Of a DNA stretch of 64,000 nucleotides, positions 1 to 64,000 are shown in pieces. The DNA is from Actinomadura sp. HBU206391 (GTDB taxonomy: Bacteria > Actinomycetota > Actinomycetes > Streptosporangiales > Streptosporangiaceae). Position numbers and translations under genes: made by a program. The stretch's first letter is position 1. Every line of letters starts with the position of its first letter. The stretch covers positions 1 through 64,000 of the forward strand of contig NZ_JABVEB010000018.1 in the NCBI RefSeq assembly GCF_014323665.1, written 5' to 3'. The notes beneath the pieces were generated by a model. It ran no database searches, had not been told where the DNA came from, and worked only from the letters and a program-made list of their open reading frames with translations.

Positions 1-449
1 CGAACAGAATGCCGTTCTTGTTAAGTCGTAGAGCTGCATTATTGATCACAAACATAAATCGGACGTATGGGAATTCTCTAAACATGTAGCCGTTGTAGCC
101 GGTTACGGCTATGTGTGATGGTGCAGTTCCTTCGCAGGGACCGGGAAGCGATCGGGTGATGCCTCTGGTCAACAGACCGCCTCTGGTGCCGCCGGGACGC
201 ACGCCCAAGTCGGCGGTCGTTGCGCTACACGGCGAATGGCTCTCAGGGGCGATCTCAGAGCCGCGCTTCCTGGTGATCATGGCCACGGGGCAGACGTTCC
301 ATACGGGTGCGTCCGGGACGGCCTGCCCATGGCGTGGTGGGCTCGGCCGGCTCAGCAGGGAGGGTGTCGTGTGCGCTCCCGCCGGGACCTTCCGCAGACC
401 TGGCGATACCGTTGTGTGCTCGAACGCTGATCTCCGACTGGAGGAGCAG
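1..449. other. Gene-poor left edge
   Basis: The first ~110 bases are distinctly A/T-richer than the rest of the window. A frame open from 111 continues into the membrane protein below, but residues before the GTG at 450 look non-coding (mixed composition, no domain). I see no confident gene here. The A/T-rich part may be a promoter region or the end of a neighbouring element cut by the window edge. Confidence 0.4.
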
Positions 450-1157
450 GTGGAGATAGGGCCCGACAGCCGGGTGATTCGCAAGTACCGGCTACGACCG
501 ACGCAGTTGGTGTTCATCACCGGCCTTCTCGGATTGCCGGGCATTCCGTTGGCGGGCTCGATCGTGCCGGAGGACGACCTGTCCGTGACTTTCAAAGCGG
601 GCTCGATCGTGCTGATGAGCACTGTGTATCTCGCCATCATCTGGTTCTGGCGGGCGGCGACCATCGTCTACCGGGACCACATCGTGGTGCGGCAGCTGTT
701 TCGGACCCGCAAGGCAGTGTGGTCCGACGTGTTGAGCATCGAGATCGAGAACAATCCGGGTTCGTCCAGGACGATGCTGCTCGACCGCGAAGGCCGACTG
801 TTCCCTCTGCCGGGGGGAGTTGGAGCGCAAGCTCACGAGGTGCGAGCCATCAAAGACATATGGGAGCGGTCCCGTGGCGAGGGTTGGATGCCCCCGGATG
901 AAGCCATCATCCTGGCGGCCCAGTACCGCGCCCGGGCGCAAACCTCCGCGATTGTGTGGGCGACCTTCTTGGCGGTTGGTTCATTCCTCGCGCTGTTGGT
1001 GTCCGGGCTCGTCTTTGGAGCCAAGTCGGAATGGGACAGCGACGAGATCCCATGGCTATTCCAGGCGATCGGCTTCGTGCCGGTGGTGGTGTTCGTCGCC
1101 GTGTATCAGGTCGCTGTCCGCCTCCTCCGCCGCCGCCACACGGCATACGTGCACTGA
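450..1157 (+). CDS. Membrane protein with PH-like domain
   Basis: Unnamed membrane protein of about 235 residues from the GTG at 450, which follows a GGAGGAG stretch at a short distance; longer starts up to 111 are open but read as non-coding. Two hydrophobic segments lie near the N-terminus (around LVFITGLLGLPGIPLAG and IVLMSTVYLAIIWFW). A soluble middle part follows (TIVYRDHIVVRQLFRTRKAVWSDV) with the beta-strand pattern of bacterial PH-like domains, and two more hydrophobic segments close the protein. Bacterial PH proteins are usually membrane-associated and of unknown role. The domain call rests on pattern only. No operon partner is evident. Confidence 0.6.
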   Translation: MEIGPDSRVIRKYRLRPTQLVFITGLLGLPGIPLAGSIVPEDDLSVTFKAGSIVLMSTVYLAIIWFWRAATIVYRDHIVVRQLFRTRKAVWSDVLSIEIENNPGSSRTMLLDREGRLFPLPGGVGAQAHEVRAIKDIWERSRGEGWMPPDEAIILAAQYRARAQTSAIVWATFLAVGSFLALLVSGLVFGAKSEWDSDEIPWLFQAIGFVPVVVFVAVYQVAVRLLRRRHTAYVH

Positions 1158-1258
1158 CCGGTCTACCGGCGACCACCCTTCCTCATACTCGAGGTCGTCT
1201 GGCCGGACAAGGAGGGCTTTCCCTTGGTAACCGCAAAGGGGCGAGCGATATCGGCAAC

Positions 1259-1280
1259 GGCAGCCCCAGCTGTGGCTGCC
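1259..1280 (+). terminator. Candidate hairpin after the PH-like gene
   Basis: GGCAGCC and GGCTGCC form a perfect 7-bp stem around an 8-base loop, 100 bases downstream of the stop at 1157. There is no T-run, so it is a weak terminator candidate only. Confidence 0.3.
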
Positions 1281-1370
1281 TCCCAAGGCTCACCCGGCCG
1301 GTGTCTGGACCCAGGACTTTGAGTGCTCGGCAGGCGCGTCGGCACCGACCACAACCGCAAAGGAACGCCG

Positions 1371-2039
1371 ATGTTCGATCTCCAGCGTGACGGTGATGTC
1401 CATGTCCTGCGCTTCGACGACGACGAGAACCGCTTCACCCCCGCCTTCCTGGACGGGTTCCACGAGGTGCTCGACACCCTGGAGAAGGCCGAAGGACCCG
1501 GCGCGCTGGTGACCGTCGGGACCGGGAAGTTCTACTCCAACGGCCTGGACCTCGACTGGCTGTCCGCCCACGGGGACCAGTTCGAGCCGTACGTCGGTCG
1601 GATCCACAGGATGTTCGCCCGGCTGCTCACGCTGCCCATGCCGACCGTGGCCGCCGTCAACGGGCACGCGTTCGCGGGCGGTGCCATGCTCGCGCTCGCC
1701 CACGACTTCATCGTGATGCGCAGCGACCGCGGCTATTTCTGCCTGCCGGAGGTGGACCTGGGGATCTCGTTCACCTCGGGAATGGGCGCGCTCATCCAGG
1801 CGCGACTGACCGCCGCCACGGCCCACGAGGCGACGATCACCGGCCGCCGCTACCCGGCCGAGGAGGCGGTGACCGCGGGCATCGTCTATCAGGCTGTCCC
1901 CGAGGCCGAGGTACTGCCCAGGGCGGTGGAACTCGCCGCCTCGCTCGCCGGCAAGGACGGCGCGACGGTGGGGAAGATCCGTACGGGGCTGTACGGAGCG
2001 GTGATCGAGACCCTGACGGATCCGGCCGTGCTCGACTGA
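1371..2039 (+). CDS. Enoyl-CoA hydratase/isomerase family protein
   Basis: Crotonase-fold protein of 222 residues that probably acts on acyl-CoA, isomerising or hydrating an enoyl-CoA. The start at 1371 has AAAGGA upstream; an earlier in-frame start at 1323 lacks a ribosome binding site. Visible features are the CoA-binding/oxyanion segment around KFYSNGLDLDWL, the second oxyanion segment NGHAFAGGAMLALAHD, and LPEVDLGISFTSGM, where the Glu after Pro is the usual catalytic position. The SNGLDLDW and LPEVDLG signatures resemble delta3-delta2-enoyl-CoA isomerases more than classical hydratases. It is shorter than typical ~260-residue hydratases, which also fits that group. Substrate cannot be assigned. 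Confidence 0.8.
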   Translation: MFDLQRDGDVHVLRFDDDENRFTPAFLDGFHEVLDTLEKAEGPGALVTVGTGKFYSNGLDLDWLSAHGDQFEPYVGRIHRMFARLLTLPMPTVAAVNGHAFAGGAMLALAHDFIVMRSDRGYFCLPEVDLGISFTSGMGALIQARLTAATAHEATITGRRYPAEEAVTAGIVYQAVPEAEVLPRAVELAASLAGKDGATVGKIRTGLYGAVIETLTDPAVLD

Positions 2040-2113
2040 GAAGGCCAGCACGCCTCCTGGCGGGTGATTCAGCGACCCATTCCGGTACGCGGGTTGGTAC
2101 GCGACCGCAGCTG

Positions 2114-2290
2114 GTGGACGACGCTGCCGACGTGGACGAGATCGTCACCGAGCGGCTGCGAAGACAGCAAGCCCTCGCCAGGGACCGTCCGCCATTCTTG
2201 CTGGCCGTCATGGACGAAATGGCGTTGCGTAGGCTCACCGGTGGGCCGGTCGTGATGAAGGATCAGCTTGCGTGGCTCCTGGAAGCGCCT
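2114..2290 (+). pseudogene. Remnant of a DUF5753-type XRE regulator
   Basis: The frame starting at 2114 reads DRPPFLLAVMDEMALRRLTG followed by GPVVMKDQLAWLLE. This matches the internal part of the DUF5753 domain found C-terminal to an XRE helix-turn-helix in many actinomycete regulators. No helix-turn-helix precedes it, and after LLE the frame runs into non-conserved sequence overlapping the next gene. It is therefore a short leftover of a gene whose 5' and 3' parts are gone. The domain assignment is from remembered family pattern. Confidence 0.6.
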
Positions 2291-2331
2291 ATAGCCACGG
2301 CGACCGGGCCGGCCGTTGGGGAGCGCAGGCG

Positions 2332-2955
2332 ATGGCGGAACAGACGATCGCGGATTTCTGGTTCGACCCAGCGTGTCCGTACACGTGGATCACTTCCCGG
2401 TGGATGCTGGAGGTGGAGAAGGTCCGGCCGGTCACGGTGCGATGGCACGTGATGAGCCTGTCGGTTCTCAACGAGGGCCGGGACGACGATCCGGAAGGCG
2501 ACCCGGAGGGCTACCTGTGGGTTCCCGTGCGGATCTGCGTCGCCGCGGAGCGCAGGTACGGTCAGCAGGCGCTCGCCAGGCTCTACACCGCGCTGGGCAA
2601 CCGGTTCCACGTCGGCAGCGCCGACTGGCACGCCCTCCCGGATGCGCTGTCCGATGCCGGGCTGCCGCCTGAGCTCGCCGAGGTCGGCATGTCGACGGAC
2701 CACGACGACGCGGTGCGCGCATCGCACGCGGAGGGCATCGGCCTGATCGGCGACCATGTCGGCACCCCGGTGATCTCCGTCGCGGGCGCGGATGGAAAGC
2801 GGATCTCGTTCTTCGGTCCGGTCGTCTCCCGGATACCCCGGGGAGAGCAGGCCGGGCGGCTGTGGGACGGCACGCTGCTGGTGGCCGGCGTACCGGGCTT
2901 CCACGAGCTCAAGGGCACCCCCCATGAGGAGCCGGTCTTCGACGACCTGGAGTGA
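2332..2955 (+). CDS. DsbA-family protein, Rv2466c-like
   Basis: Thioredoxin-fold protein of 207 residues of the DsbA family, close in pattern to the mycothiol-dependent nitroreductase Rv2466c of mycobacteria. Matching segments are ADFWFDPACPYTWITSRWML near the N-terminus, HVMSLSVLNE, WVPVRICVAAE, the cis-Pro region VGTPVIS, and FFGPVVSRIPRGEQAGRLWD near the end. The usual CxxC is CPYT here, so only the first cysteine remains and a monothiol mechanism using mycothiol would be expected. The ATG at 2332 is preceded by GGGGAGCG; a longer start at 2272 would run through the pseudogene remnant upstream. Likely cytoplasmic. Confidence 0.82.
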   Translation: MAEQTIADFWFDPACPYTWITSRWMLEVEKVRPVTVRWHVMSLSVLNEGRDDDPEGDPEGYLWVPVRICVAAERRYGQQALARLYTALGNRFHVGSADWHALPDALSDAGLPPELAEVGMSTDHDDAVRASHAEGIGLIGDHVGTPVISVAGADGKRISFFGPVVSRIPRGEQAGRLWDGTLLVAGVPGFHELKGTPHEEPVFDDLE

Positions 2956-3033
2956 AACCACCGGGCCGCATGGTCAGACCCTCGGCGGGCGCCCGCTCCC
3001 GGGCGCCCGCCGCCAGTTCGCCTAGATGGTCGG

Positions 3034-4524
3034 TCAGGCGATGCCGGCTCCGAAGCGGTCACCGCTGGCGGGGATGCCGTCCTGTCCGGAGACCAAGGTG
3101 GAAGGGGCGCCGGTTCCACCGCGGAAGCGGGTCATGGGTACCCCGTGCACGATGCCCTCAGGATGCTCGGCGTCGTCGGGGGCACCGATCCAGAGGGTGT
3201 CGCCGGACTCGGCGATGACGGCACCGAAATGTTCACCGGATTGCCGCCGGCCTGCTGGGATGTCGCTCTGGCCCTGCCAGAGCAGGAGGTCGGCGGCTCC
3301 GGGGTCGCCGCGGAGCGAGAAGACGTGGACGGCTCCGCCGCCGGAGTCCTCGCCCGTGGCGCTGACGGCCAGTGTCAGTACATCGCTGCCCTGGTTGAGG
3401 CCGGAGGCGTTGAAGGCGTTGACGGTCTGCCCGAACCTGTCACCGGACTCGGCTGTGTCGTCGATGCCATCGACGTCCTGGTGTAGCGCCTGGACCTCGA
3501 CGGCGGAGGTCGTCCCCGTCGTGACGGTGTGCGCCATGCCGGCGTCGGCCGCACTCCCCAGGTCCTCGCCCGGAACGCCGATGGCCAGCCGGCCGGCGAA
3601 GTCGGGACCCCAGGCCGGGAGGAGGAGCGAGACGGACTCTCCGAACCGGTCACCGGCCTCCGCCGCGCCGCTTATCGTGCTGAGGTCCTGGGACAGGGAG
3701 TAGTCGGCGAAGGTCGGACCCATGCCGTTGAACACGTGGACCATCCCGGCGCCTTTGTCCGCGCCGATCGCCTCACCGGGCGCGCCCACCACCGAGTTCC
3801 CGGTGACCGACGCGCCGAACTCATCGCCCGCCTCGACGGCCCCGTCGACGCCGGCGGTGTCCTGTGTGATGCCGAAGGTTCCGAGTACCTCGCCGCCAAT
3901 GGACGGGTCGGTATAGAAGTGGCGGGAGTAGACCATCCCGGCGTCGGCCTTGCCGCTGATGTCCTCGCCCGGCACGCCTATGAGCAGGGCAGGGTAACCG
4001 GCACGACCCTTGCTGTAGGACAGGGCGGCGCCGAACCGGTCCCCGGCCTCGGCGGTGCCGGCGAATTTGTCCTTGCCCTGCACCCATACCGCGGGCGCCT
4101 TGCCCGTGCCCAGCCCACTCGGTGACCCGTAGATCACATGGGTCGTGCCCGCGTCCTTGGCCGTGCCGACGTCCTCGGCTGGCACCCCGACGACGACGTC
4201 GACGCACTGATCGTCGTCGACATCGCCGGTCGTCACGACGGCGCCGAAACCGTCCCCGGCTTCGGCGCCGTCCCCGACCAGACCCATTCCCTGGGTGAGG
4301 GACTGGGGGGTCACGCCACCGCCGTAGATCACCCGGACGGCACCCGCGTCCGCGATGCCGTCCACGGAAGCACCGGGGTCACCGACGACCAGGTCCGAGC
4401 GGCCATCGCCGTTGAAATCGGGACCGCTCGCGCAGTCGCTCGCGGACGCCGCACCGGCAACCGACAGTGGCAGGGACAGGCCGGCCGTGAGGGCCGCCGC
4501 TGCTAGGGCAGCGCGAAGTCGCAT
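3034..4524 (-). CDS. Secreted FG-GAP/integrin-like repeat protein
   Basis: Exported protein of 496 residues. It starts MRLRAALAAAAL with a typical signal peptide ending around AGAASA, and the ATG at 4524 follows a TGGAGGC ribosome binding site. The mature part is about seven FG-GAP-type repeats, each with a variant of AEAGDRFGA and a downstream VGVPGED or LAIGVPGED, ending in a short GMVHVF-like strand. The first repeat carries the calcium-loop-like DFNGDGRSD. Such repeats normally fold into an extracellular beta-propeller used for binding or as a scaffold. No catalytic domain is attached. It stands alone, convergent with the DsbA-like gene. The ligand is unknown. Confidence 0.85.
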   Translation of the reverse strand: MRLRAALAAAALTAGLSLPLSVAGAASASDCASGPDFNGDGRSDLVVGDPGASVDGIADAGAVRVIYGGGVTPQSLTQGMGLVGDGAEAGDGFGAVVTTGDVDDDQCVDVVVGVPAEDVGTAKDAGTTHVIYGSPSGLGTGKAPAVWVQGKDKFAGTAEAGDRFGAALSYSKGRAGYPALLIGVPGEDISGKADAGMVYSRHFYTDPSIGGEVLGTFGITQDTAGVDGAVEAGDEFGASVTGNSVVGAPGEAIGADKGAGMVHVFNGMGPTFADYSLSQDLSTISGAAEAGDRFGESVSLLLPAWGPDFAGRLAIGVPGEDLGSAADAGMAHTVTTGTTSAVEVQALHQDVDGIDDTAESGDRFGQTVNAFNASGLNQGSDVLTLAVSATGEDSGGGAVHVFSLRGDPGAADLLLWQGQSDIPAGRRQSGEHFGAVIAESGDTLWIGAPDDAEHPEGIVHGVPMTRFRGGTGAPSTLVSGQDGIPASGDRFGAGIA

Positions 4525-4718
4525 GCAGCCTCCAATGCGAAAAAGATCAAGAAGGGAGCCGCAACGTATCCATTCGCCGGGTATTGGGCAATGGTGCGCG
4601 GTTCGTGGTGAATGCCACAGTTGAAGTGGTAAACCGATGGACGACACGCGTGTCCCCGATACCGGGCGACCCGGTCGGCCAGTGGCCCACGGCGCGCTGA
4701 TGCGCGAGAATCGACCCC

Positions 4719-5495
4719 ATGGCCAGCGACTTCGCGGCCGGAGAGGCGCAGTGGCGCGAACGGCTGGGCCGGCTCCGCGACGTCGTCCGGCAGGAGCTCG
4801 TCACCCGCCGGCTGCGCGACCATCTGCCCGATCGGCCGTCCCGGCGGGTTCTCGACGTCGGATGCGGCCAGGGCACGCAGGCTCTCGCGGCGGCTCGCCG
4901 AGGTCACCACGTGACCGGGGTCGACTCGTCCCCGGTGCTGCTCGAGGACTTCACGGCGGCACTCGCGGCCGAGCCGCCGGAGATCCGCGCGAGGGTCCGC
5001 CTGGTCCAGGGCGACGCGGCCCGGCTGGCCGAGCTGTTCGCTCCGGCCGGGTTCGACGCGGTGCTGTGCCATGGCGTCCTCATGTACTTCGCGGACCCGG
5101 CACCGGTGCTGGACGGCATCGCCGCCCTCCTGGCGCCGGACGGCATCGTGTCTCTGCTCGTACGCAACGCGGAGTCTCTCGCGATGCGGCCGGGGCTGGC
5201 CGGGGACTGGGCGACGGCACAGCGGGCCTTCGGCGACGTCACCTACCGCAACCGGATCGGGGTGACCGCGCGGGCCGACCGGCTCGGCGAGCTGATGGCC
5301 GCACTGGCCGGGCGCGGCCTCGCGGTGCGCGCCTGGTACGGCGTCCGGGTGTTCACCGATCACGCCCCCGGCGACGCCCCCGTGCCGGAGCCCGCCGAGC
5401 TCGCCGCACTGCTCGCATGCGAGGAACGGGCCGGGTGCACCGATCCCTACCGTGGCGTCGCCCCGCTCGTCCACTTGATCGCGGACCGGGACTAG
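4719..5495 (+). CDS. SAM-dependent methyltransferase, CmoM/SmtA-like
   Basis: Class I methyltransferase of 258 residues. Motif I is VLDVGCGQGTQAL (around residues 46-58), followed by VTGVDSSP as the acidic ribose-binding strand. The C-terminal half has RNAESLAMRPGLAGDW, GVRVFTDH and an ending like PYRGVAPLVHLIA, which parallels the CmoM/SmtA layout (tRNA 5-carboxymethoxyuridine methyltransferase in gamma-proteobacteria). Family similarity supports a methyltransferase strongly; the tRNA substrate is only inferred. It is divergent from the FG-GAP gene and convergent with the MFS gene downstream. Confidence 0.78.
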   Translation: MASDFAAGEAQWRERLGRLRDVVRQELVTRRLRDHLPDRPSRRVLDVGCGQGTQALAAARRGHHVTGVDSSPVLLEDFTAALAAEPPEIRARVRLVQGDAARLAELFAPAGFDAVLCHGVLMYFADPAPVLDGIAALLAPDGIVSLLVRNAESLAMRPGLAGDWATAQRAFGDVTYRNRIGVTARADRLGELMAALAGRGLAVRAWYGVRVFTDHAPGDAPVPEPAELAALLACEERAGCTDPYRGVAPLVHLIADRD

Positions 5496-5501
5496 CCCGT
5501 T

Positions 5502-5518
5502 CGCCGGGCCCGCCGGCG
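5502..5518. terminator. Hairpin between convergent genes
   Basis: CGCCGG and CCGGCG form a 6-bp GC stem around a 5-base loop in the 38-bp gap between the convergent methyltransferase and MFS genes. It could end transcription from either side; there is no T-run. Confidence 0.35.
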
Positions 5519-5533
5519 GCGCGCCTACCCCGC

Positions 5534-6799
5534 TCAGCGGAGCGCGGCCCCGGCGTCGCTCCGCACCGCGTGAGCCTCGGGACCGGCGGCACGGCGGGCC
5601 ACGAGCGGTTCGCACAGCAGCACGACGAGCGCGCAGGCCGCGATCACGGCGCCGGCCAGCGGGACGGCACGCGGTCCCGTGTGCGGCAGCAGCAGGCCGC
5701 CGATGAGCGCGCCGCCGGAGATGCCGACGTTGAAGGACGCCGAGGTGCCGGCCGCCGCGATCTCCGATCGGCCGGGGGCCACCTGCAGGGTCCTGCTCTG
5801 CAATGCCGTCACCAGCGCGCCCATCGAAAAGCCCGACAGCGCCATCAGCCCGGCCGCCGGGAGCCGTGCGGTGCCCACGACGTACAGCCCGAGCAGCGTG
5901 ACCGTCAGCAGCGTCACCGGAATGACCATCGCCGTTCGCGGGGCACGGTCGACGAAGAGGCCGAACCCCGCCGTGCCGACGATCCCGGTCACTCCCGAGA
6001 GCAACAGGAGCGGGCTGATCGCGGCCGCGGAGAAACCGCTCACGTCGGTGAGGAAGGTCGTGATGTAGGTATGCCAGGTGAACTGGCCGAGGATGATCAG
6101 CCCCGTGGTCACCACCACGATCCAGTAGCGGCGGGTGTCCGGCGTGGTGCCGGTGGCGGCGTGGCCCTGCCCTGGTGGCTCCGTCGGCAGCAGGGCGATG
6201 ACCGCGACGAACGTGAGCGCGCCGAGCGCGCTCAGGGCCAGGAATGCCGCGCGCCAGCCGGACTGCTGGCCGAGCCAGGTGCCCGCTGGGACGCCCGCGA
6301 CGATGCCGAGGGAGCTCCCGGCGAACAGCACGGAGAGGACCCGGCCTCGTACCTCGGGGCGGAACAGGCCCGCGGCCGTGATGCCCGCCACCGACCAGAA
6401 GATCGCCTGCGACAGCGCGGTGACGACCCGGGCCGCCAGCAGCACCGCGTAGCTGGAGGTCGAGACCGACACCACGGTGGCGACCACGAACACGGCCAGC
6501 AGGCCCGAGAGCAGGAAACGGCGCGGGATCTGCCGGGTCCAGTGGGTCAGCGGGACGGAGACGATCGCCACCGTCACGCCATAGCCGGTTACGAGCAGGC
6601 CGACGGCCGACAGCGACACCCGCAGATCCTCCGCGATGACCGGCAGCAGGCCGATCGGCAGGTTCTCCGTCGTGACATAGGCGAACGCCGACACCGCCAG
6701 GGCCACCAGGGCGCCGACCGAGGCCAGCGCGCTGCGGGTGGCCGGGCCCGGGGGGAGCCCGGCAGGTTCACGACCCGCTCCGTCGTCAACTCCGCTCAT
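5534..6799 (-). CDS. MFS transporter, sugar/drug efflux type
   Basis: Major facilitator with about 12 hydrophobic segments over 421 residues, starting at MSGVDDGAG. The N-terminal half has VTTENLPIGLLPVIAEDL, GYGVTVAIVSVPL and FAGSSLGIVAGVPAGTWLG, typical of the AraJ/SotB-like efflux group. It overlaps the end of the GH43 gene by 14 bp and is the last gene of the minus-strand GH3-GH43-MFS unit. Its job there may be export of sugars or glycosides to limit overload; that is inference from context. Import in this locus is more likely done by the ABC system on the other strand. Confidence 0.8.
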   Translation of the reverse strand: MSGVDDGAGREPAGLPPGPATRSALASVGALVALAVSAFAYVTTENLPIGLLPVIAEDLRVSLSAVGLLVTGYGVTVAIVSVPLTHWTRQIPRRFLLSGLLAVFVVATVVSVSTSSYAVLLAARVVTALSQAIFWSVAGITAAGLFRPEVRGRVLSVLFAGSSLGIVAGVPAGTWLGQQSGWRAAFLALSALGALTFVAVIALLPTEPPGQGHAATGTTPDTRRYWIVVVTTGLIILGQFTWHTYITTFLTDVSGFSAAAISPLLLLSGVTGIVGTAGFGLFVDRAPRTAMVIPVTLLTVTLLGLYVVGTARLPAAGLMALSGFSMGALVTALQSRTLQVAPGRSEIAAAGTSASFNVGISGGALIGGLLLPHTGPRAVPLAGAVIAACALVVLLCEPLVARRAAGPEAHAVRSDAGAALR

Positions 6800-8348
6800 C
6801 GGGTAGCCCCGTGTACTCGAACCAGTCGAAGTCGGCGACGTTGGTGCTCTGCGCCCCGTTGGCGCTCGCGTACATCCCGACATAGGCGCCGGTGAAGCCG
6901 CCGGCCACCGGTGAGCTGAGGATCCGGCCGTCGACCGGACCACCGAGCCGCCGCCACCGCCCCGGCTCGGTGGCGTAGCGCATCTGGTACTCCTGCTCGT
7001 GCGCCTCGACGGCCAGGTGGACGCGACCGGGGGCGATCGGTTCCTCGGCCAGCACCGTGTCGACGCCGTCCGCCCGCCAGACCAGCCGCAGGCCCCGGGC
7101 GGTCACGACGAGCAGGATGTGGAAGTCGTGGTTCTGCACGAGGGCCAGCCCGGCGCATTCGCCGTCACCGCGTGGCGTGAAGTCGAGCGCGGCGTGCGCC
7201 GCGAAGCGAAGGTGCTGCTGCCGGCGGGCGACCAGGCTGGGGCTCGCGAGGTCGGTCAGGCTCTCGGGCCGCAGCCGGAGCCGCAGGTGCCCGGGCCGTT
7301 CGGCGAGGCTCCAGAACGGTTCGCGCGGCGTGCGCAGGACATTCCAGTACGGAGCCAGCGAGGGGGCGTCGAAGTGGTCGCAGGCCGGTTCGGCCGGCCA
7401 CCGGCAGGCGGGCAGTTCGGGTGCGGGGTGGACGTCCTCGACCGGACCCGCGACCGGCCAGCCGTCCTCCCAGCGGACCGGGGTCAGGAACGTCTCCCGG
7501 CCCAGGTTGTAGAAGTAGCCGCCGCTGGGCCGCATGGCGAGCAGGACCATCCACCATTCGCCGGTGCCGGTGACCACGAGATCGGCGTGCCCGGTGCCGA
7601 CGATCGGGTGGTCGAGCCCGAGATGCCGGTGGGTGAGGATCGGGTTACGCGCAGCGCCTTCGTACGGTCCGGCGATCCGGTCGGCGCGGGCCACCGTGAC
7701 CGCGTGGTCGTGCTCGGTGCCGCCCTCGGAGGTCAGCAGGTAGTAGCGGCCGTCCACGCGGTAGAGGTGCGGGCCCTCGGACCACACCGCGCCCTTGGCC
7801 GCGCCGTCCCAGATCACGTGCTCGTCGCCGACGAGCTTCAGGTTCCCGGGGTCGAACTCGCGCAGCCAGACCTCGGCGTGCCCCTCGTAGCGGCCGGTGA
7901 GCCGCGAGGCGGTGAACCAGGCCCGGCCGTCGTCGTCGAACAGCAGTGACGGATCGAAGCCTTCACCGTCGAGCCAGTGCGGATCCGACCACGGACCCGC
8001 GGGGTCGGTCGCCGTGACGACGAAGTGACCCGACCGCGCCGGCCCGTCCACCAGCGTGCAGATCACGTAGAAGGTGCCGCGGGTGTGGCGAATGGTGGGG
8101 GCATAGAGGCCGCCGGACGGCCGGATCCCGTCGAGCGCCAGCTGGGCGGGCCGGTCGAGCACGTGACCGAGCGGCCGCCAGTGGACGAGGTCGCGGCTGT
8201 GGAAGATCGGCAGGCCGGGGAACCACTCGAAGCTCGATGTCACCAGGTAGTGGTCGGACCCGACCCGGCAGATCGACGGGTCGGGATGGAAGCCCGGGAG
8301 GATCGGATTCCGGAACCCTCTCGTCTCGCCTTCCGCAGGCACCCTCAC
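6786..8348 (-). CDS. GH43 beta-xylosidase/arabinofuranosidase
   Basis: Glycoside hydrolase family 43 protein of 520 residues without a signal peptide, so probably cytoplasmic. The expected catalytic trio is visible: Asp23 in GFHPDPSIC (base), Asp132 in FDPSLLFDDDG (pKa modulator) and Glu191 in WSEGPHLY (acid). The five-bladed propeller is followed by a C-terminal beta-sandwich (from about residue 330, WNVLRTPREPFW onward) like that of GH43 beta-xylosidases. SSFEWFPGLPIFHSRDLVHW is characteristic of xylosidase-type members. The GTG start at 8348 has AAAGGAAGC before it. It follows the GH3 gene and would release xylose or arabinose from imported oligosaccharides. Confidence 0.9.
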   Translation of the reverse strand: MRVPAEGETRGFRNPILPGFHPDPSICRVGSDHYLVTSSFEWFPGLPIFHSRDLVHWRPLGHVLDRPAQLALDGIRPSGGLYAPTIRHTRGTFYVICTLVDGPARSGHFVVTATDPAGPWSDPHWLDGEGFDPSLLFDDDGRAWFTASRLTGRYEGHAEVWLREFDPGNLKLVGDEHVIWDGAAKGAVWSEGPHLYRVDGRYYLLTSEGGTEHDHAVTVARADRIAGPYEGAARNPILTHRHLGLDHPIVGTGHADLVVTGTGEWWMVLLAMRPSGGYFYNLGRETFLTPVRWEDGWPVAGPVEDVHPAPELPACRWPAEPACDHFDAPSLAPYWNVLRTPREPFWSLAERPGHLRLRLRPESLTDLASPSLVARRQQHLRFAAHAALDFTPRGDGECAGLALVQNHDFHILLVVTARGLRLVWRADGVDTVLAEEPIAPGRVHLAVEAHEQEYQMRYATEPGRWRRLGGPVDGRILSSPVAGGFTGAYVGMYASANGAQSTNVADFDWFEYTGLPDERS

Positions 8349-8361
8349 GCTTCCTTTCGTC

Positions 8362-8431
8362 GTCGACCGGTCAGCGTCGACCCGACGGCGTCGACCCGAC
8401 GGCGTCGACCGGTCAGCCTCGACCGGTCAGC
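8362..8431. repeat. Five 14-bp tandem repeats between GH3 and GH43
   Basis: Five head-to-tail units occupy 8362-8375, 8376-8389, 8390-8403, 8404-8417 and 8418-8431. Two forms alternate: GTCGACCGGTCAGC and GTCGACCCGACGGC, with the last unit starting CTCGACC. The final unit overlaps the GH3 stop codon. Units contain the palindromes GTCGAC and GACCGGTC. They fill most of the GH3-GH43 gap. Confidence 0.85.
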
Positions 8432-10772
8432 AGGGCGTGATCCGCACCGGGACCGAGAGCACCCGGTCGGCGCCGAGGACCCGCGTCGGGCCGTCCAGGG
8501 TGAAGCAGGCGCGCAGCGGCAGGTCTTCGCTGGAGGGGCCGACCCCCACCTCGAACAGCCCCGGCTCGACGATGCGCTCCAGATCACGCCCGGTGAACGA
8601 GGTGCGGTCCGCGTGCACGGTGAACTCGGCCCGGGCCGCGCGGCCGGGTTCGAGACGCATCCTGGCCCAGCCGGCCAGCCAGCGCACCGGCCGGACGACC
8701 GAGGCGACCGGATCGGACAGATACAGCTGTACGACCTCGGTGCCGGCGTGGTCGCCCACATTGCGCACGACGGCGCTGACCCGGATGGAACCGTCGGTCG
8801 CCGCGGACGCGTCCACGTGCAGGTCGGAGTACTCGAACCGGGCCCAGGTCAGGCCGTGACCGAACGGGTAGAGCGGGGTGGGGTCCACTGAACTCCACGC
8901 GTTGCGTCCGCCCAGCCGGGGGCGGAGGTACGTGCCGGGCTGTCCGCCCGGGTGACGCGGCACGCTCACCGGGAGCCGCCCCGACGGCTCGACCCGGCCG
9001 GAGAGGATCCCGGCCAGCGCCCCGGCGCCCTCCTCGCCGGGGAAGAACGCCTGGACCACCGCGGCGGCCCGGTCGGCGAGGTCGCCGAGCGCGTACGGCC
9101 GGCCGGACAACAGCACGATGACGGTGGGCGTCCCGGTGGCGAGCACGGCCTCGGCGAGCTCGGCCTGGCGGCCAGGGAGCACGAGGGTCTCGGCGTCACA
9201 CCCCTCACCGGAGGTGCCCCGGCCGAACAGGCCGGCGCGGTCGCCGAGCGCGAGCACGCACACCTGCGCCCGCCGCGCGGCGTCGGCGGCGGAGGTGATG
9301 TCGGCGTCCCGCGAGACGGCGACGTCGGAGGCGGGCGCCGCGTCGAGCACCGCGCCGGGCAGCTCGGAGCGCAGCGCGGTGGCGAGTGCCGGGAACTCCA
9401 CGCCCATGGGCATGTCGGGGTGCTGGCCGCCCATGTGGTTGGGGAAGGCGTAGCAGCCCATCATGCCGAGCGGGTCGTCGGCGAGGGGGCCGACCAGCGC
9501 CACCCGGGTGGCCCGCAGCGGCAGGGTCCCGTCGTTGGCGAGCAGGACGATCGACTCCTCCGCCAGCCTGCGCGCCAGGTCGCGGTGCTCGGGCGGGTCG
9601 AGACGCGTGGCGTCGGTCACGGGCGCCACGGTGTCGGCCAGGCGCTGATCCCAGTCCTCGTCGAGCAGGCCCAGCTCGCCCTTGAGGGTGAGCACCCGGG
9701 TCGCGGACCGGTCGAGGAGCTCCTCGGGCAACGCGCCGCGGCGTACCTCCTCGAGCAGCGGCTCACCGTAGCAGCGCACGGTCGGCAGCTCCACGTCGAC
9801 ACCGGCGCGTAGAGCGAGCGCGCCCGCCTCGCCGTGCGAGCCGGCGACGGCGTGCAGGCTCTCCAGGTGGGAGATTCCGTAGTAGTCCGCGACGACCAGG
9901 CCGGTGAAGCCCAGCCGGTCGCGGAGCAGGCCGGTCAGCAGCCGTTCGTCGGCGGCCGCAGGGATTCCGTCGATGTCGGTGTAGGAGTGCATGACCGCTC
10001 GCGCGCCGCCCTCGCGCAGCGCCATGACGAACGGCTCCAGCACGACGTCGGCGAGCTCGCGGGGTCCGATGGGCGTCGGCGCCATGTTCCGGCCGCCGCG
10101 TGATGAGGCGTAGCCGGCGAAGTGCTTGAGGGTGGCCACCACGCCGGTTCGTTCGAGCCCGCGGACGTAGGCGCTGCCGATGACCCCGACGAGGTACGGA
10201 TCCTCGCCGATGGACTCCTCGACCCGGCCCCACCGGTAGTCGCGGACCACGTCGAGCACGGGCGCGAGGCCCTGGTGCACCCCGACCGACCGCATGCTCG
10301 CGCCGATCGCCGCAGCCATCTCGCCGACCAGCTCCGGGTCGAAGGACGCGCCCCAGGCCAGTGGGCACGGGAACACACTGGCCGACCAGGTCATGAAACC
10401 GGTGAGGCACTCCTCATGCACGATCGCGGGGATGCCGAAGCGGTTCGCGCGGGCGACCTGGGTCTGCAGCTCGACGAGCCGCTCGACCCCCTCGAGGGGC
10501 GACACCGGAGCCGTGCCGAACACCCGGGTGAGCTGGCCGAGGCCGGCCTTGATGACCTGGTCGAGCGAGGGCGCGGGCTCGCTCCCGTCGTCGTCGACGG
10601 GCGCCACGGGTGCCCCCGGGTCGGCCGGCGTCGCCCAGAACGCCGAAAGTTGACCCGCCTTCTCCTCCAGGGTCATGAGCCGCAGGAGGACGGCCACCCG
10701 GTCGGCCATCGGGAGGCTGGGGTCGCGCCACGTCTCGGCCGTGGCCTGATCCTCGCCTGACATCGCGCTCAT
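8427..10772 (-). CDS. GH3 beta-xylosidase/beta-glucosidase
   Basis: Glycoside hydrolase family 3 enzyme of 781 residues with no signal peptide. Domain order is an N-terminal TIM barrel with KHFAGYASSRGGRN (substrate pocket, near residue 217) and the nucleophile Asp296 in GLVVADYYGI, an alpha/beta sandwich domain (ESIVLLANDGTLPL, then PTVIVLLSGRPYALGDLADR), and a C-terminal fibronectin-III-like domain (VVRNVGDHAGTEVVQLYLSD). Family members remove terminal glucose or xylose from the non-reducing end. Beta-xylosidase is favoured here because it sits with GH43, GH10 and GH30 xylan enzymes. The LacI gene directly upstream on the same strand is the likely regulator. Confidence 0.9.
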   Translation of the reverse strand: MSAMSGEDQATAETWRDPSLPMADRVAVLLRLMTLEEKAGQLSAFWATPADPGAPVAPVDDDGSEPAPSLDQVIKAGLGQLTRVFGTAPVSPLEGVERLVELQTQVARANRFGIPAIVHEECLTGFMTWSASVFPCPLAWGASFDPELVGEMAAAIGASMRSVGVHQGLAPVLDVVRDYRWGRVEESIGEDPYLVGVIGSAYVRGLERTGVVATLKHFAGYASSRGGRNMAPTPIGPRELADVVLEPFVMALREGGARAVMHSYTDIDGIPAAADERLLTGLLRDRLGFTGLVVADYYGISHLESLHAVAGSHGEAGALALRAGVDVELPTVRCYGEPLLEEVRRGALPEELLDRSATRVLTLKGELGLLDEDWDQRLADTVAPVTDATRLDPPEHRDLARRLAEESIVLLANDGTLPLRATRVALVGPLADDPLGMMGCYAFPNHMGGQHPDMPMGVEFPALATALRSELPGAVLDAAPASDVAVSRDADITSAADAARRAQVCVLALGDRAGLFGRGTSGEGCDAETLVLPGRQAELAEAVLATGTPTVIVLLSGRPYALGDLADRAAAVVQAFFPGEEGAGALAGILSGRVEPSGRLPVSVPRHPGGQPGTYLRPRLGGRNAWSSVDPTPLYPFGHGLTWARFEYSDLHVDASAATDGSIRVSAVVRNVGDHAGTEVVQLYLSDPVASVVRPVRWLAGWARMRLEPGRAARAEFTVHADRTSFTGRDLERIVEPGLFEVGVGPSSEDLPLRACFTLDGPTRVLGADRVLSVPVRITPC

Positions 10773-10844
10773 CGGCTGCTCGCCTTCCTCGTCGCTTCGG
10801 TCATCGGGAACCTCCGTCTCGGTGAACCTGGCGGTCGGGTCGAC

Positions 10845-11864
10845 CTAGTCGCGTGGGGGAGCGGCGGTGGAGTGCCGGATGCGCAGTTCGGTGGCGAGTT
10901 CGACCCGTGTGCTCACCAGCGACTGGCCGTCGAGGAGCTGGAACAGGGTGCGCGCCGCGGTGCGCCCCATCTCCTCGAGCGGCTGTCGTACGGTCGTGAG
11001 CGGCGGGGAGAGCCAATCGCACATGGGCAGGTCGTCGAAGCCGACGACGCTGAGGTCCTGGGGTACCCGTAGGCCCGCCTGCCGGGCCGCCTCGTAGGTG
11101 CCCATGGCCTGCTGGTCGCTGCCCGCGAAGATCGCGGTCGGCGGGTCGTCGAGGTCGAGCAGGTCCTGCGACTGGCGGAACGCCCCTTCGTGCCGGAAGT
11201 CGCCGTACCGGATCAGCCGTCGGTCGATCTCGATGCCCGCGCGTTCGAGCGCCGCCCGGTAACCGTCGATGCGGGCCTGGCTGCAGAGCATCTCGCGCGG
11301 GCCGCCGATGACGGCGATCCTGCGATGCCCGAGCGACAGCAGATGCTCGGTCGCCGCGAGCCCGCCGGCCCAGTTGGTGGCGCCCACGCTGGCGATGTCG
11401 CTGTCGGGCAGGTTGACCGGATCGATGACGACGAGCGCGACGCCGGCCCGTTCGAGCTGCTCACGCTGCTTGTGCGTCATGCGCGAGGTCACGAGGATGA
11501 CCCCGTCGCTGTGGTGCAGCGCGGGAAGGCTCGTCCAGCTGGGCGGGCGGGCGTCCTCGTCGCGTACGAGTGAGACCACGGCGCCGACCCCGCGGTCGGC
11601 GCACTCGGACTCGACGCCGCGCAGGATCTCGATGGCCCACGGGCTGTCGAGCCCGCCGATGACCAGGTCGATCAGACCGGAACGTCGGGCTCGCCGCCCG
11701 CCCGGCGCCAGGTAGTTGTGCGACTTCAGCAGGCCCTCGACGCGCTCTCGGGTGGCCGGGGCGACATCGGTCCGGCCGTTGAGGACCTTCGAGACGGTGG
11801 CCTGGGATACCCCGGCCTCCTCCGCGATGAGAGCGAGCGTGGGGCGCGAGTGCTGCTCACTCAC
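10845..11864 (-). CDS. LacI-family regulator of the xylan locus
   Basis: LacI/GalR repressor of 339 residues. The N-terminal helix-turn-helix reads LALIAEEAGVSQATVSKVLN with hinge LKSHNYLAPG, followed by a periplasmic-binding-protein-like sensor domain (DLVIGGLDSPWAIEIL, VALVVIDPVN, LGHRRIAVIGGP, AIFAGSDQQAMG, SVVGFDDLPM). The GTG start at 11864 is chosen because GGAGAGG lies nine bases upstream. It heads the minus-strand GH3-GH43-MFS genes and is divergent from the ABC operon, so it probably controls both sides in response to a xylo-oligosaccharide or related sugar. The effector is inferred from context. Confidence 0.9.
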   Translation of the reverse strand: MSEQHSRPTLALIAEEAGVSQATVSKVLNGRTDVAPATRERVEGLLKSHNYLAPGGRRARRSGLIDLVIGGLDSPWAIEILRGVESECADRGVGAVVSLVRDEDARPPSWTSLPALHHSDGVILVTSRMTHKQREQLERAGVALVVIDPVNLPDSDIASVGATNWAGGLAATEHLLSLGHRRIAVIGGPREMLCSQARIDGYRAALERAGIEIDRRLIRYGDFRHEGAFRQSQDLLDLDDPPTAIFAGSDQQAMGTYEAARQAGLRVPQDLSVVGFDDLPMCDWLSPPLTTVRQPLEEMGRTAARTLFQLLDGQSLVSTRVELATELRIRHSTAAPPRD

Positions 11865-11938
11865 GGGCTCGGCCCTCTCCGGACGGCACCCGCCCCAACG
11901 AGCTTACTTGGCACAAGTGCTCTCCTTAGCTGCTGTTG

Positions 11939-11958
11939 ATTGCGAACAGTATCGCAAT
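11939..11958. promoter_or_regulatory. Perfect inverted repeat, candidate LacI operator
   Basis: ATTGCGA and TCGCAAT are exact reverse complements separated by six bases (ACAGTA), 75 bp upstream of the LacI start and about 105 bp upstream of the predicted ABC-operon promoter. It is the strongest palindrome in the divergent intergenic region (11865-12196), so it is a good operator candidate. Confidence 0.55.
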
Positions 11959-12062
11959 GTTTCGACGACTCCTAGACCGGTCTTGGACGTGTCCGAGCGC
12001 GGCTGCGAACGCAGGCAGGCTCGGCGCATTATGGCCATCGTCAAGATCCTTCGGTACGGGCC

Positions 12063-12091
12063 TTGACCGATGGAGAGGCCTTTCCTAGGGT
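12063..12091 (+). promoter_or_regulatory. Promoter of the xylan ABC operon
   Basis: TTGACC at 12063-12068 and TAGGGT at 12086-12091 are separated by exactly 17 bases, matching the actinomycete housekeeping sigma factor consensus. Transcription would start near 12098, leaving a leader of about 100 bases before the binding-protein start at 12197. Confidence 0.65.
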
Positions 12092-12116
12092 ACGGCAGCA
12101 ACACGGTTCGACAGAT

Positions 12117-12146
12117 TTTCGAAATAGTTGCGAAACGCGGTCGAAA
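12117..12146 (+). promoter_or_regulatory. Three phased CGAAA repeats in the ABC-operon leader
   Basis: CGAAA occurs at 12120, 12131 and 12142, exactly 11 bases apart. The first lies in the palindrome TTTCGAAA (12117-12124). From memory, Streptomyces xylanase genes carry CGAAA-N-TTTCG operators bound by BxlR-type LacI repressors, so these are plausible repressor sites just downstream of the transcription start. Confidence 0.5.
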
Positions 12147-12196
12147 TACCGCACCCATCACCGGCACTGCCCGACCCCGAGCCCAGGAGGTCCCTG

Positions 12197-13495
12197 ATGG
12201 GCCCCGAACCCCTCTCTCGCCGCACCTTCCTCTCCGCAGCCGGGCTGGCCGGCCTGTCCATCCCCATACTCAGCGCCTGTGGCGGCGACGACTCCGGCAA
12301 CTCCGACAGCGCGACCGAGCAGGTCACCATCGAATGGTGGAACATCGCGACCACCGAACCGGGGAAGTCGCTGTGGCCGAAGCTCGCCAAGGAGTATGAG
12401 GCCGCGCACCCCAACGTGAAAATCAAGTTCGTCGCGACCGAGAACGACGCGTACAAGGCCAAGATGACCGCCCAGACGGCGTCCGGCAAGCTGCCGGACA
12501 TCTTCCATACCTGGGGCGGAGGCGTACTGAAGCAGCAGATCGACGCGGGGCTGGTGAAGGACCTCACCAAGGACGTCGCGCCCTGGGTGGGCACGCTGCT
12601 GCCGGCCGCCCTGGCGGCCTACAAGTTCGACGGCAAGACGTACGGCATCCCGTTCGACACCGGCATGGTGGGGTTCTGGTACAACAAGGAGCTCTTCGCC
12701 AAGGCGAAGATAGACACGCCGCCGGCCACCTGGGCGGAGTACCTCGAGGCCATCCGCGCGCTCAAGGGGGCGGGGGTGACCCCGATCGCGCTGGCCGGCA
12801 AGGAGAAGTGGCCCGGCATGTACTACTGGGCCTACCTCGCCATGCGGGTCGCGGGGCTCCCGGCGCTGCAGCAGACCTACACCACCAACGACTTCAACGG
12901 TCCGGGCTTCGTCCAGGCCGGCCGGCACCTCAAGGAACTCGTCGACCTCGACCCCTTCCAGCGGGGCTTCCTCAACGCCTCCTACCCGACCTCTGACGGG
13001 CAGGCCGCCCAGATGGGGAACGGCAAGACCGCCATGGAGCTCATGGGGCAGTGGGCGCCGTCGGTCCAGAGCGACGCGGGCAAGGGCATCGGTGACGACC
13101 TGGGGTTCTTCCCCTTCCCCACAGTCGACGGCGGCCAGGGCACTGTGACCGAGGTCTTCGGCGGCGGTGGCGGCCATGCTCTCAGCAAGGACGCGCCCAA
13201 GGCCGCGGTCGACTTCCTCAAGTGGTTCGGGTCGCTCGAGATCGACCGCCGTCTCGTGCAGTCGAAGGGCTACCAGCCGGTCGTCAAGGGCGCCGAGAGC
13301 GAGCTGACCGACCCGAACCTGAAGGTCGTGAACCAGGCGCTGGTCAACTCGACCGGGTTCCAGCTCTTCCTCGACCAGGGCTTCCCGCCCGCGGTCGGCC
13401 AGGAGGTCAACGACAGCGTCGCCGCCCTCATCGCCGGCAAGTCGACCCCGGAGAAGGTCACGCAGGCGATCACCCAGACCGCGAAGAGCCAGTAG
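12197..13495 (+). CDS. ABC sugar-binding lipoprotein (xylan locus)
   Basis: Extracellular solute-binding protein, family 1, of 432 residues. The N-terminus has a twin-arginine motif (LSRRTFLSAAG) followed by a lipobox ending LSAC, so it is a Tat-exported lipoprotein. The mature protein shows the family pattern: VTIEWWNIATTEPG, EYEAAHPNVKIKF, GKLPDIFHTWGG, GIPFDTGMVGFWYNKELF and MGNGKTAMELMGQWAP. The ATG at 12197 is chosen because AGGAGG lies just before it; an earlier start at 12128 lacks one. It leads an operon with two permeases. No ATPase gene is present, as usual for actinomycetes, where a shared MsiK-type ATPase serves many such importers. Confidence 0.92.
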   Translation: MGPEPLSRRTFLSAAGLAGLSIPILSACGGDDSGNSDSATEQVTIEWWNIATTEPGKSLWPKLAKEYEAAHPNVKIKFVATENDAYKAKMTAQTASGKLPDIFHTWGGGVLKQQIDAGLVKDLTKDVAPWVGTLLPAALAAYKFDGKTYGIPFDTGMVGFWYNKELFAKAKIDTPPATWAEYLEAIRALKGAGVTPIALAGKEKWPGMYYWAYLAMRVAGLPALQQTYTTNDFNGPGFVQAGRHLKELVDLDPFQRGFLNASYPTSDGQAAQMGNGKTAMELMGQWAPSVQSDAGKGIGDDLGFFPFPTVDGGQGTVTEVFGGGGGHALSKDAPKAAVDFLKWFGSLEIDRRLVQSKGYQPVVKGAESELTDPNLKVVNQALVNSTGFQLFLDQGFPPAVGQEVNDSVAALIAGKSTPEKVTQAITQTAKSQ

Positions 13496-13564
13496 CCCGA
13501 CCAGGCCGCGACGACGAGGCACGGCCGGGCCGGCACGGGCTCGGCCGGCGCCTGGAGTGAATGA

Positions 13565-14563
13565 ATGGCACTTTCCACCCTGAAAGACGGGCAGTCCGAG
13601 GACGCGCTCGCCGAGCACGCGACGGGCAAGGCGGCGCCCGGCCGCGCGATGCGCCGCCGGCGGCGCTGGAACCGGGTCACGATCATCCTGTTCCTGCTGC
13701 CGGCGCTGGTGCTGTTCACCCTGCTGGTCCTAGCGCCGATCTTCGTCGCCCTGTACGCGAGCTTCTTCAGGTGGGGCGGCTTCGGCCTGCCGAGCGACTT
13801 CATCGGGTTCGAGAACTTCACCCGGCTCTTCCAGGACGAGGTCTTCCTCGGCGACCTCTGGCGAGGGCTGCTCCTGATCCTCTTGTCGATCGGGATCCAG
13901 CTGCCGTTCGCGCTCTCCATCGCCGTGCTGCTCAACCAGCGGCTGCGGGGGCGCGCGTTCTACCGGTTGCTGTTCTTCGCGCCGTATGTCCTGTCCGAAG
14001 TGATCACCGGCGTCCTGTTCACCATGATCTTCTCGCCGGACGAAGGGCTGGCCAACCATCTCCTCGGGATGGTGGGTCTGGGACATCTGAACCCGACGTG
14101 GTTCGCCGACGAGTCGCTGGTGCTAATCACCCTGTTCCTGGTCATGACCTGGAAGTACTTCGGCTTCCACATGATCCTCTACCTGGCCGGCCTGCAGAGC
14201 ATCCCCAAGGAGGTGCTGGAGGCGGCCTCGATCGACGGCGCTGGCAGCTGGCAGCGGTTCCGCCACGTCACGCTGCCGCTGCTCGGCCCGACGATCCGGA
14301 TCAGCATCTTCCTGTCGGTCATCGGGGCGATCCAGCTGTTCGACCTGGTGTGGGTCATCACCCAGGGCGGGCCCGTGCATGCCTCGGAGACGATGTCGAT
14401 CACGATGTTCCAGTTCGGCTTCAAGCGCTACCAGGTCGGCTACGCCAGCGCCATCAGCGTCGTGATGTTCATCATCAGCTTCGTCTTCGCCGTCTTCTAC
14501 CAGCGCTACGTGATGCGGCGCGACACCGAAGGAGCCGTCACCGCCATGCGAGGCCTGCGATGA
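13565..14563 (+). CDS. ABC sugar permease, MalF type
   Basis: Inner-membrane permease of 332 residues with six hydrophobic segments after a basic N-terminus (MRRRRRWNRVTIILFLLPAL). The cytoplasmic EAA loop that docks the ATPase reads EVLEAASIDGAGSWQRFRHV TLPLL, close to the family consensus. It forms a heterodimer with the next gene product, whose start overlaps its stop (ATGA). Substrate is inferred to be a xylo-oligosaccharide from the surrounding hydrolases. Confidence 0.92.
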   Translation: MALSTLKDGQSEDALAEHATGKAAPGRAMRRRRRWNRVTIILFLLPALVLFTLLVLAPIFVALYASFFRWGGFGLPSDFIGFENFTRLFQDEVFLGDLWRGLLLILLSIGIQLPFALSIAVLLNQRLRGRAFYRLLFFAPYVLSEVITGVLFTMIFSPDEGLANHLLGMVGLGHLNPTWFADESLVLITLFLVMTWKYFGFHMILYLAGLQSIPKEVLEAASIDGAGSWQRFRHVTLPLLGPTIRISIFLSVIGAIQLFDLVWVITQGGPVHASETMSITMFQFGFKRYQVGYASAISVVMFIISFVFAVFYQRYVMRRDTEGAVTAMRGLR

Positions 14564-15423
14564 CCACTCACGCCGCTCACCGCAAGAGGCCCCGCCGGGC
14601 GGCGGCCATGCTCCGGTCGCTGTCCACGCACGCGCTCATCTGGGTGATCGGGGCGTTCATCGTCGTTCCGCTGCTCTACGGCCTGATCTCGGGATTCAAG
14701 ACCACCAGCGACCTCTCGACCAACCCGATCGGCCTGCCGGACGAGTGGGAGACCGGGAACTACACCGAGCTCCTGCAGTCGGGTCCCTTCTGGCGGCAGA
14801 TCTTCAACAGCACGTTCATCGCGCTGGCGACTGCGTTCATCACGGTCGGGGTCGCCGCGCTCGCCGCGTTCGTCTTCGCCCGCTTCGCCTTCCGCGGGCG
14901 CGAGGCGATGTTCACCCTCTTCACGATCGGACTGATGTTCCCGTTCGCAGTGGCGATCCTGCCGCTGTTCGTGATGCTAAGGAGCTTCGGCCTGCTCGAC
15001 AACCCGCTTGGGGTGATCCTTCCGCAGGCGGCCTTCGGACTGCCGATCACGATCATCATCCTGCGCGGTTTCTTCCGCACGATTCCGGGCGAGCTCGAGG
15101 AGGCCGCGACGATCGACGGCTGCACCGCCTTCGGCTTCTTCTGGCGGGTCCTGCTGCCCATGGCACGTCCGGCGCTGGCGACCGTGTCAGTGCTCGCGAT
15201 CGTGACGAGCTGGAACAACTTCTTCCTGCCGCTACTGGTCTTCACCGACCAGCAGTGGCTCACGATCCCGGTCGGCATTCAGCAGTTCAAGGGCCAGTAC
15301 TCGCAGGACACGGCACGCATCCTCGCCTACGTCGTGCTCGCCATGGCGCCTGCACTCGCCTTCTACTCCGTCGCCGAGCGGCATCTCATCGGCGGTCTCA
15401 CCACCGGCGCCACCAAGGGCTGA
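14560..15423 (+). CDS. ABC sugar permease, MalG type
   Basis: Second permease of the importer, 287 residues, starting at the ATG at 14560 that overlaps the upstream stop. Six hydrophobic segments are visible, beginning ALIWVIGAFIVVPLLYGLISG. The EAA loop is ELEEAATIDGCTAFGFFWRV followed by LLPMARPAL. The C-terminus (RHLIGGLTTGATKG) is the normal MalG-type ending. The open frame extends upstream to 13561 through the MalF gene, but that part is a shadow. Confidence 0.92.
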   Translation: MTTHAAHRKRPRRAAAMLRSLSTHALIWVIGAFIVVPLLYGLISGFKTTSDLSTNPIGLPDEWETGNYTELLQSGPFWRQIFNSTFIALATAFITVGVAALAAFVFARFAFRGREAMFTLFTIGLMFPFAVAILPLFVMLRSFGLLDNPLGVILPQAAFGLPITIIILRGFFRTIPGELEEAATIDGCTAFGFFWRVLLPMARPALATVSVLAIVTSWNNFFLPLLVFTDQQWLTIPVGIQQFKGQYSQDTARILAYVVLAMAPALAFYSVAERHLIGGLTTGATKG

Positions 15424-15501
15424 CCCATGCCCGTCCACAGCACGTCCCGCCCCTGCCGTTCCCTCGCATCGGTCGCATCCCGGCGCCGTACCGCGTCCAG
15501 C

Positions 15502-15544
15502 CGTAACGCGTTAAGCCGTACCCGTTAAGGCGTACCCGTTAAGG
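15502..15544 (+). repeat. Short tandem repeat ahead of the GH30 gene
   Basis: CGTACCCGTTAAGG occurs twice in tandem at 15517-15530 and 15531-15544, preceded by a diverged copy CGTAACGCGTTAAGC at 15502-15516. The last unit supplies the AAGG of the AAGGAGA ribosome binding site of the GH30 gene. The repeat lies in the 129-bp gap between the permease and GH30. Confidence 0.8.
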
Positions 15545-15552
15545 AGACAGCA

Positions 15553-16998
15553 ATGGCAGTGCCCCGCCTCGTACGCAGGACCGCGCTGACCCTCGGCACG
15601 GTCATGGCGCTCGCCGCGCCCGCGGCCCCCGCCCTCGCCACCGGCGCGCCCTCCGGCAGCGTGGACTTCCGCTCCGGGCTGCAGCCGATCGACGGATTCG
15701 GCTTCGCGCAGCCCTTCCAGCGGGCCAGTCTCATGCGCGGCACGCCGGCGCCGGGAAACACCGAGGGCCTGCCGCCGGCCAAGCAGCGCGAGGTGCTCGA
15801 CCTGCTGCTCAGCCGCGACAAGGGCGCGGGCCTGTCCATTCTGCGGCTCGGCATCGGATCGTCGGCCGACAGCGTGTACGACCACATGCGCACCATCCAG
15901 CCGACCGACCCGGGCGGGCCCGACGCGCCGCCGAAGTACGAGTGGGACGGCGACGACGGCGGACAGGTGTGGCTGGCCAAGCAGGCCAAGGCGTACGGCG
16001 TGAAGCGCTTCTACGCCGACGCGTGGAGCGCGCCCGGCTACATGAAGGACAACGGCACCGACGCGAACGGCGGCACCCTCTGCGGGCTGAGCGGCACGAC
16101 CTGCGCGAGCGGCGACTGGCGGCAGGCCTACGCGAACTACCTCGTGCAGTACGCCAGGTTCTACCGGCGGGAGGGCATCAAGCTCACCGACATCGGGTTC
16201 ACGAACGAACCCGACCTGACCGTCTCGTACGCCTCGATGCGCTTCACCCCGGCCCAGGCGGCGGAGTTCATCAAGATCTTCGGCCCCACGGTCAAGCGGT
16301 CGGGCCTCGGCATGAAGGTGGCCTGCTGTGACGTCGCCGGCTGGACCGGACAGCAGGAGTACACCGCCGCCATCGAGGCCGACCCACAGGCGGCGAAGTG
16401 GGTCGCCACCCACACCGGCCACCCGTACGTCAGCCCGGTCACCGGCCCCCTGCCGACCGAGCGACACGTGTGGATGTCGGAGTGGTCGCCGAACGGGACC
16501 ACCTGGAACGAGAACTGGGACGACGGCAGCGGCTACGACGGCTTCACCATCGCCGAGGACATCCACCGCACCCTCACCACAGGGAACGCCAACGCCTACG
16601 TGTTCTGGTTCGGCGCGTCCATCGGGGCCACCCGAGGGCTGATCCAGCTGGACGGCGCGAACTACAACGTGTCCAAGCGACTGTGGGCGCTCGCCGCCTA
16701 CGGCCGGTTCATCCGGCCCGGCGCGACCAGGGTGTCCGCCACCGCGACCGACCCGGCGCTGAAGCTCACCGCGTACCGCAACGCCGACGGCACCAAGGTG
16801 GTCGAGATCCTCAACACGGCGACGACGCGTACCCAGGCGGCTCTCACGCTCGACCGGCCGGCGCTCGGGCGCGTGACCTCCTACCTCACCGACGGCGAGC
16901 ACTCGCTGGCGAAGACCGGTGCCGCCAGGGCGCACGGCAAGCGGCTGGCGGTGGACCTCGCCCCGCGCTCGCTGACCACCGTCGTGCTGGGCCGATGA
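15553..16998 (+). CDS. Secreted GH30 xylanase-type hydrolase
   Basis: Glycoside hydrolase family 30 enzyme of 481 residues with a signal peptide (VRRTALTLGTVMALAAPAAP, cleavage near ALAT-GAP). The barrel shows PIDGFGFAQPFQRASLM, LRLGIGSS, YADAWSAPGYMK, the acid/base Glu219 in GFTNEPD and the nucleophile Glu310 in VWMSEWSPNG. A beta-sandwich tail ends LAPRSLTTVVLGR. The segments GQVWLAKQAKAYGV and ASGDWRQAYANYLVQYARFY resemble the GH30_7 subgroup best known from fungal glucuronoxylanases and xylobiohydrolases; this subfamily call is from memory. It would act outside the cell on xylan. An AAGGAGA site precedes the ATG, and the next gene overlaps its stop. Confidence 0.88.
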   Translation: MAVPRLVRRTALTLGTVMALAAPAAPALATGAPSGSVDFRSGLQPIDGFGFAQPFQRASLMRGTPAPGNTEGLPPAKQREVLDLLLSRDKGAGLSILRLGIGSSADSVYDHMRTIQPTDPGGPDAPPKYEWDGDDGGQVWLAKQAKAYGVKRFYADAWSAPGYMKDNGTDANGGTLCGLSGTTCASGDWRQAYANYLVQYARFYRREGIKLTDIGFTNEPDLTVSYASMRFTPAQAAEFIKIFGPTVKRSGLGMKVACCDVAGWTGQQEYTAAIEADPQAAKWVATHTGHPYVSPVTGPLPTERHVWMSEWSPNGTTWNENWDDGSGYDGFTIAEDIHRTLTTGNANAYVFWFGASIGATRGLIQLDGANYNVSKRLWALAAYGRFIRPGATRVSATATDPALKLTAYRNADGTKVVEILNTATTRTQAALTLDRPALGRVTSYLTDGEHSLAKTGAARAHGKRLAVDLAPRSLTTVVLGR

Positions 16999-18140
16999 GC
17001 AGGGCGCGGGTGGCCATCGTCGGCACCGGCGGGATCGCGGGCATCTGCCACGTCCCCGCCCTGCGCGGCGAGGCCGCCCGCGCCGAGGTCGTCGCCGCGA
17101 TGGACGTGGACGCCGGCCGGGTGAAGACCTTCTGCGACGAGCACGGGATCCCGGGGGCGTTCACCGACCTCGACCGGCTGCTCGAGGAGATCCGCCCTGA
17201 CCTCGTGCACGTGTGCACGCCGCCGCTCGTCCACACCGAGCAGGTCGTCGCGTGCCTGGAGGCGGGTGCGTGGGTGCTGTGCGAGAAGCCGCCCTGCCTC
17301 TCGCTGGCCGAGTACGACCGGATGGCGGCCGCCGAGGGCACCGGCGGGAGCGGCGCGGGCGTTGACGGCGCGGGCGGCGGGCCGTACGCCGCCATCGTCT
17401 TCCAGCACCGGTTCGGCTCAGGCGCCGGGAGGATGCGGGAGCTCATGGCACGTGGCGAGCTCGGCCGGCCGCTGGTGGCCCAGTGCGTGACCGCGTGGTA
17501 CCGCGACCACGCGTACTTCGAGGTCCCGTGGCGGGGACGCTGGGACACCGAGGGCGGCGGCCCGACGATGGGGCACGGCATCCACCAGATGGACCTGATG
17601 CTGGCGCTGCTCGGCGAGTGGATTGAGATCCGCGCGATGGCGGGCCGGCTGGACCGCGACGTGCAGACCGAGGACGTGTCGATGGCGATGGTGCGCTTCG
17701 CCTCGGGAGCCATGGCGAGCGTCGTCAACAGCGTGCTGTCGCCCCGCGAGGAGAGCTACCTGCGCTTCGACTTCACCGACGCCACCGTCGAGCTGCGTCA
17801 TCTGTACGGCTACCGGGACGCCGACTGGAGTTACACGCCCGCGCCGCACGTACCGGAGGCGCGCGCCGCGGCCTGGACCGCCCCGGCGGCGGGGGGCGCT
17901 GCGGACGTGCCGAGCTCGCACGCCGCGCAGCTCGCCGCGCTGCTCGACTCCTATGAGCGGGGCGAGCGGCCGGCCACCAGCGGGGCCGGCGGCCGGCAGA
18001 CCCTGGAGTTCGTCACGGGTCTCTACAAGTCCGCGCTGACGGGCCGGCCCGTCCTGCGCAGCGAACTGGCGCCGGGGGACCCCTTCTATCACCGGCCGCA
18101 CGGCGACACGCCCGGCTGGGCCCCGGAGGTGGGGACATGA
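16995..18140 (+). CDS. Gfo/Idh/MocA oxidoreductase (xylan locus)
   Basis: NAD(P)-dependent oxidoreductase of 381 residues. The Rossmann motif VAIVGTGGIAGICHVPAL opens the protein; DLVHVCTPPLVHTEQVVACL and WVLCEKPPCLSL (the conserved EKP) follow, then the C-terminal dimerisation/active-site domain with DTEGGGPTMGHGIHQMDLML, whose GHGIHQMD carries the likely catalytic His. The ATG overlaps the GH30 stop and its own stop overlaps the next start, so it is translationally coupled on both sides. Family members oxidise sugar hydroxyls or inositols. The exact substrate is unknown; a sugar or glycoside liberated from xylan is inferred. Confidence 0.85.
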   Translation: MSRARVAIVGTGGIAGICHVPALRGEAARAEVVAAMDVDAGRVKTFCDEHGIPGAFTDLDRLLEEIRPDLVHVCTPPLVHTEQVVACLEAGAWVLCEKPPCLSLAEYDRMAAAEGTGGSGAGVDGAGGGPYAAIVFQHRFGSGAGRMRELMARGELGRPLVAQCVTAWYRDHAYFEVPWRGRWDTEGGGPTMGHGIHQMDLMLALLGEWIEIRAMAGRLDRDVQTEDVSMAMVRFASGAMASVVNSVLSPREESYLRFDFTDATVELRHLYGYRDADWSYTPAPHVPEARAAAWTAPAAGGAADVPSSHAAQLAALLDSYERGERPATSGAGGRQTLEFVTGLYKSALTGRPVLRSELAPGDPFYHRPHGDTPGWAPEVGT

Positions 18141-19030
18141 CGTTGCAGATCGACCGGATGGACGGCGCTCTGTCGGTGTGGGCCGGTGACGTCGAGATTC
18201 TCCGGTACGTCTACGAGCAGAAGGCCGACCCGTTCGAGGGGCCGAAGCCGTACCTGCATCCGGTGCGCACGCTGGCCGGTGACGTGGTGACCGGCTACCG
18301 GCCGCACGACCACCGCTGGCACAAGGGCATTCAGATGACCGCCTCGCACGTGTCGGGGGAGAACTTCTGGGGCGGCGGCAGCTATGTCCGCGACGAGGGG
18401 TACGTCGACCTGCCCAACGTCGGGTCCATGCGCCACGAGGAGTTCACCGAGCTGTGGACGGGCGACGACCGGGTCGAGGTGGCCGAGCGGCTCGGCTGGC
18501 ACACCCAGGCCGGCGAGCGCTGGGTCGACGAGATCCGGTCGATGACCGTGGCCGACGCCGGCGATGTCTCCTGGGCGCTGGACTTCCGTACGAGGCTCAC
18601 GAACGTGTGCGGTCAGCCGCTGGACTTCGGCAGCCCGACCACGAACGGCCGCCCGATGGCCGGTTACACCGGGCTGTTCTGGCGCGGTCCGCGAGCGTTC
18701 ACCGGCGGCGAGGTCATCGCCGCCGACGATCAGGGCGGTCCGGAGATGATGGGCCGGCCCGCCCGCTGGCTGGCCTACGTCGGACGCCACGACGAGGTGG
18801 ACCGCTGCTCCACCCTGCTGTTCATCGACGGCCCGGACAACAAGGCGGCGCCGACGCACTGGTTCGTACGCAACGAGCCGTTCGCCGCCGTGAACCCGTC
18901 GCTGGCCTTTCACCAGGAGTACGTCCTCGGTCCCGGGCACACGCTGGACCTGCGCTATCGGATCGTCGTCGCCGCCGCCGCGTGGGACCGCGAGCGGCTG
19001 GACTGGTACGTGCGGACCCACCCATGGTGA
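18137..19030 (+). CDS. DUF6807 (PmoA-family) protein, xylan locus
   Basis: Protein of 297 residues of the family labelled PmoA or DUF6807 in databases; the methane-oxygenase label is misleading and the function is unknown. Conserved features seen here are PYLHPVRTLAG, a His-rich RPHDHRWHKGIQ segment, NFWGGGSYV, FGSPTTNGRPMAGYTGLFWR, and an end with LRYRIVVAAAAWDRERL. No signal peptide or membrane segment is present. It overlaps the upstream oxidoreductase stop by 4 bp, and the same coupled pair recurs at 37225-39263. The conserved histidines suggest an enzyme or sugar binder. A role in processing the oxidoreductase product is inference. Confidence 0.82.
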   Translation: MTLQIDRMDGALSVWAGDVEILRYVYEQKADPFEGPKPYLHPVRTLAGDVVTGYRPHDHRWHKGIQMTASHVSGENFWGGGSYVRDEGYVDLPNVGSMRHEEFTELWTGDDRVEVAERLGWHTQAGERWVDEIRSMTVADAGDVSWALDFRTRLTNVCGQPLDFGSPTTNGRPMAGYTGLFWRGPRAFTGGEVIAADDQGGPEMMGRPARWLAYVGRHDEVDRCSTLLFIDGPDNKAAPTHWFVRNEPFAAVNPSLAFHQEYVLGPGHTLDLRYRIVVAAAAWDRERLDWYVRTHPW

Positions 19031-19776
19031 GCGATCAGGGCGCGGACCGGTCTGCCGGTGCGGCCGGGTTCCCCGGCGGCGTCGGGGTCTCAGGGCTGCG
19101 GGTCTACGACTGGCCGGCGGCCGACGGGGTGTGCGGCGGCTCCCCGCACGTCCACCTGGTGTGCGCGGAGGCGTACGTCGTCGTCGGCGGCAGCGGGCAC
19201 GTGCAGACGCTGAACGCCCAGGGCTACGCCGAGACCTCGCTCAGCGCGGGCGCGGTCGTGTGGTTCACGCCCGGGACGATTCACCGGCTCGTCAACTCCG
19301 ACGGAAGGCTGCACATCCTCGTCATCATGCAGAACAACGGCCTGCCCGAGGCCGGTGACGCCGTGTTCACCTTTCCGCCGGCCACGCTCGCCGACGCCGG
19401 CGCCTACGAGAGGGCCGCCGCGCTCCACGGCGATCCGGACGAGGCGGCACTGGCCCGGCGGGATCTGGCGCTGGAAGGGTTCTTCGAGCTCAGCGCCAGG
19501 GTGCGGGCCGGTGAGCTCGGCGCGCTGAAGGACTTCTACGGCGCCGCGCGCGCCCTGAAGGCCGGTTCGTTCGGCGCCTGGAGGGAGCGGTGGGAGGCCG
19601 GGCCGCTCGCGGCCGCGGCCCGTACCGGCGAGCAGCTGGAGCGGCTGGCGGCGGGCGACTGGAGCCATCTCACCGAGGCGGCGGTGCACCGGCTGGCCCC
19701 GCCCGAGGAGCGCCGGCACGGAATGTGCGGCCGGCTCGACACCTACGACCCGTCGGCCGGACGGCCACCCGGCTGA
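19024..19776 (+). CDS. Cupin-domain protein with helical tail
   Basis: Protein of 250 residues. The first ~110 residues form a cupin: CGGSPHVHLVCAEAYVVVGG carries the metal-binding His-x-His...Glu pattern, and FTPGTIHRLVN supplies the second-motif His. A long Ala/Glu/Arg-rich, probably helical domain follows (LALEGFFELSARVRAGELGA, then WRERWEAGPLAAAARTGEQL), ending MCGRLDTYDPSAG. The ATG at 19024 overlaps the end of the DUF6807 gene, so it belongs to the same coupled string. Cupins of this type bind or isomerise small sugars or regulate; nothing here decides which. Confidence 0.75.
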   Translation: MVSDQGADRSAGAAGFPGGVGVSGLRVYDWPAADGVCGGSPHVHLVCAEAYVVVGGSGHVQTLNAQGYAETSLSAGAVVWFTPGTIHRLVNSDGRLHILVIMQNNGLPEAGDAVFTFPPATLADAGAYERAAALHGDPDEAALARRDLALEGFFELSARVRAGELGALKDFYGAARALKAGSFGAWRERWEAGPLAAAARTGEQLERLAAGDWSHLTEAAVHRLAPPEERRHGMCGRLDTYDPSAGRPPG

Positions 19777-19856
19777 AGCCCTCGACCTCTCCCGGTATCC
19801 CTCGACAGTCCTCTCCCTCCGCCTTCGTCTCCGCACCCACCCGCAGGAGGAACGAC

Positions 19857-20903
19857 ATGAAGTCACGTGCACTCGTCACCTTGCTGGCGACACTCGCGCT
19901 CATCGGGGCCGCGGTCGCCCCGGCGTCCGCACATCCGGGCCGGGGGCCCGAGAACCTCCGCCGGCTGGCGCACCAGACGGGCGTGCGCATCGGCTCGGCC
20001 GTCGCGGTGGACGCGCTCGCGGACGAGGCCGACTACCGCAAGGTGCTCCGGCGCGAGTTCACCAGCGTCACCGCTGAGAACGCGATGAAGTGGGAGTCGG
20101 TCGAACCGGAGCGCGGCCGGTACACCTGGGAGGACGCGGACTCGGTGGTCGAGTTCGCCCGGCGCAACCACCAGGCGGTGCGCGGCCACACCCTCGTCTG
20201 GCACAACCAGCTGCCCACCTGGCTCACCGAGGGCACCTTCACCGACGAGGAACTGCGCGGCATCCTGCGCGACCACATCACGACCCAGGTACGCCGCTAC
20301 CGGGGCAAGGTCCGGTCATGGGACGTCGTCAACGAGGTCGTCAACGAGGACGGCACCCTGCGCCCCTCGCTGTGGCTGACCAGGCTCGGGCCCGGCTACA
20401 TCGCCGACGCCTTCCGCTGGGCGCACAAAGCCGACCCCAGGGCCAAGCTGTACGTCAACGACTACAACCTCGAATGGATCGGCCCCAAGAGCGACGCCAC
20501 CCTCGAACTGGTCAAGGGACTCAAGGCCGAGGGCGTGCCGGTCCACGGGGTCGGATTCCAGGGGCACTTCTCGCTGCAGTACGGCTTCCCCGGCGACTTC
20601 GCCGACAACATGCGCCGCTTCACCGCACTCGGGCTCGAGACCGCCATCACCGAGATCGACGTGCGGATGCAGCTGCCGGTGACCGACGAGAAGCTGGCCA
20701 CCCAGGCCGACTACTACCGGCAGGCGCTGTCGGCCTGCCTGGGCGTGCGGCGCTGCGTGGAGTTCACCGTCTGGGGCTTCACCGACCGGCACTCCTGGGT
20801 CCCCGGCTGGTTCGAAGGCGAGGGTGCGGCATGCATCTTCGACGAGGCGCTGAACCGCAAGCCCGCCTATAACGCCCTGCTGGCACTGGGTCGGCGACGC
20901 TGA
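19857..20903 (+). CDS. Secreted GH10 endo-beta-1,4-xylanase
   Basis: Xylanase of glycoside hydrolase family 10, 348 residues, with a signal peptide ending around PASA-HPG. The (beta/alpha)8 barrel shows FTSVTAENAMKWESVEP, RGHTLVWHNQLPTWL, the acid/base Glu160 in SWDVVNE and the nucleophile Glu266 in AITEIDVR, plus CVEFTVWGFTDRHSWVP near the end. It is a single-domain enzyme with no carbohydrate-binding module. AGGAGG precedes the ATG. An 80-bp gap separates it from the cupin gene, and a strong hairpin follows. It would cut xylan outside the cell and feed the ABC importer. Confidence 0.95.
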   Translation: MKSRALVTLLATLALIGAAVAPASAHPGRGPENLRRLAHQTGVRIGSAVAVDALADEADYRKVLRREFTSVTAENAMKWESVEPERGRYTWEDADSVVEFARRNHQAVRGHTLVWHNQLPTWLTEGTFTDEELRGILRDHITTQVRRYRGKVRSWDVVNEVVNEDGTLRPSLWLTRLGPGYIADAFRWAHKADPRAKLYVNDYNLEWIGPKSDATLELVKGLKAEGVPVHGVGFQGHFSLQYGFPGDFADNMRRFTALGLETAITEIDVRMQLPVTDEKLATQADYYRQALSACLGVRRCVEFTVWGFTDRHSWVPGWFEGEGAACIFDEALNRKPAYNALLALGRRR

Positions 20904-20969
20904 GACCGGGCCGAACCGGGCCGGTCCTGGACTGAACCGGCGGCCCTGAGCTGAATCCGGGCTGAACCT

Positions 20970-21013
20970 GGCGAGGCCCGATCGCGCGATGACGGTGCGC
21001 TTCGGGCCTCGCC
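20970..21013. terminator. Terminator after the xylan operon
   Basis: GGCGAGGCCCGA and TCGGGCCTCGCC form a perfect 12-bp stem around a 20-base loop, 66 bases after the GH10 stop and about 50 bases from the stop of the convergent gene. It is well placed to end transcription from both directions. There is no long T-run, as usual in high-GC actinomycetes. Confidence 0.6.
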
Positions 21014-21064
21014 GCCCCCTTTACGGCTCCCCGGCCCATCGGGCCCGATCCCCCCGGCTCGGGC

Positions 21065-21748
21065 TCAGCCGCGCGGGTCCGGGCGCAGCACCTCGATGAT
21101 CCGGCCGTCGGCGGCGGTCGCCGTGATGGTGACCGGATCGGCGTCGGACGGCCACCAGGCGAGGTAATGGCCCGCGCTGATGGTCGCCGTCACGAGGCGC
21201 CGGTCCGCGGTCGTGATGACGACCGTCGACACCTTGGACGTCGCCTTCCCGTACGCCACCCGGAACGGGACGGACCTGTCGATCCGCGCGGACCTGTCGA
21301 TGCGCACGGGTGCTCCGCCGAGCACGATCCCGTCGCCCGTGAGGCGGCCGGCGTCGCCGGCGCCCACGAACAGCGGCGCGCCGGGTTCGCCCACGCACAT
21401 GCCGTACCGGCCGGAGCCGCTCATGAGCACCGCGGTGAGGCCGCCTCGATCCTCCGCCACCACCTCCTTCAGACCCGCGGCGTCGAGCGACCGAGGCTGC
21501 CCGGAGAGCCGTTCCTGGCAGGAGTGGGCCGCCGCCGTCCTGGCCGCGGGACTGAGGGAGGCCGGGACCGCCGTCCACGACGCCACCGGAGAGGGACTCT
21601 CGAAGGCCATGCCGCCGATCACCAGGGCGATGTCGACCACGGCCAAGGGCGCGAGCGGGGCGAGCAGCATCCAGCGGCGGCGCCGTCGGTCCCGCGACGA
21701 CCGGCCTTTGCCGAGGTCACCGAGGTCGCCGGCCGCTCTGAGCTTCAT
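21065..21748 (-). CDS. Single-pass membrane protein, unknown
   Basis: Unrecognised protein of 227 residues. A basic N-terminus (SSRDRRRRRW) leads into one hydrophobic segment (MLLAPLAPLAVVDIALVIGG), after which the protein should lie outside the membrane. The outer part has two cysteines (AAHSCQERL and RYGMCVGEPG) and beta-rich sequence ending ADGRIIEVLRPDPRG. The layout resembles the membrane partner proteins that accompany actinomycete sigma factors, but no sigma factor gene adjoins it. It converges on the GH10 gene. Function not assigned. Confidence 0.6.
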   Translation of the reverse strand: MKLRAAGDLGDLGKGRSSRDRRRRRWMLLAPLAPLAVVDIALVIGGMAFESPSPVASWTAVPASLSPAARTAAAHSCQERLSGQPRSLDAAGLKEVVAEDRGGLTAVLMSGSGRYGMCVGEPGAPLFVGAGDAGRLTGDGIVLGGAPVRIDRSARIDRSVPFRVAYGKATSKVSTVVITTADRRLVTATISAGHYLAWWPSDADPVTITATAADGRIIEVLRPDPRG

Positions 21749-21993
21749 GCGCGGGTCTCCTGACTTGTCCAGCAGGCGTGGGCCGACCGGCTCGGGTCAG
21801 CTGGGGAGGTGTGCGGTGTCTCGAGCCTCATGGCTGAGAGCGGCCCGCACAAGATCGGGACCTGTCCGAGCCTGTCCGTATCTGTCTGTGCAGGTCAGAG
21901 GCTTCGCCGGCGGGCGAGCGGATCTCGGACGGCGGCGTCGGCGCTGCTCGTTCCCGCTGGACGGTTATCGATCACCGTCGATAGATTCGTCCC

Positions 21994-23175
21994 GTGCCCC
22001 TCGACACGTTCCAGCCCGATCCGGACGGGGCACGAACCGCTGCCGAATTCGTGGCCCTGCTGCGGAGTCTCAAGGGGTGGTCCGGGCTCACCTACCGGCA
22101 GCTGGAGACGCGGGCGCAGAGCAACGGGGACTTCCTGCCGCGCAGCACGATCGCCACCGCGCTCGGCCGAGAGTCGCTCCCTCGCGAGGAACTGGTCAGG
22201 GCGCTGGTCATGGCATGCGGTTGCGATGCCGAAACCGTCGCCCGCTGGTCGTCGGCGCGCCGGCGGCTGGCGACCGGGCCGGACGTCGCCGGGATCGCCG
22301 GCGCGCAGCCGTCCGGTGGCGAGGTGGACGAACTGGCGTCGGAGGACGTTCGCCGTCTCCCCGCCCCTCGTGGCCGGCTGCGCCGCCGCGGCATCGGCCG
22401 AGTGCTGGTTCCGGTCGCGGCCGCCTCGTTCGCCGTCGCCCTCGCGGCCGGGCTGGTGCCCGGCGTTCCCGGACTGACCTCCGGTTCGGACGGCTCAGCA
22501 CGACCCACCGGGTCGGCCGCCGCGCCGCGGCTTCCGGCGCCGGCGGCCTGGTGGCGGTTCGAAGAGGCCGGTGGCCGGGCGGTGTCGGACTCCTCCGGGC
22601 ACGGTTTCGCCGCCGCCGCGCATGGCGGCGTGCGGCCCATGGCGGTCCCGGGCGGCCGTGCCCTGGAGTTCGACGGCACCGGTCATCTCGCCACAGACGG
22701 CCCCGTCATCCGCTCTGACGCGGCCTTCACGATCACGGCGTGGGTGCGCCTCGACGAGCTCGGCCAGTGGACCACCGTGGTCACCCAGCACGCGGGCGCC
22801 TATCCCGCCTTCCTGGTGAACTACGATCCCGACCATTCCGAATGGGTGTTCATGATGCCCCACCCGGTCAGCGGCTCCATCAAGGGCGACCGGGGACTGT
22901 TCAGCGGGATCCCGGCGACGCGCGGAAAGTGGACCCACCTGGCGGCGATCTTCGACCCCGTGGCCGGACAGGTGAGCCTCTACATCAACGCCGTCATGGA
23001 GGCCTCCGGCCCCGGCACCGCGATGCGCCGGGGCGACGGTCCTTTCGACATCGGGCGAGGATGGCGCGACGGCAGGGCGATCGACGGCTGGCGCGGCGCG
23101 ATCGACGACGTACGGGTCTTCGACCGCGTCCTCACCGCCACTCAGATCCGCGACGTGCTGACCCACCGGACATAA
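21994..23175 (+). CDS. HTH-membrane-LamG fusion protein
   Basis: Protein of 393 residues with three parts. Residues 1-95 form a helix-turn-helix-like module (TAAEFVALLRSLKGWSGLTY, LPRSTIATALGRESLPREEL, MACGCDAETVARWSSARRRL) as found in actinomycete XRE-like proteins. Residues about 130-156 are one hydrophobic segment (RVLVPVAAASFAVALAAG). Residues about 180-393 form a LamG/concanavalin-like domain (WWRFEEAGGRAVSDSSGHG, FTITAWVRLDELG, WTHLAAIFDPVAGQVSLYIN, GAIDDVRVFDRVLT). The DNA-binding part would stay in the cytoplasm and the glycan-binding-like part outside, suggesting a one-protein sensor. No signal peptide precedes the HTH. Direct DNA binding is inferred. Confidence 0.75.
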   Translation: MPLDTFQPDPDGARTAAEFVALLRSLKGWSGLTYRQLETRAQSNGDFLPRSTIATALGRESLPREELVRALVMACGCDAETVARWSSARRRLATGPDVAGIAGAQPSGGEVDELASEDVRRLPAPRGRLRRRGIGRVLVPVAAASFAVALAAGLVPGVPGLTSGSDGSARPTGSAAAPRLPAPAAWWRFEEAGGRAVSDSSGHGFAAAAHGGVRPMAVPGGRALEFDGTGHLATDGPVIRSDAAFTITAWVRLDELGQWTTVVTQHAGAYPAFLVNYDPDHSEWVFMMPHPVSGSIKGDRGLFSGIPATRGKWTHLAAIFDPVAGQVSLYINAVMEASGPGTAMRRGDGPFDIGRGWRDGRAIDGWRGAIDDVRVFDRVLTATQIRDVLTHRT

Positions 23176-23202
23176 CGCGCTTCGCCCCGGCCGGGACGCG
23201 GC

Positions 23203-23817
23203 TCACGCGGAGGACTCGTACCTGTAGCCGACCCGCCGGATCGTGACCAGCCGATGGCCGTGCGGACCGAGCTTGCGGCGCAGCCGGTGGACGTGGACGT
23301 CCACCGTCCGCGCGCTCGGCCCGAACTCCGCTCCCCAGACCGATGCCAGCAGCTGCCGGCGGCTGAAGACCTGACCCGGATGGGCGGTCAGATGGGCGAG
23401 CAGCTCGAACTCCTGGTAGGCCAGGTCGAGTTCCCGGCCGGCCGACCAGGCCCGCCGCGTGGCTCCGTCGACGACGACGTCGCGGAGGGCGGGCGCGGGT
23501 GCTTTCGCGGCGGGCGGCCCGGTCGCAGTCGATGCGGCGGCGGGCTGCGAGGACGACGGGGACGGCGGGAGCGGCGAAGACGACGGCGGAAGCGGCTCCG
23601 TCCGTTCGGGCATCGCGGTCTCGTCGGTGGTGATGAGATGCCCGACGATGGCGAGGGCCCTGCCGGTCCCGGGCACCGGGACGACGCCGAGGAGCGTGCC
23701 GTGCTCACCCGGCAGCGCGCGGGCGGCGGCGGTCAGGTCCTTTTCGGTGGCGGAGGTGACGACGTCGCGCACGTACGCGACCAGATCGATGACGTTCGCG
23801 AGCTGCTGCTCGGGCAT
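23203..23817 (-). CDS. Winged-helix (OmpR/PhoB-type) regulator
   Basis: Protein of 204 residues starting at MPEQQLANVI. The C-terminal ~95 residues are a Trans_reg_C winged helix: ARRAWSAGRELDLAYQEFEL-type entry, LLAHLTAHPGQVFSRRQLLA, ARTVDVHVHRLRRKLG and TIRRVGYRYE. The N-terminal half is not a receiver domain; it is a short alpha/beta stretch (VIDLVAYVRDVVTSATEKDL) followed by a Pro/Ser-rich linker of about 40 residues. It is thus an orphan regulator without a phosphorylation site. A more upstream start at 23880 is open but poorly supported. Target genes are unknown; it converges on the LamG fusion gene. Confidence 0.75.
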   Translation of the reverse strand: MPEQQLANVIDLVAYVRDVVTSATEKDLTAAARALPGEHGTLLGVVPVPGTGRALAIVGHLITTDETAMPERTEPLPPSSSPLPPSPSSSQPAAASTATGPPAAKAPAPALRDVVVDGATRRAWSAGRELDLAYQEFELLAHLTAHPGQVFSRRQLLASVWGAEFGPSARTVDVHVHRLRRKLGPHGHRLVTIRRVGYRYESSA

Positions 23818-24041
23818 GGCGATCCCGTTTCCAGTGGTCGAAGCGATCGGTGGGCGGATGCGGGGCGGCGGCCGTCGCACAGCGCGCTCGCCTGCAGCCG
23901 GAGATCCACGTGCAACCGCGCCACGAGAAGCGGATCGGTCTTCATAGCGACATCATCCGAGCGGTTTCAAACTAAGTCAACTCATAAAGTAGGGAATATC
24001 GGGAGCATCGATAGCACCGACCGCACTCACCCACACCCTTC
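23818..24041. other. Intergenic region upstream of the winged-helix gene
   Basis: With the repeat locus next to it this makes about 320 bases without a confident gene. It includes an A/T-richer stretch (about 23945-24000, for example AACTAAGTCAACTC) that probably holds the minus-strand promoter of the winged-helix gene. A minus-strand frame from 23945 begins MKTDPLLVARLHVDLRLQAS with high GC at third positions, but it overlaps the regulator start out of frame and has no clear ribosome binding site. Confidence 0.4.
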
Positions 24042-24162
24042 TGCATGATCACGGCGGGGAAACCGCTGCCGTGATCATGCACTTGGGTGCCGTAGCCCTG
24101 CGGCTCATCCCTGGCGATCCGTGACCGCTGGTCGCTTACGCGCTTTTCTGCATGATCACGGC
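24042..24162. repeat. Palindromic repeat locus 1 (three copies)
   Basis: Three copies of one 14-bp unit: TGCATGATCACGGC at 24042-24055, its exact reverse complement at 24068-24081 (12-base spacer), and TGCATGATCACGGC again at 24149-24162. Two of the forward copies are followed by GGGG. The first pair could form a 14-bp hairpin. The third copy lies inside the 3' end of the GNAT gene. The same unit recurs near 41.4 and 56.0 kb. Confidence 0.9.
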
Positions 24163-24741
24163 GGGGGGAAGCTTTGGCGGGGGCGAGATGGGGAGTGGTG
24201 TGATGAGGACGTCCATGTCGGGGGCGTGGGGGACGTTCGGGCGGAGTGCACCGGCCTTGCGCCAGCCCCATCCGGTATAGGCCCGGTAGGCCGTGGTGTT
24301 GTGCGGGCGTACGAGGAGCACCGCCCGCGCTTCGGGCCGGGCCGACAGCAGCTCGTCGTGCAGCGCGCGCCCGACGCCCTGGCCGGCCCATTCCCGGCCG
24401 ACCATGATCTCGGACAGGGCGAACGTCCTGGCCCCGTCCTCGCGGGTGAACCCCGGCTCCGGCTCTTCGAGCAGCCCCAGCCACCAGGCGTCGCCGGAGT
24501 GCCGGCCGAGCGGCCAGCCCCATGCCTGCCCCACGGGTTCGCCGTCGCGGTAGGCGATGACCATGTCGAACTCCGGTCGCACCGTGTAGGCGTCGAACCG
24601 CTGCATGAAGGCGTCCTGGCCGGAGAAGAGATCGCCGGGGACCATCCGTTCGGCATAGGCGTCGCGATGGATGCGCGCGACCGTTCCGCTCACGGCACGC
24701 GCACCTTCGGCGCCATGGCGGCGGAACGTCTGGTCGCCCAC
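24136..24741 (-). CDS. GNAT-family N-acetyltransferase
   Basis: Acetyltransferase of about 201 residues. The acetyl-CoA binding motif A is LSEIMVGREWAGQGVGRALH (the Q/RxxGxG/A signature as GQGVGRA), preceded by GEPVGQAWGWPLG and followed by AVLLVRPHNTTAYRAYTGWG as motif B. The start is placed at the GTG at 24741 because GAGGGGG lies just upstream; an ATG-like start at 24795 lacks this. The last residues, PPAVIMQK, are encoded by a copy of the dispersed palindromic repeat, so the native C-terminus may have been replaced or extended. Substrate unknown. Confidence 0.8.
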   Translation of the reverse strand: MGDQTFRRHGAEGARAVSGTVARIHRDAYAERMVPGDLFSGQDAFMQRFDAYTVRPEFDMVIAYRDGEPVGQAWGWPLGRHSGDAWWLGLLEEPEPGFTREDGARTFALSEIMVGREWAGQGVGRALHDELLSARPEARAVLLVRPHNTTAYRAYTGWGWRKAGALRPNVPHAPDMDVLITPLPISPPPKLPPAVIMQKSA

Positions 24742-24919
24742 GATGGACCCCCTCGCTAGCCGACGGATCACCATCGATGTACCCGCAAGGGGCATTCCAT
24801 ACCGCCCGGGACCCCGCGGCGCTCGGGGCGCGAGGGCGGCTGTCTAACCTTGGTGATGGCGGCAGCCGTGGTTGCGACGATCACGGGCTCAGAGCAGCTG
24901 ATGACCAAGGAGACGTGGG

Positions 24920-25747
24920 TTGCGACTCGTACATTCCGGCAAGGTCCGTGACGTATACGCCGACGGGGACGACCTGATCCTCATCGCGTCCGACCGGGTG
25001 AGCGTGTACGACGTCATCCTGCCCACCGAGATCCCCGACAAGGGGAAGATCCTCACGCAACTCTCACTCTGGTGGTTCGAGCAGCTCGCCGACATCGTGC
25101 CGAACCACGTCGTGTCCGCGACCGACGTGCCGGAGGAATGGGCGGGCCGGGCCATCCGGTGCCGGCGGCTGGAGATGCTGCCCGTGGAGTGGATCGCTCG
25201 CGGCTACCTCGCCGGGCTCGGACTCCAGGAGTACGAGAAGCAGGGCACCGTCTCGGGCGTCGCGCTGCCACCCGGCCTGGTCGAAGCCTCCAGGCTGCCC
25301 GAGCCCATCTTCACACCGACGACCAAGGCCACCGAGGGCCACGACGAGTTCATCACCTTCGAGGACGTGGTCGCTCAGATCGGAGCGGGCACCGCCGACG
25401 AGCTGCGGCACGTGACGCTGGAGGTCTACCGGCGCGGCGCCGCTCTCGCGGCCGACCGCGGGATCATCATCGCCGACACCAAGCTGGAGTTCGGCCGGGC
25501 GCCGGACGGCGCCCTCGTGCTCGCCGACGAGGTGCTGACCCCGGACTCCTCGCGGTTCTGGCCCGCCGACGGGTGGGAGCCGGGGCGGCCCCAGCAGGGA
25601 CTCGACAAGCAGTTCGTCCGCGACTGGTCGGCGACGCTCGACTGGGACCGGACGCCGCCAGGACCGGAGATTCCGCCCGAGATCGTCGACGCCACCCGGC
25701 GCCGCTACGTCGAGGTGTACGAACGTCTCACCGGACGCCGCTGGTAG
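24920..25747 (+). CDS. purC: SAICAR synthetase (purine synthesis)
   Basis: Phosphoribosylaminoimidazole-succinocarboxamide synthase, 275 residues. It joins CAIR and aspartate using ATP in purine biosynthesis. Signatures are HSGKVRDVYADGDDLILIAS (nucleotide-binding strand turn), SDRVSVYDVILP, VEWIARGYLAGLG, FTPTTKATEGHDE, IIIADTKLEFGR and LADEVLTPDSSRFW. The start is a TTG at 24920 with AAGGAGA seven bases upstream; no ATG or GTG fits the conserved beginning. Other pur genes are not adjacent. The adenosine deaminase next door also belongs to purine metabolism. Confidence 0.95.
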   Translation: MRLVHSGKVRDVYADGDDLILIASDRVSVYDVILPTEIPDKGKILTQLSLWWFEQLADIVPNHVVSATDVPEEWAGRAIRCRRLEMLPVEWIARGYLAGLGLQEYEKQGTVSGVALPPGLVEASRLPEPIFTPTTKATEGHDEFITFEDVVAQIGAGTADELRHVTLEVYRRGAALAADRGIIIADTKLEFGRAPDGALVLADEVLTPDSSRFWPADGWEPGRPQQGLDKQFVRDWSATLDWDRTPPGPEIPPEIVDATRRRYVEVYERLTGRRW

Positions 25748-25803
25748 CCCCCTGTCACTGCGCGGCCCTCGCCGCGGCCGGGTGAACCTGCCATCATTCG
25801 CTG

Positions 25804-26799
25804 ATGCCCGCCGGTCGTGATCTCGCCCAGCTGCCCAAGGCCCACGTGCACCTGCACCTGGACGGCGCGATGCGCCGTGGCACCCTCGCCGAACTGGCCG
25901 AGGCGGCCGGCATCGAGGCCCCGCTGCCGCGCGGGTACGGGTCGTTCGCCGCGTTCATGGAGACGATCACTGCGGCGGCCCGGTGCCTGCGCACGGCCGC
26001 GGACACCGAACGCCTCGTCAGCGAGGTGGTCGAGGACGCCGGGCGGGCCGGTGCGGTGTGGGTGGAACCGTCGATGTGGCCGGGGCTGTTCGACGGCCGG
26101 CTCGGATCGGCCGCCGAGGCCGTCGACGTCGTGCTCGCCGCAGGGCACGACGCGGCACGGCGGCACGGTGTCGGATTCGGCCTGATCGTGGCGGCCAACC
26201 GCGACCGCGGGCCGGCTGAGGCGCTGGCCATGGCCCGGCTGGCGTCGTCCCGTGCGGTCGACGGCGTCGTCGGGTTCGGTCTCGACGGCGATGAGACGGC
26301 GGCTCCCGGATCCTGGTTCGCCGAGGCGTTCGCGGTCGCACGTGACGCCGGACTGCGGGTGGTGCCCCATGCCGGTGAGCTGGCCGGCCCCGAGTCGGTG
26401 CGGGAGGCGCTGGACGTCCTCGGCGTCGACCGGATCATGCACGGCGTCCGTGCGGCGGACGACCCCGAGCTGGTCGAGCGGCTGGCGGAGAGGGGCATCC
26501 CGCTCGACGTCTGCCCCACCAGCAATGTGATGCTGTCGGTCGTACCGTCCATGGATCGGCATCCGCTGCCCGCGTTGCTCGCCGCCGGTGTGCGGTGCAG
26601 CATCAACGCCGACGATCCGCTGCTGTTCGAGACCGACCTGTCGGCGGAGTACGAGATCGCGCGCACCGAACTCGGCCTGACCGACGTCCAGCTCGCCGCG
26701 GTCGCCGGCACCTCCCTGCGGCACAGCGGTGCGCCGCGCGACCTGGTGGACCGGGCGCTCTCGGGCATCGACGCCTGGCTGCGCGGGCCGATGGCCTGA
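25804..26799 (+). CDS. Adenosine deaminase family protein
   Basis: Amidohydrolase of 331 residues in the adenosine/adenine deaminase family. Metal-binding residues are in KAHVHLHLDGA (His-x-His), VPHAGEL (catalytic HAGE), MHGVRA and SINADDPLLF (the conserved Asp pair). CPTSNVMLSVV is the usual strand after the active-site His. It would deaminate adenosine or a related aminopurine to feed salvage. It lies 56 bp after purC in the same direction and may be co-transcribed. Whether adenosine or another adenine compound is the substrate cannot be told. Confidence 0.85.
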   Translation: MPAGRDLAQLPKAHVHLHLDGAMRRGTLAELAEAAGIEAPLPRGYGSFAAFMETITAAARCLRTAADTERLVSEVVEDAGRAGAVWVEPSMWPGLFDGRLGSAAEAVDVVLAAGHDAARRHGVGFGLIVAANRDRGPAEALAMARLASSRAVDGVVGFGLDGDETAAPGSWFAEAFAVARDAGLRVVPHAGELAGPESVREALDVLGVDRIMHGVRAADDPELVERLAERGIPLDVCPTSNVMLSVVPSMDRHPLPALLAAGVRCSINADDPLLFETDLSAEYEIARTELGLTDVQLAAVAGTSLRHSGAPRDLVDRALSGIDAWLRGPMA

Positions 26800-26911
26800 G
26801 GGGCGGATTTCCCGACACAGACCGTCTTCAGCCGGCATCTGGACGCCCTTTTTTGAGTCCGTTTGTCGGCGGTGGCTCACGATGGTCGTGACGGGGAGGC
26901 TTGCGGACGCG

Positions 26912-27523
26912 ATGACACACACCAGGCGTACAGACCCACTCGGAACACCCGGAAGGACAGGCGCGGCACGGTCCACCCTGCCTCTGCTGTACCAGAGCGG
27001 CGCGGAGCGCGCGCGGTTCGGCGAGATACGGCTGTTCTCGATCGCCCTCGCCCATCACGCCAGGGGCGAGAGCCGTCGGCTGCTCAACCGGATCCTGGCC
27101 GACTCGACCATCCTCTACAACCTGTACAAGAAACACCATCGCGTGGTCGGCGGGACGGTCTTCCACGAGCTGCGCCTGTTGTTCGACAGGCACGCCGAGG
27201 AGCAGCTCAAGGTGATCGATCTGGTCGGCGAACGGGTGCATCGGATCGGCGGGGTGGCGATCGCCGACCCTCGCCACGTGGCCGAACTCACCACGGTGCC
27301 GCGGCCGCCGGGCGGTGACGAGAAGGTCCCGGAGATGCTCGCCCGCCTGCTGGAGGCACACGAGATCGTCCTCGGGAAGGTCCGCGAGGCGATCGAGAAG
27401 GCCGCGGCGGGCCACGACGACGGCACCGCCGACCTGCTGATGGGCGAGGTGCTCAGGACCAACGAGCTCCAGGTCTGGTTCGTCGCCGAGCACCTGGTCA
27501 ACCTGTCGGCCGCCGAGGTCTGA
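26912..27523 (+). CDS. dps: Dps-like ferritin
   Basis: Dps-family protein of 203 residues, slightly long for the family (about 160-180) because of an N-terminal extension (MTHTRRTDPLGTPGRTG). The four-helix core shows YNLYKKHHRVVGGTVFHELR then LLFDRHAEEQLKVIDLVGER, which carry the His and Asp/Glu residues of the inter-subunit ferroxidase centre. VRTNELQVWF-like sequence forms the last helix. Dps proteins store iron and shield DNA under oxidative or starvation stress. The start at 26912 is not certain: GGGAGG lies 12-13 bases upstream, and an ATG at 26882 is also open. Confidence 0.82.
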   Translation: MTHTRRTDPLGTPGRTGAARSTLPLLYQSGAERARFGEIRLFSIALAHHARGESRRLLNRILADSTILYNLYKKHHRVVGGTVFHELRLLFDRHAEEQLKVIDLVGERVHRIGGVAIADPRHVAELTTVPRPPGGDEKVPEMLARLLEAHEIVLGKVREAIEKAAAGHDDGTADLLMGEVLRTNELQVWFVAEHLVNLSAAEV

Positions 27524-27688
27524 GGGCCGAGCCGCCGCCAGTGTTCCCGTACGCCCGTACGAATCATCGGGCCCGCGCACGGCACAGGCGTCACCTGCGC
27601 GGATCACGACCGGCTGGTTGAGGCCGTCTCGCCCCGGCGCACCGGAACAGGACGGCCCCTACCAGCCGCCTGCCATCCTCCGTGGCGG

Positions 27689-29224
27689 TCAGGCCTCCAG
27701 GCGGCCGTCGACGCGGCGCGGAAGCCCCAGCGGGTTGTCGTCGCGCAGGGATTCGGGAAGCAGCGCGGGCGGGGTGTCCTGGTGGGTCACCGGGCGCAGG
27801 AAGCGCTGCATCGCGGCCGTGCCCACCGACGTCGCCGTGGCGTCCGTCGAGGAGGGGTACGGCCCGCCGTGCTGCTGTGCCCAGGTGACGGCGACACCCG
27901 TCGGGTAACCGTTCCAGACCACGCGGCCGACCCGCTCGCCGAGCCGGGCTCCCGCGCCGGCCGCGACGTCGTCGGCGCCCGTACCCGTGTGCACCGTGCC
28001 GGTGAGACTGCCCGGCACCCTGTCGAGCGCCGACAGCAGATCGGCCTCGTCGGTGTAGGAGACCACCACCGTGACCGGTCCGAAGCACTCGTCCAGGAGC
28101 AGCTCGGCGGTCTTCTCGTCGGAGAGCACCGTGCTCGGCGCGGCGAGCACCCGGGCGCTAACGACGCGGTCCTCGCCGTCGGCGCCTGAGGCGACGACCC
28201 GTACGCCCGGCAGCGCCTCCCGCTGCGCCAGCCCGGAGCGGAACGCCGTGCGGATGCCGTCGGTCAGCATCGCGCCGGGGCCGACCTCGGTGACGCTCTG
28301 CGCCATGCGGTCGACGAGCCGGTCACCGGCCTCGCTCGCGGGCACGAAGACCAGGCCGGGCTTGGTGCAGAACTGCCCCACGCCGAGCGTGAACGAGCCG
28401 GCCAGGCCGACCGCGATGTCCTCGGTGCGCTCGGCGGCCGCCGCCGGGGTCACGACGACCGGGTTGAGGCTGCCGAGTTCACCGTAGAACGGGATCGGCT
28501 CCGGGCGGGACCGCGCGATGTCGAACAGCGCCCGCCCACCGCGGACCGAACCGGTGAAACCGACCGCCTTGACATGGGGGTCGGTCACCAGGGCGACGCC
28601 GGCCTCCTGGCCGTGCACGATCTGGATGACATCGGCGGGCAGCCCGGCCTTCTCGGCCGACGCGCGCATGATCCGCGCACACCGCTCGGACAGGTCCGGA
28701 TGGGCGGGGTGGGCCTTGACGACGACGGGACACCCGGCGGCGAGGGCGCTCGCGGTGTCACCCCCTGGCACGCTGAAGGCGAGCGGGAAGTTGCTCGCGC
28801 CGAACACGGCGACCACACCGAGGGGCACCAACATGCGACGCAGGTCCGGACGCGGCACCGGGCGCGCCGAGGGGTCGGCGTGGTCGATCGTGACGCCGAG
28901 CCACGAACCCTCTTCGAGCGCCTCGGCGAAGAGCCGGAACTGGAAGGCGGTACGGGCGAGCTCGCCGCGCAGCCGCGGCTCTCCGAGCGCCGACTCGGCG
29001 TCCGCCACCTCCACCAGTTCGTCGCCCGCGTCCTCGAGCCCGGCCGCCAGCTCCCGCAACAGAGCCGCACGGCCCGGTATCCCCGCCGCGTCGAGCGCGG
29101 CACGGGTCGCGTCGGCCGCGCGGCAGGCATCCGCCACTTCGGCCGCGGTCGCCTCGACGGCGACCGCGACTGCATCACGGCGCTCTCCGGTGCGCGCGTC
29201 GACGCTCCAGACCGGTTCGCTCAT
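27689..29224 (-). CDS. 2-oxoglutarate semialdehyde dehydrogenase
   Basis: NAD(P)-dependent aldehyde dehydrogenase of 511 residues, of the group that oxidises 2,5-dioxovalerate (2-oxoglutarate semialdehyde) to 2-oxoglutarate. VAVFGASNFPLAFSVPGGDT and GCPVVVKAHPAHPDLSE are the cofactor-binding segments, ELGSLNPVVV carries the general-base Glu, and VGQFCTKPGLV the catalytic Cys. The spacing and GGDTASALAAG are typical of this subgroup. The ATG at 29224 has GGAGG upstream. It would complete the uronate route begun by KdgD at 40.4-41.3 kb, though it is 11 kb away in a separate unit. Confidence 0.88.
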   Translation of the reverse strand: MSEPVWSVDARTGERRDAVAVAVEATAAEVADACRAADATRAALDAAGIPGRAALLRELAAGLEDAGDELVEVADAESALGEPRLRGELARTAFQFRLFAEALEEGSWLGVTIDHADPSARPVPRPDLRRMLVPLGVVAVFGASNFPLAFSVPGGDTASALAAGCPVVVKAHPAHPDLSERCARIMRASAEKAGLPADVIQIVHGQEAGVALVTDPHVKAVGFTGSVRGGRALFDIARSRPEPIPFYGELGSLNPVVVTPAAAAERTEDIAVGLAGSFTLGVGQFCTKPGLVFVPASEAGDRLVDRMAQSVTEVGPGAMLTDGIRTAFRSGLAQREALPGVRVVASGADGEDRVVSARVLAAPSTVLSDEKTAELLLDECFGPVTVVVSYTDEADLLSALDRVPGSLTGTVHTGTGADDVAAGAGARLGERVGRVVWNGYPTGVAVTWAQQHGGPYPSSTDATATSVGTAAMQRFLRPVTHQDTPPALLPESLRDDNPLGLPRRVDGRLEA

Positions 29225-29255
29225 GAGATCAACCTCCAGGTAATGAGATTCGATT

Positions 29256-30488
29256 ATGGACACTCACCGTGAAAGTGAACAAACTCGCCCCAGTTCCGAG
29301 GAGCACGGTTCCATTGGGCACGGTTCTGTAAATCACAGCTCCATGGGCGGTTTCGGCGGCCTGGTCGAGCTGGCCGGGCGGCGGCGCGCCCTGTGGCCGG
29401 CCCCGGACGCCGGTCTCCGCCGCCGATTGGACGACGTGCTCGGCATGCCGCCGCTCGGCGAGCATCCCACGGACGTGCGCCGCGAGCGGAGCTGGACCGC
29501 GGACGGCCTGGCCGGTGAAGAACTGTCGTGGTCGGTGGGCTTCGGCCCGCGTACGCACGCATGGATCATCAAGCCCGAGGAATCCGCAGGCCCCATGCCG
29601 GGCGTCCTCGCGCTGCACTGCCACGCGGGGATGAAGCGCTGGGGCAAGGAGAAGATCGCTGATGGCCCCGATGAGGTGCCTGCCGAGATCCGCGCGCTGC
29701 GCAGCGACATCTACGGCGGCCGCGCGTTCGCGAACGATCTCGCCCGCCGAGGCTTCGTGGTGCTGTGCCACGACGCCCTCCTGTGGGGCGCCCGGCGCTT
29801 TCCGCTCTCCGCGATGCCGGACCGGGTGCGCCGTCTCTCCGACGACCTACGGGAGCTGGCGGAACGGCGCGGTGAGCCGATCGGGGACGAGCGGCACTAC
29901 GACATGGCCGCCCACCACCACGAACCGGTGATCGCGAAGTACTGCAATCTGCTGGGCACGTCGATCCTGGGGCTGGTCGCCCGTGAGGACCTGATCGCCC
30001 TGCGTCTCCTGGGCGCGCGCCCGGACGTGCTTCCGGGGGCGATCGGCTGCGCCGGGCTGTCCGGCGGCGGCCTGCGCGCCGGGCTGCTGCACGCCCTGTC
30101 CGACGACGTGCGCGCCGCCGTGGTGGTGGCGATGCTGTCGAGCTTTCCCGACATGCTCGACGATCACGTCGACAGGCACTCCTGGCTGTCATGGCCGCCG
30201 GGGATCGGGACCGTGGCCGACTGGCCGGACGTCCTCGGGCTGCGCGCGCCCTCTCCGCTGCTGGCGATGTTCTGTGCGGCCGATCGGCTGTTCCCGCTCA
30301 CCGGCATGCGCCGCGCTGACGCCCGGTTGCGCGAGCGGTACGCGGCGGCCGGGCGGCCGGAGGCGTACACCGGCCGGTTCCACTCCGGGGGGCACGCCTT
30401 CGACCGGCCGATGCAGGACGAGGCCTTCACCTGGCTCGCCCGAACGCTGTTCACTCCCCGTTCTTTTGGAGCTCCTCCATCTTCTTAA
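29256..30488 (+). CDS. Alpha/beta hydrolase (dienelactone-hydrolase-like)
   Basis: Alpha/beta hydrolase of up to 410 residues. The nucleophile elbow is IGCAGLSGGGLRAGLLHAL, the acid residue is probably the Asp in LLAMFCAADRLFPLTGM, and the catalytic His in FHSGGHAFDRPMQDE. GVLALHCHAGMKRWGKEK provides the oxyanion strand. This layout fits the large dienelactone hydrolase/acetylxylan-esterase-like group. No signal peptide is seen, so it is cytoplasmic. The start is uncertain: 29256 leaves only 31 bp to the divergent dehydrogenase gene, while an internal ATG at 29343 would leave room for promoters. Its 3' end overlaps the convergent neighbour by 38 bp. A deacylating role on imported glycans is inferred. 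Confidence 0.75.
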   Translation: MDTHRESEQTRPSSEEHGSIGHGSVNHSSMGGFGGLVELAGRRRALWPAPDAGLRRRLDDVLGMPPLGEHPTDVRRERSWTADGLAGEELSWSVGFGPRTHAWIIKPEESAGPMPGVLALHCHAGMKRWGKEKIADGPDEVPAEIRALRSDIYGGRAFANDLARRGFVVLCHDALLWGARRFPLSAMPDRVRRLSDDLRELAERRGEPIGDERHYDMAAHHHEPVIAKYCNLLGTSILGLVAREDLIALRLLGARPDVLPGAIGCAGLSGGGLRAGLLHALSDDVRAAVVVAMLSSFPDMLDDHVDRHSWLSWPPGIGTVADWPDVLGLRAPSPLLAMFCAADRLFPLTGMRRADARLRERYAAAGRPEAYTGRFHSGGHAFDRPMQDEAFTWLARTLFTPRSFGAPPSS

Positions 30489-31185
30489 TGAACTCGTCCA
30501 CGTTCTGAGAACCATTCCCATTGCGATCGAGGGTATATATTCGCAGGGTCGGATCGTACCCTGATGGGGTTCCTACGGTCAGTGCGATGTCATGGTCTTC
30601 GGCCCATTTCCTTGCCGCCCGGGCACGCTCTTCCGCTTTTGTCCGCTTGTAGTACCAGGCCCAGGTGCCAATGCACTTGGTATTGACGAAGACAAGAGAG
30701 CACTCCACGTAGTTGACGCCCAGCTTCGCCACCCGTTGGCCCTGCTGCAGGGGCGTGAGCGGGGGCGGTGCCTTGGGTGATGGGGTGACGGGCAAGGGTG
30801 TGGGATCGGCCTTCTGACCCGGTTTCCCGGGTTGGGTCTCCCAGGTCGGTGAGGGCGCTGGGCTGACGCGTGGCGTGAGCTTCGGCCAGGGCTTCTCCGG
30901 GAGCTTCCGCTTGGGCTGCTGCGGCTTGCCGGTGGCGCAGTCCTGCTGGCCGACGCGGCAGACGGCGGCCACGATGCCGGCCTCGACGCTGCGTCCGATA
31001 CCGCTGACGCTGATGGCGCCCGCGATCACCGCCACCAGCAGTACGGCCGCTATATATGAGATCGCGCCTTCGCCGACGTCGCCATTATGGCCCCGCGACT
31101 GCCGGCGAACGTATGTGCGCTGCTCAGTTTCCACTTGCCCAAGGTATGCTGCTTCAGGTGCGAGCGCTTGAAGCCGGAGGCCCAT
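30451..31185 (-). CDS. Small anchored protein, paralogue A
   Basis: Protein of about 244 residues from the ATG at 31185. After a basic lead comes GEGAISYIAAVLLVAVIAGA, one hydrophobic segment, then VCRVGQQDC with a Cys pair, a Pro/Lys-rich linker of some 70 residues, and a compact C-terminal domain (VECSLVFVNTKCIGTWAWYY ... LRIYTLDRNG ... VDEFIKKMEELQ). The gene at 46834-47496 has the same plan and a similar tail. The GEG-x-SY anchor occurs in many Streptosporangiales membrane proteins with variable C-terminal domains, as I recall. Function is unknown. The open frame runs upstream to 31446, but that part looks non-coding. Confidence 0.65.
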   Translation of the reverse strand: MGLRLQALAPEAAYLGQVETEQRTYVRRQSRGHNGDVGEGAISYIAAVLLVAVIAGAISVSGIGRSVEAGIVAAVCRVGQQDCATGKPQQPKRKLPEKPWPKLTPRVSPAPSPTWETQPGKPGQKADPTPLPVTPSPKAPPPLTPLQQGQRVAKLGVNYVECSLVFVNTKCIGTWAWYYKRTKAEERARAARKWAEDHDIALTVGTPSGYDPTLRIYTLDRNGNGSQNVDEFIKKMEELQKNGE

Positions 31186-31294
31186 CCTGAGCCCAGTTCC
31201 TGGACCCAGCGACCGGGTCCGTTCGATGGGTCTAGACGCGGAGTGGCCGGCTTGGAGATTGTGCGGCGGCGTCCCATTGGCGGTTCGCCGAAGC

Positions 31295-31338
31295 TTAGAC
31301 GGGCCGCCCGATGGGGGTCCGAATCCCATGCGGTCTAA
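31295..31338. other. Structured three-way-junction-like element
   Basis: TTAGAC (31295-31300) pairs with GTCTAA (31333-31338). Between them sit two hairpins: CGGGC/GCCCG (31300-31310, tight) and ATGGG/CCCAT (31311-31315 with 31325-31329, 9-base loop). The element lies in the 211-bp gap between the paralogue A start (31185) and the Gfo/Idh stop (31397). It could be a terminator of the minus-strand operon or a structured leader. Confidence 0.4.
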
Positions 31339-31396
31339 ATGGACCCGAGTTGGTGCATGGGTGCCGCCGAACCGAGAGTCGGCCGATGCTGCGAGG

Positions 31397-32722
31397 TCAT
31401 GGACGTGGTGAGCCGTTTCGGCGGAGATCGTCGATTTCGATCGCATGGCCGGTGGTGAAGGACCGGTTGGCGGCCAGGCCGGTGAGCAGCGCGTTCACCC
31501 CGTCCGCCGGGGTGGCGATCATGGCGTGGCCGGATGCCGCGGGATCGAAGAGCGCCGCGAGCATCCGGGCGTCACCCCCGCCGTGCCCCTCGTGGGTGTG
31601 GTCCACCTCCACGTCCTCCGGTGGAGCCCACAGCGGGCGCAGCCGCAGTGTGGCCGCCCCGGAGTCCGGTGCCTGCGCGACGCCGTGCAGGACCCTGCCC
31701 TCGGGGGCCTGGTCCGGCGCCGCCCAGGTCGACTCCTCCACCTCGAGCTCCAGCCGGCCACGGGTGCCGTTGAAGGCGACGCGGTAGCCCTCCCATGGGG
31801 AGTACGCGGTCAGGTGGTAGGTCATGGTCGCGCCGGACGCGTAGGTGACCAGCACCGCCATGTCGTCCTCGATCGAGATGCCGTCGCCGAACACGTTACG
31901 GTCGCGGACGTAGCCGCTGTCGGCCTCGGCATCGAGGTAGAGCGCGCGCAACTCCGGATCGCCGGCCAGTCGTAGTGCGAAGGGGTCGCCGTCGGCAGCG
32001 GTCTCTCCGTGCGCCCGGTCGTAGTCCCGGCGCAGCCCGCTTCGCGCGCCGTTGGCCGACCCGTAGAAGGCGAGCCTGCCGACCCCGTACACCGTGACGG
32101 GTACGGTGCCGAGCCACCAGTTGACCAGGTCGAAGTGGTGGCCCGACTTGTGCACCATCAGGCCGCCGCTGCTCGCCCGGTCACGGTGCCACCGGCGGAA
32201 GTAGTCGGCGCCGTGCCGCACGTCGAGCAGCCACTCGAAGTGGACGGACAGCACGTCTCCGATCCGTCCCGCCGCGAGCAGGTCGCGGGTCGCGGAGTGC
32301 AGCGGGTTGAACCGGTAGTTGAACGCCACGGACAGATCGCCGCCGGTCTCCGACACCGTGTCGAGCACCCGCCGGGCCTGCTCGGCAGTGGTGACCATCG
32401 GCTTCTCCGTGACCACCCGGCACCCGGCGCGCAGTGCCGCCACGATGTGGCCCTCGTGCAGGGCGTCGACCGTGCACACGACCGCGGTGTCGACGCGTTC
32501 CTCGCGCAGCATCCGGTCGACGTCGCCCGGATGCCAGGTCGCCGCGGCCGGCCGGTCGCACTCCTCGGTGAGGATCCGGTTGTGCACGGCCATCCAGGTC
32601 GGGCTGACGTCGCTCAGCGCCACGACGGATGTGCCGTCCCGGGTGCCGAGGGCACGGGTGTACATCCGGGCCCTCGACCCGGTCCCGATGATCGCTACCC
32701 GCCGTGGTCGCTGTGCCGACAC
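31397..32722 (-). CDS. Gfo/Idh/MocA oxidoreductase, last gene of pectin locus
   Basis: Oxidoreductase of 441 residues. RRVAIIGTGSRARMYTRAL is the Rossmann motif; VDTAVVCTVDALHEGHIVAA and CRVVTEKPMVTTAEQARRVL (EKP motif) follow. The C-terminal domain has SGGLMVHKSGHHFDLVNWWL, with KSGHHFD holding the likely catalytic residues. The GTG at 32722 is chosen because GGAGGA lies eight bases before it; an ATG at 32746 is possible. It is longer than the other two Gfo/Idh genes here, with an insert near ESTWAAPDQAPEGRV. Located after the pectate lyase gene, it probably acts on a pectin-derived sugar; the substrate is unknown. Confidence 0.85.
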   Translation of the reverse strand: MSAQRPRRVAIIGTGSRARMYTRALGTRDGTSVVALSDVSPTWMAVHNRILTEECDRPAAATWHPGDVDRMLREERVDTAVVCTVDALHEGHIVAALRAGCRVVTEKPMVTTAEQARRVLDTVSETGGDLSVAFNYRFNPLHSATRDLLAAGRIGDVLSVHFEWLLDVRHGADYFRRWHRDRASSGGLMVHKSGHHFDLVNWWLGTVPVTVYGVGRLAFYGSANGARSGLRRDYDRAHGETAADGDPFALRLAGDPELRALYLDAEADSGYVRDRNVFGDGISIEDDMAVLVTYASGATMTYHLTAYSPWEGYRVAFNGTRGRLELEVEESTWAAPDQAPEGRVLHGVAQAPDSGAATLRLRPLWAPPEDVEVDHTHEGHGGGDARMLAALFDPAASGHAMIATPADGVNALLTGLAANRSFTTGHAIEIDDLRRNGSPRP

Positions 32723-32796
32723 GCGTACGTCCTCCAGAACCGTCATTTCGAGCCGGGATCTCTGGCCGGGATCTCTGGCCGGGCCGGGCGCCGGCG

Positions 32797-34131
32797 TCAG
32801 CCGCCGGAGCCGGCGAGCGCGATCCGGCCTGGACGGCTGAGACGGTCGGCTCCGGCCGCCGCCCTGACCAGGCGCGGTACGTCCCGAGACCGGTGCACGG
32901 CCCTTCGCCGCGTCGGCGTCCAGCCGACGTCGGGGGACAGGTCGGGGTCGTAGGCCGCATTGTAGGCCGCGAGCAGGTCGGTGGATGCGCCGTCGACCCT
33001 GTTGTCCGCCGCGTGGATCGCGGTGCCCTTCCAGTACTCGATGACGTCGGCCGGGTCGATGTCGGCGGGCAGCGTGAAGGCGTTGTGCTCGGCCACGATG
33101 GCCGACTGGACGCCCACGCCCCAGCTGTAGAGGTAGGGCTCGCCCGAGCTCTCGGCGTAGTGGTTGTTGTAGACGTCCACCTGGCCGAACCGGACACGCG
33201 GCGTCCGCTGCCCCATCTTCGTGAACAGATTGTGGTGGAGGGTGACGCGGAGCTTGCGCGTGTCGAGCGTGGAGGAGTCGCTGTGCCCGATCAGCATGAC
33301 CTTGTCGTGGTCGGTGAACCGGTTCCACGACACCGTCACGAGGTCGGAGCCGTGAGTGATGTCGAGCAGGCCGTCGTGCACCTGGTAGACGCGGCCGAAG
33401 TGCGTCGGCTGCTCGCTGTCGGGCATGTCGCCGTCGTTCAGCGTGTTGTGGTCGATCCACACGTGTGTGGCGCCGTACAGCGAGATCGGGTCGTACTCGG
33501 CGTTCCACTCGCCGAACTCGCCGTCGTTCGGATCCCAGGCGGGGAAGCAGTCGAAGGCGTTCTGGAACTCGATCCCCCGCACGATGACGTTGTCGACGTC
33601 GCGCAGGACAAGGTTGGCGCCCTTGATGCGGGCGCCCTCGAGCCCGACGATCGTGGTGTTGGCGCCGACCGGGATCTCGACCCGCTCCTTCTGCCGCAGC
33701 GCCGACGCCTTGCGCGCCTCCTCGAGCGGCCCGGACGGGTCGACCCTGCCCCAGGTGGCCGGGTCGTAGGCGGTGAGGAAGGCCGGCAGGCTGTAGCCGC
33801 CGGTCGCGTAGTCGTCGCAGGTCAGCCGCTTGTTCCTGGAGTCGACGTTGCCGTCGATCGTGCCCTTGACATAAACGATCTTCGGGAGGTCGCCGGTCAC
33901 GGCGGCGGCGAGCTGGTCTCTGGTCCGCACGACGCGCACCTGACCGGGGCGGGCGGTCGAGCCGCCGGTGGTGCCGGTGGAGTAAGAGGCCCAGCCGTCT
34001 TTGGCGGCGAGGGTCTGCCGGCCGGGGTCGGGGAGGTGCCGCTGCGGCTGTGCCGAGACGTGGCCGGTCATGCCGGTCAGCGCCGCCGCGGCGCAGACCG
34101 CGGACAGGGCGAAGGACGATCGTCTGCGCAT
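32797..34131 (-). CDS. Secreted pectate lyase, PL1 family
   Basis: Polysaccharide lyase family 1 enzyme of 444 residues that would cleave polygalacturonate by beta-elimination, using calcium. A signal peptide (SFALSAVCAAAALTG, cleavage near HVSA-QPQ) indicates export. The right-handed beta-helix shows NTTIVGLEGARIKGANLVLR, NVIVRGIEFQNAF, THVWIDHNTLNDGD, DGLLDITHGSDLVTVSWNRF, DHDKVMLIGHSD and the conserved RVRFGQVDVYNNHY, where the first Arg is the expected catalytic base. No carbohydrate-binding module is attached. It follows the binding-protein gene after a very stable hairpin, so its expression may be set lower. Confidence 0.92.
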   Translation of the reverse strand: MRRRSSFALSAVCAAAALTGMTGHVSAQPQRHLPDPGRQTLAAKDGWASYSTGTTGGSTARPGQVRVVRTRDQLAAAVTGDLPKIVYVKGTIDGNVDSRNKRLTCDDYATGGYSLPAFLTAYDPATWGRVDPSGPLEEARKASALRQKERVEIPVGANTTIVGLEGARIKGANLVLRDVDNVIVRGIEFQNAFDCFPAWDPNDGEFGEWNAEYDPISLYGATHVWIDHNTLNDGDMPDSEQPTHFGRVYQVHDGLLDITHGSDLVTVSWNRFTDHDKVMLIGHSDSSTLDTRKLRVTLHHNLFTKMGQRTPRVRFGQVDVYNNHYAESSGEPYLYSWGVGVQSAIVAEHNAFTLPADIDPADVIEYWKGTAIHAADNRVDGASTDLLAAYNAAYDPDLSPDVGWTPTRRRAVHRSRDVPRLVRAAAGADRLSRPGRIALAGSGG

Positions 34132-34174
34132 GTCTGTTCCTTGGGGTGAGGGGTCCTTCCGGTTCCGGGCTGGG

Positions 34175-34215
34175 CTCCGTGGCCGCCGGCCGCCGGGAGG
34201 CCGGCGGCCACGGAG
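34175..34215 (-). terminator. 17-bp perfect hairpin after the binding-protein gene
   Basis: CTCCGTGGCCGCCGGCC (34175-34191) and its exact reverse complement (34199-34215) enclose a 7-base loop. On the minus strand it starts 8 bases past the stop at 34223 and precedes the pectate lyase. There is no T-run. Such hairpins often stabilise or partially terminate binding-protein mRNA. Confidence 0.65.
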
Positions 34216-34222
34216 GCCGGGG

Positions 34223-35557
34223 TCAGCCGTCCTTGCGCTCCTTGTACTTGCCCTGGGCCTCGTTGAACTTCTGGGCCAGCTGGTCCAGGAACTCCTTGGC
34301 CGTCATCTGCTTGAGCAGCACCTTCTGGAAGAGCGGCTCGGCCTCGGCCTTGGTCATCGCGTTGAACTCGGGCAGGTAGTAGGGCAACTGCACGATCTTG
34401 GTCTTGGGGTCGTTCATCACCGTGATCGCCGCATCGAGAGTGGGATTCTCCTTGACCCAGCTCTCGGCGGCCGAGTCGGTGTTGGCCGGGATCTGGCCGA
34501 TGGTCTTGTTGTAGTGCGTCGTCATCTCCTTGCCGGAGACGAACTCGGCGAACTTCCACGCCTCGGTCTTGTGCTTGCCCGCCTTGAAGACGCTGGTCCC
34601 GCCGATCGGGTTGGAGATGATGACGCGGGAGCCGTCCGGCTGCGCGGGCACCGTGGTGCCGGCGAACTTCTCCGTGCCGAGCGCCTTCTTGTGGTCGCCG
34701 AACGAGCCCAGGTTGTGCTGCATCATGCCGATGTTCCCGCCGTCGAACTGGGCGGTCATCTTGATGTAGTCGTTGTTGACGTCGGCGCTCGGCGTGTCCT
34801 TCTTGTAGAGCGCCACGATCTTCTCGAGCGCGGCGACGTTCTTCGGATCGTTGAGAGTCGTCTTGTCCTGGGCGTCGAAGATCATGTTGATCCCGGACTG
34901 GGCGTAGATGAACTCCAGCACCTGGGCGATCGATCCCGCGCCGCCACGGATGGTGTAGCCGTACTTGTTGTCCTTGGCGTCGGTCAGCTTGTCCGCCGCC
35001 GTGTAGAAGGCCTCCCAGGTGGTGGGGGGCTTCAGACCGGCCGACTTGAACCAGTCGGTGCGGTACCACAGGATGCCCATGTTCGCGGTGTTGGGCAGCT
35101 GGTAGAGCTTCCCGTCGGGTCCCGCGGACTTCACCAGGTCGAGGAACGACGCCGAGAGCTTGCCGTTCAGGGCGCTGCCGGCCAACCGGTCGTCGAGCGG
35201 CTCAAGGGCGTTCTGCCCGGCCACGTTGGCCAGGTAGGACGTGGACATGCCGCCGACGTCCGGCACCGCGTTCGAGGCGATCGCGGTGTCGTACTTCTGC
35301 TGGACCTGTGCGATGGGGATGCCGACGTACTTGACCTTGATCTTGGGGTTCTGTCTCTGGAACTCCTGGATGGTGTGCTGCCAGATGGGGGTGGAGGTGG
35401 GACTGGCGTTGGTGTCCCAGAAGCTGATCGTGATGGTGCCGTCGGACGATCCGGAGTCGCCACCGCACGCGCTGAGTGCGAGGCAGGCGCCGACAGTGAT
35501 CGCCGAGGCTGCCGCGAGCCGGGATCGGAGCCCCGGCAGAAGGCCGCGTCGAGACAT
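34223..35557 (-). CDS. ABC sugar-binding lipoprotein (pectin locus)
   Basis: Family 1 solute-binding protein of 444 residues. The N-terminus MSRRGLLPGLRSRLAAASAI ends in a lipobox around LALSAC, so it is a lipoprotein. The mature part has ITISFWDTNASPTSTPIWQH, FQRQNPKIKVKYVG, VPDVGGMSTSYLANVAGQN, LPNTANMGILWYRTDWFKSA and FDGGNIGMMQHNLG. The start is the ATG at 35557; a GTG four codons upstream is possible. About 110 bp separate it from the GH43 gene. It is the likely partner of the permeases at 42.5-44.3 kb, since no other permeases adjoin it. The ligand would be a pectin-derived oligosaccharide. Confidence 0.9.
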   Translation of the reverse strand: MSRRGLLPGLRSRLAAASAITVGACLALSACGGDSGSSDGTITISFWDTNASPTSTPIWQHTIQEFQRQNPKIKVKYVGIPIAQVQQKYDTAIASNAVPDVGGMSTSYLANVAGQNALEPLDDRLAGSALNGKLSASFLDLVKSAGPDGKLYQLPNTANMGILWYRTDWFKSAGLKPPTTWEAFYTAADKLTDAKDNKYGYTIRGGAGSIAQVLEFIYAQSGINMIFDAQDKTTLNDPKNVAALEKIVALYKKDTPSADVNNDYIKMTAQFDGGNIGMMQHNLGSFGDHKKALGTEKFAGTTVPAQPDGSRVIISNPIGGTSVFKAGKHKTEAWKFAEFVSGKEMTTHYNKTIGQIPANTDSAAESWVKENPTLDAAITVMNDPKTKIVQLPYYLPEFNAMTKAEAEPLFQKVLLKQMTAKEFLDQLAQKFNEAQGKYKERKDG

Positions 35558-35665
35558 CGTCGTTCTCACCTTTCCTGTGGTGACGCGGTGGTGCCGCGTC
35601 GGTCTGTGTTGGTCCCCGATGCACAGCTCTGAAGGTCACAGCTCTGAATGTCACTGCTCTGACGG

Positions 35666-37228
35666 TCATGGGCGCGCCTCTCCGGTCACCCGGAACGCGC
35701 CGAAGTCGGCGTGGCCGGCGAGGGCCGTTCCCGCGACGGCGAAGAGGCCGAGCGTGGCGCCGACCCAGCGTCCGGCGGTGGCCGTGACCGGTTCGCCGAC
35801 CGGTTCAGGGCCGTCGCCGACGTCCGCGGTGAACCGGCACACGGCGCCTGCGGTGATGTGCACCGCGAGATGGGCCGTGGCGCGTCCCGGCGGCAGCGGG
35901 CGACGCGCCGCGGCGTCGGTCTCGGGTTCGCCGGCCGGCGCGGTGCGGTGCACCAGGGCGAGTCCGCCGGCGGTGCGCTCCAATCCGATCAAGGCGTACG
36001 TCTCGCCGAGCACGGTGAGGCCGGCCCGCGCGCCGGCGACGGTGGAGTCCAGGGTGAGGGCGACCGTGGCGGTGCAGGGCCCGGCGGGCAACCGCTGGCC
36101 GAGCACGTTGGGCAGCCGTCGCAGGTCGCCGCCTTGGCCGGCGCCCCGGCAGACCAGCCGCAGGCCGGCGGCCGACAGTGACCACCACGCCGGATCGGGG
36201 TTGGCCTGCCAGCTCCACTGCGGCCCGAGCCCGGGCCCGCTGAAATCGTCGTCGACCGCCGGCGCGCACACCGGGCCGGGTCTCGGCACCAGCGGTCTGC
36301 GGTGGGCCGGCACCGGTGAGCCGCGGCCGGTGCCGTCGTCGGCGCCCATCACCGGCCACCCGTCCTCGCGCCACCGCATCGGCTGCAGGTGCACCACCCG
36401 ACCGCATGCGCCCCGGTCCTGGAAGTGCAGGAACCAGTCCTGCCCGGACGGGGTGGTCACCCACGCGCCCTGGTGCGGGCCGTTGGTCTCGGTGTCGCCC
36501 TGCGCCAGCACGACGCGGTGCTCGTACGGCCCGAACGGGTCACGGGCGCGGAACACCGACTGCCAGCCGGTTGGGACGCCTCCGGCGGGCGCGAAGATCC
36601 AGTACCAGCCGCCATGGCGGTAGAGCTTCGGGCCCTCGAGCGTGCGATAGCCGGGGATCAGATCGGCGTCCACGACGATCGTTCCCGCGTCGAGCAGGCG
36701 GGTCGCGTCCGGGCTCATCCGGTGCAGGGTGAGCCGGTTGTTGAATCCGGCACGGCTCTTGGCCCAGGCGTGGACGAGGTAGGCCCGGCCGTCGTCGTCC
36801 CACAGCGGACAGGGGTCGATGAGACCCAGACCCGCCTTGAGCCGGTGCGGCCGGCTCCACGGGCCGGCCGGATCGCCCGCGGTCACCACGAACACGCCGT
36901 GGTCGGGATCCGGATAGAAGATCCAGAACCGCCCCTCGTGGTGGCGGATGGCCGGGGCCCAGATTCCGCAGCCGTGCCGAGGACGGGCGAACCACGCCAC
37001 GGGCTCGAGTTCGCCGAGCGCGTGCCCGATGATCGTCCAGTTGACGAGATCGCGGGACCACAGCACCGGCAGGCCGGGGACCCGATGGAAGCTGGAGGCC
37101 ACCAGGTAGAAGTCCTCGCCCACCCGGATCGCGTCCGGATCGGACCAGTCGGCGTTCAGCACCGGGTTGCGGTAGGTGCCGTCGCCCAGGTCGGCGGTCC
37201 AGGGCGCGGCCCGCAGGCTGGATGTCAT
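35666..37228 (-). CDS. GH43 glycosidase (pectin locus)
   Basis: Glycoside hydrolase family 43 protein of 520 residues, no signal peptide. Catalytic residues expected from the family are Asp30 in ADWSDPDAI, Asp138 in GLIDPCPLWDDDG and Glu198 in TLEGPKLYR. FHRVPGLPVLWSRDLVNW and GIWAPAIRHHEGRFWIFY place it in the xylosidase/arabinofuranosidase branch. A C-terminal beta-sandwich starts near residue 335 (DDDFSGPGLGPQWSWQANPD). It overlaps the DUF6807 gene by 4 bp. In a pectin setting it may remove arabinose or xylose side chains from imported fragments; the linkage is not determined by sequence. Confidence 0.88.
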   Translation of the reverse strand: MTSSLRAAPWTADLGDGTYRNPVLNADWSDPDAIRVGEDFYLVASSFHRVPGLPVLWSRDLVNWTIIGHALGELEPVAWFARPRHGCGIWAPAIRHHEGRFWIFYPDPDHGVFVVTAGDPAGPWSRPHRLKAGLGLIDPCPLWDDDGRAYLVHAWAKSRAGFNNRLTLHRMSPDATRLLDAGTIVVDADLIPGYRTLEGPKLYRHGGWYWIFAPAGGVPTGWQSVFRARDPFGPYEHRVVLAQGDTETNGPHQGAWVTTPSGQDWFLHFQDRGACGRVVHLQPMRWREDGWPVMGADDGTGRGSPVPAHRRPLVPRPGPVCAPAVDDDFSGPGLGPQWSWQANPDPAWWSLSAAGLRLVCRGAGQGGDLRRLPNVLGQRLPAGPCTATVALTLDSTVAGARAGLTVLGETYALIGLERTAGGLALVHRTAPAGEPETDAAARRPLPPGRATAHLAVHITAGAVCRFTADVGDGPEPVGEPVTATAGRWVGATLGLFAVAGTALAGHADFGAFRVTGEARP

Positions 37229-38121
37229 GGCCCGTCACGCCCCTCGCCCGCCGCGCATGCGTCCCGGCGGAGTGCGGCGATGCGGTCGGAGGGAAGCAGC
37301 CCGTCGGCCACGATCGTGATGACGCGACGGCGCACCGAGTCGCCGGGGGCCACGTCCCGGGAGCGCTCCCATGCCAGCGAGGAGCCGACGCCGGGGTACT
37401 CGTCCGCCCGGACGAACCACAGGTCCGCGCGGGTCCGCTCGTCACCCGGCACGAACACGAGGGTCCAGCCGCGTGAGCCCGGCGCGGTGCCGCTCATCGC
37501 GAGCCAGTCCGCCCGCGTGCCGTGCACCGCGGTCTCGCCCACGGCGTCGGGGGTGAACACCAGGATGCCGGTCGAGGAACCGGGCGCCCGCCAGAAGAAG
37601 CCGCCGTAACCCGCCCCCGGCCGCCCATTGGTCGCGGGGCTGCCGATGGCGAGCGGCTCGCCGGTCGCGTTCGTCAGCGCGAACGCGAAGTCGAGCGCCC
37701 AATGGTCGCCGACCGGGCGCAGCGAGACGGTCCGCTCCTCGCGCAGGACCTCCCCGCCGTCGGGCCCGGTCCACACCAGTGACTGCCCGAAGGAGTCGGG
37801 GGCGAGGGCGGACCAGCCGAGATGCCGCTGCACGCCGTGATCGCCGAGCCAGGTCGGCCCCTGGTCGCGTACGAACGTGCGGCCGCCCCAGAAGTTGCGG
37901 CCGCCGACGTCGGGCACGGCCACGGACACCCCGAGATGGTGCAGGTGGTCATCCGGCATCAGCTCGGTGACCTCCGTGCCGCCGAGGGTCCACACCGGAT
38001 GCAGGTACGGCCGGGGGGCCAGCGTCGCGGCCAGTTCGGGCCGCCACACGTACCGGGCCAGCGGCCGCCCCTCGGGGTCGAGCCGCAGGTCCACCGTGTC
38101 GCCCGCCGGCCCGCCGGTCAT
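37225..38121 (-). CDS. DUF6807 (PmoA-family) protein, pectin locus
   Basis: Second member of the DUF6807/PmoA family in the window, 298 residues from the ATG at 38121 (GGAGG five bases upstream). Shared segments with the 18137 copy are PYLHPVWTLGG, a His cluster PDDHLHHLGVSV, NFWGGRTFV, IGSPATNGRPGAGYGGFFWR and the late VRRRVITIVADGLLPSDRI. It overlaps both neighbours by 4 bp (Gfo/Idh before, GH43 after), so it is translated as a unit with them. Function is unknown. Its repeated pairing with a Gfo/Idh enzyme implies a linked step. Confidence 0.82.
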   Translation of the reverse strand: MTGGPAGDTVDLRLDPEGRPLARYVWRPELAATLAPRPYLHPVWTLGGTEVTELMPDDHLHHLGVSVAVPDVGGRNFWGGRTFVRDQGPTWLGDHGVQRHLGWSALAPDSFGQSLVWTGPDGGEVLREERTVSLRPVGDHWALDFAFALTNATGEPLAIGSPATNGRPGAGYGGFFWRAPGSSTGILVFTPDAVGETAVHGTRADWLAMSGTAPGSRGWTLVFVPGDERTRADLWFVRADEYPGVGSSLAWERSRDVAPGDSVRRRVITIVADGLLPSDRIAALRRDACAAGEGRDGP

Positions 38122-39263
38122 CGGACCTCCTTCTGCCCGGCCCAGCGGACGCCGAGTTCGGAGTAGAGGGCGAGCCACTCGGCGCTCGCCTCGACCAGTT
38201 CCTCGATGCCGTGCACCACATGACCGACCACACCGTCCTCCTCGGTGATGTCCTGGGCGTCCTCGGGGATCGGCCGGGGATCCGGCGCCGTCCGCACCGC
38301 TTCGAGCACCCGCATGAACCCGCCGGTCCGCCGCAGCGGCACCAGCAGGTCGGCGTCACCGCGCACATGCGCGATCAGGTTCTCGAGCAGGTCCACGCGC
38401 GGATGGGTGTCGACCGTCACCGTTCCGTCGGCGCGCTCAAGTCGGACCTCATCGCGGGTGTAGCACAGCGTGATGCGCCCCGCGTCGCCGTGCACGACGA
38501 CGTACGGCTCGCTGCGCCGCGGCGCGCACAGGGTGACCGCGACCGTGATCACGGTGCCCTTCGCCGTGCGCAGGCGCAGGCACGAGGTGTCGTCGCTCTC
38601 GATCGGGAAGGCGTGGAAGAGCTCGAGCTCGATGTCGCCGACCGCCTGCGGCCCTTCGCTGCCGTCCACGCTCAGCGCCGTGGCGAGCGCGTGCGCGAAC
38701 GGGTTGGTCAGCGCTCCGTCAACGACGTCGGCCCCGTCGACGCGGCGCTGACCCGCCCACCGCGCCCGGTCGTAGTAGGCGGAGTCGCGCGACCACGACC
38801 CGGCCGCGCCGATGCCGCGCACCCGGCCGATCGCACCCTCGTCGATGAGCTCGCGTACGGCCGGCAGCGCACGTGAGCCGAGGCTCTGGAAACCGACCTG
38901 GCAGACCCGCCCGGACCCGTCGGCGCCGGCGACGATCCGCTCGTAGTCGGTGTAGGTCGCCGCCGGGGGCTTCTCCAGCAGCACGTGCGAGCCCTCGGCG
39001 AGGGCGGCCAGGGTCAGCTCGGTGTGCGTGTGGATGGGGGTCGCGAGGATGGCGATCTCGGCGCCGGTGTCGCGCAGCAGGCCGGGCAGGTCGCTGGACT
39101 GCTCGGGCCGGCCCAGCCCGTCGAACGCGTCGTCGCCGACCGGGATCAGGTCGCACACCCCGGCGAGACGCACCAGGCCGCTGTCGGCGAGCCTGCGCAG
39201 ATTGCGCAGGTGCATGCGGCCGTGGCCGTGCGCGCCCGCGAGGACGACACTCGTAGCCGTCAC
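38118..39263 (-). CDS. Gfo/Idh/MocA oxidoreductase (pectin locus)
   Basis: Oxidoreductase of 381 residues, the same length as the xylan-locus copy at 16995. The Rossmann motif is VVLAGAHGHGRMHLRNLRRL, a variant of GxGxxG in which the first glycines read AGAHGHG. AEIAILATPIHTHTELTLAA and HVLLEKPPAATYTDYERIV (EKP) follow. VDGALTNPFAHALATALSVD replaces the usual catalytic GxHxxD helix; the His is kept. The GTG at 39263 follows GAGGAGGACGC. Its stop overlaps the DUF6807 start. Sugar oxidation linked to pectin side chains is inferred. Confidence 0.8.
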   Translation of the reverse strand: MTATSVVLAGAHGHGRMHLRNLRRLADSGLVRLAGVCDLIPVGDDAFDGLGRPEQSSDLPGLLRDTGAEIAILATPIHTHTELTLAALAEGSHVLLEKPPAATYTDYERIVAGADGSGRVCQVGFQSLGSRALPAVRELIDEGAIGRVRGIGAAGSWSRDSAYYDRARWAGQRRVDGADVVDGALTNPFAHALATALSVDGSEGPQAVGDIELELFHAFPIESDDTSCLRLRTAKGTVITVAVTLCAPRRSEPYVVVHGDAGRITLCYTRDEVRLERADGTVTVDTHPRVDLLENLIAHVRGDADLLVPLRRTGGFMRVLEAVRTAPDPRPIPEDAQDITEEDGVVGHVVHGIEELVEASAEWLALYSELGVRWAGQKEVR

Positions 39264-39314
39264 GCGTCCTCCTCTCCCTCGATGGCCCGATGGCCCGATG
39301 GCTCCATGGGCCGG

Positions 39315-40412
39315 TCAGTGATCGCCGGCCGGCCGGATCTCGGTGGCGGCCAGCCGGGCCGGGTCGAAGCGCAGGCCGAGGCCGTGATGATCGCCCGGCC
39401 GGAGCAGCCCGCCCTCGATCCGCACCGGGTACGGCTCGGTGAGCAGCCCGAGCGCGGCGAACGAGGCGTCCTCGACGTCCTCGACCATGGCCGGCAGCGG
39501 CAGGCAGCAGGCGAGCTGACCGGAGATGTCGGGCAGCAGGTGCGGGAAGACCGGGACGTCGAACGTACGGGCCAGCTCGGTGATCCGCAGGAATGGGGTG
39601 ATGCCTCCGACCCGCACCACGTTGGGCTGCACGATGTCGCAGGCGCCCGAGGTCAGCAGGTCGCGGAACTGATAGGAGGTGTAGGTGTTCTCGCCGAGCG
39701 CGATGGGGACGTCGACGCTCGCCCGCAGCCGCGCATACGCGGTGACGTCCTCGGCCGGCATCGGCTCCTCGACCCAGTGCAGCCCGTACGGCCGGAGTGC
39801 GTCGATCGCCCGCAGGGCGCGCGGCAGGTCCCAGAGCTGGTTGGCGTCGATCATGAGACGCACGTCGGGGCCTATGACGTCGCGCACCGCCGCGATCCGG
39901 TCGACGTCCTCGGCCAGCTCGGGCCGCCCCACCTTGACCTTCACCGCGGTGTGGCCCTGCTCCGACCAGCGCCGGGCCTGGGCGATCAGTTCGTCGAGCG
40001 AGTAGTGCCGGTTGACCCCGCTGCCGTAGACCTCCACGGTGTCACGGCGCCGGCCGATCGCGTCGACGAGGCCGCCGGTCGCGCGCAGGTCCCACAGCGC
40101 CAGGTCGACGGCGGCCAGCGCGATCGTCGTCAGCCCGCCCCGCCCGGCCTCGTGCAGGTGCCACCAGAGCCGGTCGAAGACCACCTCGGGGTGAACGGGC
40201 AGGCCGATCGCGGCGTCCCGGATATCGGTTTCGAGCAGTGCGTGCACGGCTCGTCCACCGACCCACGGAGCCCAGGAGAAGCCGGTGCCGGTACGGCCGT
40301 CATCGGTGGTCAGCTCGCACACGATCACCTGGATGTGCGACATGTCCGGCCCCCACGGCCGCGTCATCGGCACTCGGTGCACGGTGCTGCGCAGATCGGC
40401 GATGGCGCTCAT
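39315..40412 (-). CDS. Enolase-superfamily sugar-acid enzyme (MR subgroup)
   Basis: Mandelate racemase/muconate-lactonising-type protein of 365 residues. The base motif is HTAVKVKVG (Lys158, Lys160); metal ligands are Asp189 in MIDANQLWD, Glu215 in WVEEPMPAED and Glu241 in LGENTYTS; a His sits at 291 in VFPHLLPD. The Asp that normally pairs with this His appears as Asn264 in IVQPNVVRVGG. Its neighbours suggest either a galactarate/glucarate dehydratase or a galactarolactone cycloisomerase, which is also an enolase-superfamily enzyme, supplying the KdgD substrate. It overlaps the kdgD stop by 4 bp (ATGA). Confidence 0.82.
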   Translation of the reverse strand: MSAIADLRSTVHRVPMTRPWGPDMSHIQVIVCELTTDDGRTGTGFSWAPWVGGRAVHALLETDIRDAAIGLPVHPEVVFDRLWWHLHEAGRGGLTTIALAAVDLALWDLRATGGLVDAIGRRRDTVEVYGSGVNRHYSLDELIAQARRWSEQGHTAVKVKVGRPELAEDVDRIAAVRDVIGPDVRLMIDANQLWDLPRALRAIDALRPYGLHWVEEPMPAEDVTAYARLRASVDVPIALGENTYTSYQFRDLLTSGACDIVQPNVVRVGGITPFLRITELARTFDVPVFPHLLPDISGQLACCLPLPAMVEDVEDASFAALGLLTEPYPVRIEGGLLRPGDHHGLGLRFDPARLAATEIRPAGDH

Positions 40413-41326
40413 CGGCCACGCTCCCCGCCCACGAGCGACAGCCCGACCTTGATCAGCCGGGACAGCTCCTCGACGTGCTCGGGCGCCGGGTCGACCAGCG
40501 GCGGCCGGACCGGGCCGACCTCCAGCCCGCGCAGCCGCACGGCCGCCTTCACCAGCGATACGGCGTAACCCGGCACTTTGCCGCGCAGCTCCACTAGCGG
40601 CGCATAGAACTCGGTGATGAGCGCGTGCGCCAGGCCCGGATCGGTGCCGTCGACGGCTGCGCAGAACGCGACGGCCACCTCGGGAACGAAGCAGAAGGCC
40701 GCCGAGGAGTAGAGGTCCACGCCGATGCCCCGGTAGGCGGGCACCGTGAGCTCGGCGGTCGGCAGCCCGTTGAAGAAGGTGAAGCCGGCGCCGATCTCCC
40801 GGCGAACGGCGGCGACGATGCGCGCCATCCGGTCGATGTCGCCTATGCCGTCCTTGAGCCCCACGACCCCGGGCAGCCGGGCGAGCGCGACGGCGGCCGA
40901 CGGCTCGAGCACGACGCCTCCGCGCTGGTAGAGGATCACCGGCAGCCCGGCGGCCTCGGCGATGGCCCTGACGTAGGCCCGCAGGCCGTCCGCCGGCCCC
41001 TGCGCGAGGTAGGGCGGCATGAGCAGCAACCCGTCCGCGCCGGCCGCCGCGGCCTGCCGGGCCTGTGCCAGTGCCGCGCCGAGCGGCCCGCCCGCCCCCG
41101 CGATCACGGGCACCCGGCGGTCGACGGTGTCGACGGCGGTCCGTACGGCCAGCTCGTGCTCCCCGGTCGAGAGCGCCGGGAACTCGCCGGTCCCGCAGGC
41201 CACGAACACCCCGCCCGGGCCGTGCGTGAGCCCCGCGTGGATGTGCTCGGCCAGGACGTCCGCGGCCACCTCGCCGCCGGAGTCGAACGGCGTCACGGGA
41301 AAGAACAGCACCCCGCTCAGCTCCAT
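40409..41326 (-). CDS. kdgD: 5-dehydro-4-deoxyglucarate dehydratase
   Basis: DapA-superfamily enzyme of 305 residues that dehydrates and decarboxylates 5-keto-4-deoxyglucarate to 2-oxoglutarate semialdehyde. The Schiff-base Lys is Lys158 in VVGLKDGIGD, the partner Tyr is Tyr133 in PVILYQRGG, and VACGTGEFPALS and FFNGLPTAELTVPAYRGIG are subgroup signatures distinguishing KdgD from dihydrodipicolinate synthase. The ATG at 41326 has GGAGGGGG upstream, and a palindromic-repeat copy abuts that site. Its product is the substrate of the dehydrogenase at 27689-29224. It belongs to the minus-strand pectin operon. Confidence 0.9.
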   Translation of the reverse strand: MELSGVLFFPVTPFDSGGEVAADVLAEHIHAGLTHGPGGVFVACGTGEFPALSTGEHELAVRTAVDTVDRRVPVIAGAGGPLGAALAQARQAAAAGADGLLLMPPYLAQGPADGLRAYVRAIAEAAGLPVILYQRGGVVLEPSAAVALARLPGVVGLKDGIGDIDRMARIVAAVRREIGAGFTFFNGLPTAELTVPAYRGIGVDLYSSAAFCFVPEVAVAFCAAVDGTDPGLAHALITEFYAPLVELRGKVPGYAVSLVKAAVRLRGLEVGPVRPPLVDPAPEHVEELSRLIKVGLSLVGGERGR

Positions 41327-41341
41327 GACCGCCCCCTCCCC

Positions 41342-41475
41342 GCCGTGATCATGCAGTTGTGCACGCGCGGGATGTCGCCGCCGGCCGGGTTTCCGCGAAC
41401 AAGTGCATGATCACGGCTGGTGGGTGGGGTGGGTGTTCCTCCCTGGTCGCGGTGAGTCGTGATCATGTAGTTGTT
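41342..41475. repeat. Palindromic repeat locus 2 (three copies)
   Basis: Copies of the same unit as near 24 kb: GCCGTGATCATGCA at 41342-41355, TGCATGATCACGGC at 41404-41417, and a diverged copy CGTGATCATGTA at 41458-41469. The outer flanks also match: CGCGAACAA before the second copy and GTTGTTCGCG after the third. The locus sits inside the operon, between the SDR and kdgD genes. Confidence 0.9.
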
Positions 41476-41480
41476 CGCGT

Positions 41481-42473
41481 TCACGGGGTTCTCATCTCCG
41501 TCCGCCAGCTGCGTTCGGGCCGCCAGCCCAGCACTTGTTCGGCCTTCGCGATGGAGAAGGCCGGCGTGCTGCCGGTGAGCGCCGCAGCGTGCGGAGCCGT
41601 CTCGGGTACGTGGCGTGGCAGCAGGTCCGCGAGGGGTTCGGCGGCCAGGGCGTCGGCCGCGCCGGCGAAGAAGACCTCGCCGTTCGGGTGACCGGGCACG
41701 CCGTCGAGCAGCAACCGCACCAGATCGGCGGCGTCCCGCGCGTCGACGTAGTTGAACAGCGACTGGCCGCCCAGGTCCGTACGGTCCAGCCGCTCGCGGA
41801 TCGTGTGGCCGCTCTGCGTGGGCGCGCCCTCCCACTCCTCCGGCGGTACGACGAAGCACGGGCGAACGGCCGCGAACCGGACCCGGTCGCCGGCGGCGCG
41901 CGTGAACATCCGCATCGTGTGCTCCGCCGCGAGCTTGGACAGGCTGTAGGCGTTCCACGGTGCCACCGGATGCTCCTCGTCGATGGGCAGGTACGCCGGG
42001 GCCCAGCCGTGCGGCGCCCCGTACCCGATGACGGTGGGGCTGCTCGCGACGACGACGCGCTCCACCCCGCTGTGCACGGACGCCTCGCACACGTTGAACG
42101 CGAGTTGGGTGTTCACCCGGTGGGTGAAGCCGTCGGTCCGGCTGAACGGGGTCGCGATCGCCGCCAGGTGCACGACCGCCCGCGGCCGGAACCGCGCCAT
42201 CGCCTCGTAGGCCTCGCCGAGGTCGGTGAGGTCGGCGGGCAGTACGGCGGCGGCGTGGTCGCGGGGAGTTCCGGGTGCCGGGTCGACGCCGATGACCTCG
42301 TGACCGGCCGTGGCCAGTGCCGTCACCACGCTGCGACCGAATCGGCCGGAACTGCCCGTGACGAGGACGCGCGAGCCCGGCGGCAGGGGGGTGACGTTCG
42401 CCGGGCCGGTGGAAGGGCCGGGACGGGAACCGGTGGAGGGGCCGGGACGGGAGCCGGAGGAGGAGCCGCTCAA
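41481..42473 (-). CDS. NAD-dependent SDR, uronate dehydrogenase candidate
   Basis: Extended short-chain dehydrogenase/epimerase of 330 residues. The Rossmann motif is VLVTGSSGRFGRSVVTAL, VVHLAAIATPFSR is the second cofactor segment, VVASSPTVIGYG carries the Ser, and YSLSKLAAEH the YxxxK pair. Family context (KdgD, enolase-superfamily enzyme, pectate lyase) suggests uronate dehydrogenase, which turns galacturonate into the aldaro-lactone, but it is longer than typical uronate dehydrogenases and may be a different epimerase/dehydratase. The N-terminus holds SRPGPSTG twice in tandem (residues 8-23). The start overlaps the upstream permease stop by 4 bp. Confidence 0.75.
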   Translation of the reverse strand: MSGSSSGSRPGPSTGSRPGPSTGPANVTPLPPGSRVLVTGSSGRFGRSVVTALATAGHEVIGVDPAPGTPRDHAAAVLPADLTDLGEAYEAMARFRPRAVVHLAAIATPFSRTDGFTHRVNTQLAFNVCEASVHSGVERVVVASSPTVIGYGAPHGWAPAYLPIDEEHPVAPWNAYSLSKLAAEHTMRMFTRAAGDRVRFAAVRPCFVVPPEEWEGAPTQSGHTIRERLDRTDLGGQSLFNYVDARDAADLVRLLLDGVPGHPNGEVFFAGAADALAAEPLADLLPRHVPETAPHAAALTGSTPAFSIAKAEQVLGWRPERSWRTEMRTP

Positions 42474-43387
42474 CCTTTCACCGCCCCGGCGCTGAGACCC
42501 TGCACGAGGTAGCGCTGGATCACGGCGAAGACGAGCACGACGGGCAGGGCGGCGACCACGCCACCGGCGGCGAGCGAGCCGAAGTCGGCGCCGAACTCAC
42601 CGATGGTGTAGTTCAGACCGACCGGCACGGTGTACTTCTCCTGCGCGCTGACGAACATCAGCGCGAACAGGAAGTTGTTCCAGCTGTGGATGAACGCGAA
42701 CGAGCCGACCGCGACCAGGCCGGGGCGCAGCAGCGGCAGGACGACGACGAAGAACCCGCGCAGCCGGGAGCAGCCGTCCACCCACGCCGCCTCCTCCAGT
42801 TCCACCGGGACGTTCTTGACGAACCCGCTGATGAGGATGAGCGAGAGCGGCAGTTGGAAGACCGTCTCGGCGACGACCAGGCTCCACAGGCTGTTGACGA
42901 GGTGCAGATGCCGGAAGATCTCGAACAGCGGGATCAGCATCATGGCGCCCGGGATGAACTGCGTGCAGAGCATGGCGATCATGAAGAGCTGCTTGCCCCG
43001 GAACCGGTAGCGCGCGAGCGCGTACCCGCCGGCCAGGGCGACGACGGTGGTCGTGACCAGGGCGGTCAGGCCCACCTTGACGCTGTTCTCGAAGTAGACG
43101 CGGAAGCCGACGCCGTTCCAGACCGTGTCGAAGTGCTGGAGGGTGAGCGGCCAGGGCAGGAAGCCGGTCCGGCCGGACGGCCGGAAGGCGTAGAGCAGCA
43201 TCCAGTAGAACGGGACCAGGGTGAACGCGAGGTAGAGCCCCAGCGGGACATAGATCTCCCACCGGCGGGCTCCGCTCGGCCGGCCGCGCTCGGTGGCCTT
43301 GAGCGGGGCCTTCGGCCCGCCCGGCGGTTCGGCGGTGACCGGGGGCTCCGGCGTCCGGTCGGTCACGGCGGTCGTACGGCGGGTCAC
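42470..43387 (-). CDS. ABC sugar permease, MalG type (pectin locus)
   Basis: Permease of 305 residues with a long hydrophilic N-terminus (TDRTPEPPVTAEPPGGPKAP) before six hydrophobic segments starting IYVPLGLYLAFTLVPFYWML. The ATPase-docking loop reads ELEEAAWVDGCSRLRGFFVV. The ending YLVQGLSAGAVKG is typical of MalG-like proteins. GTG start at 43387 overlaps the upstream stop (GTGA). With the MalF-type gene it forms the membrane part of the pectin-fragment importer; the ATPase is encoded elsewhere. Confidence 0.92.
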   Translation of the reverse strand: MTRRTTAVTDRTPEPPVTAEPPGGPKAPLKATERGRPSGARRWEIYVPLGLYLAFTLVPFYWMLLYAFRPSGRTGFLPWPLTLQHFDTVWNGVGFRVYFENSVKVGLTALVTTTVVALAGGYALARYRFRGKQLFMIAMLCTQFIPGAMMLIPLFEIFRHLHLVNSLWSLVVAETVFQLPLSLILISGFVKNVPVELEEAAWVDGCSRLRGFFVVVLPLLRPGLVAVGSFAFIHSWNNFLFALMFVSAQEKYTVPVGLNYTIGEFGADFGSLAAGGVVAALPVVLVFAVIQRYLVQGLSAGAVKG

Positions 43388-44307
43388 GCCCGCTCACCTC
43401 CGAACTTGCTCAGCCGCAGATAGAGGATCGAGAAGAAGAGCAGGATGACGAAGCCGACGGTGGTGAGCGCCGACCCGTACCCGAACTCGTGGGCGGTCAC
43501 CGCCTTCTGCGCGACGTAGAGCGGCAGCGTCGTCGTCTGGTGCGCGGGGCCGCCGCCGGTCAGCGTGAACAGCAGGTCGACGTTGTTGAACTCCCACACC
43601 GCCCGAAGCAGCGTGGCCAGCACGATCGCGTCGCGCAGGTGCGGCAGGGTGATGTGCCGGAACCGCTGGAGACGGGTGGCTCCGTCCACGGAGGCCGCCT
43701 CGTAGAGATCCTTGGAGATGCTCTGCAGATCGGCGAGCAGCAGGATCGCGAAGAACGGGACGCCGCGCCACAGTTCGGTGAGCACGACGGCGGGGAAGAC
43801 CGTGCCGGGGCTCGCGAGCGGTGAGGAGCCGTGCTCGGCCAGCCCCAGTTCGGCGAGGTACGGGGTGAAGCCGGTCGTCGGGTTGTAGAGCAGGATCCAG
43901 ATGCTGGTGGTGAGCACTCCCGAGACCGCCCACGGCGAGAACACCATCGCCCGCGACACCGCGCGGCCGACGAACGTCTCGTTGACGATCAGGGCCAGCG
44001 CCAACCCGAAGATCAGTTGCAGGCCGACGGTCGCGGCGACCCATTTCACGCTGAACCACAGGCTCTGCCAGAACAACTCGTCGTGGAACAGCAGTTCGCG
44101 GAAGTTCTCCAGGCCGGCGAAGCCGTTGTCCCAGGGCTGCGTGACGTTGTAGTGCTGCAGGCTGTAGTAGATGACCGTGGCCATCGGGTACACCAGGAAG
44201 CCCAGCATCAGGAGCACCGAGGGTGCGATGAGGGCATAGGGCGTCCGAGGCGCACGACCGGACCGGCGCCGTCCGCGCCGTGCCGGGCTCGCCTGGGCAG
44301 TTGCCAC
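43384..44307 (-). CDS. ABC sugar permease, MalF type (pectin locus)
   Basis: Permease of 307 residues and the first gene of the long minus-strand operon. Hydrophobic segments begin YALIAPSVLLMLGFLVYPMA; the docking loop is DLYEAASVDGATRLQRFRHI followed by TLPHL. WAVSGVLTTSIWILLYNPTTG is typical of the MalF group. The GTG start at 44307 has AAGGAG nine bases before it. The promoter region with LacI-type sites lies directly upstream. Confidence 0.92.
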   Translation of the reverse strand: MATAQASPARRGRRRSGRAPRTPYALIAPSVLLMLGFLVYPMATVIYYSLQHYNVTQPWDNGFAGLENFRELLFHDELFWQSLWFSVKWVAATVGLQLIFGLALALIVNETFVGRAVSRAMVFSPWAVSGVLTTSIWILLYNPTTGFTPYLAELGLAEHGSSPLASPGTVFPAVVLTELWRGVPFFAILLLADLQSISKDLYEAASVDGATRLQRFRHITLPHLRDAIVLATLLRAVWEFNNVDLLFTLTGGGPAHQTTTLPLYVAQKAVTAHEFGYGSALTTVGFVILLFFSILYLRLSKFGGERA

Positions 44308-44359
44308 GAGCGCGACTCCTTACTGCCGTGTCGTGTGTCGTATCGGTGATCCGGTTACT

Positions 44360-44372
44360 GGAAAGCGCTTAC
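44360..44372. promoter_or_regulatory. LacI/CRE-type operator upstream of permease operon
   Basis: GGAAAGCGCTTAC contains the palindrome AAGCGCTT and matches the general LacI-family/CRE pattern. It lies about 55 bp upstream of the permease start on the minus strand, where a repressor would block that operon. Confidence 0.5.
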
Positions 44373-44611
44373 TTAGATTCGCGTGCGCCGGTGTCGTCGT
44401 AGCGGTCAGGGTGAGGGTGCCGGGGAGTCGGGTCTGCGGCCGGGGCGGTCGCTGTGTGGTGAGCATCACGGCAACCGATTGCAAGAAACACTTGCGACAT
44501 CTCGCCGAAACGTCAAGGGGTGTATCTGATTGAGATGGAAGAGCGCTCGAAAATCGCGGTGCGGCAGGCGTTCGAGCGCGCCCGTCGGCTCCGTGCGAAG
44601 TCGATCTCCCG

Positions 44612-44640
44612 TTGACTCGGGCGGCAACCGTTTGTATTAA
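44612..44640 (+). promoter_or_regulatory. Promoter of the LacI-galM operon with operator in the spacer
   Basis: TTGACT at 44612-44617 and TATTAA at 44635-44640 are 17 bases apart. The spacer and first base of the -10 hold GCAACCGTTTGT (44624-44635), which resembles the PurR-like LacI-family consensus GCAAACGTTTGC. This suggests autoregulation of the LacI gene that follows. Confidence 0.6.
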
Positions 44641-44671
44641 TGAGCCGTCCGCTGCCCACGGAAGGAGCACG

Positions 44672-45700
44672 GTGGCAGTAACGATCCGGGATGTCGCACG
44701 GGCCTGTGGCGTGCACGTCTCGACGGTGTCGCGCACGTTCTCGGCGCCGCACCTGGTGAACCCGGAGACCCGCGCCCGGGTGCTGGCGGTGGCGGACGAG
44801 CTCGGCTACCGGCCCAATCGCGCCGCCAGGGCGCTCACCACGGGCCGTACGCACAACATCGGCCTGATCGTCGCCGACATCGCCAACCCGTTCTTCCCGC
44901 CGCTCATCAAGGCGGCCCAGGCGCACGCGAGACAGCGCGACTACCACGTCTTCGTGGCCGACACCGACGAGGACCCGCGGGTGGAGGAGGAGCTCATCCA
45001 GACCTTCACCAAGCAGGTCGACGGGGTGCTGCTCTGCAGCCCGCGGCTGTCCAACCGGGCCATCGACCGGCTGCGCAAGGACGTACCGTTCGTCGTCGTC
45101 AACCGCCGGGTGAAGGGACTGCCCGCCGTGCTGATGGACGTCGGCCACGGCGCCAGGCTCGCGGTCGAGCACCTGACGGCGCTGGGCCATCGGCGGCTCG
45201 CCCTGCTCGTCGGCCCGGAAGGGTCGTGGACGAGTCATGAGATCAGCGACGCGGCCGCCCTCGCGGCCCGGGCGCAGGGCGCCGAACTCGTGGTGCTCGG
45301 GCCGAACTCGCCCACCGAGCACGGCGGTCAGATCGCCGCTCCCGAGGTGCTGAGCGCGGGCGTCACCGCCGTGCTCGCCTACAACGACCTGGTGGCGATC
45401 GGCCTCATCGAGGGGCTGGCCGATCTCGGCGTCGAGGTGCCCGGCGCCATCAGCGTCGTCGGCATCGACGACATCATGCCCGCCCGGCTGGGCCGGCCGA
45501 AGCTCACCACGGTCGCCATGCCGACCGTCGCGGCGGGGCGCAGCGCCGTCGATATGCTGTTGCAGCTCGTCGGCTCCTCCGAGCCCGGCGGCGCGGCGCA
45601 GACCACTCTCGAGACCACGCTCATCGTTCGCGACTCGACCGCCGCGCGGCCGAGTCCGGCGCCTCCGCCGACCTCGAGGCTGACCAGGGAGGCATCATGA
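44672..45700 (+). CDS. LacI-family regulator of the pectin locus
   Basis: LacI/GalR regulator of 342 residues. The GTG at 44672 is chosen because GGAAGGAGC lies six bases upstream and the helix-turn-helix starts immediately: VTIRDVARACGVHVSTVSRT, then VLAVADELGYRPNRAARALT as hinge. The effector domain shows NIGLIVADIANPFFPPLIKA, LGHRRLALLVGP, VTAVLAYNDLVAIGLIEGL, SVVGIDDIMPARLGRPKLTT. It is divergent from the pectin ABC/catabolic operon and overlaps galM by 4 bp. It probably represses both directions until a pectin-derived sugar binds. Confidence 0.92.
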   Translation: MAVTIRDVARACGVHVSTVSRTFSAPHLVNPETRARVLAVADELGYRPNRAARALTTGRTHNIGLIVADIANPFFPPLIKAAQAHARQRDYHVFVADTDEDPRVEEELIQTFTKQVDGVLLCSPRLSNRAIDRLRKDVPFVVVNRRVKGLPAVLMDVGHGARLAVEHLTALGHRRLALLVGPEGSWTSHEISDAAALAARAQGAELVVLGPNSPTEHGGQIAAPEVLSAGVTAVLAYNDLVAIGLIEGLADLGVEVPGAISVVGIDDIMPARLGRPKLTTVAMPTVAAGRSAVDMLLQLVGSSEPGGAAQTTLETTLIVRDSTAARPSPAPPPTSRLTREAS

Positions 45701-46785
45701 CCGACGGCACCGCAGACGACACCACGGGAAGCACGGGAAGCACGGTGGAGCGGCTCGGGGTCACCCCGGACGGCACGCCGGTGGCGCGGTACACGCTGGA
45801 CAACGGCCGCGGTCTGCGCGCGCGGGTGCTGACCTACGGCTGCGCCGTGCAGACGATCGAGGTGCCGGATCGCGACGGGCGGCCGGCCAACGTCGTCCTC
45901 GGCTGCGCCTCGCTCGACGACTATCTCACCAGGAGCCGGTACTTCGGGGCGGTCGTCGGGCGGTACGGCAACCGGATCGCGGGCGGCCGCTTCGAGCTCG
46001 ACGGCGAGGAGTTCCGGCTGGCCCGCAACAACGGGCCCAACAGCCTGCACGGCGGTGAACGCGGCTTCGACAAGCGGGTGTGGGACGTCCTCGACGCCGG
46101 TGAGCGCCGGCTGAGCCTGGGGTACCTGAGCGCCGACGGCGAGGAGGGCTATCCCGGCGCCCTCCAGGTCTCCGTGACCTACACCGTCACGGATGACGAC
46201 GCGCTGCGCATCGACTACCGGGCGACCACGGACCGGCCGACGGTGCTCAACCTCACCAACCACTCGTACTTCAACCTCGCCGGCGAGGGTTCCGGCGAGA
46301 TCTACGACCACCGGGTCACGATCAACGCCGGTCGCTACACGCCGGTCGACCAGGGCCAGATCCCGACCGGTGAACTCGCGCCGGTCGAGGGCACCCCCTT
46401 CGACTTCACCCGAGGGTGCGCGGTGGGCGAGCGGATCGGCGAGAAGCATCCGCAGTTGCTCATCGGCAAGGGCTACGACCACAACTACGTGCTGGACAAG
46501 TCCGCGCCCGGTGCGCTCGAGCCGGCCGCCCTGGTCGAAGAGCCGAAGTCGGGGCGGGTCATGGAGGTGCTGACCACCGAGCCGGGCGTGCAGTTCTACT
46601 CGGGCAACGTCCTGGACGGCAGCGTCGCGGGCATCAGCGGGCGCGCCTACGGCAAGGGCTCGGGACTCTGTATGGAGACCCAGCATTTCCCCGACTCGCC
46701 GAACCACCCGGACTTCCCCTCGACGGTCCTGCGACCGGGCGAGGAGCACGCCTCCACGACCGTCTTCCGCTTCGGGAGCCGCTGA
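45697..46785 (+). CDS. galM: Aldose 1-epimerase (mutarotase)
   Basis: Mutarotase of 362 residues that interconverts alpha and beta anomers of free sugars. Typical segments are VGRYGNRIAGGRFELDG, NNGPNSLHGGERGFDKRVWD, LTNHSYFNLAGEGSGEIYDH (catalytic His of NHSYFNL), DFTRGCAVGERIG, YDHNYVLDKS and TEPGVQFYSGNVLDGSVAG, with the catalytic Glu in GLCMETQHFPDSPNHPDFPS. The ATG overlaps the LacI stop, so it is made with the regulator. It may speed presentation of the right anomer to the xylose or uronate enzymes nearby. Confidence 0.95.
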   Translation: MTDGTADDTTGSTGSTVERLGVTPDGTPVARYTLDNGRGLRARVLTYGCAVQTIEVPDRDGRPANVVLGCASLDDYLTRSRYFGAVVGRYGNRIAGGRFELDGEEFRLARNNGPNSLHGGERGFDKRVWDVLDAGERRLSLGYLSADGEEGYPGALQVSVTYTVTDDDALRIDYRATTDRPTVLNLTNHSYFNLAGEGSGEIYDHRVTINAGRYTPVDQGQIPTGELAPVEGTPFDFTRGCAVGERIGEKHPQLLIGKGYDHNYVLDKSAPGALEPAALVEEPKSGRVMEVLTTEPGVQFYSGNVLDGSVAGISGRAYGKGSGLCMETQHFPDSPNHPDFPSTVLRPGEEHASTTVFRFGSR

Positions 46786-46833
46786 CAGAGAGCCGCTGTG
46801 GTGCGTCGGCGGTGAGACGCCGGCGGACGGCGC

Positions 46834-47496
46834 TCAGCCGCCGCGCTGGAGTTCTCCGACCAGCTTGACGAACTCCTTCGCCACCGTGGCGTCGGGCGCC
46901 TCTGTGTCGAGGTAGATGGCTCTCTTCTTGCGGTCGTACCGCACCGGCTCGCGCTCACCGCGGCCGATCGGCAGCCCGATGATCAAGATCTCTTTGTCAT
47001 TGACCCAGTCCACGGCTTCAAGACCGCCCGGATGTCTCCAGATGGCGATTATCAGGGCCGCTCGGGCCCAGTCGCACTGGAAACTGACCCGGCATCGCGC
47101 ATCGTCGAGATCTCGCAACATCCTGTCACGCAGACCAGGTTCGGGGCCCAGGTCGGCCGAGGGCGTCGATTTTCCGGGGTCGGGGCCGGCGGCGGCCGTG
47201 GGCGAAGCCGGGGGCGGAGAAGGGGTGGGACTCGTCCGCGGTTTCTCCGCCTGGTTCTTGTTCGTGTTCGAGGCCGGGGCGGCGCATTCCTCGCCGGCGA
47301 CCCGGCAGATCGCCGCTTGGGCCGACGACACGATCTCGCCGCCGATTCCACTGGTGACGAACGCCAGTGTCATCGCGCCGACCAGCAAGACGATGCCGAG
47401 ATAAGAGACCGACCCTTCGCCGCGGTCGCGACGACGAAGGTGGAGCCGGGAGCACGGATCCCGCTTTTCCGGGGCTGTCTCCCGGGTGATCCTCAT
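46834..47496 (-). CDS. Small anchored protein, paralogue B
   Basis: Protein of about 220 residues from the ATG at 47496 (a GTG at 47523 is also open). After an Arg-rich lead comes GEGSVSYLGIVLLVGAMTLA, one hydrophobic segment, then ICRVAGEECAAP with a Cys pair, a Pro/Ser-rich linker, and a C-terminal domain (CRVSFQCDWARAALIIAIWR ... RAIYLDTEAP ... AKEFVKLVGELQRGG). It matches the gene at 30451-31185 in order of parts and in the anchor, Cys pair and tail, while the middle has diverged. Function unknown. It is convergent with galM. Confidence 0.68.
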   Translation of the reverse strand: MRITRETAPEKRDPCSRLHLRRRDRGEGSVSYLGIVLLVGAMTLAFVTSGIGGEIVSSAQAAICRVAGEECAAPASNTNKNQAEKPRTSPTPSPPPASPTAAAGPDPGKSTPSADLGPEPGLRDRMLRDLDDARCRVSFQCDWARAALIIAIWRHPGGLEAVDWVNDKEILIIGLPIGRGEREPVRYDRKKRAIYLDTEAPDATVAKEFVKLVGELQRGG

Positions 47497-47625
47497 TCGC
47501 CTAGCGTAGGAATCCGGACGCACGGCGAGCGTGGGCCCAGGGGCCTCAAGCCGAACCCTGATCAGGCCCAGCCCCCGCGTGGGTCCGGCCGGCGATTCAC
47601 ATCGGCGCGCCGGACGCGGAGGGGA

Positions 47626-48945
47626 TCAGGGCCAGAGGCGGGCGGGGTCGGCGATGACGCGTTCGATGACGAGCCCGGCGGCGCCCTGCACCGCGGCGTC
47701 ACCGGCCAGCCGCGACACCACCACCGACGGGGTCCGGCCGCGGGTCACGGCGGTCGCGGCGGCGAGCGCCTCTTGTACGGCGGGTCGCGCCCACGGAGCC
47801 AGCGGGGAGAAGATCCCGCCGAGGACGACCGAGTCCGGGTCGAGGAGGTTCACCGCCGCCGACAGCGCCGAGCCGAGCGCGTGTCCGGCTCGCCCGACCG
47901 CCGCGACCGCCCGGTCGTCGCCGGATCGCAGCGACTCCAGCAGCGCGGCCATGGGGCCGTCGGGATCGGCGGCGACGGTCGTCGGCACGGGCGTCCGCGC
48001 GTCGGTCAGCCCGGCGGCGCGCAGCACGGCCTCCTGCCCGGCGATCTGCTCCAGGCAGCCCCGGCCGCCGCACGTACAGGGCGGGCCGCCGGGCTCGACC
48101 ACGATGTGGCCGAGCTCGCCGGCGAAGCCGTGGGCGCCGCGGAAGACCCGGCCGGACACGACGATGCCCGCGCCGATGCCGACCTCGCCGGACACGTGCA
48201 CGAAGTCGCCGAGTTCGCGGCCGGCGCCGAACCAGAGTTCGCCGAGGGCACCCAGGTTGGCCTCGTTGTCCTGGTCGGGGGGCAGCCGCAGCGCAGGCAG
48301 CCCGGCCTCCAACAGCGCCCTGGTCGGCACCTCGGACCAGCCGAGATTGGGCGCCGTGCGCAGCCAGCCGCTGCGGCGGTCGAGGACGCCGGGCAGGGCC
48401 ACGACCGCTCCCGCGACGGTCAGCCCCTGCTCGGCGGCCGAACCGATGGCCTGGCCGGCCAGTCGCGCGAGGGCCTCGATGACCTTTTCGGGCGACCGGC
48501 CCCGGTTGTCGGTCGCGATCAGGTGCCGGTGCCGCACCCGGCGGCCGAGATCGAGGACACAGGCGGCCAGGTAGTCGACGTTGACCTCGAGCCCCAGGCC
48601 GGCGACGCCGTCGCCGTTGACCGAGACGGCGACGCCGGGGCGGCCGCGTTCGCCCTCGCGCACGAGACCGCCGTCCTGCACGAGCCCGCCGTCGGCCAGC
48701 ACCGCGACGAGATTGGAGACGGTCGTCTTGGTGAGCCCGGTGAGGTCGGCGAGCCTGGCTCGGGTGACAGGCTGGTGCCGTACGACCTCGCCGAGCACGA
48801 CGGCGAGGTTGTTCTCCCGCATGGTGCCGTGCCTTACGGGGCCGCCGTTGAACGTGTCGTTGAACGTGTTGTCGGACTGGCCGTCGAACCCGCCCTCGGA
48901 CGGGGCGCGGCGCCTCGCCCCGTTTCCCGCACCGCTATTGAGCAT
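47626..48945 (-). CDS. xylR: ROK-family xylose repressor
   Basis: ROK-type regulator of 439 residues. A winged helix-turn-helix (VRHQPVTRARLADLTGLTKT, TVSNLVAVLADGGLV) precedes a sugar-kinase-fold domain with GVAGLGLEVNVDYLAACVLD, ALPGVLDRRSGWLRTAPNLG, VGIGAGIVVSGRVFRGAHG, the ROK signature AGELGHIVVEPGGPPCTCGG, and RGCLEQ, giving the CxCGxxGCLE zinc motif. It is divergent from xylA, the usual position for XylR. The start is uncertain: a possible internal start lies near 48822, but the longer N-terminus (rich in Gly/Asn) is used here. It would release its operators when xylose binds. Confidence 0.9.
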   Translation of the reverse strand: MLNSGAGNGARRRAPSEGGFDGQSDNTFNDTFNGGPVRHGTMRENNLAVVLGEVVRHQPVTRARLADLTGLTKTTVSNLVAVLADGGLVQDGGLVREGERGRPGVAVSVNGDGVAGLGLEVNVDYLAACVLDLGRRVRHRHLIATDNRGRSPEKVIEALARLAGQAIGSAAEQGLTVAGAVVALPGVLDRRSGWLRTAPNLGWSEVPTRALLEAGLPALRLPPDQDNEANLGALGELWFGAGRELGDFVHVSGEVGIGAGIVVSGRVFRGAHGFAGELGHIVVEPGGPPCTCGGRGCLEQIAGQEAVLRAAGLTDARTPVPTTVAADPDGPMAALLESLRSGDDRAVAAVGRAGHALGSALSAAVNLLDPDSVVLGGIFSPLAPWARPAVQEALAAATAVTRGRTPSVVVSRLAGDAAVQGAAGLVIERVIADPARLWP

Positions 48946-48950
48946 GTCTC

Positions 48951-49012
48951 AAGACTAATCAATGGGCCCCGGCATCTTGACGATCCCGGGCCTGTGAGAC
49001 TTTATTAGTCCA
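48951..49012. promoter_or_regulatory. xylR-xylA operator region
   Basis: AAGACTAATCAA (48951-48962) and TTTATTAGTCCA (49001-49012) are near-perfect reverse complements centred about 50 bp apart in the 108-bp divergent gap. The second overlaps a possible -10 (TTTATT at 49001) that pairs with TTGACG at 48977-48982. ROK repressors often bind two such half-palindromes. Confidence 0.5.
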
Positions 49013-49053
49013 TACAGTTGACGAATGATCCGAGTTTGATCTGTGGAGGACCC

Positions 49054-50199
49054 ATGGCCTACGACCCCACCCCGGCCGACCGCTTCACCTTCGGACTGTG
49101 GACGGTCGGCTGGCAGGCCCGTGACCCCTTCGGTGACGCCACCCGGGCCCCGCTCGACCCCGTCGAAGCCGTCCACCGGCTTGCCGAGCTGGGGGCGTAC
49201 GGCGTCACCTTCCATGACGACGACCTGCTCGCCGTCGAGCCGGACCGCGACAAGGCGATCGCCGCCTTCCGCAAGGCGCTCGACGCGACCGGCCTGGTCG
49301 TCCCGATGGCGACCACGAACCTGTTCACCCACCCGGTGTTCAAGGACGGCGGCTTCACCTCCAACGACCGGGACATCCGCCGCTACGCGATCCGCAAGGT
49401 CATCCGCAATCTCGACCTCGCGGCGGAGCTGGGCGCCAAGACGTACGTCTTCTGGGGCGGCCGCGAGGGCGCCGAGATCGATGCCGGCAAGGACGTACGG
49501 GTCGCCCTCGACCGCTTCAAGGAGGGTATGGACCTGCTGTGCCAGTACGTCATCGACAAGGGCTACGACATCCGGTTCGCGCTCGAGCCCAAGCCGAACG
49601 AGCCCCGCGGTGACATCCTGCTGCCCACCATCGGCCACGCGCTCGCGTTCATCTCCATGCTGGAGCACGAGGAGATGGTGGGGCTCAACCCCGAGGTCGG
49701 CCACGAGCAGATGGCCGGGATGAACTATGTGCACGGAGTCGCCCAGGCGCTCTGGCAGGGCAAGCTCTTCCATCTCGACCTCAACGGCCAGCACGGCCCG
49801 AAGTACGACCAGGACCTGGTGTTCGGCACCGGCGACGTGAAGAGCGCGTTCTTCCTGGTCGACCTGCTGGAGCAGGGTGGGTACGAGGGCCCGCGGCACT
49901 TCGACTACAAGCCGATGCGCACCGAGGACGCCGAGGACGTGTGGACGTCGGCGGCCGCCAACATGCGCAACTACCTGATTCTCAAGGAGCGCGCCCTGGC
50001 GTTCCGCGCCGACCCCGAGGTGCAGGAGGCGCTGCGGGCCTCGCGCGTCGACGAGCTCGCCGTTCCCACGCTGGCGCCCGGTGAGACCTACGAGTCGCTG
50101 GCCGGTGATGACTTCGACCTCGACGCCGCAGCGGCGCGCGGTTACCACTTCACCCACCTGGACCAGCTCGCCATGGAACATCTGCTCGGAGCCCGCTGA
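49054..50199 (+). CDS. xylA: Xylose isomerase
   Basis: Xylose isomerase of 381 residues that converts D-xylose to D-xylulose using two divalent metals. It is the actinomycete short-type (class I) enzyme. Signatures are [28 protein letters not shown] (the catalytic His), [54 protein letters not shown] and [20 protein letters not shown] (metal-ligand region). The ATG at 49054 follows GGAGG; an earlier frame-open start lacks one. It is divergent from xylR and followed by xylB after a stable hairpin. Confidence 0.97.
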
Positions 50200-50222
50200 C
50201 CGGCTCGACGCCATTGAGAACC

Positions 50223-50246
50223 GGGCCTCGCCGCCGAGCGAGGCCC
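50223..50246 (+). terminator. Hairpin between xylA and xylB
   Basis: GGGCCTCGC (50223-50231) and GCGAGGCCC (50238-50246) form a perfect 9-bp stem with a 6-base loop, 23 bases after the xylA stop. It may partially terminate transcription or protect the xylA message, giving more isomerase than kinase. No T-run follows. Confidence 0.55.
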
Positions 50247-50343
50247 ATCGGGGCGCGGCGCCCATCGCGGCGGGGGCCGGTGGGCGCGCGGCTCGACAAG
50301 GCCGGCCGACGCCGGGGCCGAAGACGAAAGGAAGCACGCCGAC

Positions 50344-51726
50344 ATGCCGCTCGTCGCCGGGGTCGACTCCTCGACCCAGTCGTGCAAGGTCGTGGTCTGT
50401 GACGCGGAGTCCGGAGTGGTGCTCCGGCGCGGCCAGTCGCCGCATCCCGACGGGACCGAGGCGGATCCCGCCGCCTGGTGGGACGCGCTGTCGGAGGCCG
50501 GCGAGGCCGCCGGTGGGCTGGACGACGTCGTCGCGGTGGGAGTGGCCGGGCAGCAGCACGGCATGGTGTGCCTCGACGAGGACGACCAGGTCGTACGTCC
50601 GGCGCTGCTGTGGAACGACACCCGTTCGGCCGGGGCCGCGGAGGATCTGATCGCCGAACTCGGTGGGCAGAAGGCGTGGGCCGAGGCCGTGGGCAGTGTC
50701 CCGGTGGCGTCGTTCACCGTGACCAAGTTGCGCTGGCTCGCCGAGCACGAGCCCGAGGCCGCCGGCCGTACGACCAGGGTGTGCCTGCCGCACGACTACC
50801 TGACCTGGCGACTCACCGGAGAGCTGGTGACCGACCGGGGGGACGCCTCCGGCACCGGTTACTGGTCACCGGCCGAGGGCGAGTACCGGCCCGACCTGCT
50901 GCGCCGGGCGCTCGGGCACGTGCCCGAGCTGCCGCGGGTGCTGAGCCCGTCCGCCTCGGCCGGCCGTACCGGGCAAGGAGCGATCGTGTCGGCCGGCACC
51001 GGCGACAACATGGCGGCGGCGCTCGGTCTGGGTGCTCGTCACGGAGACGTCGTGGTGTCGCTCGGCACGTCGGGCACGGTGTTCGCGGTGGCCGACCGGC
51101 CGTGCGCCGACCCGACCGGGATCATCGCGGGCTTCGCCGACGCCACCGGCCGTTACCTGCCGCTCGTGTGCACGCTCAACGCGGCGCGAGTGCTCGACGC
51201 CGCCGCCCGCATGCTCGGCGTTGATCACGAGCGGCTGTCCGAGCTCGCGCTGGCCGCGCCCGCCGGTGCGGAGGGCCTTGTGATGGTGCCCTACCTGGAG
51301 GGGGAGCGCACCCCGAACCGGCCTGACGCGACCGGGTCGGTGCACGGGCTGCGCCTTGGCAATTCGACCCCGCAGCATTTCGCCCGGGCGGCCGTCGAGG
51401 GCATGCTGTGCGGCCTCGCGGACGGGCTCGACGCGATCGTCGAGCACGGTGTCGAGATCCGGCGGGTCCTTCTGGTCGGCGGGGCGGCGCGGTCGGAAGC
51501 GGTACGCCGGATAGCGCCCACGGTGTTCGGCCGGCCCGTGCTGGTGCCCCCGCCGGGGGAGTACGTCGCCGAGGGCGCGGCGCGGCAGGCGGCCTGGACG
51601 CTGGTCGGCGGGGACGAGCCGCCGAGCCGGACCGGCACCGGATTCATGACGTACGAGGCCGACCCCGCCGAAGCGCTCCGGGAGCGCTACGCCGAGGCCC
51701 GTGACCACATCCTCGACCGTCCTTGA
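50344..51726 (+). CDS. xylB: Xylulokinase
   Basis: FGGY-family kinase of 460 residues that phosphorylates D-xylulose. [20 protein letters not shown] is the N-terminal phosphate loop, [13 protein letters not shown] and [10 protein letters not shown] the substrate region, [19 protein letters not shown] carries the catalytic Asp, [14 protein letters not shown] follows, and [20 protein letters not shown] is the C-terminal nucleotide-binding signature. An AAAGGAAGC-like site precedes the ATG at 50344. It lies 144 bp after xylA in the same direction and completes entry of xylose into the pentose phosphate pathway. Confidence 0.96.
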
Positions 51727-51736
51727 GTGACCTCCG

Positions 51737-51750
51737 CGCACGACCGTGCG
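51737..51750. terminator. Short hairpin after xylB
   Basis: CGCACG and CGTGCG flank a 2-base loop in the 32-bp gap between the convergent xylB and CorA genes. It is a small candidate terminator. Confidence 0.3.
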
Positions 51751-51758
51751 GTCAATGA

Positions 51759-52793
51759 TCAGAGCCAGTCCCGGCGTTTGAAGACGACCCACAGGCCGAC
51801 ACCGGTGACGATGAGGACGACCACGCTCGTGAGCACTCCCCACTCTTGGTCGAAGCCGGGGTACGGCACGTTCATGCCGTAGAAGCCGGTGACCGCCGTG
51901 GGCACCGCGATGATCGCGGCCCAGCTCGTGACCTTCTTCATCACCTCGTTGAGCCGGTTGCCCTGCAGCGCGATGCGGGTCTCCTGAATGGTCGTCACGA
52001 GGTCGCGCAGGCTCTCGGTCCACTCCGTCGCCCGCAGCACATGGTCGTAGACGTCCTGGTAGAAAGGCGCCATGGCCTCGGGGACGATGTCCAGATCCCG
52101 CCGCATCAGGGTGTTGACGATCTCTCGCATCGGCAGCACGACCCGCCGCAGCAGCACGAGACTCTTGCGCAACTGAAAGCTGTACCGCTGCATCGTGCGG
52201 TCGGGGGTCCGCTCGTCGAACAGCAGGTCCTCGAGGTCCTCCAGTTTGCCGTCCATGTCCTGCACGGCCGCGAAATGCCGGTCCACGACCATGTCCAGCA
52301 GCCCGTGCAGGAGATACGCGACGCCGTGCCCCGCGAGCCGCTGGTCCGCGTCCCACCGTCGGGTCAGCTCGTCGACGTCGAAGTCCGGATCCTGTCGTAC
52401 CGTCACCACGGCACGCTCGGTGACGAACGCCGACACCTCTGAGGTCAGCAGCCGGCCGCTGCCGCTGTCGAGCCGTACGTCGTAGGCGTTCAGGAACAGA
52501 TGGCCCGGATAGCGGTCCAGCTTGGCGCGCTCGTGCCGGCTGACGGCGTCCTCGATCGCCAGAGCCTCCAAGCCGAGTTCGTCGCTGACGGTGCGCAGCT
52601 CGTCCTGCTGGGGAGCGCACAGGTCCAGCCAGACCATCGTGTCGGACTCGTCGAGGTAGTCGCTGATCTGTGCCACCGGAAAGCCCTCCGCCTCCAGGCG
52701 CCCATCACGCCAGACCCTGGTCCGCGGCGGGTGCGTCCCGATCCGGTCGCTTGAGCGCGAGGTCGAGTGCTGGGGAGAAGAGGTCTCTTCCAT
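51759..52793 (-). CDS. CorA-type divalent metal transporter
   Basis: CorA family (2-TM-GxN) protein of 344 residues that transports magnesium or related metals. A long cytoplasmic alpha/beta and helical region (WLDLCAPQQDELRTVSDELG, AYLLHGLLDMVVDRHFAAVQ, QEtrIALQGNRLNEVMKKVT-type stalk helix) leads to the first membrane helix and the pore motif GFYGMNVPYPG, followed by the second helix (VLTSVVVLIVTGVGLWVVF) and a basic end KRRDWL. The pore GMN is intact. It is monocistronic and convergent with xylB. Confidence 0.9.
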   Translation of the reverse strand: MEETSSPQHSTSRSSDRIGTHPPRTRVWRDGRLEAEGFPVAQISDYLDESDTMVWLDLCAPQQDELRTVSDELGLEALAIEDAVSRHERAKLDRYPGHLFLNAYDVRLDSGSGRLLTSEVSAFVTERAVVTVRQDPDFDVDELTRRWDADQRLAGHGVAYLLHGLLDMVVDRHFAAVQDMDGKLEDLEDLLFDERTPDRTMQRYSFQLRKSLVLLRRVVLPMREIVNTLMRRDLDIVPEAMAPFYQDVYDHVLRATEWTESLRDLVTTIQETRIALQGNRLNEVMKKVTSWAAIIAVPTAVTGFYGMNVPYPGFDQEWGVLTSVVVLIVTGVGLWVVFKRRDWL

Positions 52794-52946
52794 GACCTTT
52801 GTTTACCGTGTCCGCCGGGCACGCGCGTTAGCGGGTCGGTGCGGCGGCGCGGGGAACCGTCGCACCATCGCGTCAGACCTACAAATGGGGGATTGTTCCC
52901 GGACATCGTGCCACCGGTTTCGCACCCCGGAACTTATGATCAAACC

Positions 52947-53495
52947 GTGGAATCCACTCCTTACGTGACGGGGCGGATTCACGCGACTTTTCATCAGGTG
53001 CTTTCCGACGGCCTGCGGCCCGACGCGGTCTCGGGCGCGTCGGGCGAACAGATCGATGAGATGGCCGCCGCGCAGGGCGTCAAGGTCCTGCCCGCCGCGT
53101 TGCGCCAGGTCTACCGCCTCATCGGAACCCGATCGGCGCTCTGGCTGGCCGGTAGTTCCTTCGGCACGGCACTGGACGGCGGTGCGGTGAAGTCCCACGC
53201 CCTCGCGACGCTGGACCGGCTGCCGAATCCGTTCGCCGACGCGCAGGGGATGTACGTCCTCGTCGTCCACCAGGCACAGACGTTCCACGTCATCGACGGA
53301 ACGGATCTGACGTCGGGGGATCCGCCGGTCTGGCTGATCGCGGCGGATGAGGCCGTCATCCGGGGATGGGACAGCGTCAGCGGGTGGTTCGCCGCGATGG
53401 CACCCGACGTGGCCCGCTATCGCGAGCGGCTGCAGCTCATGCGGCGGCACGGAAACCCGATCCCGCCGTGGGCCCGCCACCTGAATGCGCCGTGA
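52947..53495 (+). CDS. SUKH/SMI1-KNR4-like protein
   Basis: Protein of about 182 residues from the GTG at 52947; the frame is open to 52767 but the earlier part overlaps the CorA start region and looks non-coding. IDEMAAAQGVKVLPAALRQV, YRLIGTRSALWLAGSSFGTA, NPFADAQGMYVLVVHQ and WLIAADEAVIRGWDSVSGWF give the layout of SUKH (SMI1/KNR4) domains: an initial helix with LPxxLRxxY, then strands around hydrophobic readouts. In bacteria such proteins are often immunity proteins for polymorphic toxins, but no toxin gene adjoins. Assignment is by pattern and moderate. Confidence 0.55.
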   Translation: MESTPYVTGRIHATFHQVLSDGLRPDAVSGASGEQIDEMAAAQGVKVLPAALRQVYRLIGTRSALWLAGSSFGTALDGGAVKSHALATLDRLPNPFADAQGMYVLVVHQAQTFHVIDGTDLTSGDPPVWLIAADEAVIRGWDSVSGWFAAMAPDVARYRERLQLMRRHGNPIPPWARHLNAP

Positions 53496-53598
53496 GCCGA
53501 GACCCGTGAGTCGGGAGCCGAAGTCGAGTGCGTAGTGCGTTCGTGACCGGTGCGGTGTGTTCGGTGGCCCTTGGAGGGGCCATCGAACACACCGTTAT

Positions 53599-53817
53599 TC
53601 AGTGCCCGGTGTCGCTCAGCGCCTCGCCGGCCCGCCGCAGCGCGCGTGCGCGATCGTCGGTCACGCCGAGAGCACCGACGTGCGGCGCGCCGGATCCGAT
53701 GGACAGCAGAGTCCATGAGTAGAGCCGTGGGGGTTCCCAGGATGGTCGTGCGTGCACCGTGAGCCGCTCCTTGCCTATCGCGCCGTAAGGGATGAATCGG
53801 TGACTTGCAGTGAACAT
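53599..53817 (-). CDS. Small conserved-looking protein or gene fragment
   Basis: A frame of 72 residues from an ATG at 53817 (longer from 53850) reads like real coding sequence: FIPYGAIGKERLTVHARPSW, EPPRLYSWTLLSIGSGAPHV, GALGVTDDRARALRRAGEAL. I do not recognise a named family. Codon third positions are GC-rich. Its start overlaps the decayed TPR regulator on the other strand, so it may be a 5'-truncated gene. No function is assigned. Confidence 0.4.
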   Translation of the reverse strand: MFTASHRFIPYGAIGKERLTVHARPSWEPPRLYSWTLLSIGSGAPHVGALGVTDDRARALRRAGEALSDTGH

Positions 53818-54195
53818 TCCGAACGGGTCCACCGAGGAGGCCGACCCCACGAGACGTCGAGACGCCCTGAAGCTAGGCGTCGCGGTGTCGCGGGCCCCGA
53901 GCTACTTCGCCGGGCGCTGCGCGACGCCGCCGCCGAGGCGATGGAGTTCACCCGGCCGCATGGCTGTCGGAGCTGATGGCATGGCTCGCCCACTGCCTCG
54001 GGGAGGCATTGTCGGCAGAGGCGTGGGCGATCGACGCCTTCGCGCATGCCGACCACGCCGGTCACGACGAACTGTGCGCCTGGACCACCGATGCCATGGC
54101 GTCGATCGCGTTCTACACCGGCCGTCCAGCGAGCGCCGTCGCCGCCGCCCAGCGAGCGATCTGCAAAGCTCCTGCGCCCGCCCCGGCCGGCACTC
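53810..54195 (+). pseudogene. Decayed TPR-type regulator gene
   Basis: Fragments of one protein appear in three successive frames. Frame 1 from 53810: MNIPNGSTEEADPTRRRDAL then KLGVAVS. Frame 2: ELLRRALRDAAAEAMEFTRP, ending in a stop near 53974. Frame 3 from 53976: MAWLAHCLGEALSAEAWAID, FAHADHAGHDELCAWTTDAM, ASIAFYTGRPASAVAAAQRA. The order matches the middle and TPR-like C-terminal part of XRE/TPR regulators common in Streptosporangiales (remembered pattern), with frameshifts and an internal deletion. The helix-turn-helix part is missing. Confidence 0.65.
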
Positions 54196-54215
54196 GCCCT
54201 ACCACAGCGAAACGA

Positions 54216-54246
54216 TTGCGTACACTTCATGGCCAGGCTAGTGTAC
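54216..54246 (+). promoter_or_regulatory. TetR promoter with overlapping inverted repeat
   Basis: TTGCGT (54216-54221) and TAGTGT (54239-54244) are 17 bases apart. GTACAC (54220-54225) and GTGTAC (54241-54246) form an inverted repeat that overlaps both promoter boxes, a natural arrangement for TetR autorepression. Confidence 0.5.
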
Positions 54247-54277
54247 GAATCGGTTTCGTTTCGAACGAGGATGGCGG

Positions 54278-54871
54278 ATGTCGACTGTACGAGGGCGCGG
54301 TGAGGCACGGGAGGAAGCGATCCTGCTGGCCACGCTGGAGTTGCTGGCAGAGGTCGGCTACGACCAGATGACCATGGACGGGGTGGCCGCGCGCGCTCGG
54401 GCCAGCAAGGCCACGATCTACCGCAGGTGGCCCGGCAAGGCCGAACTCGTGGTGACGGCGATCAAGCGGCATGCCGGAGGCCGGGCGATGATGACGCCGC
54501 CCGACACCGGGGAACTGCGTCAGGATCTGCTGGCCGTGCTGCACGTCATGCGGACCGGGCTCGTCGGCCAGGACGCCTCGCTCATCCTCGGGCTGATGAT
54601 CGCGATGCGCCGCGATCCCGAACTGGCCCGTACGGTGCGGGCGCAGGTCGTCGACGACAAGGGCGAGGTTTTCGGTGAGGTCATCGCCCGAGCGGTCACG
54701 CGGGGGGACTTGCCGGTGACGGTCGACCACACGCTGTTCGTGGAGATCAGCTCCGCCATGTTGTTCGCACGGCTGTTCGTCACGGGGGAGCCGCTCGACG
54801 ACGACTTCATCGGTCATCTCGTCGATGCGGTGCTGCTTCCCCTGCTCGACCATCAGGCACGTAAGCGATGA
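54278..54871 (+). CDS. TetR-family regulator
   Basis: TetR/AcrR regulator of 197 residues. The helix-turn-helix is ILLATLELLAEVGYDQMTMD followed by GVAARARASKATIYRRWPGK, with AELVVTAIKRH after it. The C-terminal ligand domain is of the TetR_C group seen with IYRRWPGK proteins (LVGQDASLILGLMIAMRRDP, FVEISSAMLFARLFVTGEPL). The ATG at 54278 follows GAGG at seven bases; an ATG at 54271 is out of frame. The small membrane protein nine bases downstream is the probable regulated partner, though TetR ligands of this type are mostly unknown. Confidence 0.92.
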   Translation: MSTVRGRGEAREEAILLATLELLAEVGYDQMTMDGVAARARASKATIYRRWPGKAELVVTAIKRHAGGRAMMTPPDTGELRQDLLAVLHVMRTGLVGQDASLILGLMIAMRRDPELARTVRAQVVDDKGEVFGEVIARAVTRGDLPVTVDHTLFVEISSAMLFARLFVTGEPLDDDFIGHLVDAVLLPLLDHQARKR

Positions 54872-54880
54872 GGAGCTCTC

Positions 54881-55174
54881 ATGTGGCCGGCGATCATTCT
54901 CGGCTTTCTCGGCGGAGTAGTCGGCGGGAACGCGTTCCCGCACTTCGTGCACGGCATCACCAGGAAGCGGTATCCGAATCTGACCGGTAACGGGCCCGTC
55001 CCGAACCTCATCGGCGGCTGGGCCGGATTGGTGATCGCGGCACTGCTGCTGTACCGGGCACAGGGCGATCGGGATCCCGCGTGGTCCTTCGGCTCCGCCG
55101 CCCTTGGTGTTCTCCTCATCGGTCTGTTCCACGCGGGCCCGGGCGCCTTCGGACGACGCGAGCCGTCCCGGTAG
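54881..55174 (+). CDS. Small multi-pass membrane protein
   Basis: Integral membrane protein of 97 residues with three hydrophobic segments: MWPAIILGFLGGVVGGNAFP, LIGGWAGLVIAALLLYRA and SAALGVLLIGLFHAGPG. A short hydrophilic loop FVHGITRKRYPNLTGNGPVP lies between the first two. The family is not named to my knowledge but small proteins of this type commonly follow TetR genes. It starts 9 bp after the TetR stop and is surely co-transcribed. A role in transport or membrane stress is guesswork. Confidence 0.75.
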   Translation: MWPAIILGFLGGVVGGNAFPHFVHGITRKRYPNLTGNGPVPNLIGGWAGLVIAALLLYRAQGDRDPAWSFGSAALGVLLIGLFHAGPGAFGRREPSR

Positions 55175-55330
55175 CCGCTTGCGGCGGCGTGGATGCCCCA
55201 CGCGACGAGGACGTGGACACCTCTTCCCATGGACTCGGGCAGCGCCACCGCCGCCCATGCGGGAAAATCGCAGTGAAAGGGGGATGGGGACAACGGGTCC
55301 GACCCACGGACATCGTGCCCCTGACTGCCC

Positions 55331-55909
55331 ATGGACATCACAGTTCGGCTCACGCAGCGGCCGGAGGCCGACGAACTGCTCGGCCGCAGCCAGCTGGCCG
55401 CGTTGGTCGGCATGCTGCTCGACCAGCAGATCCCGATGGAGTGGGCGTTCTCCGGCCCCTACACCATCGCGCAGCGCCTGGGCCGTGACGATCTGGACGC
55501 CCACGAGATCGCCGGCTACGACCCGGACGGGTTCGCCGCGCTGCTGTCGGACAAGCCCGCCGTGCACCGCTATCCGGGGTCCATGGCCAAGCGGGTGCAG
55601 CAGCTCTGCCAGTACCTGGTCGAGCACTATGACGGCGACGCGTCCGCGGTGTGGCACGAGGCCGGAAGCGGCAAGGAACTGCTCAAGCGGCTGAACGACC
55701 TCCCCGGCTTCGGCAGGCAGAAGGCCCAGATCTTCCTCGCGCTGCTGGGCAAGCAGTTCGGCGTGACGCCCGAAGGCTGGCGTGAGGCCGCGGGCGCCTA
55801 TGGCGAGGAGGGCTCGCACCGCTCGATCGCCGACATCACCGACCCCGAATCGCTGGAAAAGGTCCGAGCCTTCAAGCAGGCGGCCAAACAGGCCGCCAAG
55901 AAGTCCTGA
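55331..55909 (+). CDS. HhH-GPD base excision repair protein
   Basis: DNA-glycosylase-fold protein of 192 residues. AALVGMLLDQQIPMEWAFSG opens the helical core, and LNDLPGFGRQKAQIFLALLG is the helix-hairpin-helix with the GFGxxKA turn. The catalytic Asp of the GPD motif is not obvious after the hairpin (LGKQFGVTPEGWREAAG), as in the small actinobacterial HhH-GPD proteins. It probably recognises damaged bases. The C-terminus is Lys/Ala-rich (FKQAAKQAAKKS). It precedes palindromic repeat locus 3. Confidence 0.82.
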   Translation: MDITVRLTQRPEADELLGRSQLAALVGMLLDQQIPMEWAFSGPYTIAQRLGRDDLDAHEIAGYDPDGFAALLSDKPAVHRYPGSMAKRVQQLCQYLVEHYDGDASAVWHEAGSGKELLKRLNDLPGFGRQKAQIFLALLGKQFGVTPEGWREAAGAYGEEGSHRSIADITDPESLEKVRAFKQAAKQAAKKS

Positions 55910-55955
55910 CCGACCGGCCGTACAACACGCGGATGCCGTCGCCGCCGCGAACAAC

Positions 55956-56004
55956 TGCATGATCACGGCGGGGACGTGGGCGCCTGCCCTTCCGTGATCA
56001 TGCA
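55956..56004. repeat. Palindromic repeat locus 3 (two copies)
   Basis: TGCATGATCACGGC at 55956-55969, preceded by CGCGAACAAC and followed by GGGG, faces CCGTGATCATGCA at 55992-56004. The arms can pair over 13 bases. The locus lies in the gap between the convergent HhH-GPD and MFS genes, where it could act as a bidirectional terminator. Confidence 0.9.
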
Positions 56005-56017
56005 ATTCTTCGTCATC

Positions 56018-57223
56018 TCACGCGGCGTGGGCCTCGGTCTTGGCCGTCGCCGGTTCGGCGGGGCGTAGTAGGTGGCGGCCGAGGAGGCACAGGCCGAGGG
56101 CGAGCACTCCGCCGATGCCCGCTGGGGCGAACGCGCCCGAGACCCCCGCGAGATCGCTGGAGACCCCCGCGACGGCCGCGCCGATGGCTGCACCGCCCCC
56201 CATGGCGGCGACGATCCACGCGAACGCCTCGGTGACCGTGCCGCGCGGCGCGAGATAGTCGACGATGCCGAAGCTGCAGGCCAGCACGGGAGCCAGGAAG
56301 ATACCGCTGACGAACGCGAAGGCCACCATCAGCGGCAGTGCCGGTGCGATCATGAGCGGCAGGTAACCCAGGGCGAGCCCGGTCATCAGCAGGGGCAGCC
56401 GGCGGTTCGCCGGGCCGGTCCTCGGCCGGGCGCCGTAGACCAGGCCACCGACCAGGGCGCCGCCCGCGTTCACCGCGAGCAGCAGGCCCGACACCGTCTC
56501 CGACCCGTGGCGGTCGGCGTAGGCGACCACGGCCACGCTCAGCACGCCCAGGGCCACCCCGACCGCCGAGAGGGCGAGGAGCAGCAGCCGCAGCCCGGCG
56601 GAGCGCAAGGGCCCGGCCCAGTCGGCCGCCCTCGGCTGGGCACGCCAGGCGCGCGACGGCCGGGCCGAGGCGACCACCAGCGTTCCGGCCACCCCGAGCG
56701 CCCCGGTGAGCAGCACGGCCGCCTCCGGCGAGAACGCCGCCGCGGCCACCACGAGCAGCGGACCCGTGGTGAAGATGATCTCCTGTGCGGCGGCGTCGAG
56801 GGCGTACGCCGCCTGGACCTGCTCGGGACCGGGCAGGATGTCCGGCCACAGGGCACGCAGCCCGGGTTCGAGCGGCGGGGTCGCGAACCCGGCCAGCACC
56901 ACGGCGCCGATCGCGACGGGCAGCGGGTCGATGCCCACGACGGCGAACAGCGTGAACCCCGCCGCCGCGAGCAGCGCACCGCTCAGCAGGACCCGGGTCT
57001 GACCGAGCCGGTCCATGGCCCGGCCGAGCACCGGCTGCCCGGCCGCGGCGGAGAGGCCGTGGAGGGCCGCCAGCGCTCCGGCCAGGGAGTATCCGCCGCC
57101 CTCGGCCCGGGTGAACAGCACGACGACGAGCGCGCCCATGCCGGTCGGCAGCCGCCCGAGCAGGGTGCCGCTGAGGAGCCGAGCGGCGTACGGCGTCCGC
57201 AGGAACTCCACATAGCCCCGCAT
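56018..57223 (-). CDS. MFS transporter
   Basis: Major facilitator of 401 residues with about 12 hydrophobic segments. MRGYVEFLRTPYAARLLSGT begins the protein, GRLPTGMGALVVVLFTRAEG and GQPVLGRAMDRLGQTRVLLS form the loop 2-3 signature (DRxGxRxxL type), and VSGIFLAPVLACSFGIVDYL and FAWIVAAMGGGAAIGAAVAG lie in the second half. The pattern fits the Bcr/MDR-like efflux group of actinomycetes. It is divergent from a LacI-type regulator across a short region with two direct repeats, which suggests control by that regulator and perhaps sugar transport. Substrate unknown. Confidence 0.85.
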   Translation of the reverse strand: MRGYVEFLRTPYAARLLSGTLLGRLPTGMGALVVVLFTRAEGGGYSLAGALAALHGLSAAAGQPVLGRAMDRLGQTRVLLSGALLAAAGFTLFAVVGIDPLPVAIGAVVLAGFATPPLEPGLRALWPDILPGPEQVQAAYALDAAAQEIIFTTGPLLVVAAAAFSPEAAVLLTGALGVAGTLVVASARPSRAWRAQPRAADWAGPLRSAGLRLLLLALSAVGVALGVLSVAVVAYADRHGSETVSGLLLAVNAGGALVGGLVYGARPRTGPANRRLPLLMTGLALGYLPLMIAPALPLMVAFAFVSGIFLAPVLACSFGIVDYLAPRGTVTEAFAWIVAAMGGGAAIGAAVAGVSSDLAGVSGAFAPAGIGGVLALGLCLLGRHLLRPAEPATAKTEAHAA

Positions 57224-57234
57224 CCGACCTCCAA

Positions 57235-57270
57235 GTCATACGTATTACTTACGCAGTCATACGTATCACT
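57235..57270. promoter_or_regulatory. Direct repeat operators between MFS and LacI genes
   Basis: GTCATACGTATTACT (57235-57249) and GTCATACGTATCACT (57256-57270) differ at one base and are spaced 21 bp, two helical turns. Each holds the palindrome ATACGTAT. They are the probable binding sites of the LacI-type protein encoded just downstream, covering both divergent promoters. Confidence 0.65.
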
Positions 57271-57321
57271 AAAGTGGGTCGGAGCTCTAGTCTGAGTCCC
57301 GGCGAGATGGAGGATGATGCC

Positions 57322-58320
57322 GTGCCCAAGAGCGGGCGACCGACCAGCAAGGACGTGGCGCAGGCCGCCGGCGTCTCGCAGTCGACGGTGTCGATCGTGC
57401 TGGCCGGCAAGGCCGCGGGGCGGATCTCGGACGGCACCGCGCAGGCCGTACGGGAGGCGGCGGACCGGCTCGGCTACCGGCCGAATCTGGCCGCGCGAAG
57501 CCTGCGACTGGGCCAGACCAGGACGGTGCTCCTCGTCGTACCCACCCTGTCCAGCCTGTTCTTCGGGGCGGTCTACACCGGTGCCGCTCGCGTCGCCGCC
57601 GAGCACGGTTTCGGAGTGGTGGTGTACCCATGGCCCGACGTCGCCGGCCCGGCGGAGAATCCTTTCGCCGCGGCACATGAGGCGATCGACGGGATCCTGG
57701 CGTCGTCGATGGCCGTCGACGTCCTCGACGGGCTCGATCCGCTCCCTCGGGTGATGCTGGACAGCGACCCGGAAGGTGAGGCCCCCACGGTCAACTTCGA
57801 CGTGGCCGAGGGAATGCGGGCCGTCGCCGGGCACCTGGCCGCGCTCGGGCACCGCCGGATCGGCCACGTGGCGGCGGCGGTGGACGCGTGGACCTTCCGG
57901 GCCAGGGCCGAAGTGCTCTCGGCGGCGGTGCGCGACCTGCCCGGCGGTGAACTCCTGCGCGACCATACCGAGATCGAGATCAGTGCGGCCCGCACGGCGG
58001 CCGGCCGGCTGCTCGACCGGCCCGATCGCCCGACGGCGCTGGTCTGTGACGACGACCTGATCGCCGCGGGCGCCTGCAAGGCGGCGCGCGGGCGCGGCCT
58101 CGACGTGCCCGCCGACGTGTCCGTCACCGGCTTCGACGACATGCTGATCGCGGCGGCGGTCGAGCCCGAGCTGACCACCGTACGGCTGCCGGCCGAGGAA
58201 CTCGGCGCCCGGGGGATGGCCGCCCTGCTGGAGCTTCTGGACGGCCGCCGGCCGGGTTCGGTGTCCCTTCCCGGCCGGCTCGTCATCCGCGCCTCCACGG
58301 CCGCCGCCCCGCGCGGCTAG
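57322..58320 (+). CDS. LacI-family regulator
   Basis: LacI/GalR regulator of 332 residues. The GTG at 57322 is preferred because TGGAGG lies eight bases before it and the helix-turn-helix begins soon after: GRPTSKDVAQAAGVSQSTVS, then AADRLGYRPNLAARSLRLGQ. The sensor domain shows TVLLVVPTLSSLFFGAVYTG, GHRRIGHVAAAVDAWTFRA, TALVCDDDLIAAGACKAARG and SVTGFDDMLIAAAVEPELTT. It is divergent from the MFS gene, its likely target, with two direct-repeat operators between them. The inducer is unknown. Confidence 0.92.
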   Translation: MPKSGRPTSKDVAQAAGVSQSTVSIVLAGKAAGRISDGTAQAVREAADRLGYRPNLAARSLRLGQTRTVLLVVPTLSSLFFGAVYTGAARVAAEHGFGVVVYPWPDVAGPAENPFAAAHEAIDGILASSMAVDVLDGLDPLPRVMLDSDPEGEAPTVNFDVAEGMRAVAGHLAALGHRRIGHVAAAVDAWTFRARAEVLSAAVRDLPGGELLRDHTEIEISAARTAAGRLLDRPDRPTALVCDDDLIAAGACKAARGRGLDVPADVSVTGFDDMLIAAAVEPELTTVRLPAEELGARGMAALLELLDGRRPGSVSLPGRLVIRASTAAAPRG

Positions 58321-58342
58321 TCACAGAGTTTGCGGCCCTCCG

Positions 58343-58394
58343 ATCTCGATCAAGGACCGCGGTACCTGGAGGTGCTCCGATCCTTGATCGAGAT
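58343..58394. terminator. 14-bp perfect inverted repeat between convergent genes
   Basis: ATCTCGATCAAGGA (58343-58356) and TCCTTGATCGAGAT (58381-58394) are exact reverse complements around a 24-base loop, in the 87-bp gap between the convergent LacI and membrane-protein genes. It is well placed as a bidirectional terminator. Confidence 0.55.
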
Positions 58395-58407
58395 GAGGTC
58401 GGCCGTC

Positions 58408-59085
58408 TCATCGCGGCGTGCGAATGGGCGGGTGAGAGTCGCTCATGATGGGTTCGCAGGGCCGTACGGGACCACGGGCGAGGTATGCGTTCGTGGAGAA
58501 CGCGAAGGCGCGGTTCCGAAAACGCAGGTCGCGGTCGTAGTTCATGGTCCACACCAGCGTCTGCCCGGGCCCGATGCGGTCCGGGTGGATGTAGAACGTC
58601 AGGTCCCCGAGCCTGACCCGTCCGGGGTGGGGCGGGAAGGGGTTGCGGTGGTCCACCACGAGGGGCTGGGGGCCGTCGACCAGTGCGGCGCGAGGTTCGG
58701 TGCACCGCGCGTCTCGGGGCAGATAGGTGACCACCGCGCGCACCCCCATGGCGTTGAGCCTGCGCTGGAGCGCGGCCGAGTCGGTGAACTCGCGCAGTGT
58801 GACCTTGATCTTGCCATCGGGCAGCCGCTCCACCGCGTACGCCTGGTCGGAGTGGCCCCCGCCGAGCACGGCGGGAGCGATCAAGGCGGCCATGGCGGCA
58901 CCGGCGACGCCCACGGCGGCCAGCACGTAGCGTCTCCCGTGAGACAGAGCCGGTCGGCGGGTGCGCGCGCTTTCGGAGCGGGCATGGGCGGTCAGCCGGG
59001 CCCGGGCCTGCGTGACCGATGCCGGTGTGGTGTCCGGCCGGCTGTCGCGGTGGTCCCTCAGCATCTGCATCTCGTTCATCGTCAC
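58408..59085 (-). CDS. Membrane partner of the ECF sigma factor
   Basis: Protein of 225 residues encoded with the ECF sigma gene, overlapping it by 4 bp. It begins MNEMQMLRDHRDSRPDTTPA, a pattern of CU044_5270-family proteins that accompany actinomycete sigma factors. One hydrophobic segment (YVLAAVGVAGAAMAALIAPA) anchors it; the outer part is beta-rich (VERLPDGKIKVTLREFTDSA, ALQRRLNAMGVRAVVTYLP, FYIHPDRIGPGQTLVWTM). There is no zinc-binding HxxxCxxC of ordinary anti-sigma factors. It may hold the sigma factor inactive or relay a signal; that is inferred from position. Confidence 0.75.
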   Translation of the reverse strand: MTMNEMQMLRDHRDSRPDTTPASVTQARARLTAHARSESARTRRPALSHGRRYVLAAVGVAGAAMAALIAPAVLGGGHSDQAYAVERLPDGKIKVTLREFTDSAALQRRLNAMGVRAVVTYLPRDARCTEPRAALVDGPQPLVVDHRNPFPPHPGRVRLGDLTFYIHPDRIGPGQTLVWTMNYDRDLRFRNRAFAFSTNAYLARGPVRPCEPIMSDSHPPIRTPR

Positions 59086-59690
59086 TCCGTGTCTCCTGGG
59101 ACGAGGGGATCATGGCCGAGGCCCCGGCGCAGTTGCCGCCGCGCCCGGTTGAGCCGCGAACCGACGGTTCCGGCCGGGATGCCGAGCGCGAGCGCGACCT
59201 CCTCGTAGCTCAGCTCGCCGTAGGCGACCAGTAGCAGGACATCGCGGTCGCCGGCCGACAGCCTCGCCAGCGCCGCCGCGAGACGGGGCTGCATCTGCTG
59301 GGCGCTGACCTGGTCGGCGACCCGTTCGGCATGGCCACCGTCGGTCTCGACGGGCGTGCGTTCGAGGGTCCGGTACGCCCGCATCTCGGTGCGGCGGTGT
59401 CGCCGGACCAGGTTGGTGGCGATGCCGTACAGCCAGGCGCGGGCGCAAGGCCGTGCGGCGTCGTAACGATGCCGCTGTGCGAAGGCGGTGAGGAACGTCT
59501 CTGCGGCGACATCGTCGGCCGGGCCGCCGCCCAGCCGGGAGGCGACATACCGCCGGATCTCCGAGAAGTACCGGTCGAAGATCGCCGCAAATCGCTCGGG
59601 GTCATCGTGGGACAGGGCAATCAGGGCGGCGTCGCTCGGTTCGGGAAGATCTTCTACGTGGGGGTCCGGGGGAGGGAGGGTGACGGTCAT
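59082..59690 (-). CDS. ECF RNA polymerase sigma factor
   Basis: Sigma-70 family ECF factor of 202 residues. Region 2 spans FAAIFDRYFSEIRRYVASRL, DDVAAETFLTAFAQRHRYD and ARAWLYGIATNLVRRHRR (core binding and -10 recognition). Region 4 spans LAAALARLSAGDRDVLLLVA, YGELSYEEVALALGIPAGTV and GSRLNRARRQLRRGL (-35 recognition). The stop overlaps the start of the membrane partner. A 104-bp gap upstream may hold an autoregulated promoter. Its stimulus is not known. Confidence 0.93.
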   Translation of the reverse strand: MTVTLPPPDPHVEDLPEPSDAALIALSHDDPERFAAIFDRYFSEIRRYVASRLGGGPADDVAAETFLTAFAQRHRYDAARPCARAWLYGIATNLVRRHRRTEMRAYRTLERTPVETDGGHAERVADQVSAQQMQPRLAAALARLSAGDRDVLLLVAYGELSYEEVALALGIPAGTVGSRLNRARRQLRRGLGHDPLVPGDTE

Positions 59691-59793
59691 ACATCCGCGG
59701 CCTTCCGTGTCATGGCGTGAACACCCGTTATTGCCCGGCCGTCCCGACCTTCTTCACGCGAAGTCCCTCAGGAGGCGGAGGGCCGGCGGAGGC

Positions 59794-60489
59794 TCAACGG
59801 GGTCGGCGGGCGGTGAAGGTCGCCACGGCCCCGTCGACGTCGATCTCGGAGTCGGTGAGGCCTGCGGACGTCAGCCAGCGCCCCAGATCGTCGGCATGGC
59901 CGCTCGGGCCGAAGTAGCCCCTTCGCTGGAAGGCGCCGACGAGCTTGTCCCGGCGGCCGCCCGTTCCGGTGACGATCGTGGTGCCCCGCAGCGTTCCGCC
60001 CGGCCGCAGCACGCGGGCGAACTCGGCGACCGCGCCGGCCGGGTCGGCCAGGCAGTGCAGCCCGTTGAGGGTGACGCAGACGTCGAAGGATCGGTCGGCG
60101 AACGGTAGCGAACCGGCGTCGGTCTGGACGAACTCGACCTGGTCGAGTCCGCGGCGGCGGGCGTTGGCGCGGGCACGATCGAGCATGATCGGGGACAGAT
60201 CCGCGGCCACGTAGTGCAACCGGCGTCCGCGCGACAGTGCCGCGAACGCGACGCCGCCCCCGCACGGCAGGTCGAGGACGGTCACGTCGTCGGGCTCGCC
60301 GCTGAGTCGCCCGATGGTGCGCGAGAGACGCTTGACGTCGTAGCCCCACAGCAGCCGGGCTCCGACCGCGTTGATGGGGTACGTCCGCACGCCGAAGTCG
60401 TAGACCATCGCCCGCAGCCGGTCGGCCCGCCATGCCTCGCGCAGATCCGCCACGGCCCTCACTCTAAGGCGACCGGCCCGGACCTTCAT
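59794..60489 (-). CDS. SAM-dependent methyltransferase
   Basis: Class I methyltransferase of about 231 residues. Motif I is VTVLDLPCGGGVAFAAL, the ribose-binding strand YVAADLSPIMLDRARANARR, motif II-like FVQTDAGSLPFADRSFDVCV, and the post-motif LHCLADPAGAVAEFARVLRP with GGTLRGTTIV. This is the UbiE/Methyltransf_11 type. The start is uncertain: 60489 (ATG) is used, but GTG codons at 60462 and 60453 are equally plausible. It lies after the PMT gene on the same strand. Substrate unknown. Confidence 0.75.
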   Translation of the reverse strand: MKVRAGRLRVRAVADLREAWRADRLRAMVYDFGVRTYPINAVGARLLWGYDVKRLSRTIGRLSGEPDDVTVLDLPCGGGVAFAALSRGRRLHYVAADLSPIMLDRARANARRRGLDQVEFVQTDAGSLPFADRSFDVCVTLNGLHCLADPAGAVAEFARVLRPGGTLRGTTIVTGTGGRRDKLVGAFQRRGYFGPSGHADDLGRWLTSAGLTDSEIDVDGAVATFTARRPR

Positions 60490-60540
60490 GCCGCCTGGCG
60501 GAGGCGGTGCCCGCACGCGGACGTGGATCGGCGCGGGCGG

Positions 60541-62115
60541 TCAGATCCAGCTGTCGAGCCACATGTGGTCGCGCCAGACCTCCCATGGGATGAACTTCGC
60601 CGTGAGCACCGGGTAGAGGTACAGGAAGTTGGCCAGGACGACCAGGAGGTAGGCCCCGGCCACGGCCGTGCCGAGAACCCGTCGCGAACCCGTATCGCGG
60701 GCCGGCCCGATGAGCAGCCCGAGGCAGAGCACGATGGCGAGCACCATGAACGGCAGCATCGGCGTGGCGTAGAACAGGAACATCGTGCGCTTGTCGATCG
60801 CGTAGTAGAACCAGGGCAGCCAGCCTGTGACGTAACCGAGCAGGATCGCCCCGGCCCGCCAGTCGCGCTGGTGCAGCCACAGGTAGACGAGCATGAGCAG
60901 GGCGGCCAGCGCCGCCCACCAGATGGCCGGAGTGCCGATGCCGAGGATCTCGCGCGAGCACTTCGTGGCGCCGCAGCCCTGCGTCGGCTCGGTGTAGAAG
61001 AATGCGACCGGCCGGCCCAGCACCGGCCAGTCCCACGGCCATGACTGGTACGGATGCTTGGCGTGCAACGTCGTGTGGAAGTTCCACACCGCCTTGTGGT
61101 AGCGCCACAAGTCCGGCATCGCCTCGAACGGGCGCAGCAGGACGTTGCCCGAGACGGTGCCTCGTCCCCAGCCACCCGAGTGGAAGATCCATCCCGACCA
61201 CGAGGCGACGTAGGTCACCGCCGAGACGACGACCAGTGACACGAACGCGGGCACGGCGTCCAGCAGCAGCGCGCCGGTGTAAGGATGCCGGAGCCGCGCG
61301 GCGCGCCTCGCCCCCATGTCCCACAGGAGCACCATGATCCCGAACGCGGCGAGGTAGAAGACGCCGGTCCACTTCGTCGCGCACGCCATGCCGAGGCACA
61401 GGCCCGCCAGGATGCGCCAGCCGTGGAAGACGAAGGGCCCGAAGCCGTTCTCGTCATCGCCCTGGAGCTTGTCCGCCAGCACCCGGCGGGATCGGTCCCG
61501 GTCGGCGACGAGGCAGGCGAACCCGGCGAGGATCCAGAACATGACGAAGATGTCGAGTATCGCCGTGCGGCTGGTCACCAGGTGCAGGCCGTCCACGGCG
61601 AGCAGCAGTCCGGCGGCGCAGCCGAGCAGTGTCGACCCGGTCATGCGGCGCGCGACCCGGCACATGATCAGTACGGAGAGCGAGCCGAACAGGGCGGCCA
61701 TGAACCGCCAGCCGAACGGAGTGGCTCCGAAGATCCACTCGCCGATGGCGATCACCCACTTGCCGGCCGGCGGGTGGGCCACGAAACTGGCGCCCTCGGC
61801 CCAGATTCGGCTGTCCGCCGCCTTGGCGCCCTGCTCGATGAGCAGGACGTCGGCGTCCTTGACCGTGTTGTGCTCGTAGCCGTACTTCAGCAGCGCCAGA
61901 GCGTCCTTGGCGTAATAGGTCTCGTCGAAGACGACGGCGTTCGGGATCGACAGCCGGTCGAAGCGCAGAAAGGCCGCGAAAACGGTGATGATCAGCGGTC
62001 CGATCCAGGCCAGCAGGCGGTCGCCAGGTAGGGACGGCGCGAGCCATTCCCGCATCGACGGCGGGCGGTGCCGTTCGAGGGTCTTTGTCGTCGGCCCCAT
62101 CTCCGTCGTCGCCAT
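60541..62115 (-). CDS. pmt: Protein O-mannosyltransferase (PMT, GT39)
   Basis: Dolichyl/polyprenyl-phosphate-mannose protein mannosyltransferase of 524 residues with about 10-11 hydrophobic segments. The first extracytoplasmic loop has FDETYYAKDALALLKYGYEH (the catalytic DE) and VAHPPAGKWVIAIGEWIFG. Later segments are LDIFVMFWILAGFACLVA, GLCLGMACATKWTGVFYLA and GWLPWFYYAIDKRTMFLFYA. Actinobacterial members mannosylate exported Thr-rich proteins using polyprenyl-phosphomannose. It is divergent from rsmI, the usual arrangement in actinomycetes. Confidence 0.95.
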   Translation of the reverse strand: MATTEMGPTTKTLERHRPPSMREWLAPSLPGDRLLAWIGPLIITVFAAFLRFDRLSIPNAVVFDETYYAKDALALLKYGYEHNTVKDADVLLIEQGAKAADSRIWAEGASFVAHPPAGKWVIAIGEWIFGATPFGWRFMAALFGSLSVLIMCRVARRMTGSTLLGCAAGLLLAVDGLHLVTSRTAILDIFVMFWILAGFACLVADRDRSRRVLADKLQGDDENGFGPFVFHGWRILAGLCLGMACATKWTGVFYLAAFGIMVLLWDMGARRAARLRHPYTGALLLDAVPAFVSLVVVSAVTYVASWSGWIFHSGGWGRGTVSGNVLLRPFEAMPDLWRYHKAVWNFHTTLHAKHPYQSWPWDWPVLGRPVAFFYTEPTQGCGATKCSREILGIGTPAIWWAALAALLMLVYLWLHQRDWRAGAILLGYVTGWLPWFYYAIDKRTMFLFYATPMLPFMVLAIVLCLGLLIGPARDTGSRRVLGTAVAGAYLLVVLANFLYLYPVLTAKFIPWEVWRDHMWLDSWI

Positions 62116-62213
62116 CCGGCCATCGTACGGGCGCGACGACGTTGCTCAGCAGGAATCCCCCTCGCGGGCCGCCCGACTCGCCACCGCGGACGCCGTACCG
62201 GGAGAATTGCGCT

Positions 62214-63062
62214 GTGACGAGGAATGAGACGGGCACACTGATCCTCGCGGCCGCGCCGATCGGACGCCCGGCGGACGCGTCGGACCGCTTTCGCAGCGCC
62301 CTGCGCGCCGCCGAGGTGATAGCGGCCGAGGACACCCGGCGGCTGCGCCGGCTGGCCGCGGATCTGGAGGTCGAGATCCGCGCGAGGGTCGTGTCCTACT
62401 ACGACGCGAACGAGCGTGCCCGCGAGCAGGAGCTGATGGACGAGCTGCTCGGCGGCCGGGACGTCTTCGTGGTGACGGACGCCGGGCTGCCCGGCGTGTC
62501 GGACCCCGGCTACCGGCTGGTGGTCGCCGCCGTTGACCAGGGGGTGCCCGTCACCGTCCTGCCCGGCCCGTCCGCCGTCACCACCGCATTGGTGATCTCC
62601 GGGCTGCCCACCGATCGCTTCTGCTTCGAGGGCTTTCTGCCGCGCAAGGGCGGTGAGCGCTCCTCGCGGCTGGAGTCGCTCCGCACCGAGCCGCGCACCA
62701 TGGTGTTCTTCGAGGCGCCGCACCGGCTGGCCGCCGCCCTGGAGGCGATGGCCGAGGCCTTCGGCGGCGACCGGCCGGCCGCCGTCTGCCGCGAACTCAC
62801 CAAGACCTACGAGGAGGTACGGCGCGGCCCGCTCACGGAGCTGGTCGCCTGGGCGGCGGACGGCGTCCGGGGGGAGATCACCGTCGTCGTGGGGGGCGCA
62901 CCGGCCCGCCCGGCGCTGAGCGGGCCCGCAGAGCTCGCCGCCGAGGTGGCGGGCCGGGAGGCCGCCGGTGAGCACCGCAAGCAGGCCATCGCCGATGTGG
63001 CCAAGGAGAACGGGCTGCCCAAACGCGTGGTCTACGACGCCGTGGTCGCCGCCCGGAGATAG
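62214..63062 (+). CDS. rsmI: 16S rRNA 2'-O-methyltransferase RsmI
   Basis: Tetrapyrrole-methylase-fold enzyme of 282 residues that methylates the 2'-OH of C1402 in 16S rRNA. Signatures are TLILAAAPIGRPADASDRFR, AEDTRRLRRLAADL, FVVTDAGLPGVSDPGYRLV, PVTVLPGPSAVTTALVISGL, FCFEGFLPRKGGER and MVFFEAPHRLAAALEAMAE. AAAPIGRP is a variant of the usual ATPIGN at the first loop. The GTG at 62214 follows GGAGA; the frame is open to 62085 but the earlier part is not conserved. Cytoplasmic. Confidence 0.95.
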   Translation: MTRNETGTLILAAAPIGRPADASDRFRSALRAAEVIAAEDTRRLRRLAADLEVEIRARVVSYYDANERAREQELMDELLGGRDVFVVTDAGLPGVSDPGYRLVVAAVDQGVPVTVLPGPSAVTTALVISGLPTDRFCFEGFLPRKGGERSSRLESLRTEPRTMVFFEAPHRLAAALEAMAEAFGGDRPAAVCRELTKTYEEVRRGPLTELVAWAADGVRGEITVVVGGAPARPALSGPAELAAEVAGREAAGEHRKQAIADVAKENGLPKRVVYDAVVAARR

Positions 63063-63165
63063 CCCGGACCTGAGGGCGACGGGAGCGAGTCCGCCGCATC
63101 GCATGAGCGGGCCGGCGGCACGGCGCCACGCTGAGCGGCACGGTGACCGCTCGCCCGTACCGGGC

Positions 63166-64000
63166 TCAGACGGCGACCGGCTCGGGCTTCTGCTCGGCCT
63201 CGGTCGGTGCCTGCTCTTCGGCACGGCGGCGCCACCGCCGCCAGGTGATCCGGCTCAGGCGTTCGCGGGGCAGCGAGGTGAAGGCGATCGCCGCCGCGAG
63301 ACAGGCGAGCGGCACGGTCGGCAGCACGTAGCGGTAGTCGAACTCCGCGGTGGCCGCCGGGGCGAGCAGCAGCCCCACCGCCGTTATCCAGGGCAGCAGC
63401 GCCGCGCCGCCGAACCTCCGCCAGGACGCCACCAGGCCGGCCAGCCCGATCAGGAGGATCACGCCGAGCAGTGAGCCCCGGAGATAGACGTGGTCCTGGT
63501 ACCCGCGCATCACGCCGGCGAACGGCTCCACGACCTTCGGGCGGGCGCGTCCCTGCTCGTACTGCGCGGCCTCCTGCGCGGCCGTCGCGCCCCGGCTCAT
63601 CCGCCAGTCCGGCAGCGGCGGCGGGGTCTTGCGGAACTCGTACTGCTCGTACGTCGCCCAGTCGGGGAAGACCGTGCGCTCCCATTTGAAGACCCGGAAG
63701 AAGTCGCCTGCCATGACCCTCAGGTAGTCGACCGGCTGTGCCAGGATCGCGCGCTTGGAGAAGTCGGAGGTCAGGTTGTTCTGCATCGGCGTGAACCGCT
63801 CCGGCTCGTTGCGGAGCAGCGGTGACTCGCGGTTCCAGATGCCGTCCTGCGAGAACGGCAGCCGGTGCTGTGGCTCGACGCACAGCGGGATCTCGTGCAC
63901 CGGCGGTTTGATCTTGTCGCAGTCCGCGAACTTGTAGACCCGGGCGTACAGGAAGATCCCGTTGCTCTCGGTCATCGCGAACTTGCCGTGCACCTCCTGG
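63166..64000 (-). CDS. Membrane protein, glycosyltransferase-like (truncated by window)
   Basis: C-terminal part of a larger membrane protein; the reading frame continues past base 64000, so its start is outside. The visible ~277 residues hold a long extracytoplasmic loop (VYKFADCDKIKPPVHEIPLC ... PVDYLRVMAGDFFRVFKWER) and three or four hydrophobic segments near the end: GSLLGVILLIGLAGLVASW, AALLPWITAVGLLLAPAATA and YVLPTVPLACLAAAIAF. The ending is Arg/Glu-rich. The FDYRYVLPTVPL motif is typical of the last membrane segments of GT39/GT83-like transferases acting on lipid-linked sugars. Confidence 0.7.
   Translation of the reverse strand, partial: QEVHGKFAMTESNGIFLYARVYKFADCDKIKPPVHEIPLCVEPQHRLPFSQDGIWNRESPLLRNEPERFTPMQNNLTSDFSKRAILAQPVDYLRVMAGDFFRVFKWERTVFPDWATYEQYEFRKTPPPLPDWRMSRGATAAQEAAQYEQGRARPKVVEPFAGVMRGYQDHVYLRGSLLGVILLIGLAGLVASWRRFGGAALLPWITAVGLLLAPAATAEFDYRYVLPTVPLACLAAAIAFTSLPRERLSRITWRRWRRRAEEQAPTEAEQKPEPVAV

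Follow-up and report, generated by a model that had tools for sequence, protein, structure and literature searches.

The window analysed here, 64,000 nucleotides from Actinomadura sp. HBU206391, holds a xylan-type locus encoding GH43, GH3, a LacI-family regulator, a sugar ABC transporter, GH30, DUF6807 and GH10. It also contains an open reading frame (Table 1) with a third-position GC content (GC3) of 0.87, whose product matches two Pfam families, HTH_31 (29.8 bits, cutoff 27) and Laminin_G_3 (99.4 bits, cutoff 27.6), and no further family at E ≤ 1. Both domains lie above their cutoffs with one hydrophobic segment between them, which bears out the order of HTH, membrane segment (TM) and LamG in a single protein that the original prediction had read from this DNA. 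Searches against NCBIfam named neither this protein, for which the best model was the TafC fimbrial one at 29.2 bits (cutoff 410), nor any of five relatives above cutoff, and three proteins searched against a defence library gave no match.

Table 1. Features of the HTH-TM-LamG gene and its surroundings, in positions of the window.
Feature	Position	Strand	Description
LacI-family regulator	10845-11864		within the xylan-type locus
Divergent one-TM protein	21065-21748	-	227 aa
Phased repeats	21862-21898		three 10-bp repeats CTGTCYGNNN, then AGGTCAG
Perfect inverted repeat TATCGA-N6-TCGATA	21966-21983	+	overlaps promoter; weak candidate for an autoregulatory operator
Candidate -10 element TAGATT	21982-21987	+	six bases before GTG; from alignments and consensus reading only
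CDS of HTH-TM-LamG protein	21994-23175	+	393 aa, GTG start, stop codon included
Predicted cytoplasmic HTH domain	22021-22284	+	aa 10-97; Pfam HTH_31 aa 18-85; five predicted helices 16-30, 34-43, 53-58, 65-74, 79-93
Variable linker	22285-22401	+	aa 98-136; basic end RGRLRRRGIGR
Single transmembrane segment	22402-22458	+	aa 137-155, by hydropathy
Predicted extracytoplasmic LamG / concanavalin A-like domain	22540-23166	+	aa 183-391; Pfam stretch aa 227-385
Convergent neighbour	23203-23880	-	C-terminal Trans_reg_C winged helix

The transmembrane segment, called by hydropathy only, is the best 19-residue hydrophobic window of the protein (mean Kyte-Doolittle value 2.37). By the positive-inside rule, the basic flank of a transmembrane helix stays in the cytoplasm; since eight lysine or arginine residues were counted in the flank before the segment and two in the flank after it, the HTH domain is predicted to lie inside and the LamG domain outside the cell. 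In PDB, the LamG sequence matched 4qvs (E 2e-8) and 5hon (E 1.2e-6), the latter a domain from an extracellular arabinanase. Modelled alone, this domain reached a pLDDT of 36.7, which is too poor for an assessment of its fold.

The original prediction had made its reading depend on structure prediction giving the N-terminal part an HTH fold. An AlphaFold2 model from three sequences only places five helices between residues 16 and 93 at fair confidence, with block means of pLDDT of about 62-89 over residues 11-90 and values under 50 from residue 97. In the whole model, 303 of 393 residues have a pLDDT < 50, and Foldseek found no match to it at E ≤ 0.001. The structural neighbours of model residues 13-97 in PDB are mostly XRE-type DNA-binding proteins with Z-scores of 5.0-6.5 (3f6w at 6.5, 3eus at 6.4, also C.Esp1396I, HigA and ClgR), with a few unrelated proteins interspersed. 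A match of this strength (Z < 8) supports a predicted HTH fold and is not proof of function; the outcome that would have refuted the original reading, a model lacking this fold, did not arise. Searched by sequence against PDB at E ≤ 10, the HTH profile found no XRE protein, and the homeobox and insulin-like proteins that it did find were at chance level (E 0.31 or worse); the placement among DNA-binding XRE proteins therefore rests on the Pfam match and the modest structural one.

Orthologues covering both domains are present in Actinomadura alba (L015, 67% identity) and Actinomadura sp. DC4 (L016, 48%). Among 200 genomes of the host's family, 18 had matches at E ≤ 1e-40, of which 11 matched over part of the protein only, and the search for the same architecture that had been proposed at the outset yielded full-length matches to HTH and LamG together in six (G000, G001, G121, G528, G501, G483), where G000, G001, G121 and DC4 stood in the query alignment. 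Because these matches and the two orthologues cover both domains, we consider it confirmed that the reading frame encodes a real HTH-TM-LamG protein with an architecture beyond chance. The combination of HTH, one TM segment and LamG is present in three genera and no fewer than six genomes; at E ≤ 1e-45, a class-wide search for the full architecture, in which four candidates were scored per genome, found it in at least 2 of the 394 genomes covered. In the remaining one of the 18 genomes (L087; G545:C109, about 5555-6839), the HTH part and the TM-LamG part lie in two frames, a sign either of gene decay or of an error in the draft.

Comparison with the A. alba orthologue (Nei-Gojobori, one pair) gave dN/dS values of 0.22 for the HTH and 0.36 for the LamG domain, and of 0.77, 0.78 and 0.98 for the linker, the TM region and the stretch that follows it. 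Both end domains are thus under constraint, the HTH most, and the connecting parts are free to vary. Six compared LamG members have in common a GTG with a TANNNT element (TAGATT, TAGGTT or TAAGTT) that ends 6-7 nucleotides upstream of it; the seventh, that of G121, does not show this arrangement. The shared spacing supports the GTG start and suggests that the transcript may be leaderless; a rule-based search for sigma-70 sites found none at this promoter.

The inverted repeat overlapping the promoter is shared by only the two closest species, the host and A. alba, and neither genome has a second copy of the 20 bases around it at up to 2 mismatches. Since shuffling of the 60 nucleotides of this region yields an equally good inverted repeat in 14% of trials, it is not significant on its own; we rejected it as an established operator and keep it as a candidate site, a weak lead for possible autoregulation. 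Further upstream, the divergent intergenic region carries phased repeats, largely kept in A. alba, which could serve either flanking gene.

The HTH domain belongs to a wider family, as 48 of 100 genomes of the host's family matched a five-row HTH query at E ≤ 1e-8. We examined 36 proteins, namely 35 of the 36 strongest places and the DC4 protein, leaving out G092:C886 (L049), whose first 120 residues are identical to those of L024; the set also excludes nine weaker relatives (E 9e-20 to 1.5e-15) in which the HTH lies close to the protein end and no TM segment follows. A single hydrophobic segment (score ≥ 1.5) follows the HTH in 32 of the 36, and lysine and arginine residues are more numerous before than after it in 26 of these 32, with four ties and two reversals. 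The segment of L002 is marginal (1.45), and in three proteins no segment qualifies: L005 and L025, which carry a P-loop domain, and L055, which carries WD40. At E ≤ 0.01, Pfam matches in the 36 proteins were to HTH_31 (34), RicinB_lectin_2 (13), Ricin_B_lectin (8; the two lectin sets may overlap), Laminin_G_3 (4) and WD40 (3), while PG_binding_1 together with a weak SLT_3 match occurred in three (L002, L019, L057). Judged by eye, separately from the Pfam counts, 18 of the 36 tails are beta-trefoil-like, five are short and one is SGNH-like. Since two of the 36 HTH domains are fused to an NB-ARC-like P-loop domain and three to WD40, the HTH is not confined to membrane sensors; in two of the three WD40 fusions (L051, L053, L055), a twin-arginine-like hydrophobic stretch lies between the two parts.

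Proteins with an HTH, a TM segment, PG_binding_1 and a lysozyme-like domain (L002:1468-2559, L019 and L057) are possible peptidoglycan-reading members of the same HTH-TM family. The host genome itself encodes three of these plans: HTH-TM-PG_binding in C468, HTH-TM-beta-trefoil in C380, where the Ricin_B_lectin match is below cutoff, and HTH-P-loop in C533. Beyond the family, a 30-row HTH profile matched 13 of 246 genomes in a class-wide draw at E ≤ 1e-18, and the HTH-TM-beta-trefoil plan recurs in genomes of a second family (f20). In a tree of the HTH alone (51 rows, 91 columns, many forks open; 25 rows labelled beta-trefoil by eye), six of the seven LamG-linked HTH domains form one clade (98/94), with which the seventh, from G121, is compatible (p-AU 0.588). 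The outer-domain labels require 13 changes on this tree, against a mean of 24.9 for shuffled labels, which suggests that HTH and outer domain have largely been inherited together, with some exchanges.

The original prediction had proposed a one-component sensor of a surface ligand or glycan. This proposal is supported in part. It is the best reading, in agreement with the HTH fold, the single TM segment, the topology and the recurrence of the plan with other domains of glycan- or wall-binding type; its DNA-binding and glycan-sensing parts we infer. In our judgement it is rather probable that the protein is a single-pass transmembrane one-component regulator, with an XRE-like HTH that would bind DNA in the cytoplasm, a helix that would cross the membrane once and a LamG domain on the outer face, where it may read a glycan or wall polymer as its ligand. 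Binding outside the cell could change how the protein clusters or dimerises, or whether it is cleaved, and in the altered state the HTH may gain or lose its hold on target DNA, perhaps at its own promoter. Taken together, the HTH-TM proteins most likely form a family of single-pass transmembrane regulators of the one-component type, whose glycan- or wall-binding sensors are exchangeable and whose DNA binding, ligands and targets are presumptive. More tentatively, and with somewhat less than even odds, they may represent a family of wall- or glycan-reading transmembrane transcription factors of filamentous actinomycetes, in which a conserved HTH-TM chassis carries LamG, beta-trefoil lectin or peptidoglycan-binding/lysozyme-like modules.

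The position of the gene right after the xylan locus, to which the original prediction had drawn attention, raises the alternative of a dedicated regulator of the neighbouring GH43/GH3/GH30/GH10 genes. The gene adjoins GH10 both in the host and in A. alba, and the arabinanase match of the LamG domain would suit such a role. Yet the locus already has its LacI regulator, and in four other genomes no xylan genes were recognised beside the HTH-TM-LamG gene: it lies next to genes for a small secreted protein and a GDSL-type hydrolase in DC4/G528, G501 and G483, and next to an ABC transporter in G121. Xylan adjacency therefore holds for two Actinomadura species and does not characterise the family. 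The inverted repeat likewise lends no support to control of the xylan genes, since the window holds no second copy of it with up to 2 mismatches. These observations leave the functional link to xylan weak and make a regulator for xylan only very improbable. Among the other neighbours, the small secreted proteins lying directly upstream of the gene in three genomes (L084, L085, L086) appear NlpC-like by eye, and the one tested had no Pfam match. The divergent one-TM protein of the host has no Pfam match and corresponds in A. alba to a shorter, 141-residue frame, so it is unlikely to be a conserved co-component partner. No receiver domain was found in the convergent winged-helix protein, which lies beside the gene in A. 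alba too.

The main rival is a RodZ-like scaffold, in which the HTH would dock a cytoplasmic protein instead of DNA and the outer domain would anchor the complex to the wall during growth or division. RodZ has an HTH inside, one TM segment and an outer beta domain, a plan that the present protein shares; the peptidoglycan-binding domains of its relatives and an HTH match that is moderate in Pfam and absent from PDB by sequence also suit a scaffold. However, the 393-residue protein matches no HTH_25 (PF13413) at E ≤ 1 and ends in Laminin_G_3 in place of a RodZ C-terminal domain. Its gene is not among the five HTH_25 places of the genome, one of which, at C78, encodes a separate strong HTH_25 protein (64.3 bits, 270-residue frame). 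The patchy distribution across 6 of 200 family genomes and the exchange of outer domains are also more in keeping with an accessory sensor than with a core scaffold, and we regard the scaffold as unlikely, if deserving of serious attention. Somewhat less likely still is a latent transcription factor, from which binding outside would trigger intramembrane proteolysis and free the HTH to reach DNA, as when RseP cuts RsgI anti-sigma factors. According to the covered parts of one study, RsgI of Clostridium thermocellum detects substrates and is cleaved within its TM helix, a region reported to be poorly conserved (PMC12203970), like the unconstrained linker and TM sequence found here; against this, the covered parts of a survey describe transmembrane regulators as acting from the membrane (PMC10269533).

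How filamentous actinomycetes sense the state of their wall, or insoluble polysaccharides, without import is poorly understood. If the transmembrane regulator reading is true, one genome would have a few kinase-free lines linking the cell surface with promoters, and swappable outer domains on one inner domain would amount to a direct route from surface to gene. The family members would also be a ready series for domain swaps on the switching of a membrane-held HTH.

ToxR and CadC are one-component regulators with a cytoplasmic N-terminus, a single TM segment, an outer sensor domain and a winged Trans_reg_C domain. The present protein resembles them in its one-component plan, predicted orientation, single TM segment and putative outer sensor, but has HTH_31 and no match to PF00486 at E ≤ 1. 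More generally, transmembrane transcription regulators (TTRs) unite a DNA-binding domain and at least one TM segment in one protein, most commonly single-pass, according to the covered parts of Demey et al. 2023 (PMC10269533). A domain of DNA-binding type and a TM segment are both present here, and DNA binding and action on transcription from the membrane are predicted. The main text of that survey has no match for XRE, HTH_31, lectin or Actinobacteria, and LamG, beta-trefoil and peptidoglycan-binding outer domains are undescribed in the parts covered. RsgI and ECF52/53, known or predicted polysaccharide sensors in the covered parts of PMC12203970 and PMC10766802, share an outer polysaccharide-binding module, a single TM segment and an inner transcription output; their output is a sigma or anti-sigma domain, whereas the present protein has an HTH and no sigma or anti-sigma match at E ≤ 1. 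Its outer domain belongs by sequence profile to the Laminin_G_3 / concanavalin A-like group, with carbohydrate binding as a prediction only; its sequence matches 4qvs and 5hon come from surface proteins or enzymes, whereas in the present protein the domain shares its chain with an HTH. Searches of the open, non-subscription literature yielded no description of this architecture. Transmembrane transcription regulators are already known; as far as the open literature shows, the combination of HTH_31, TM segment and LamG is new among them.
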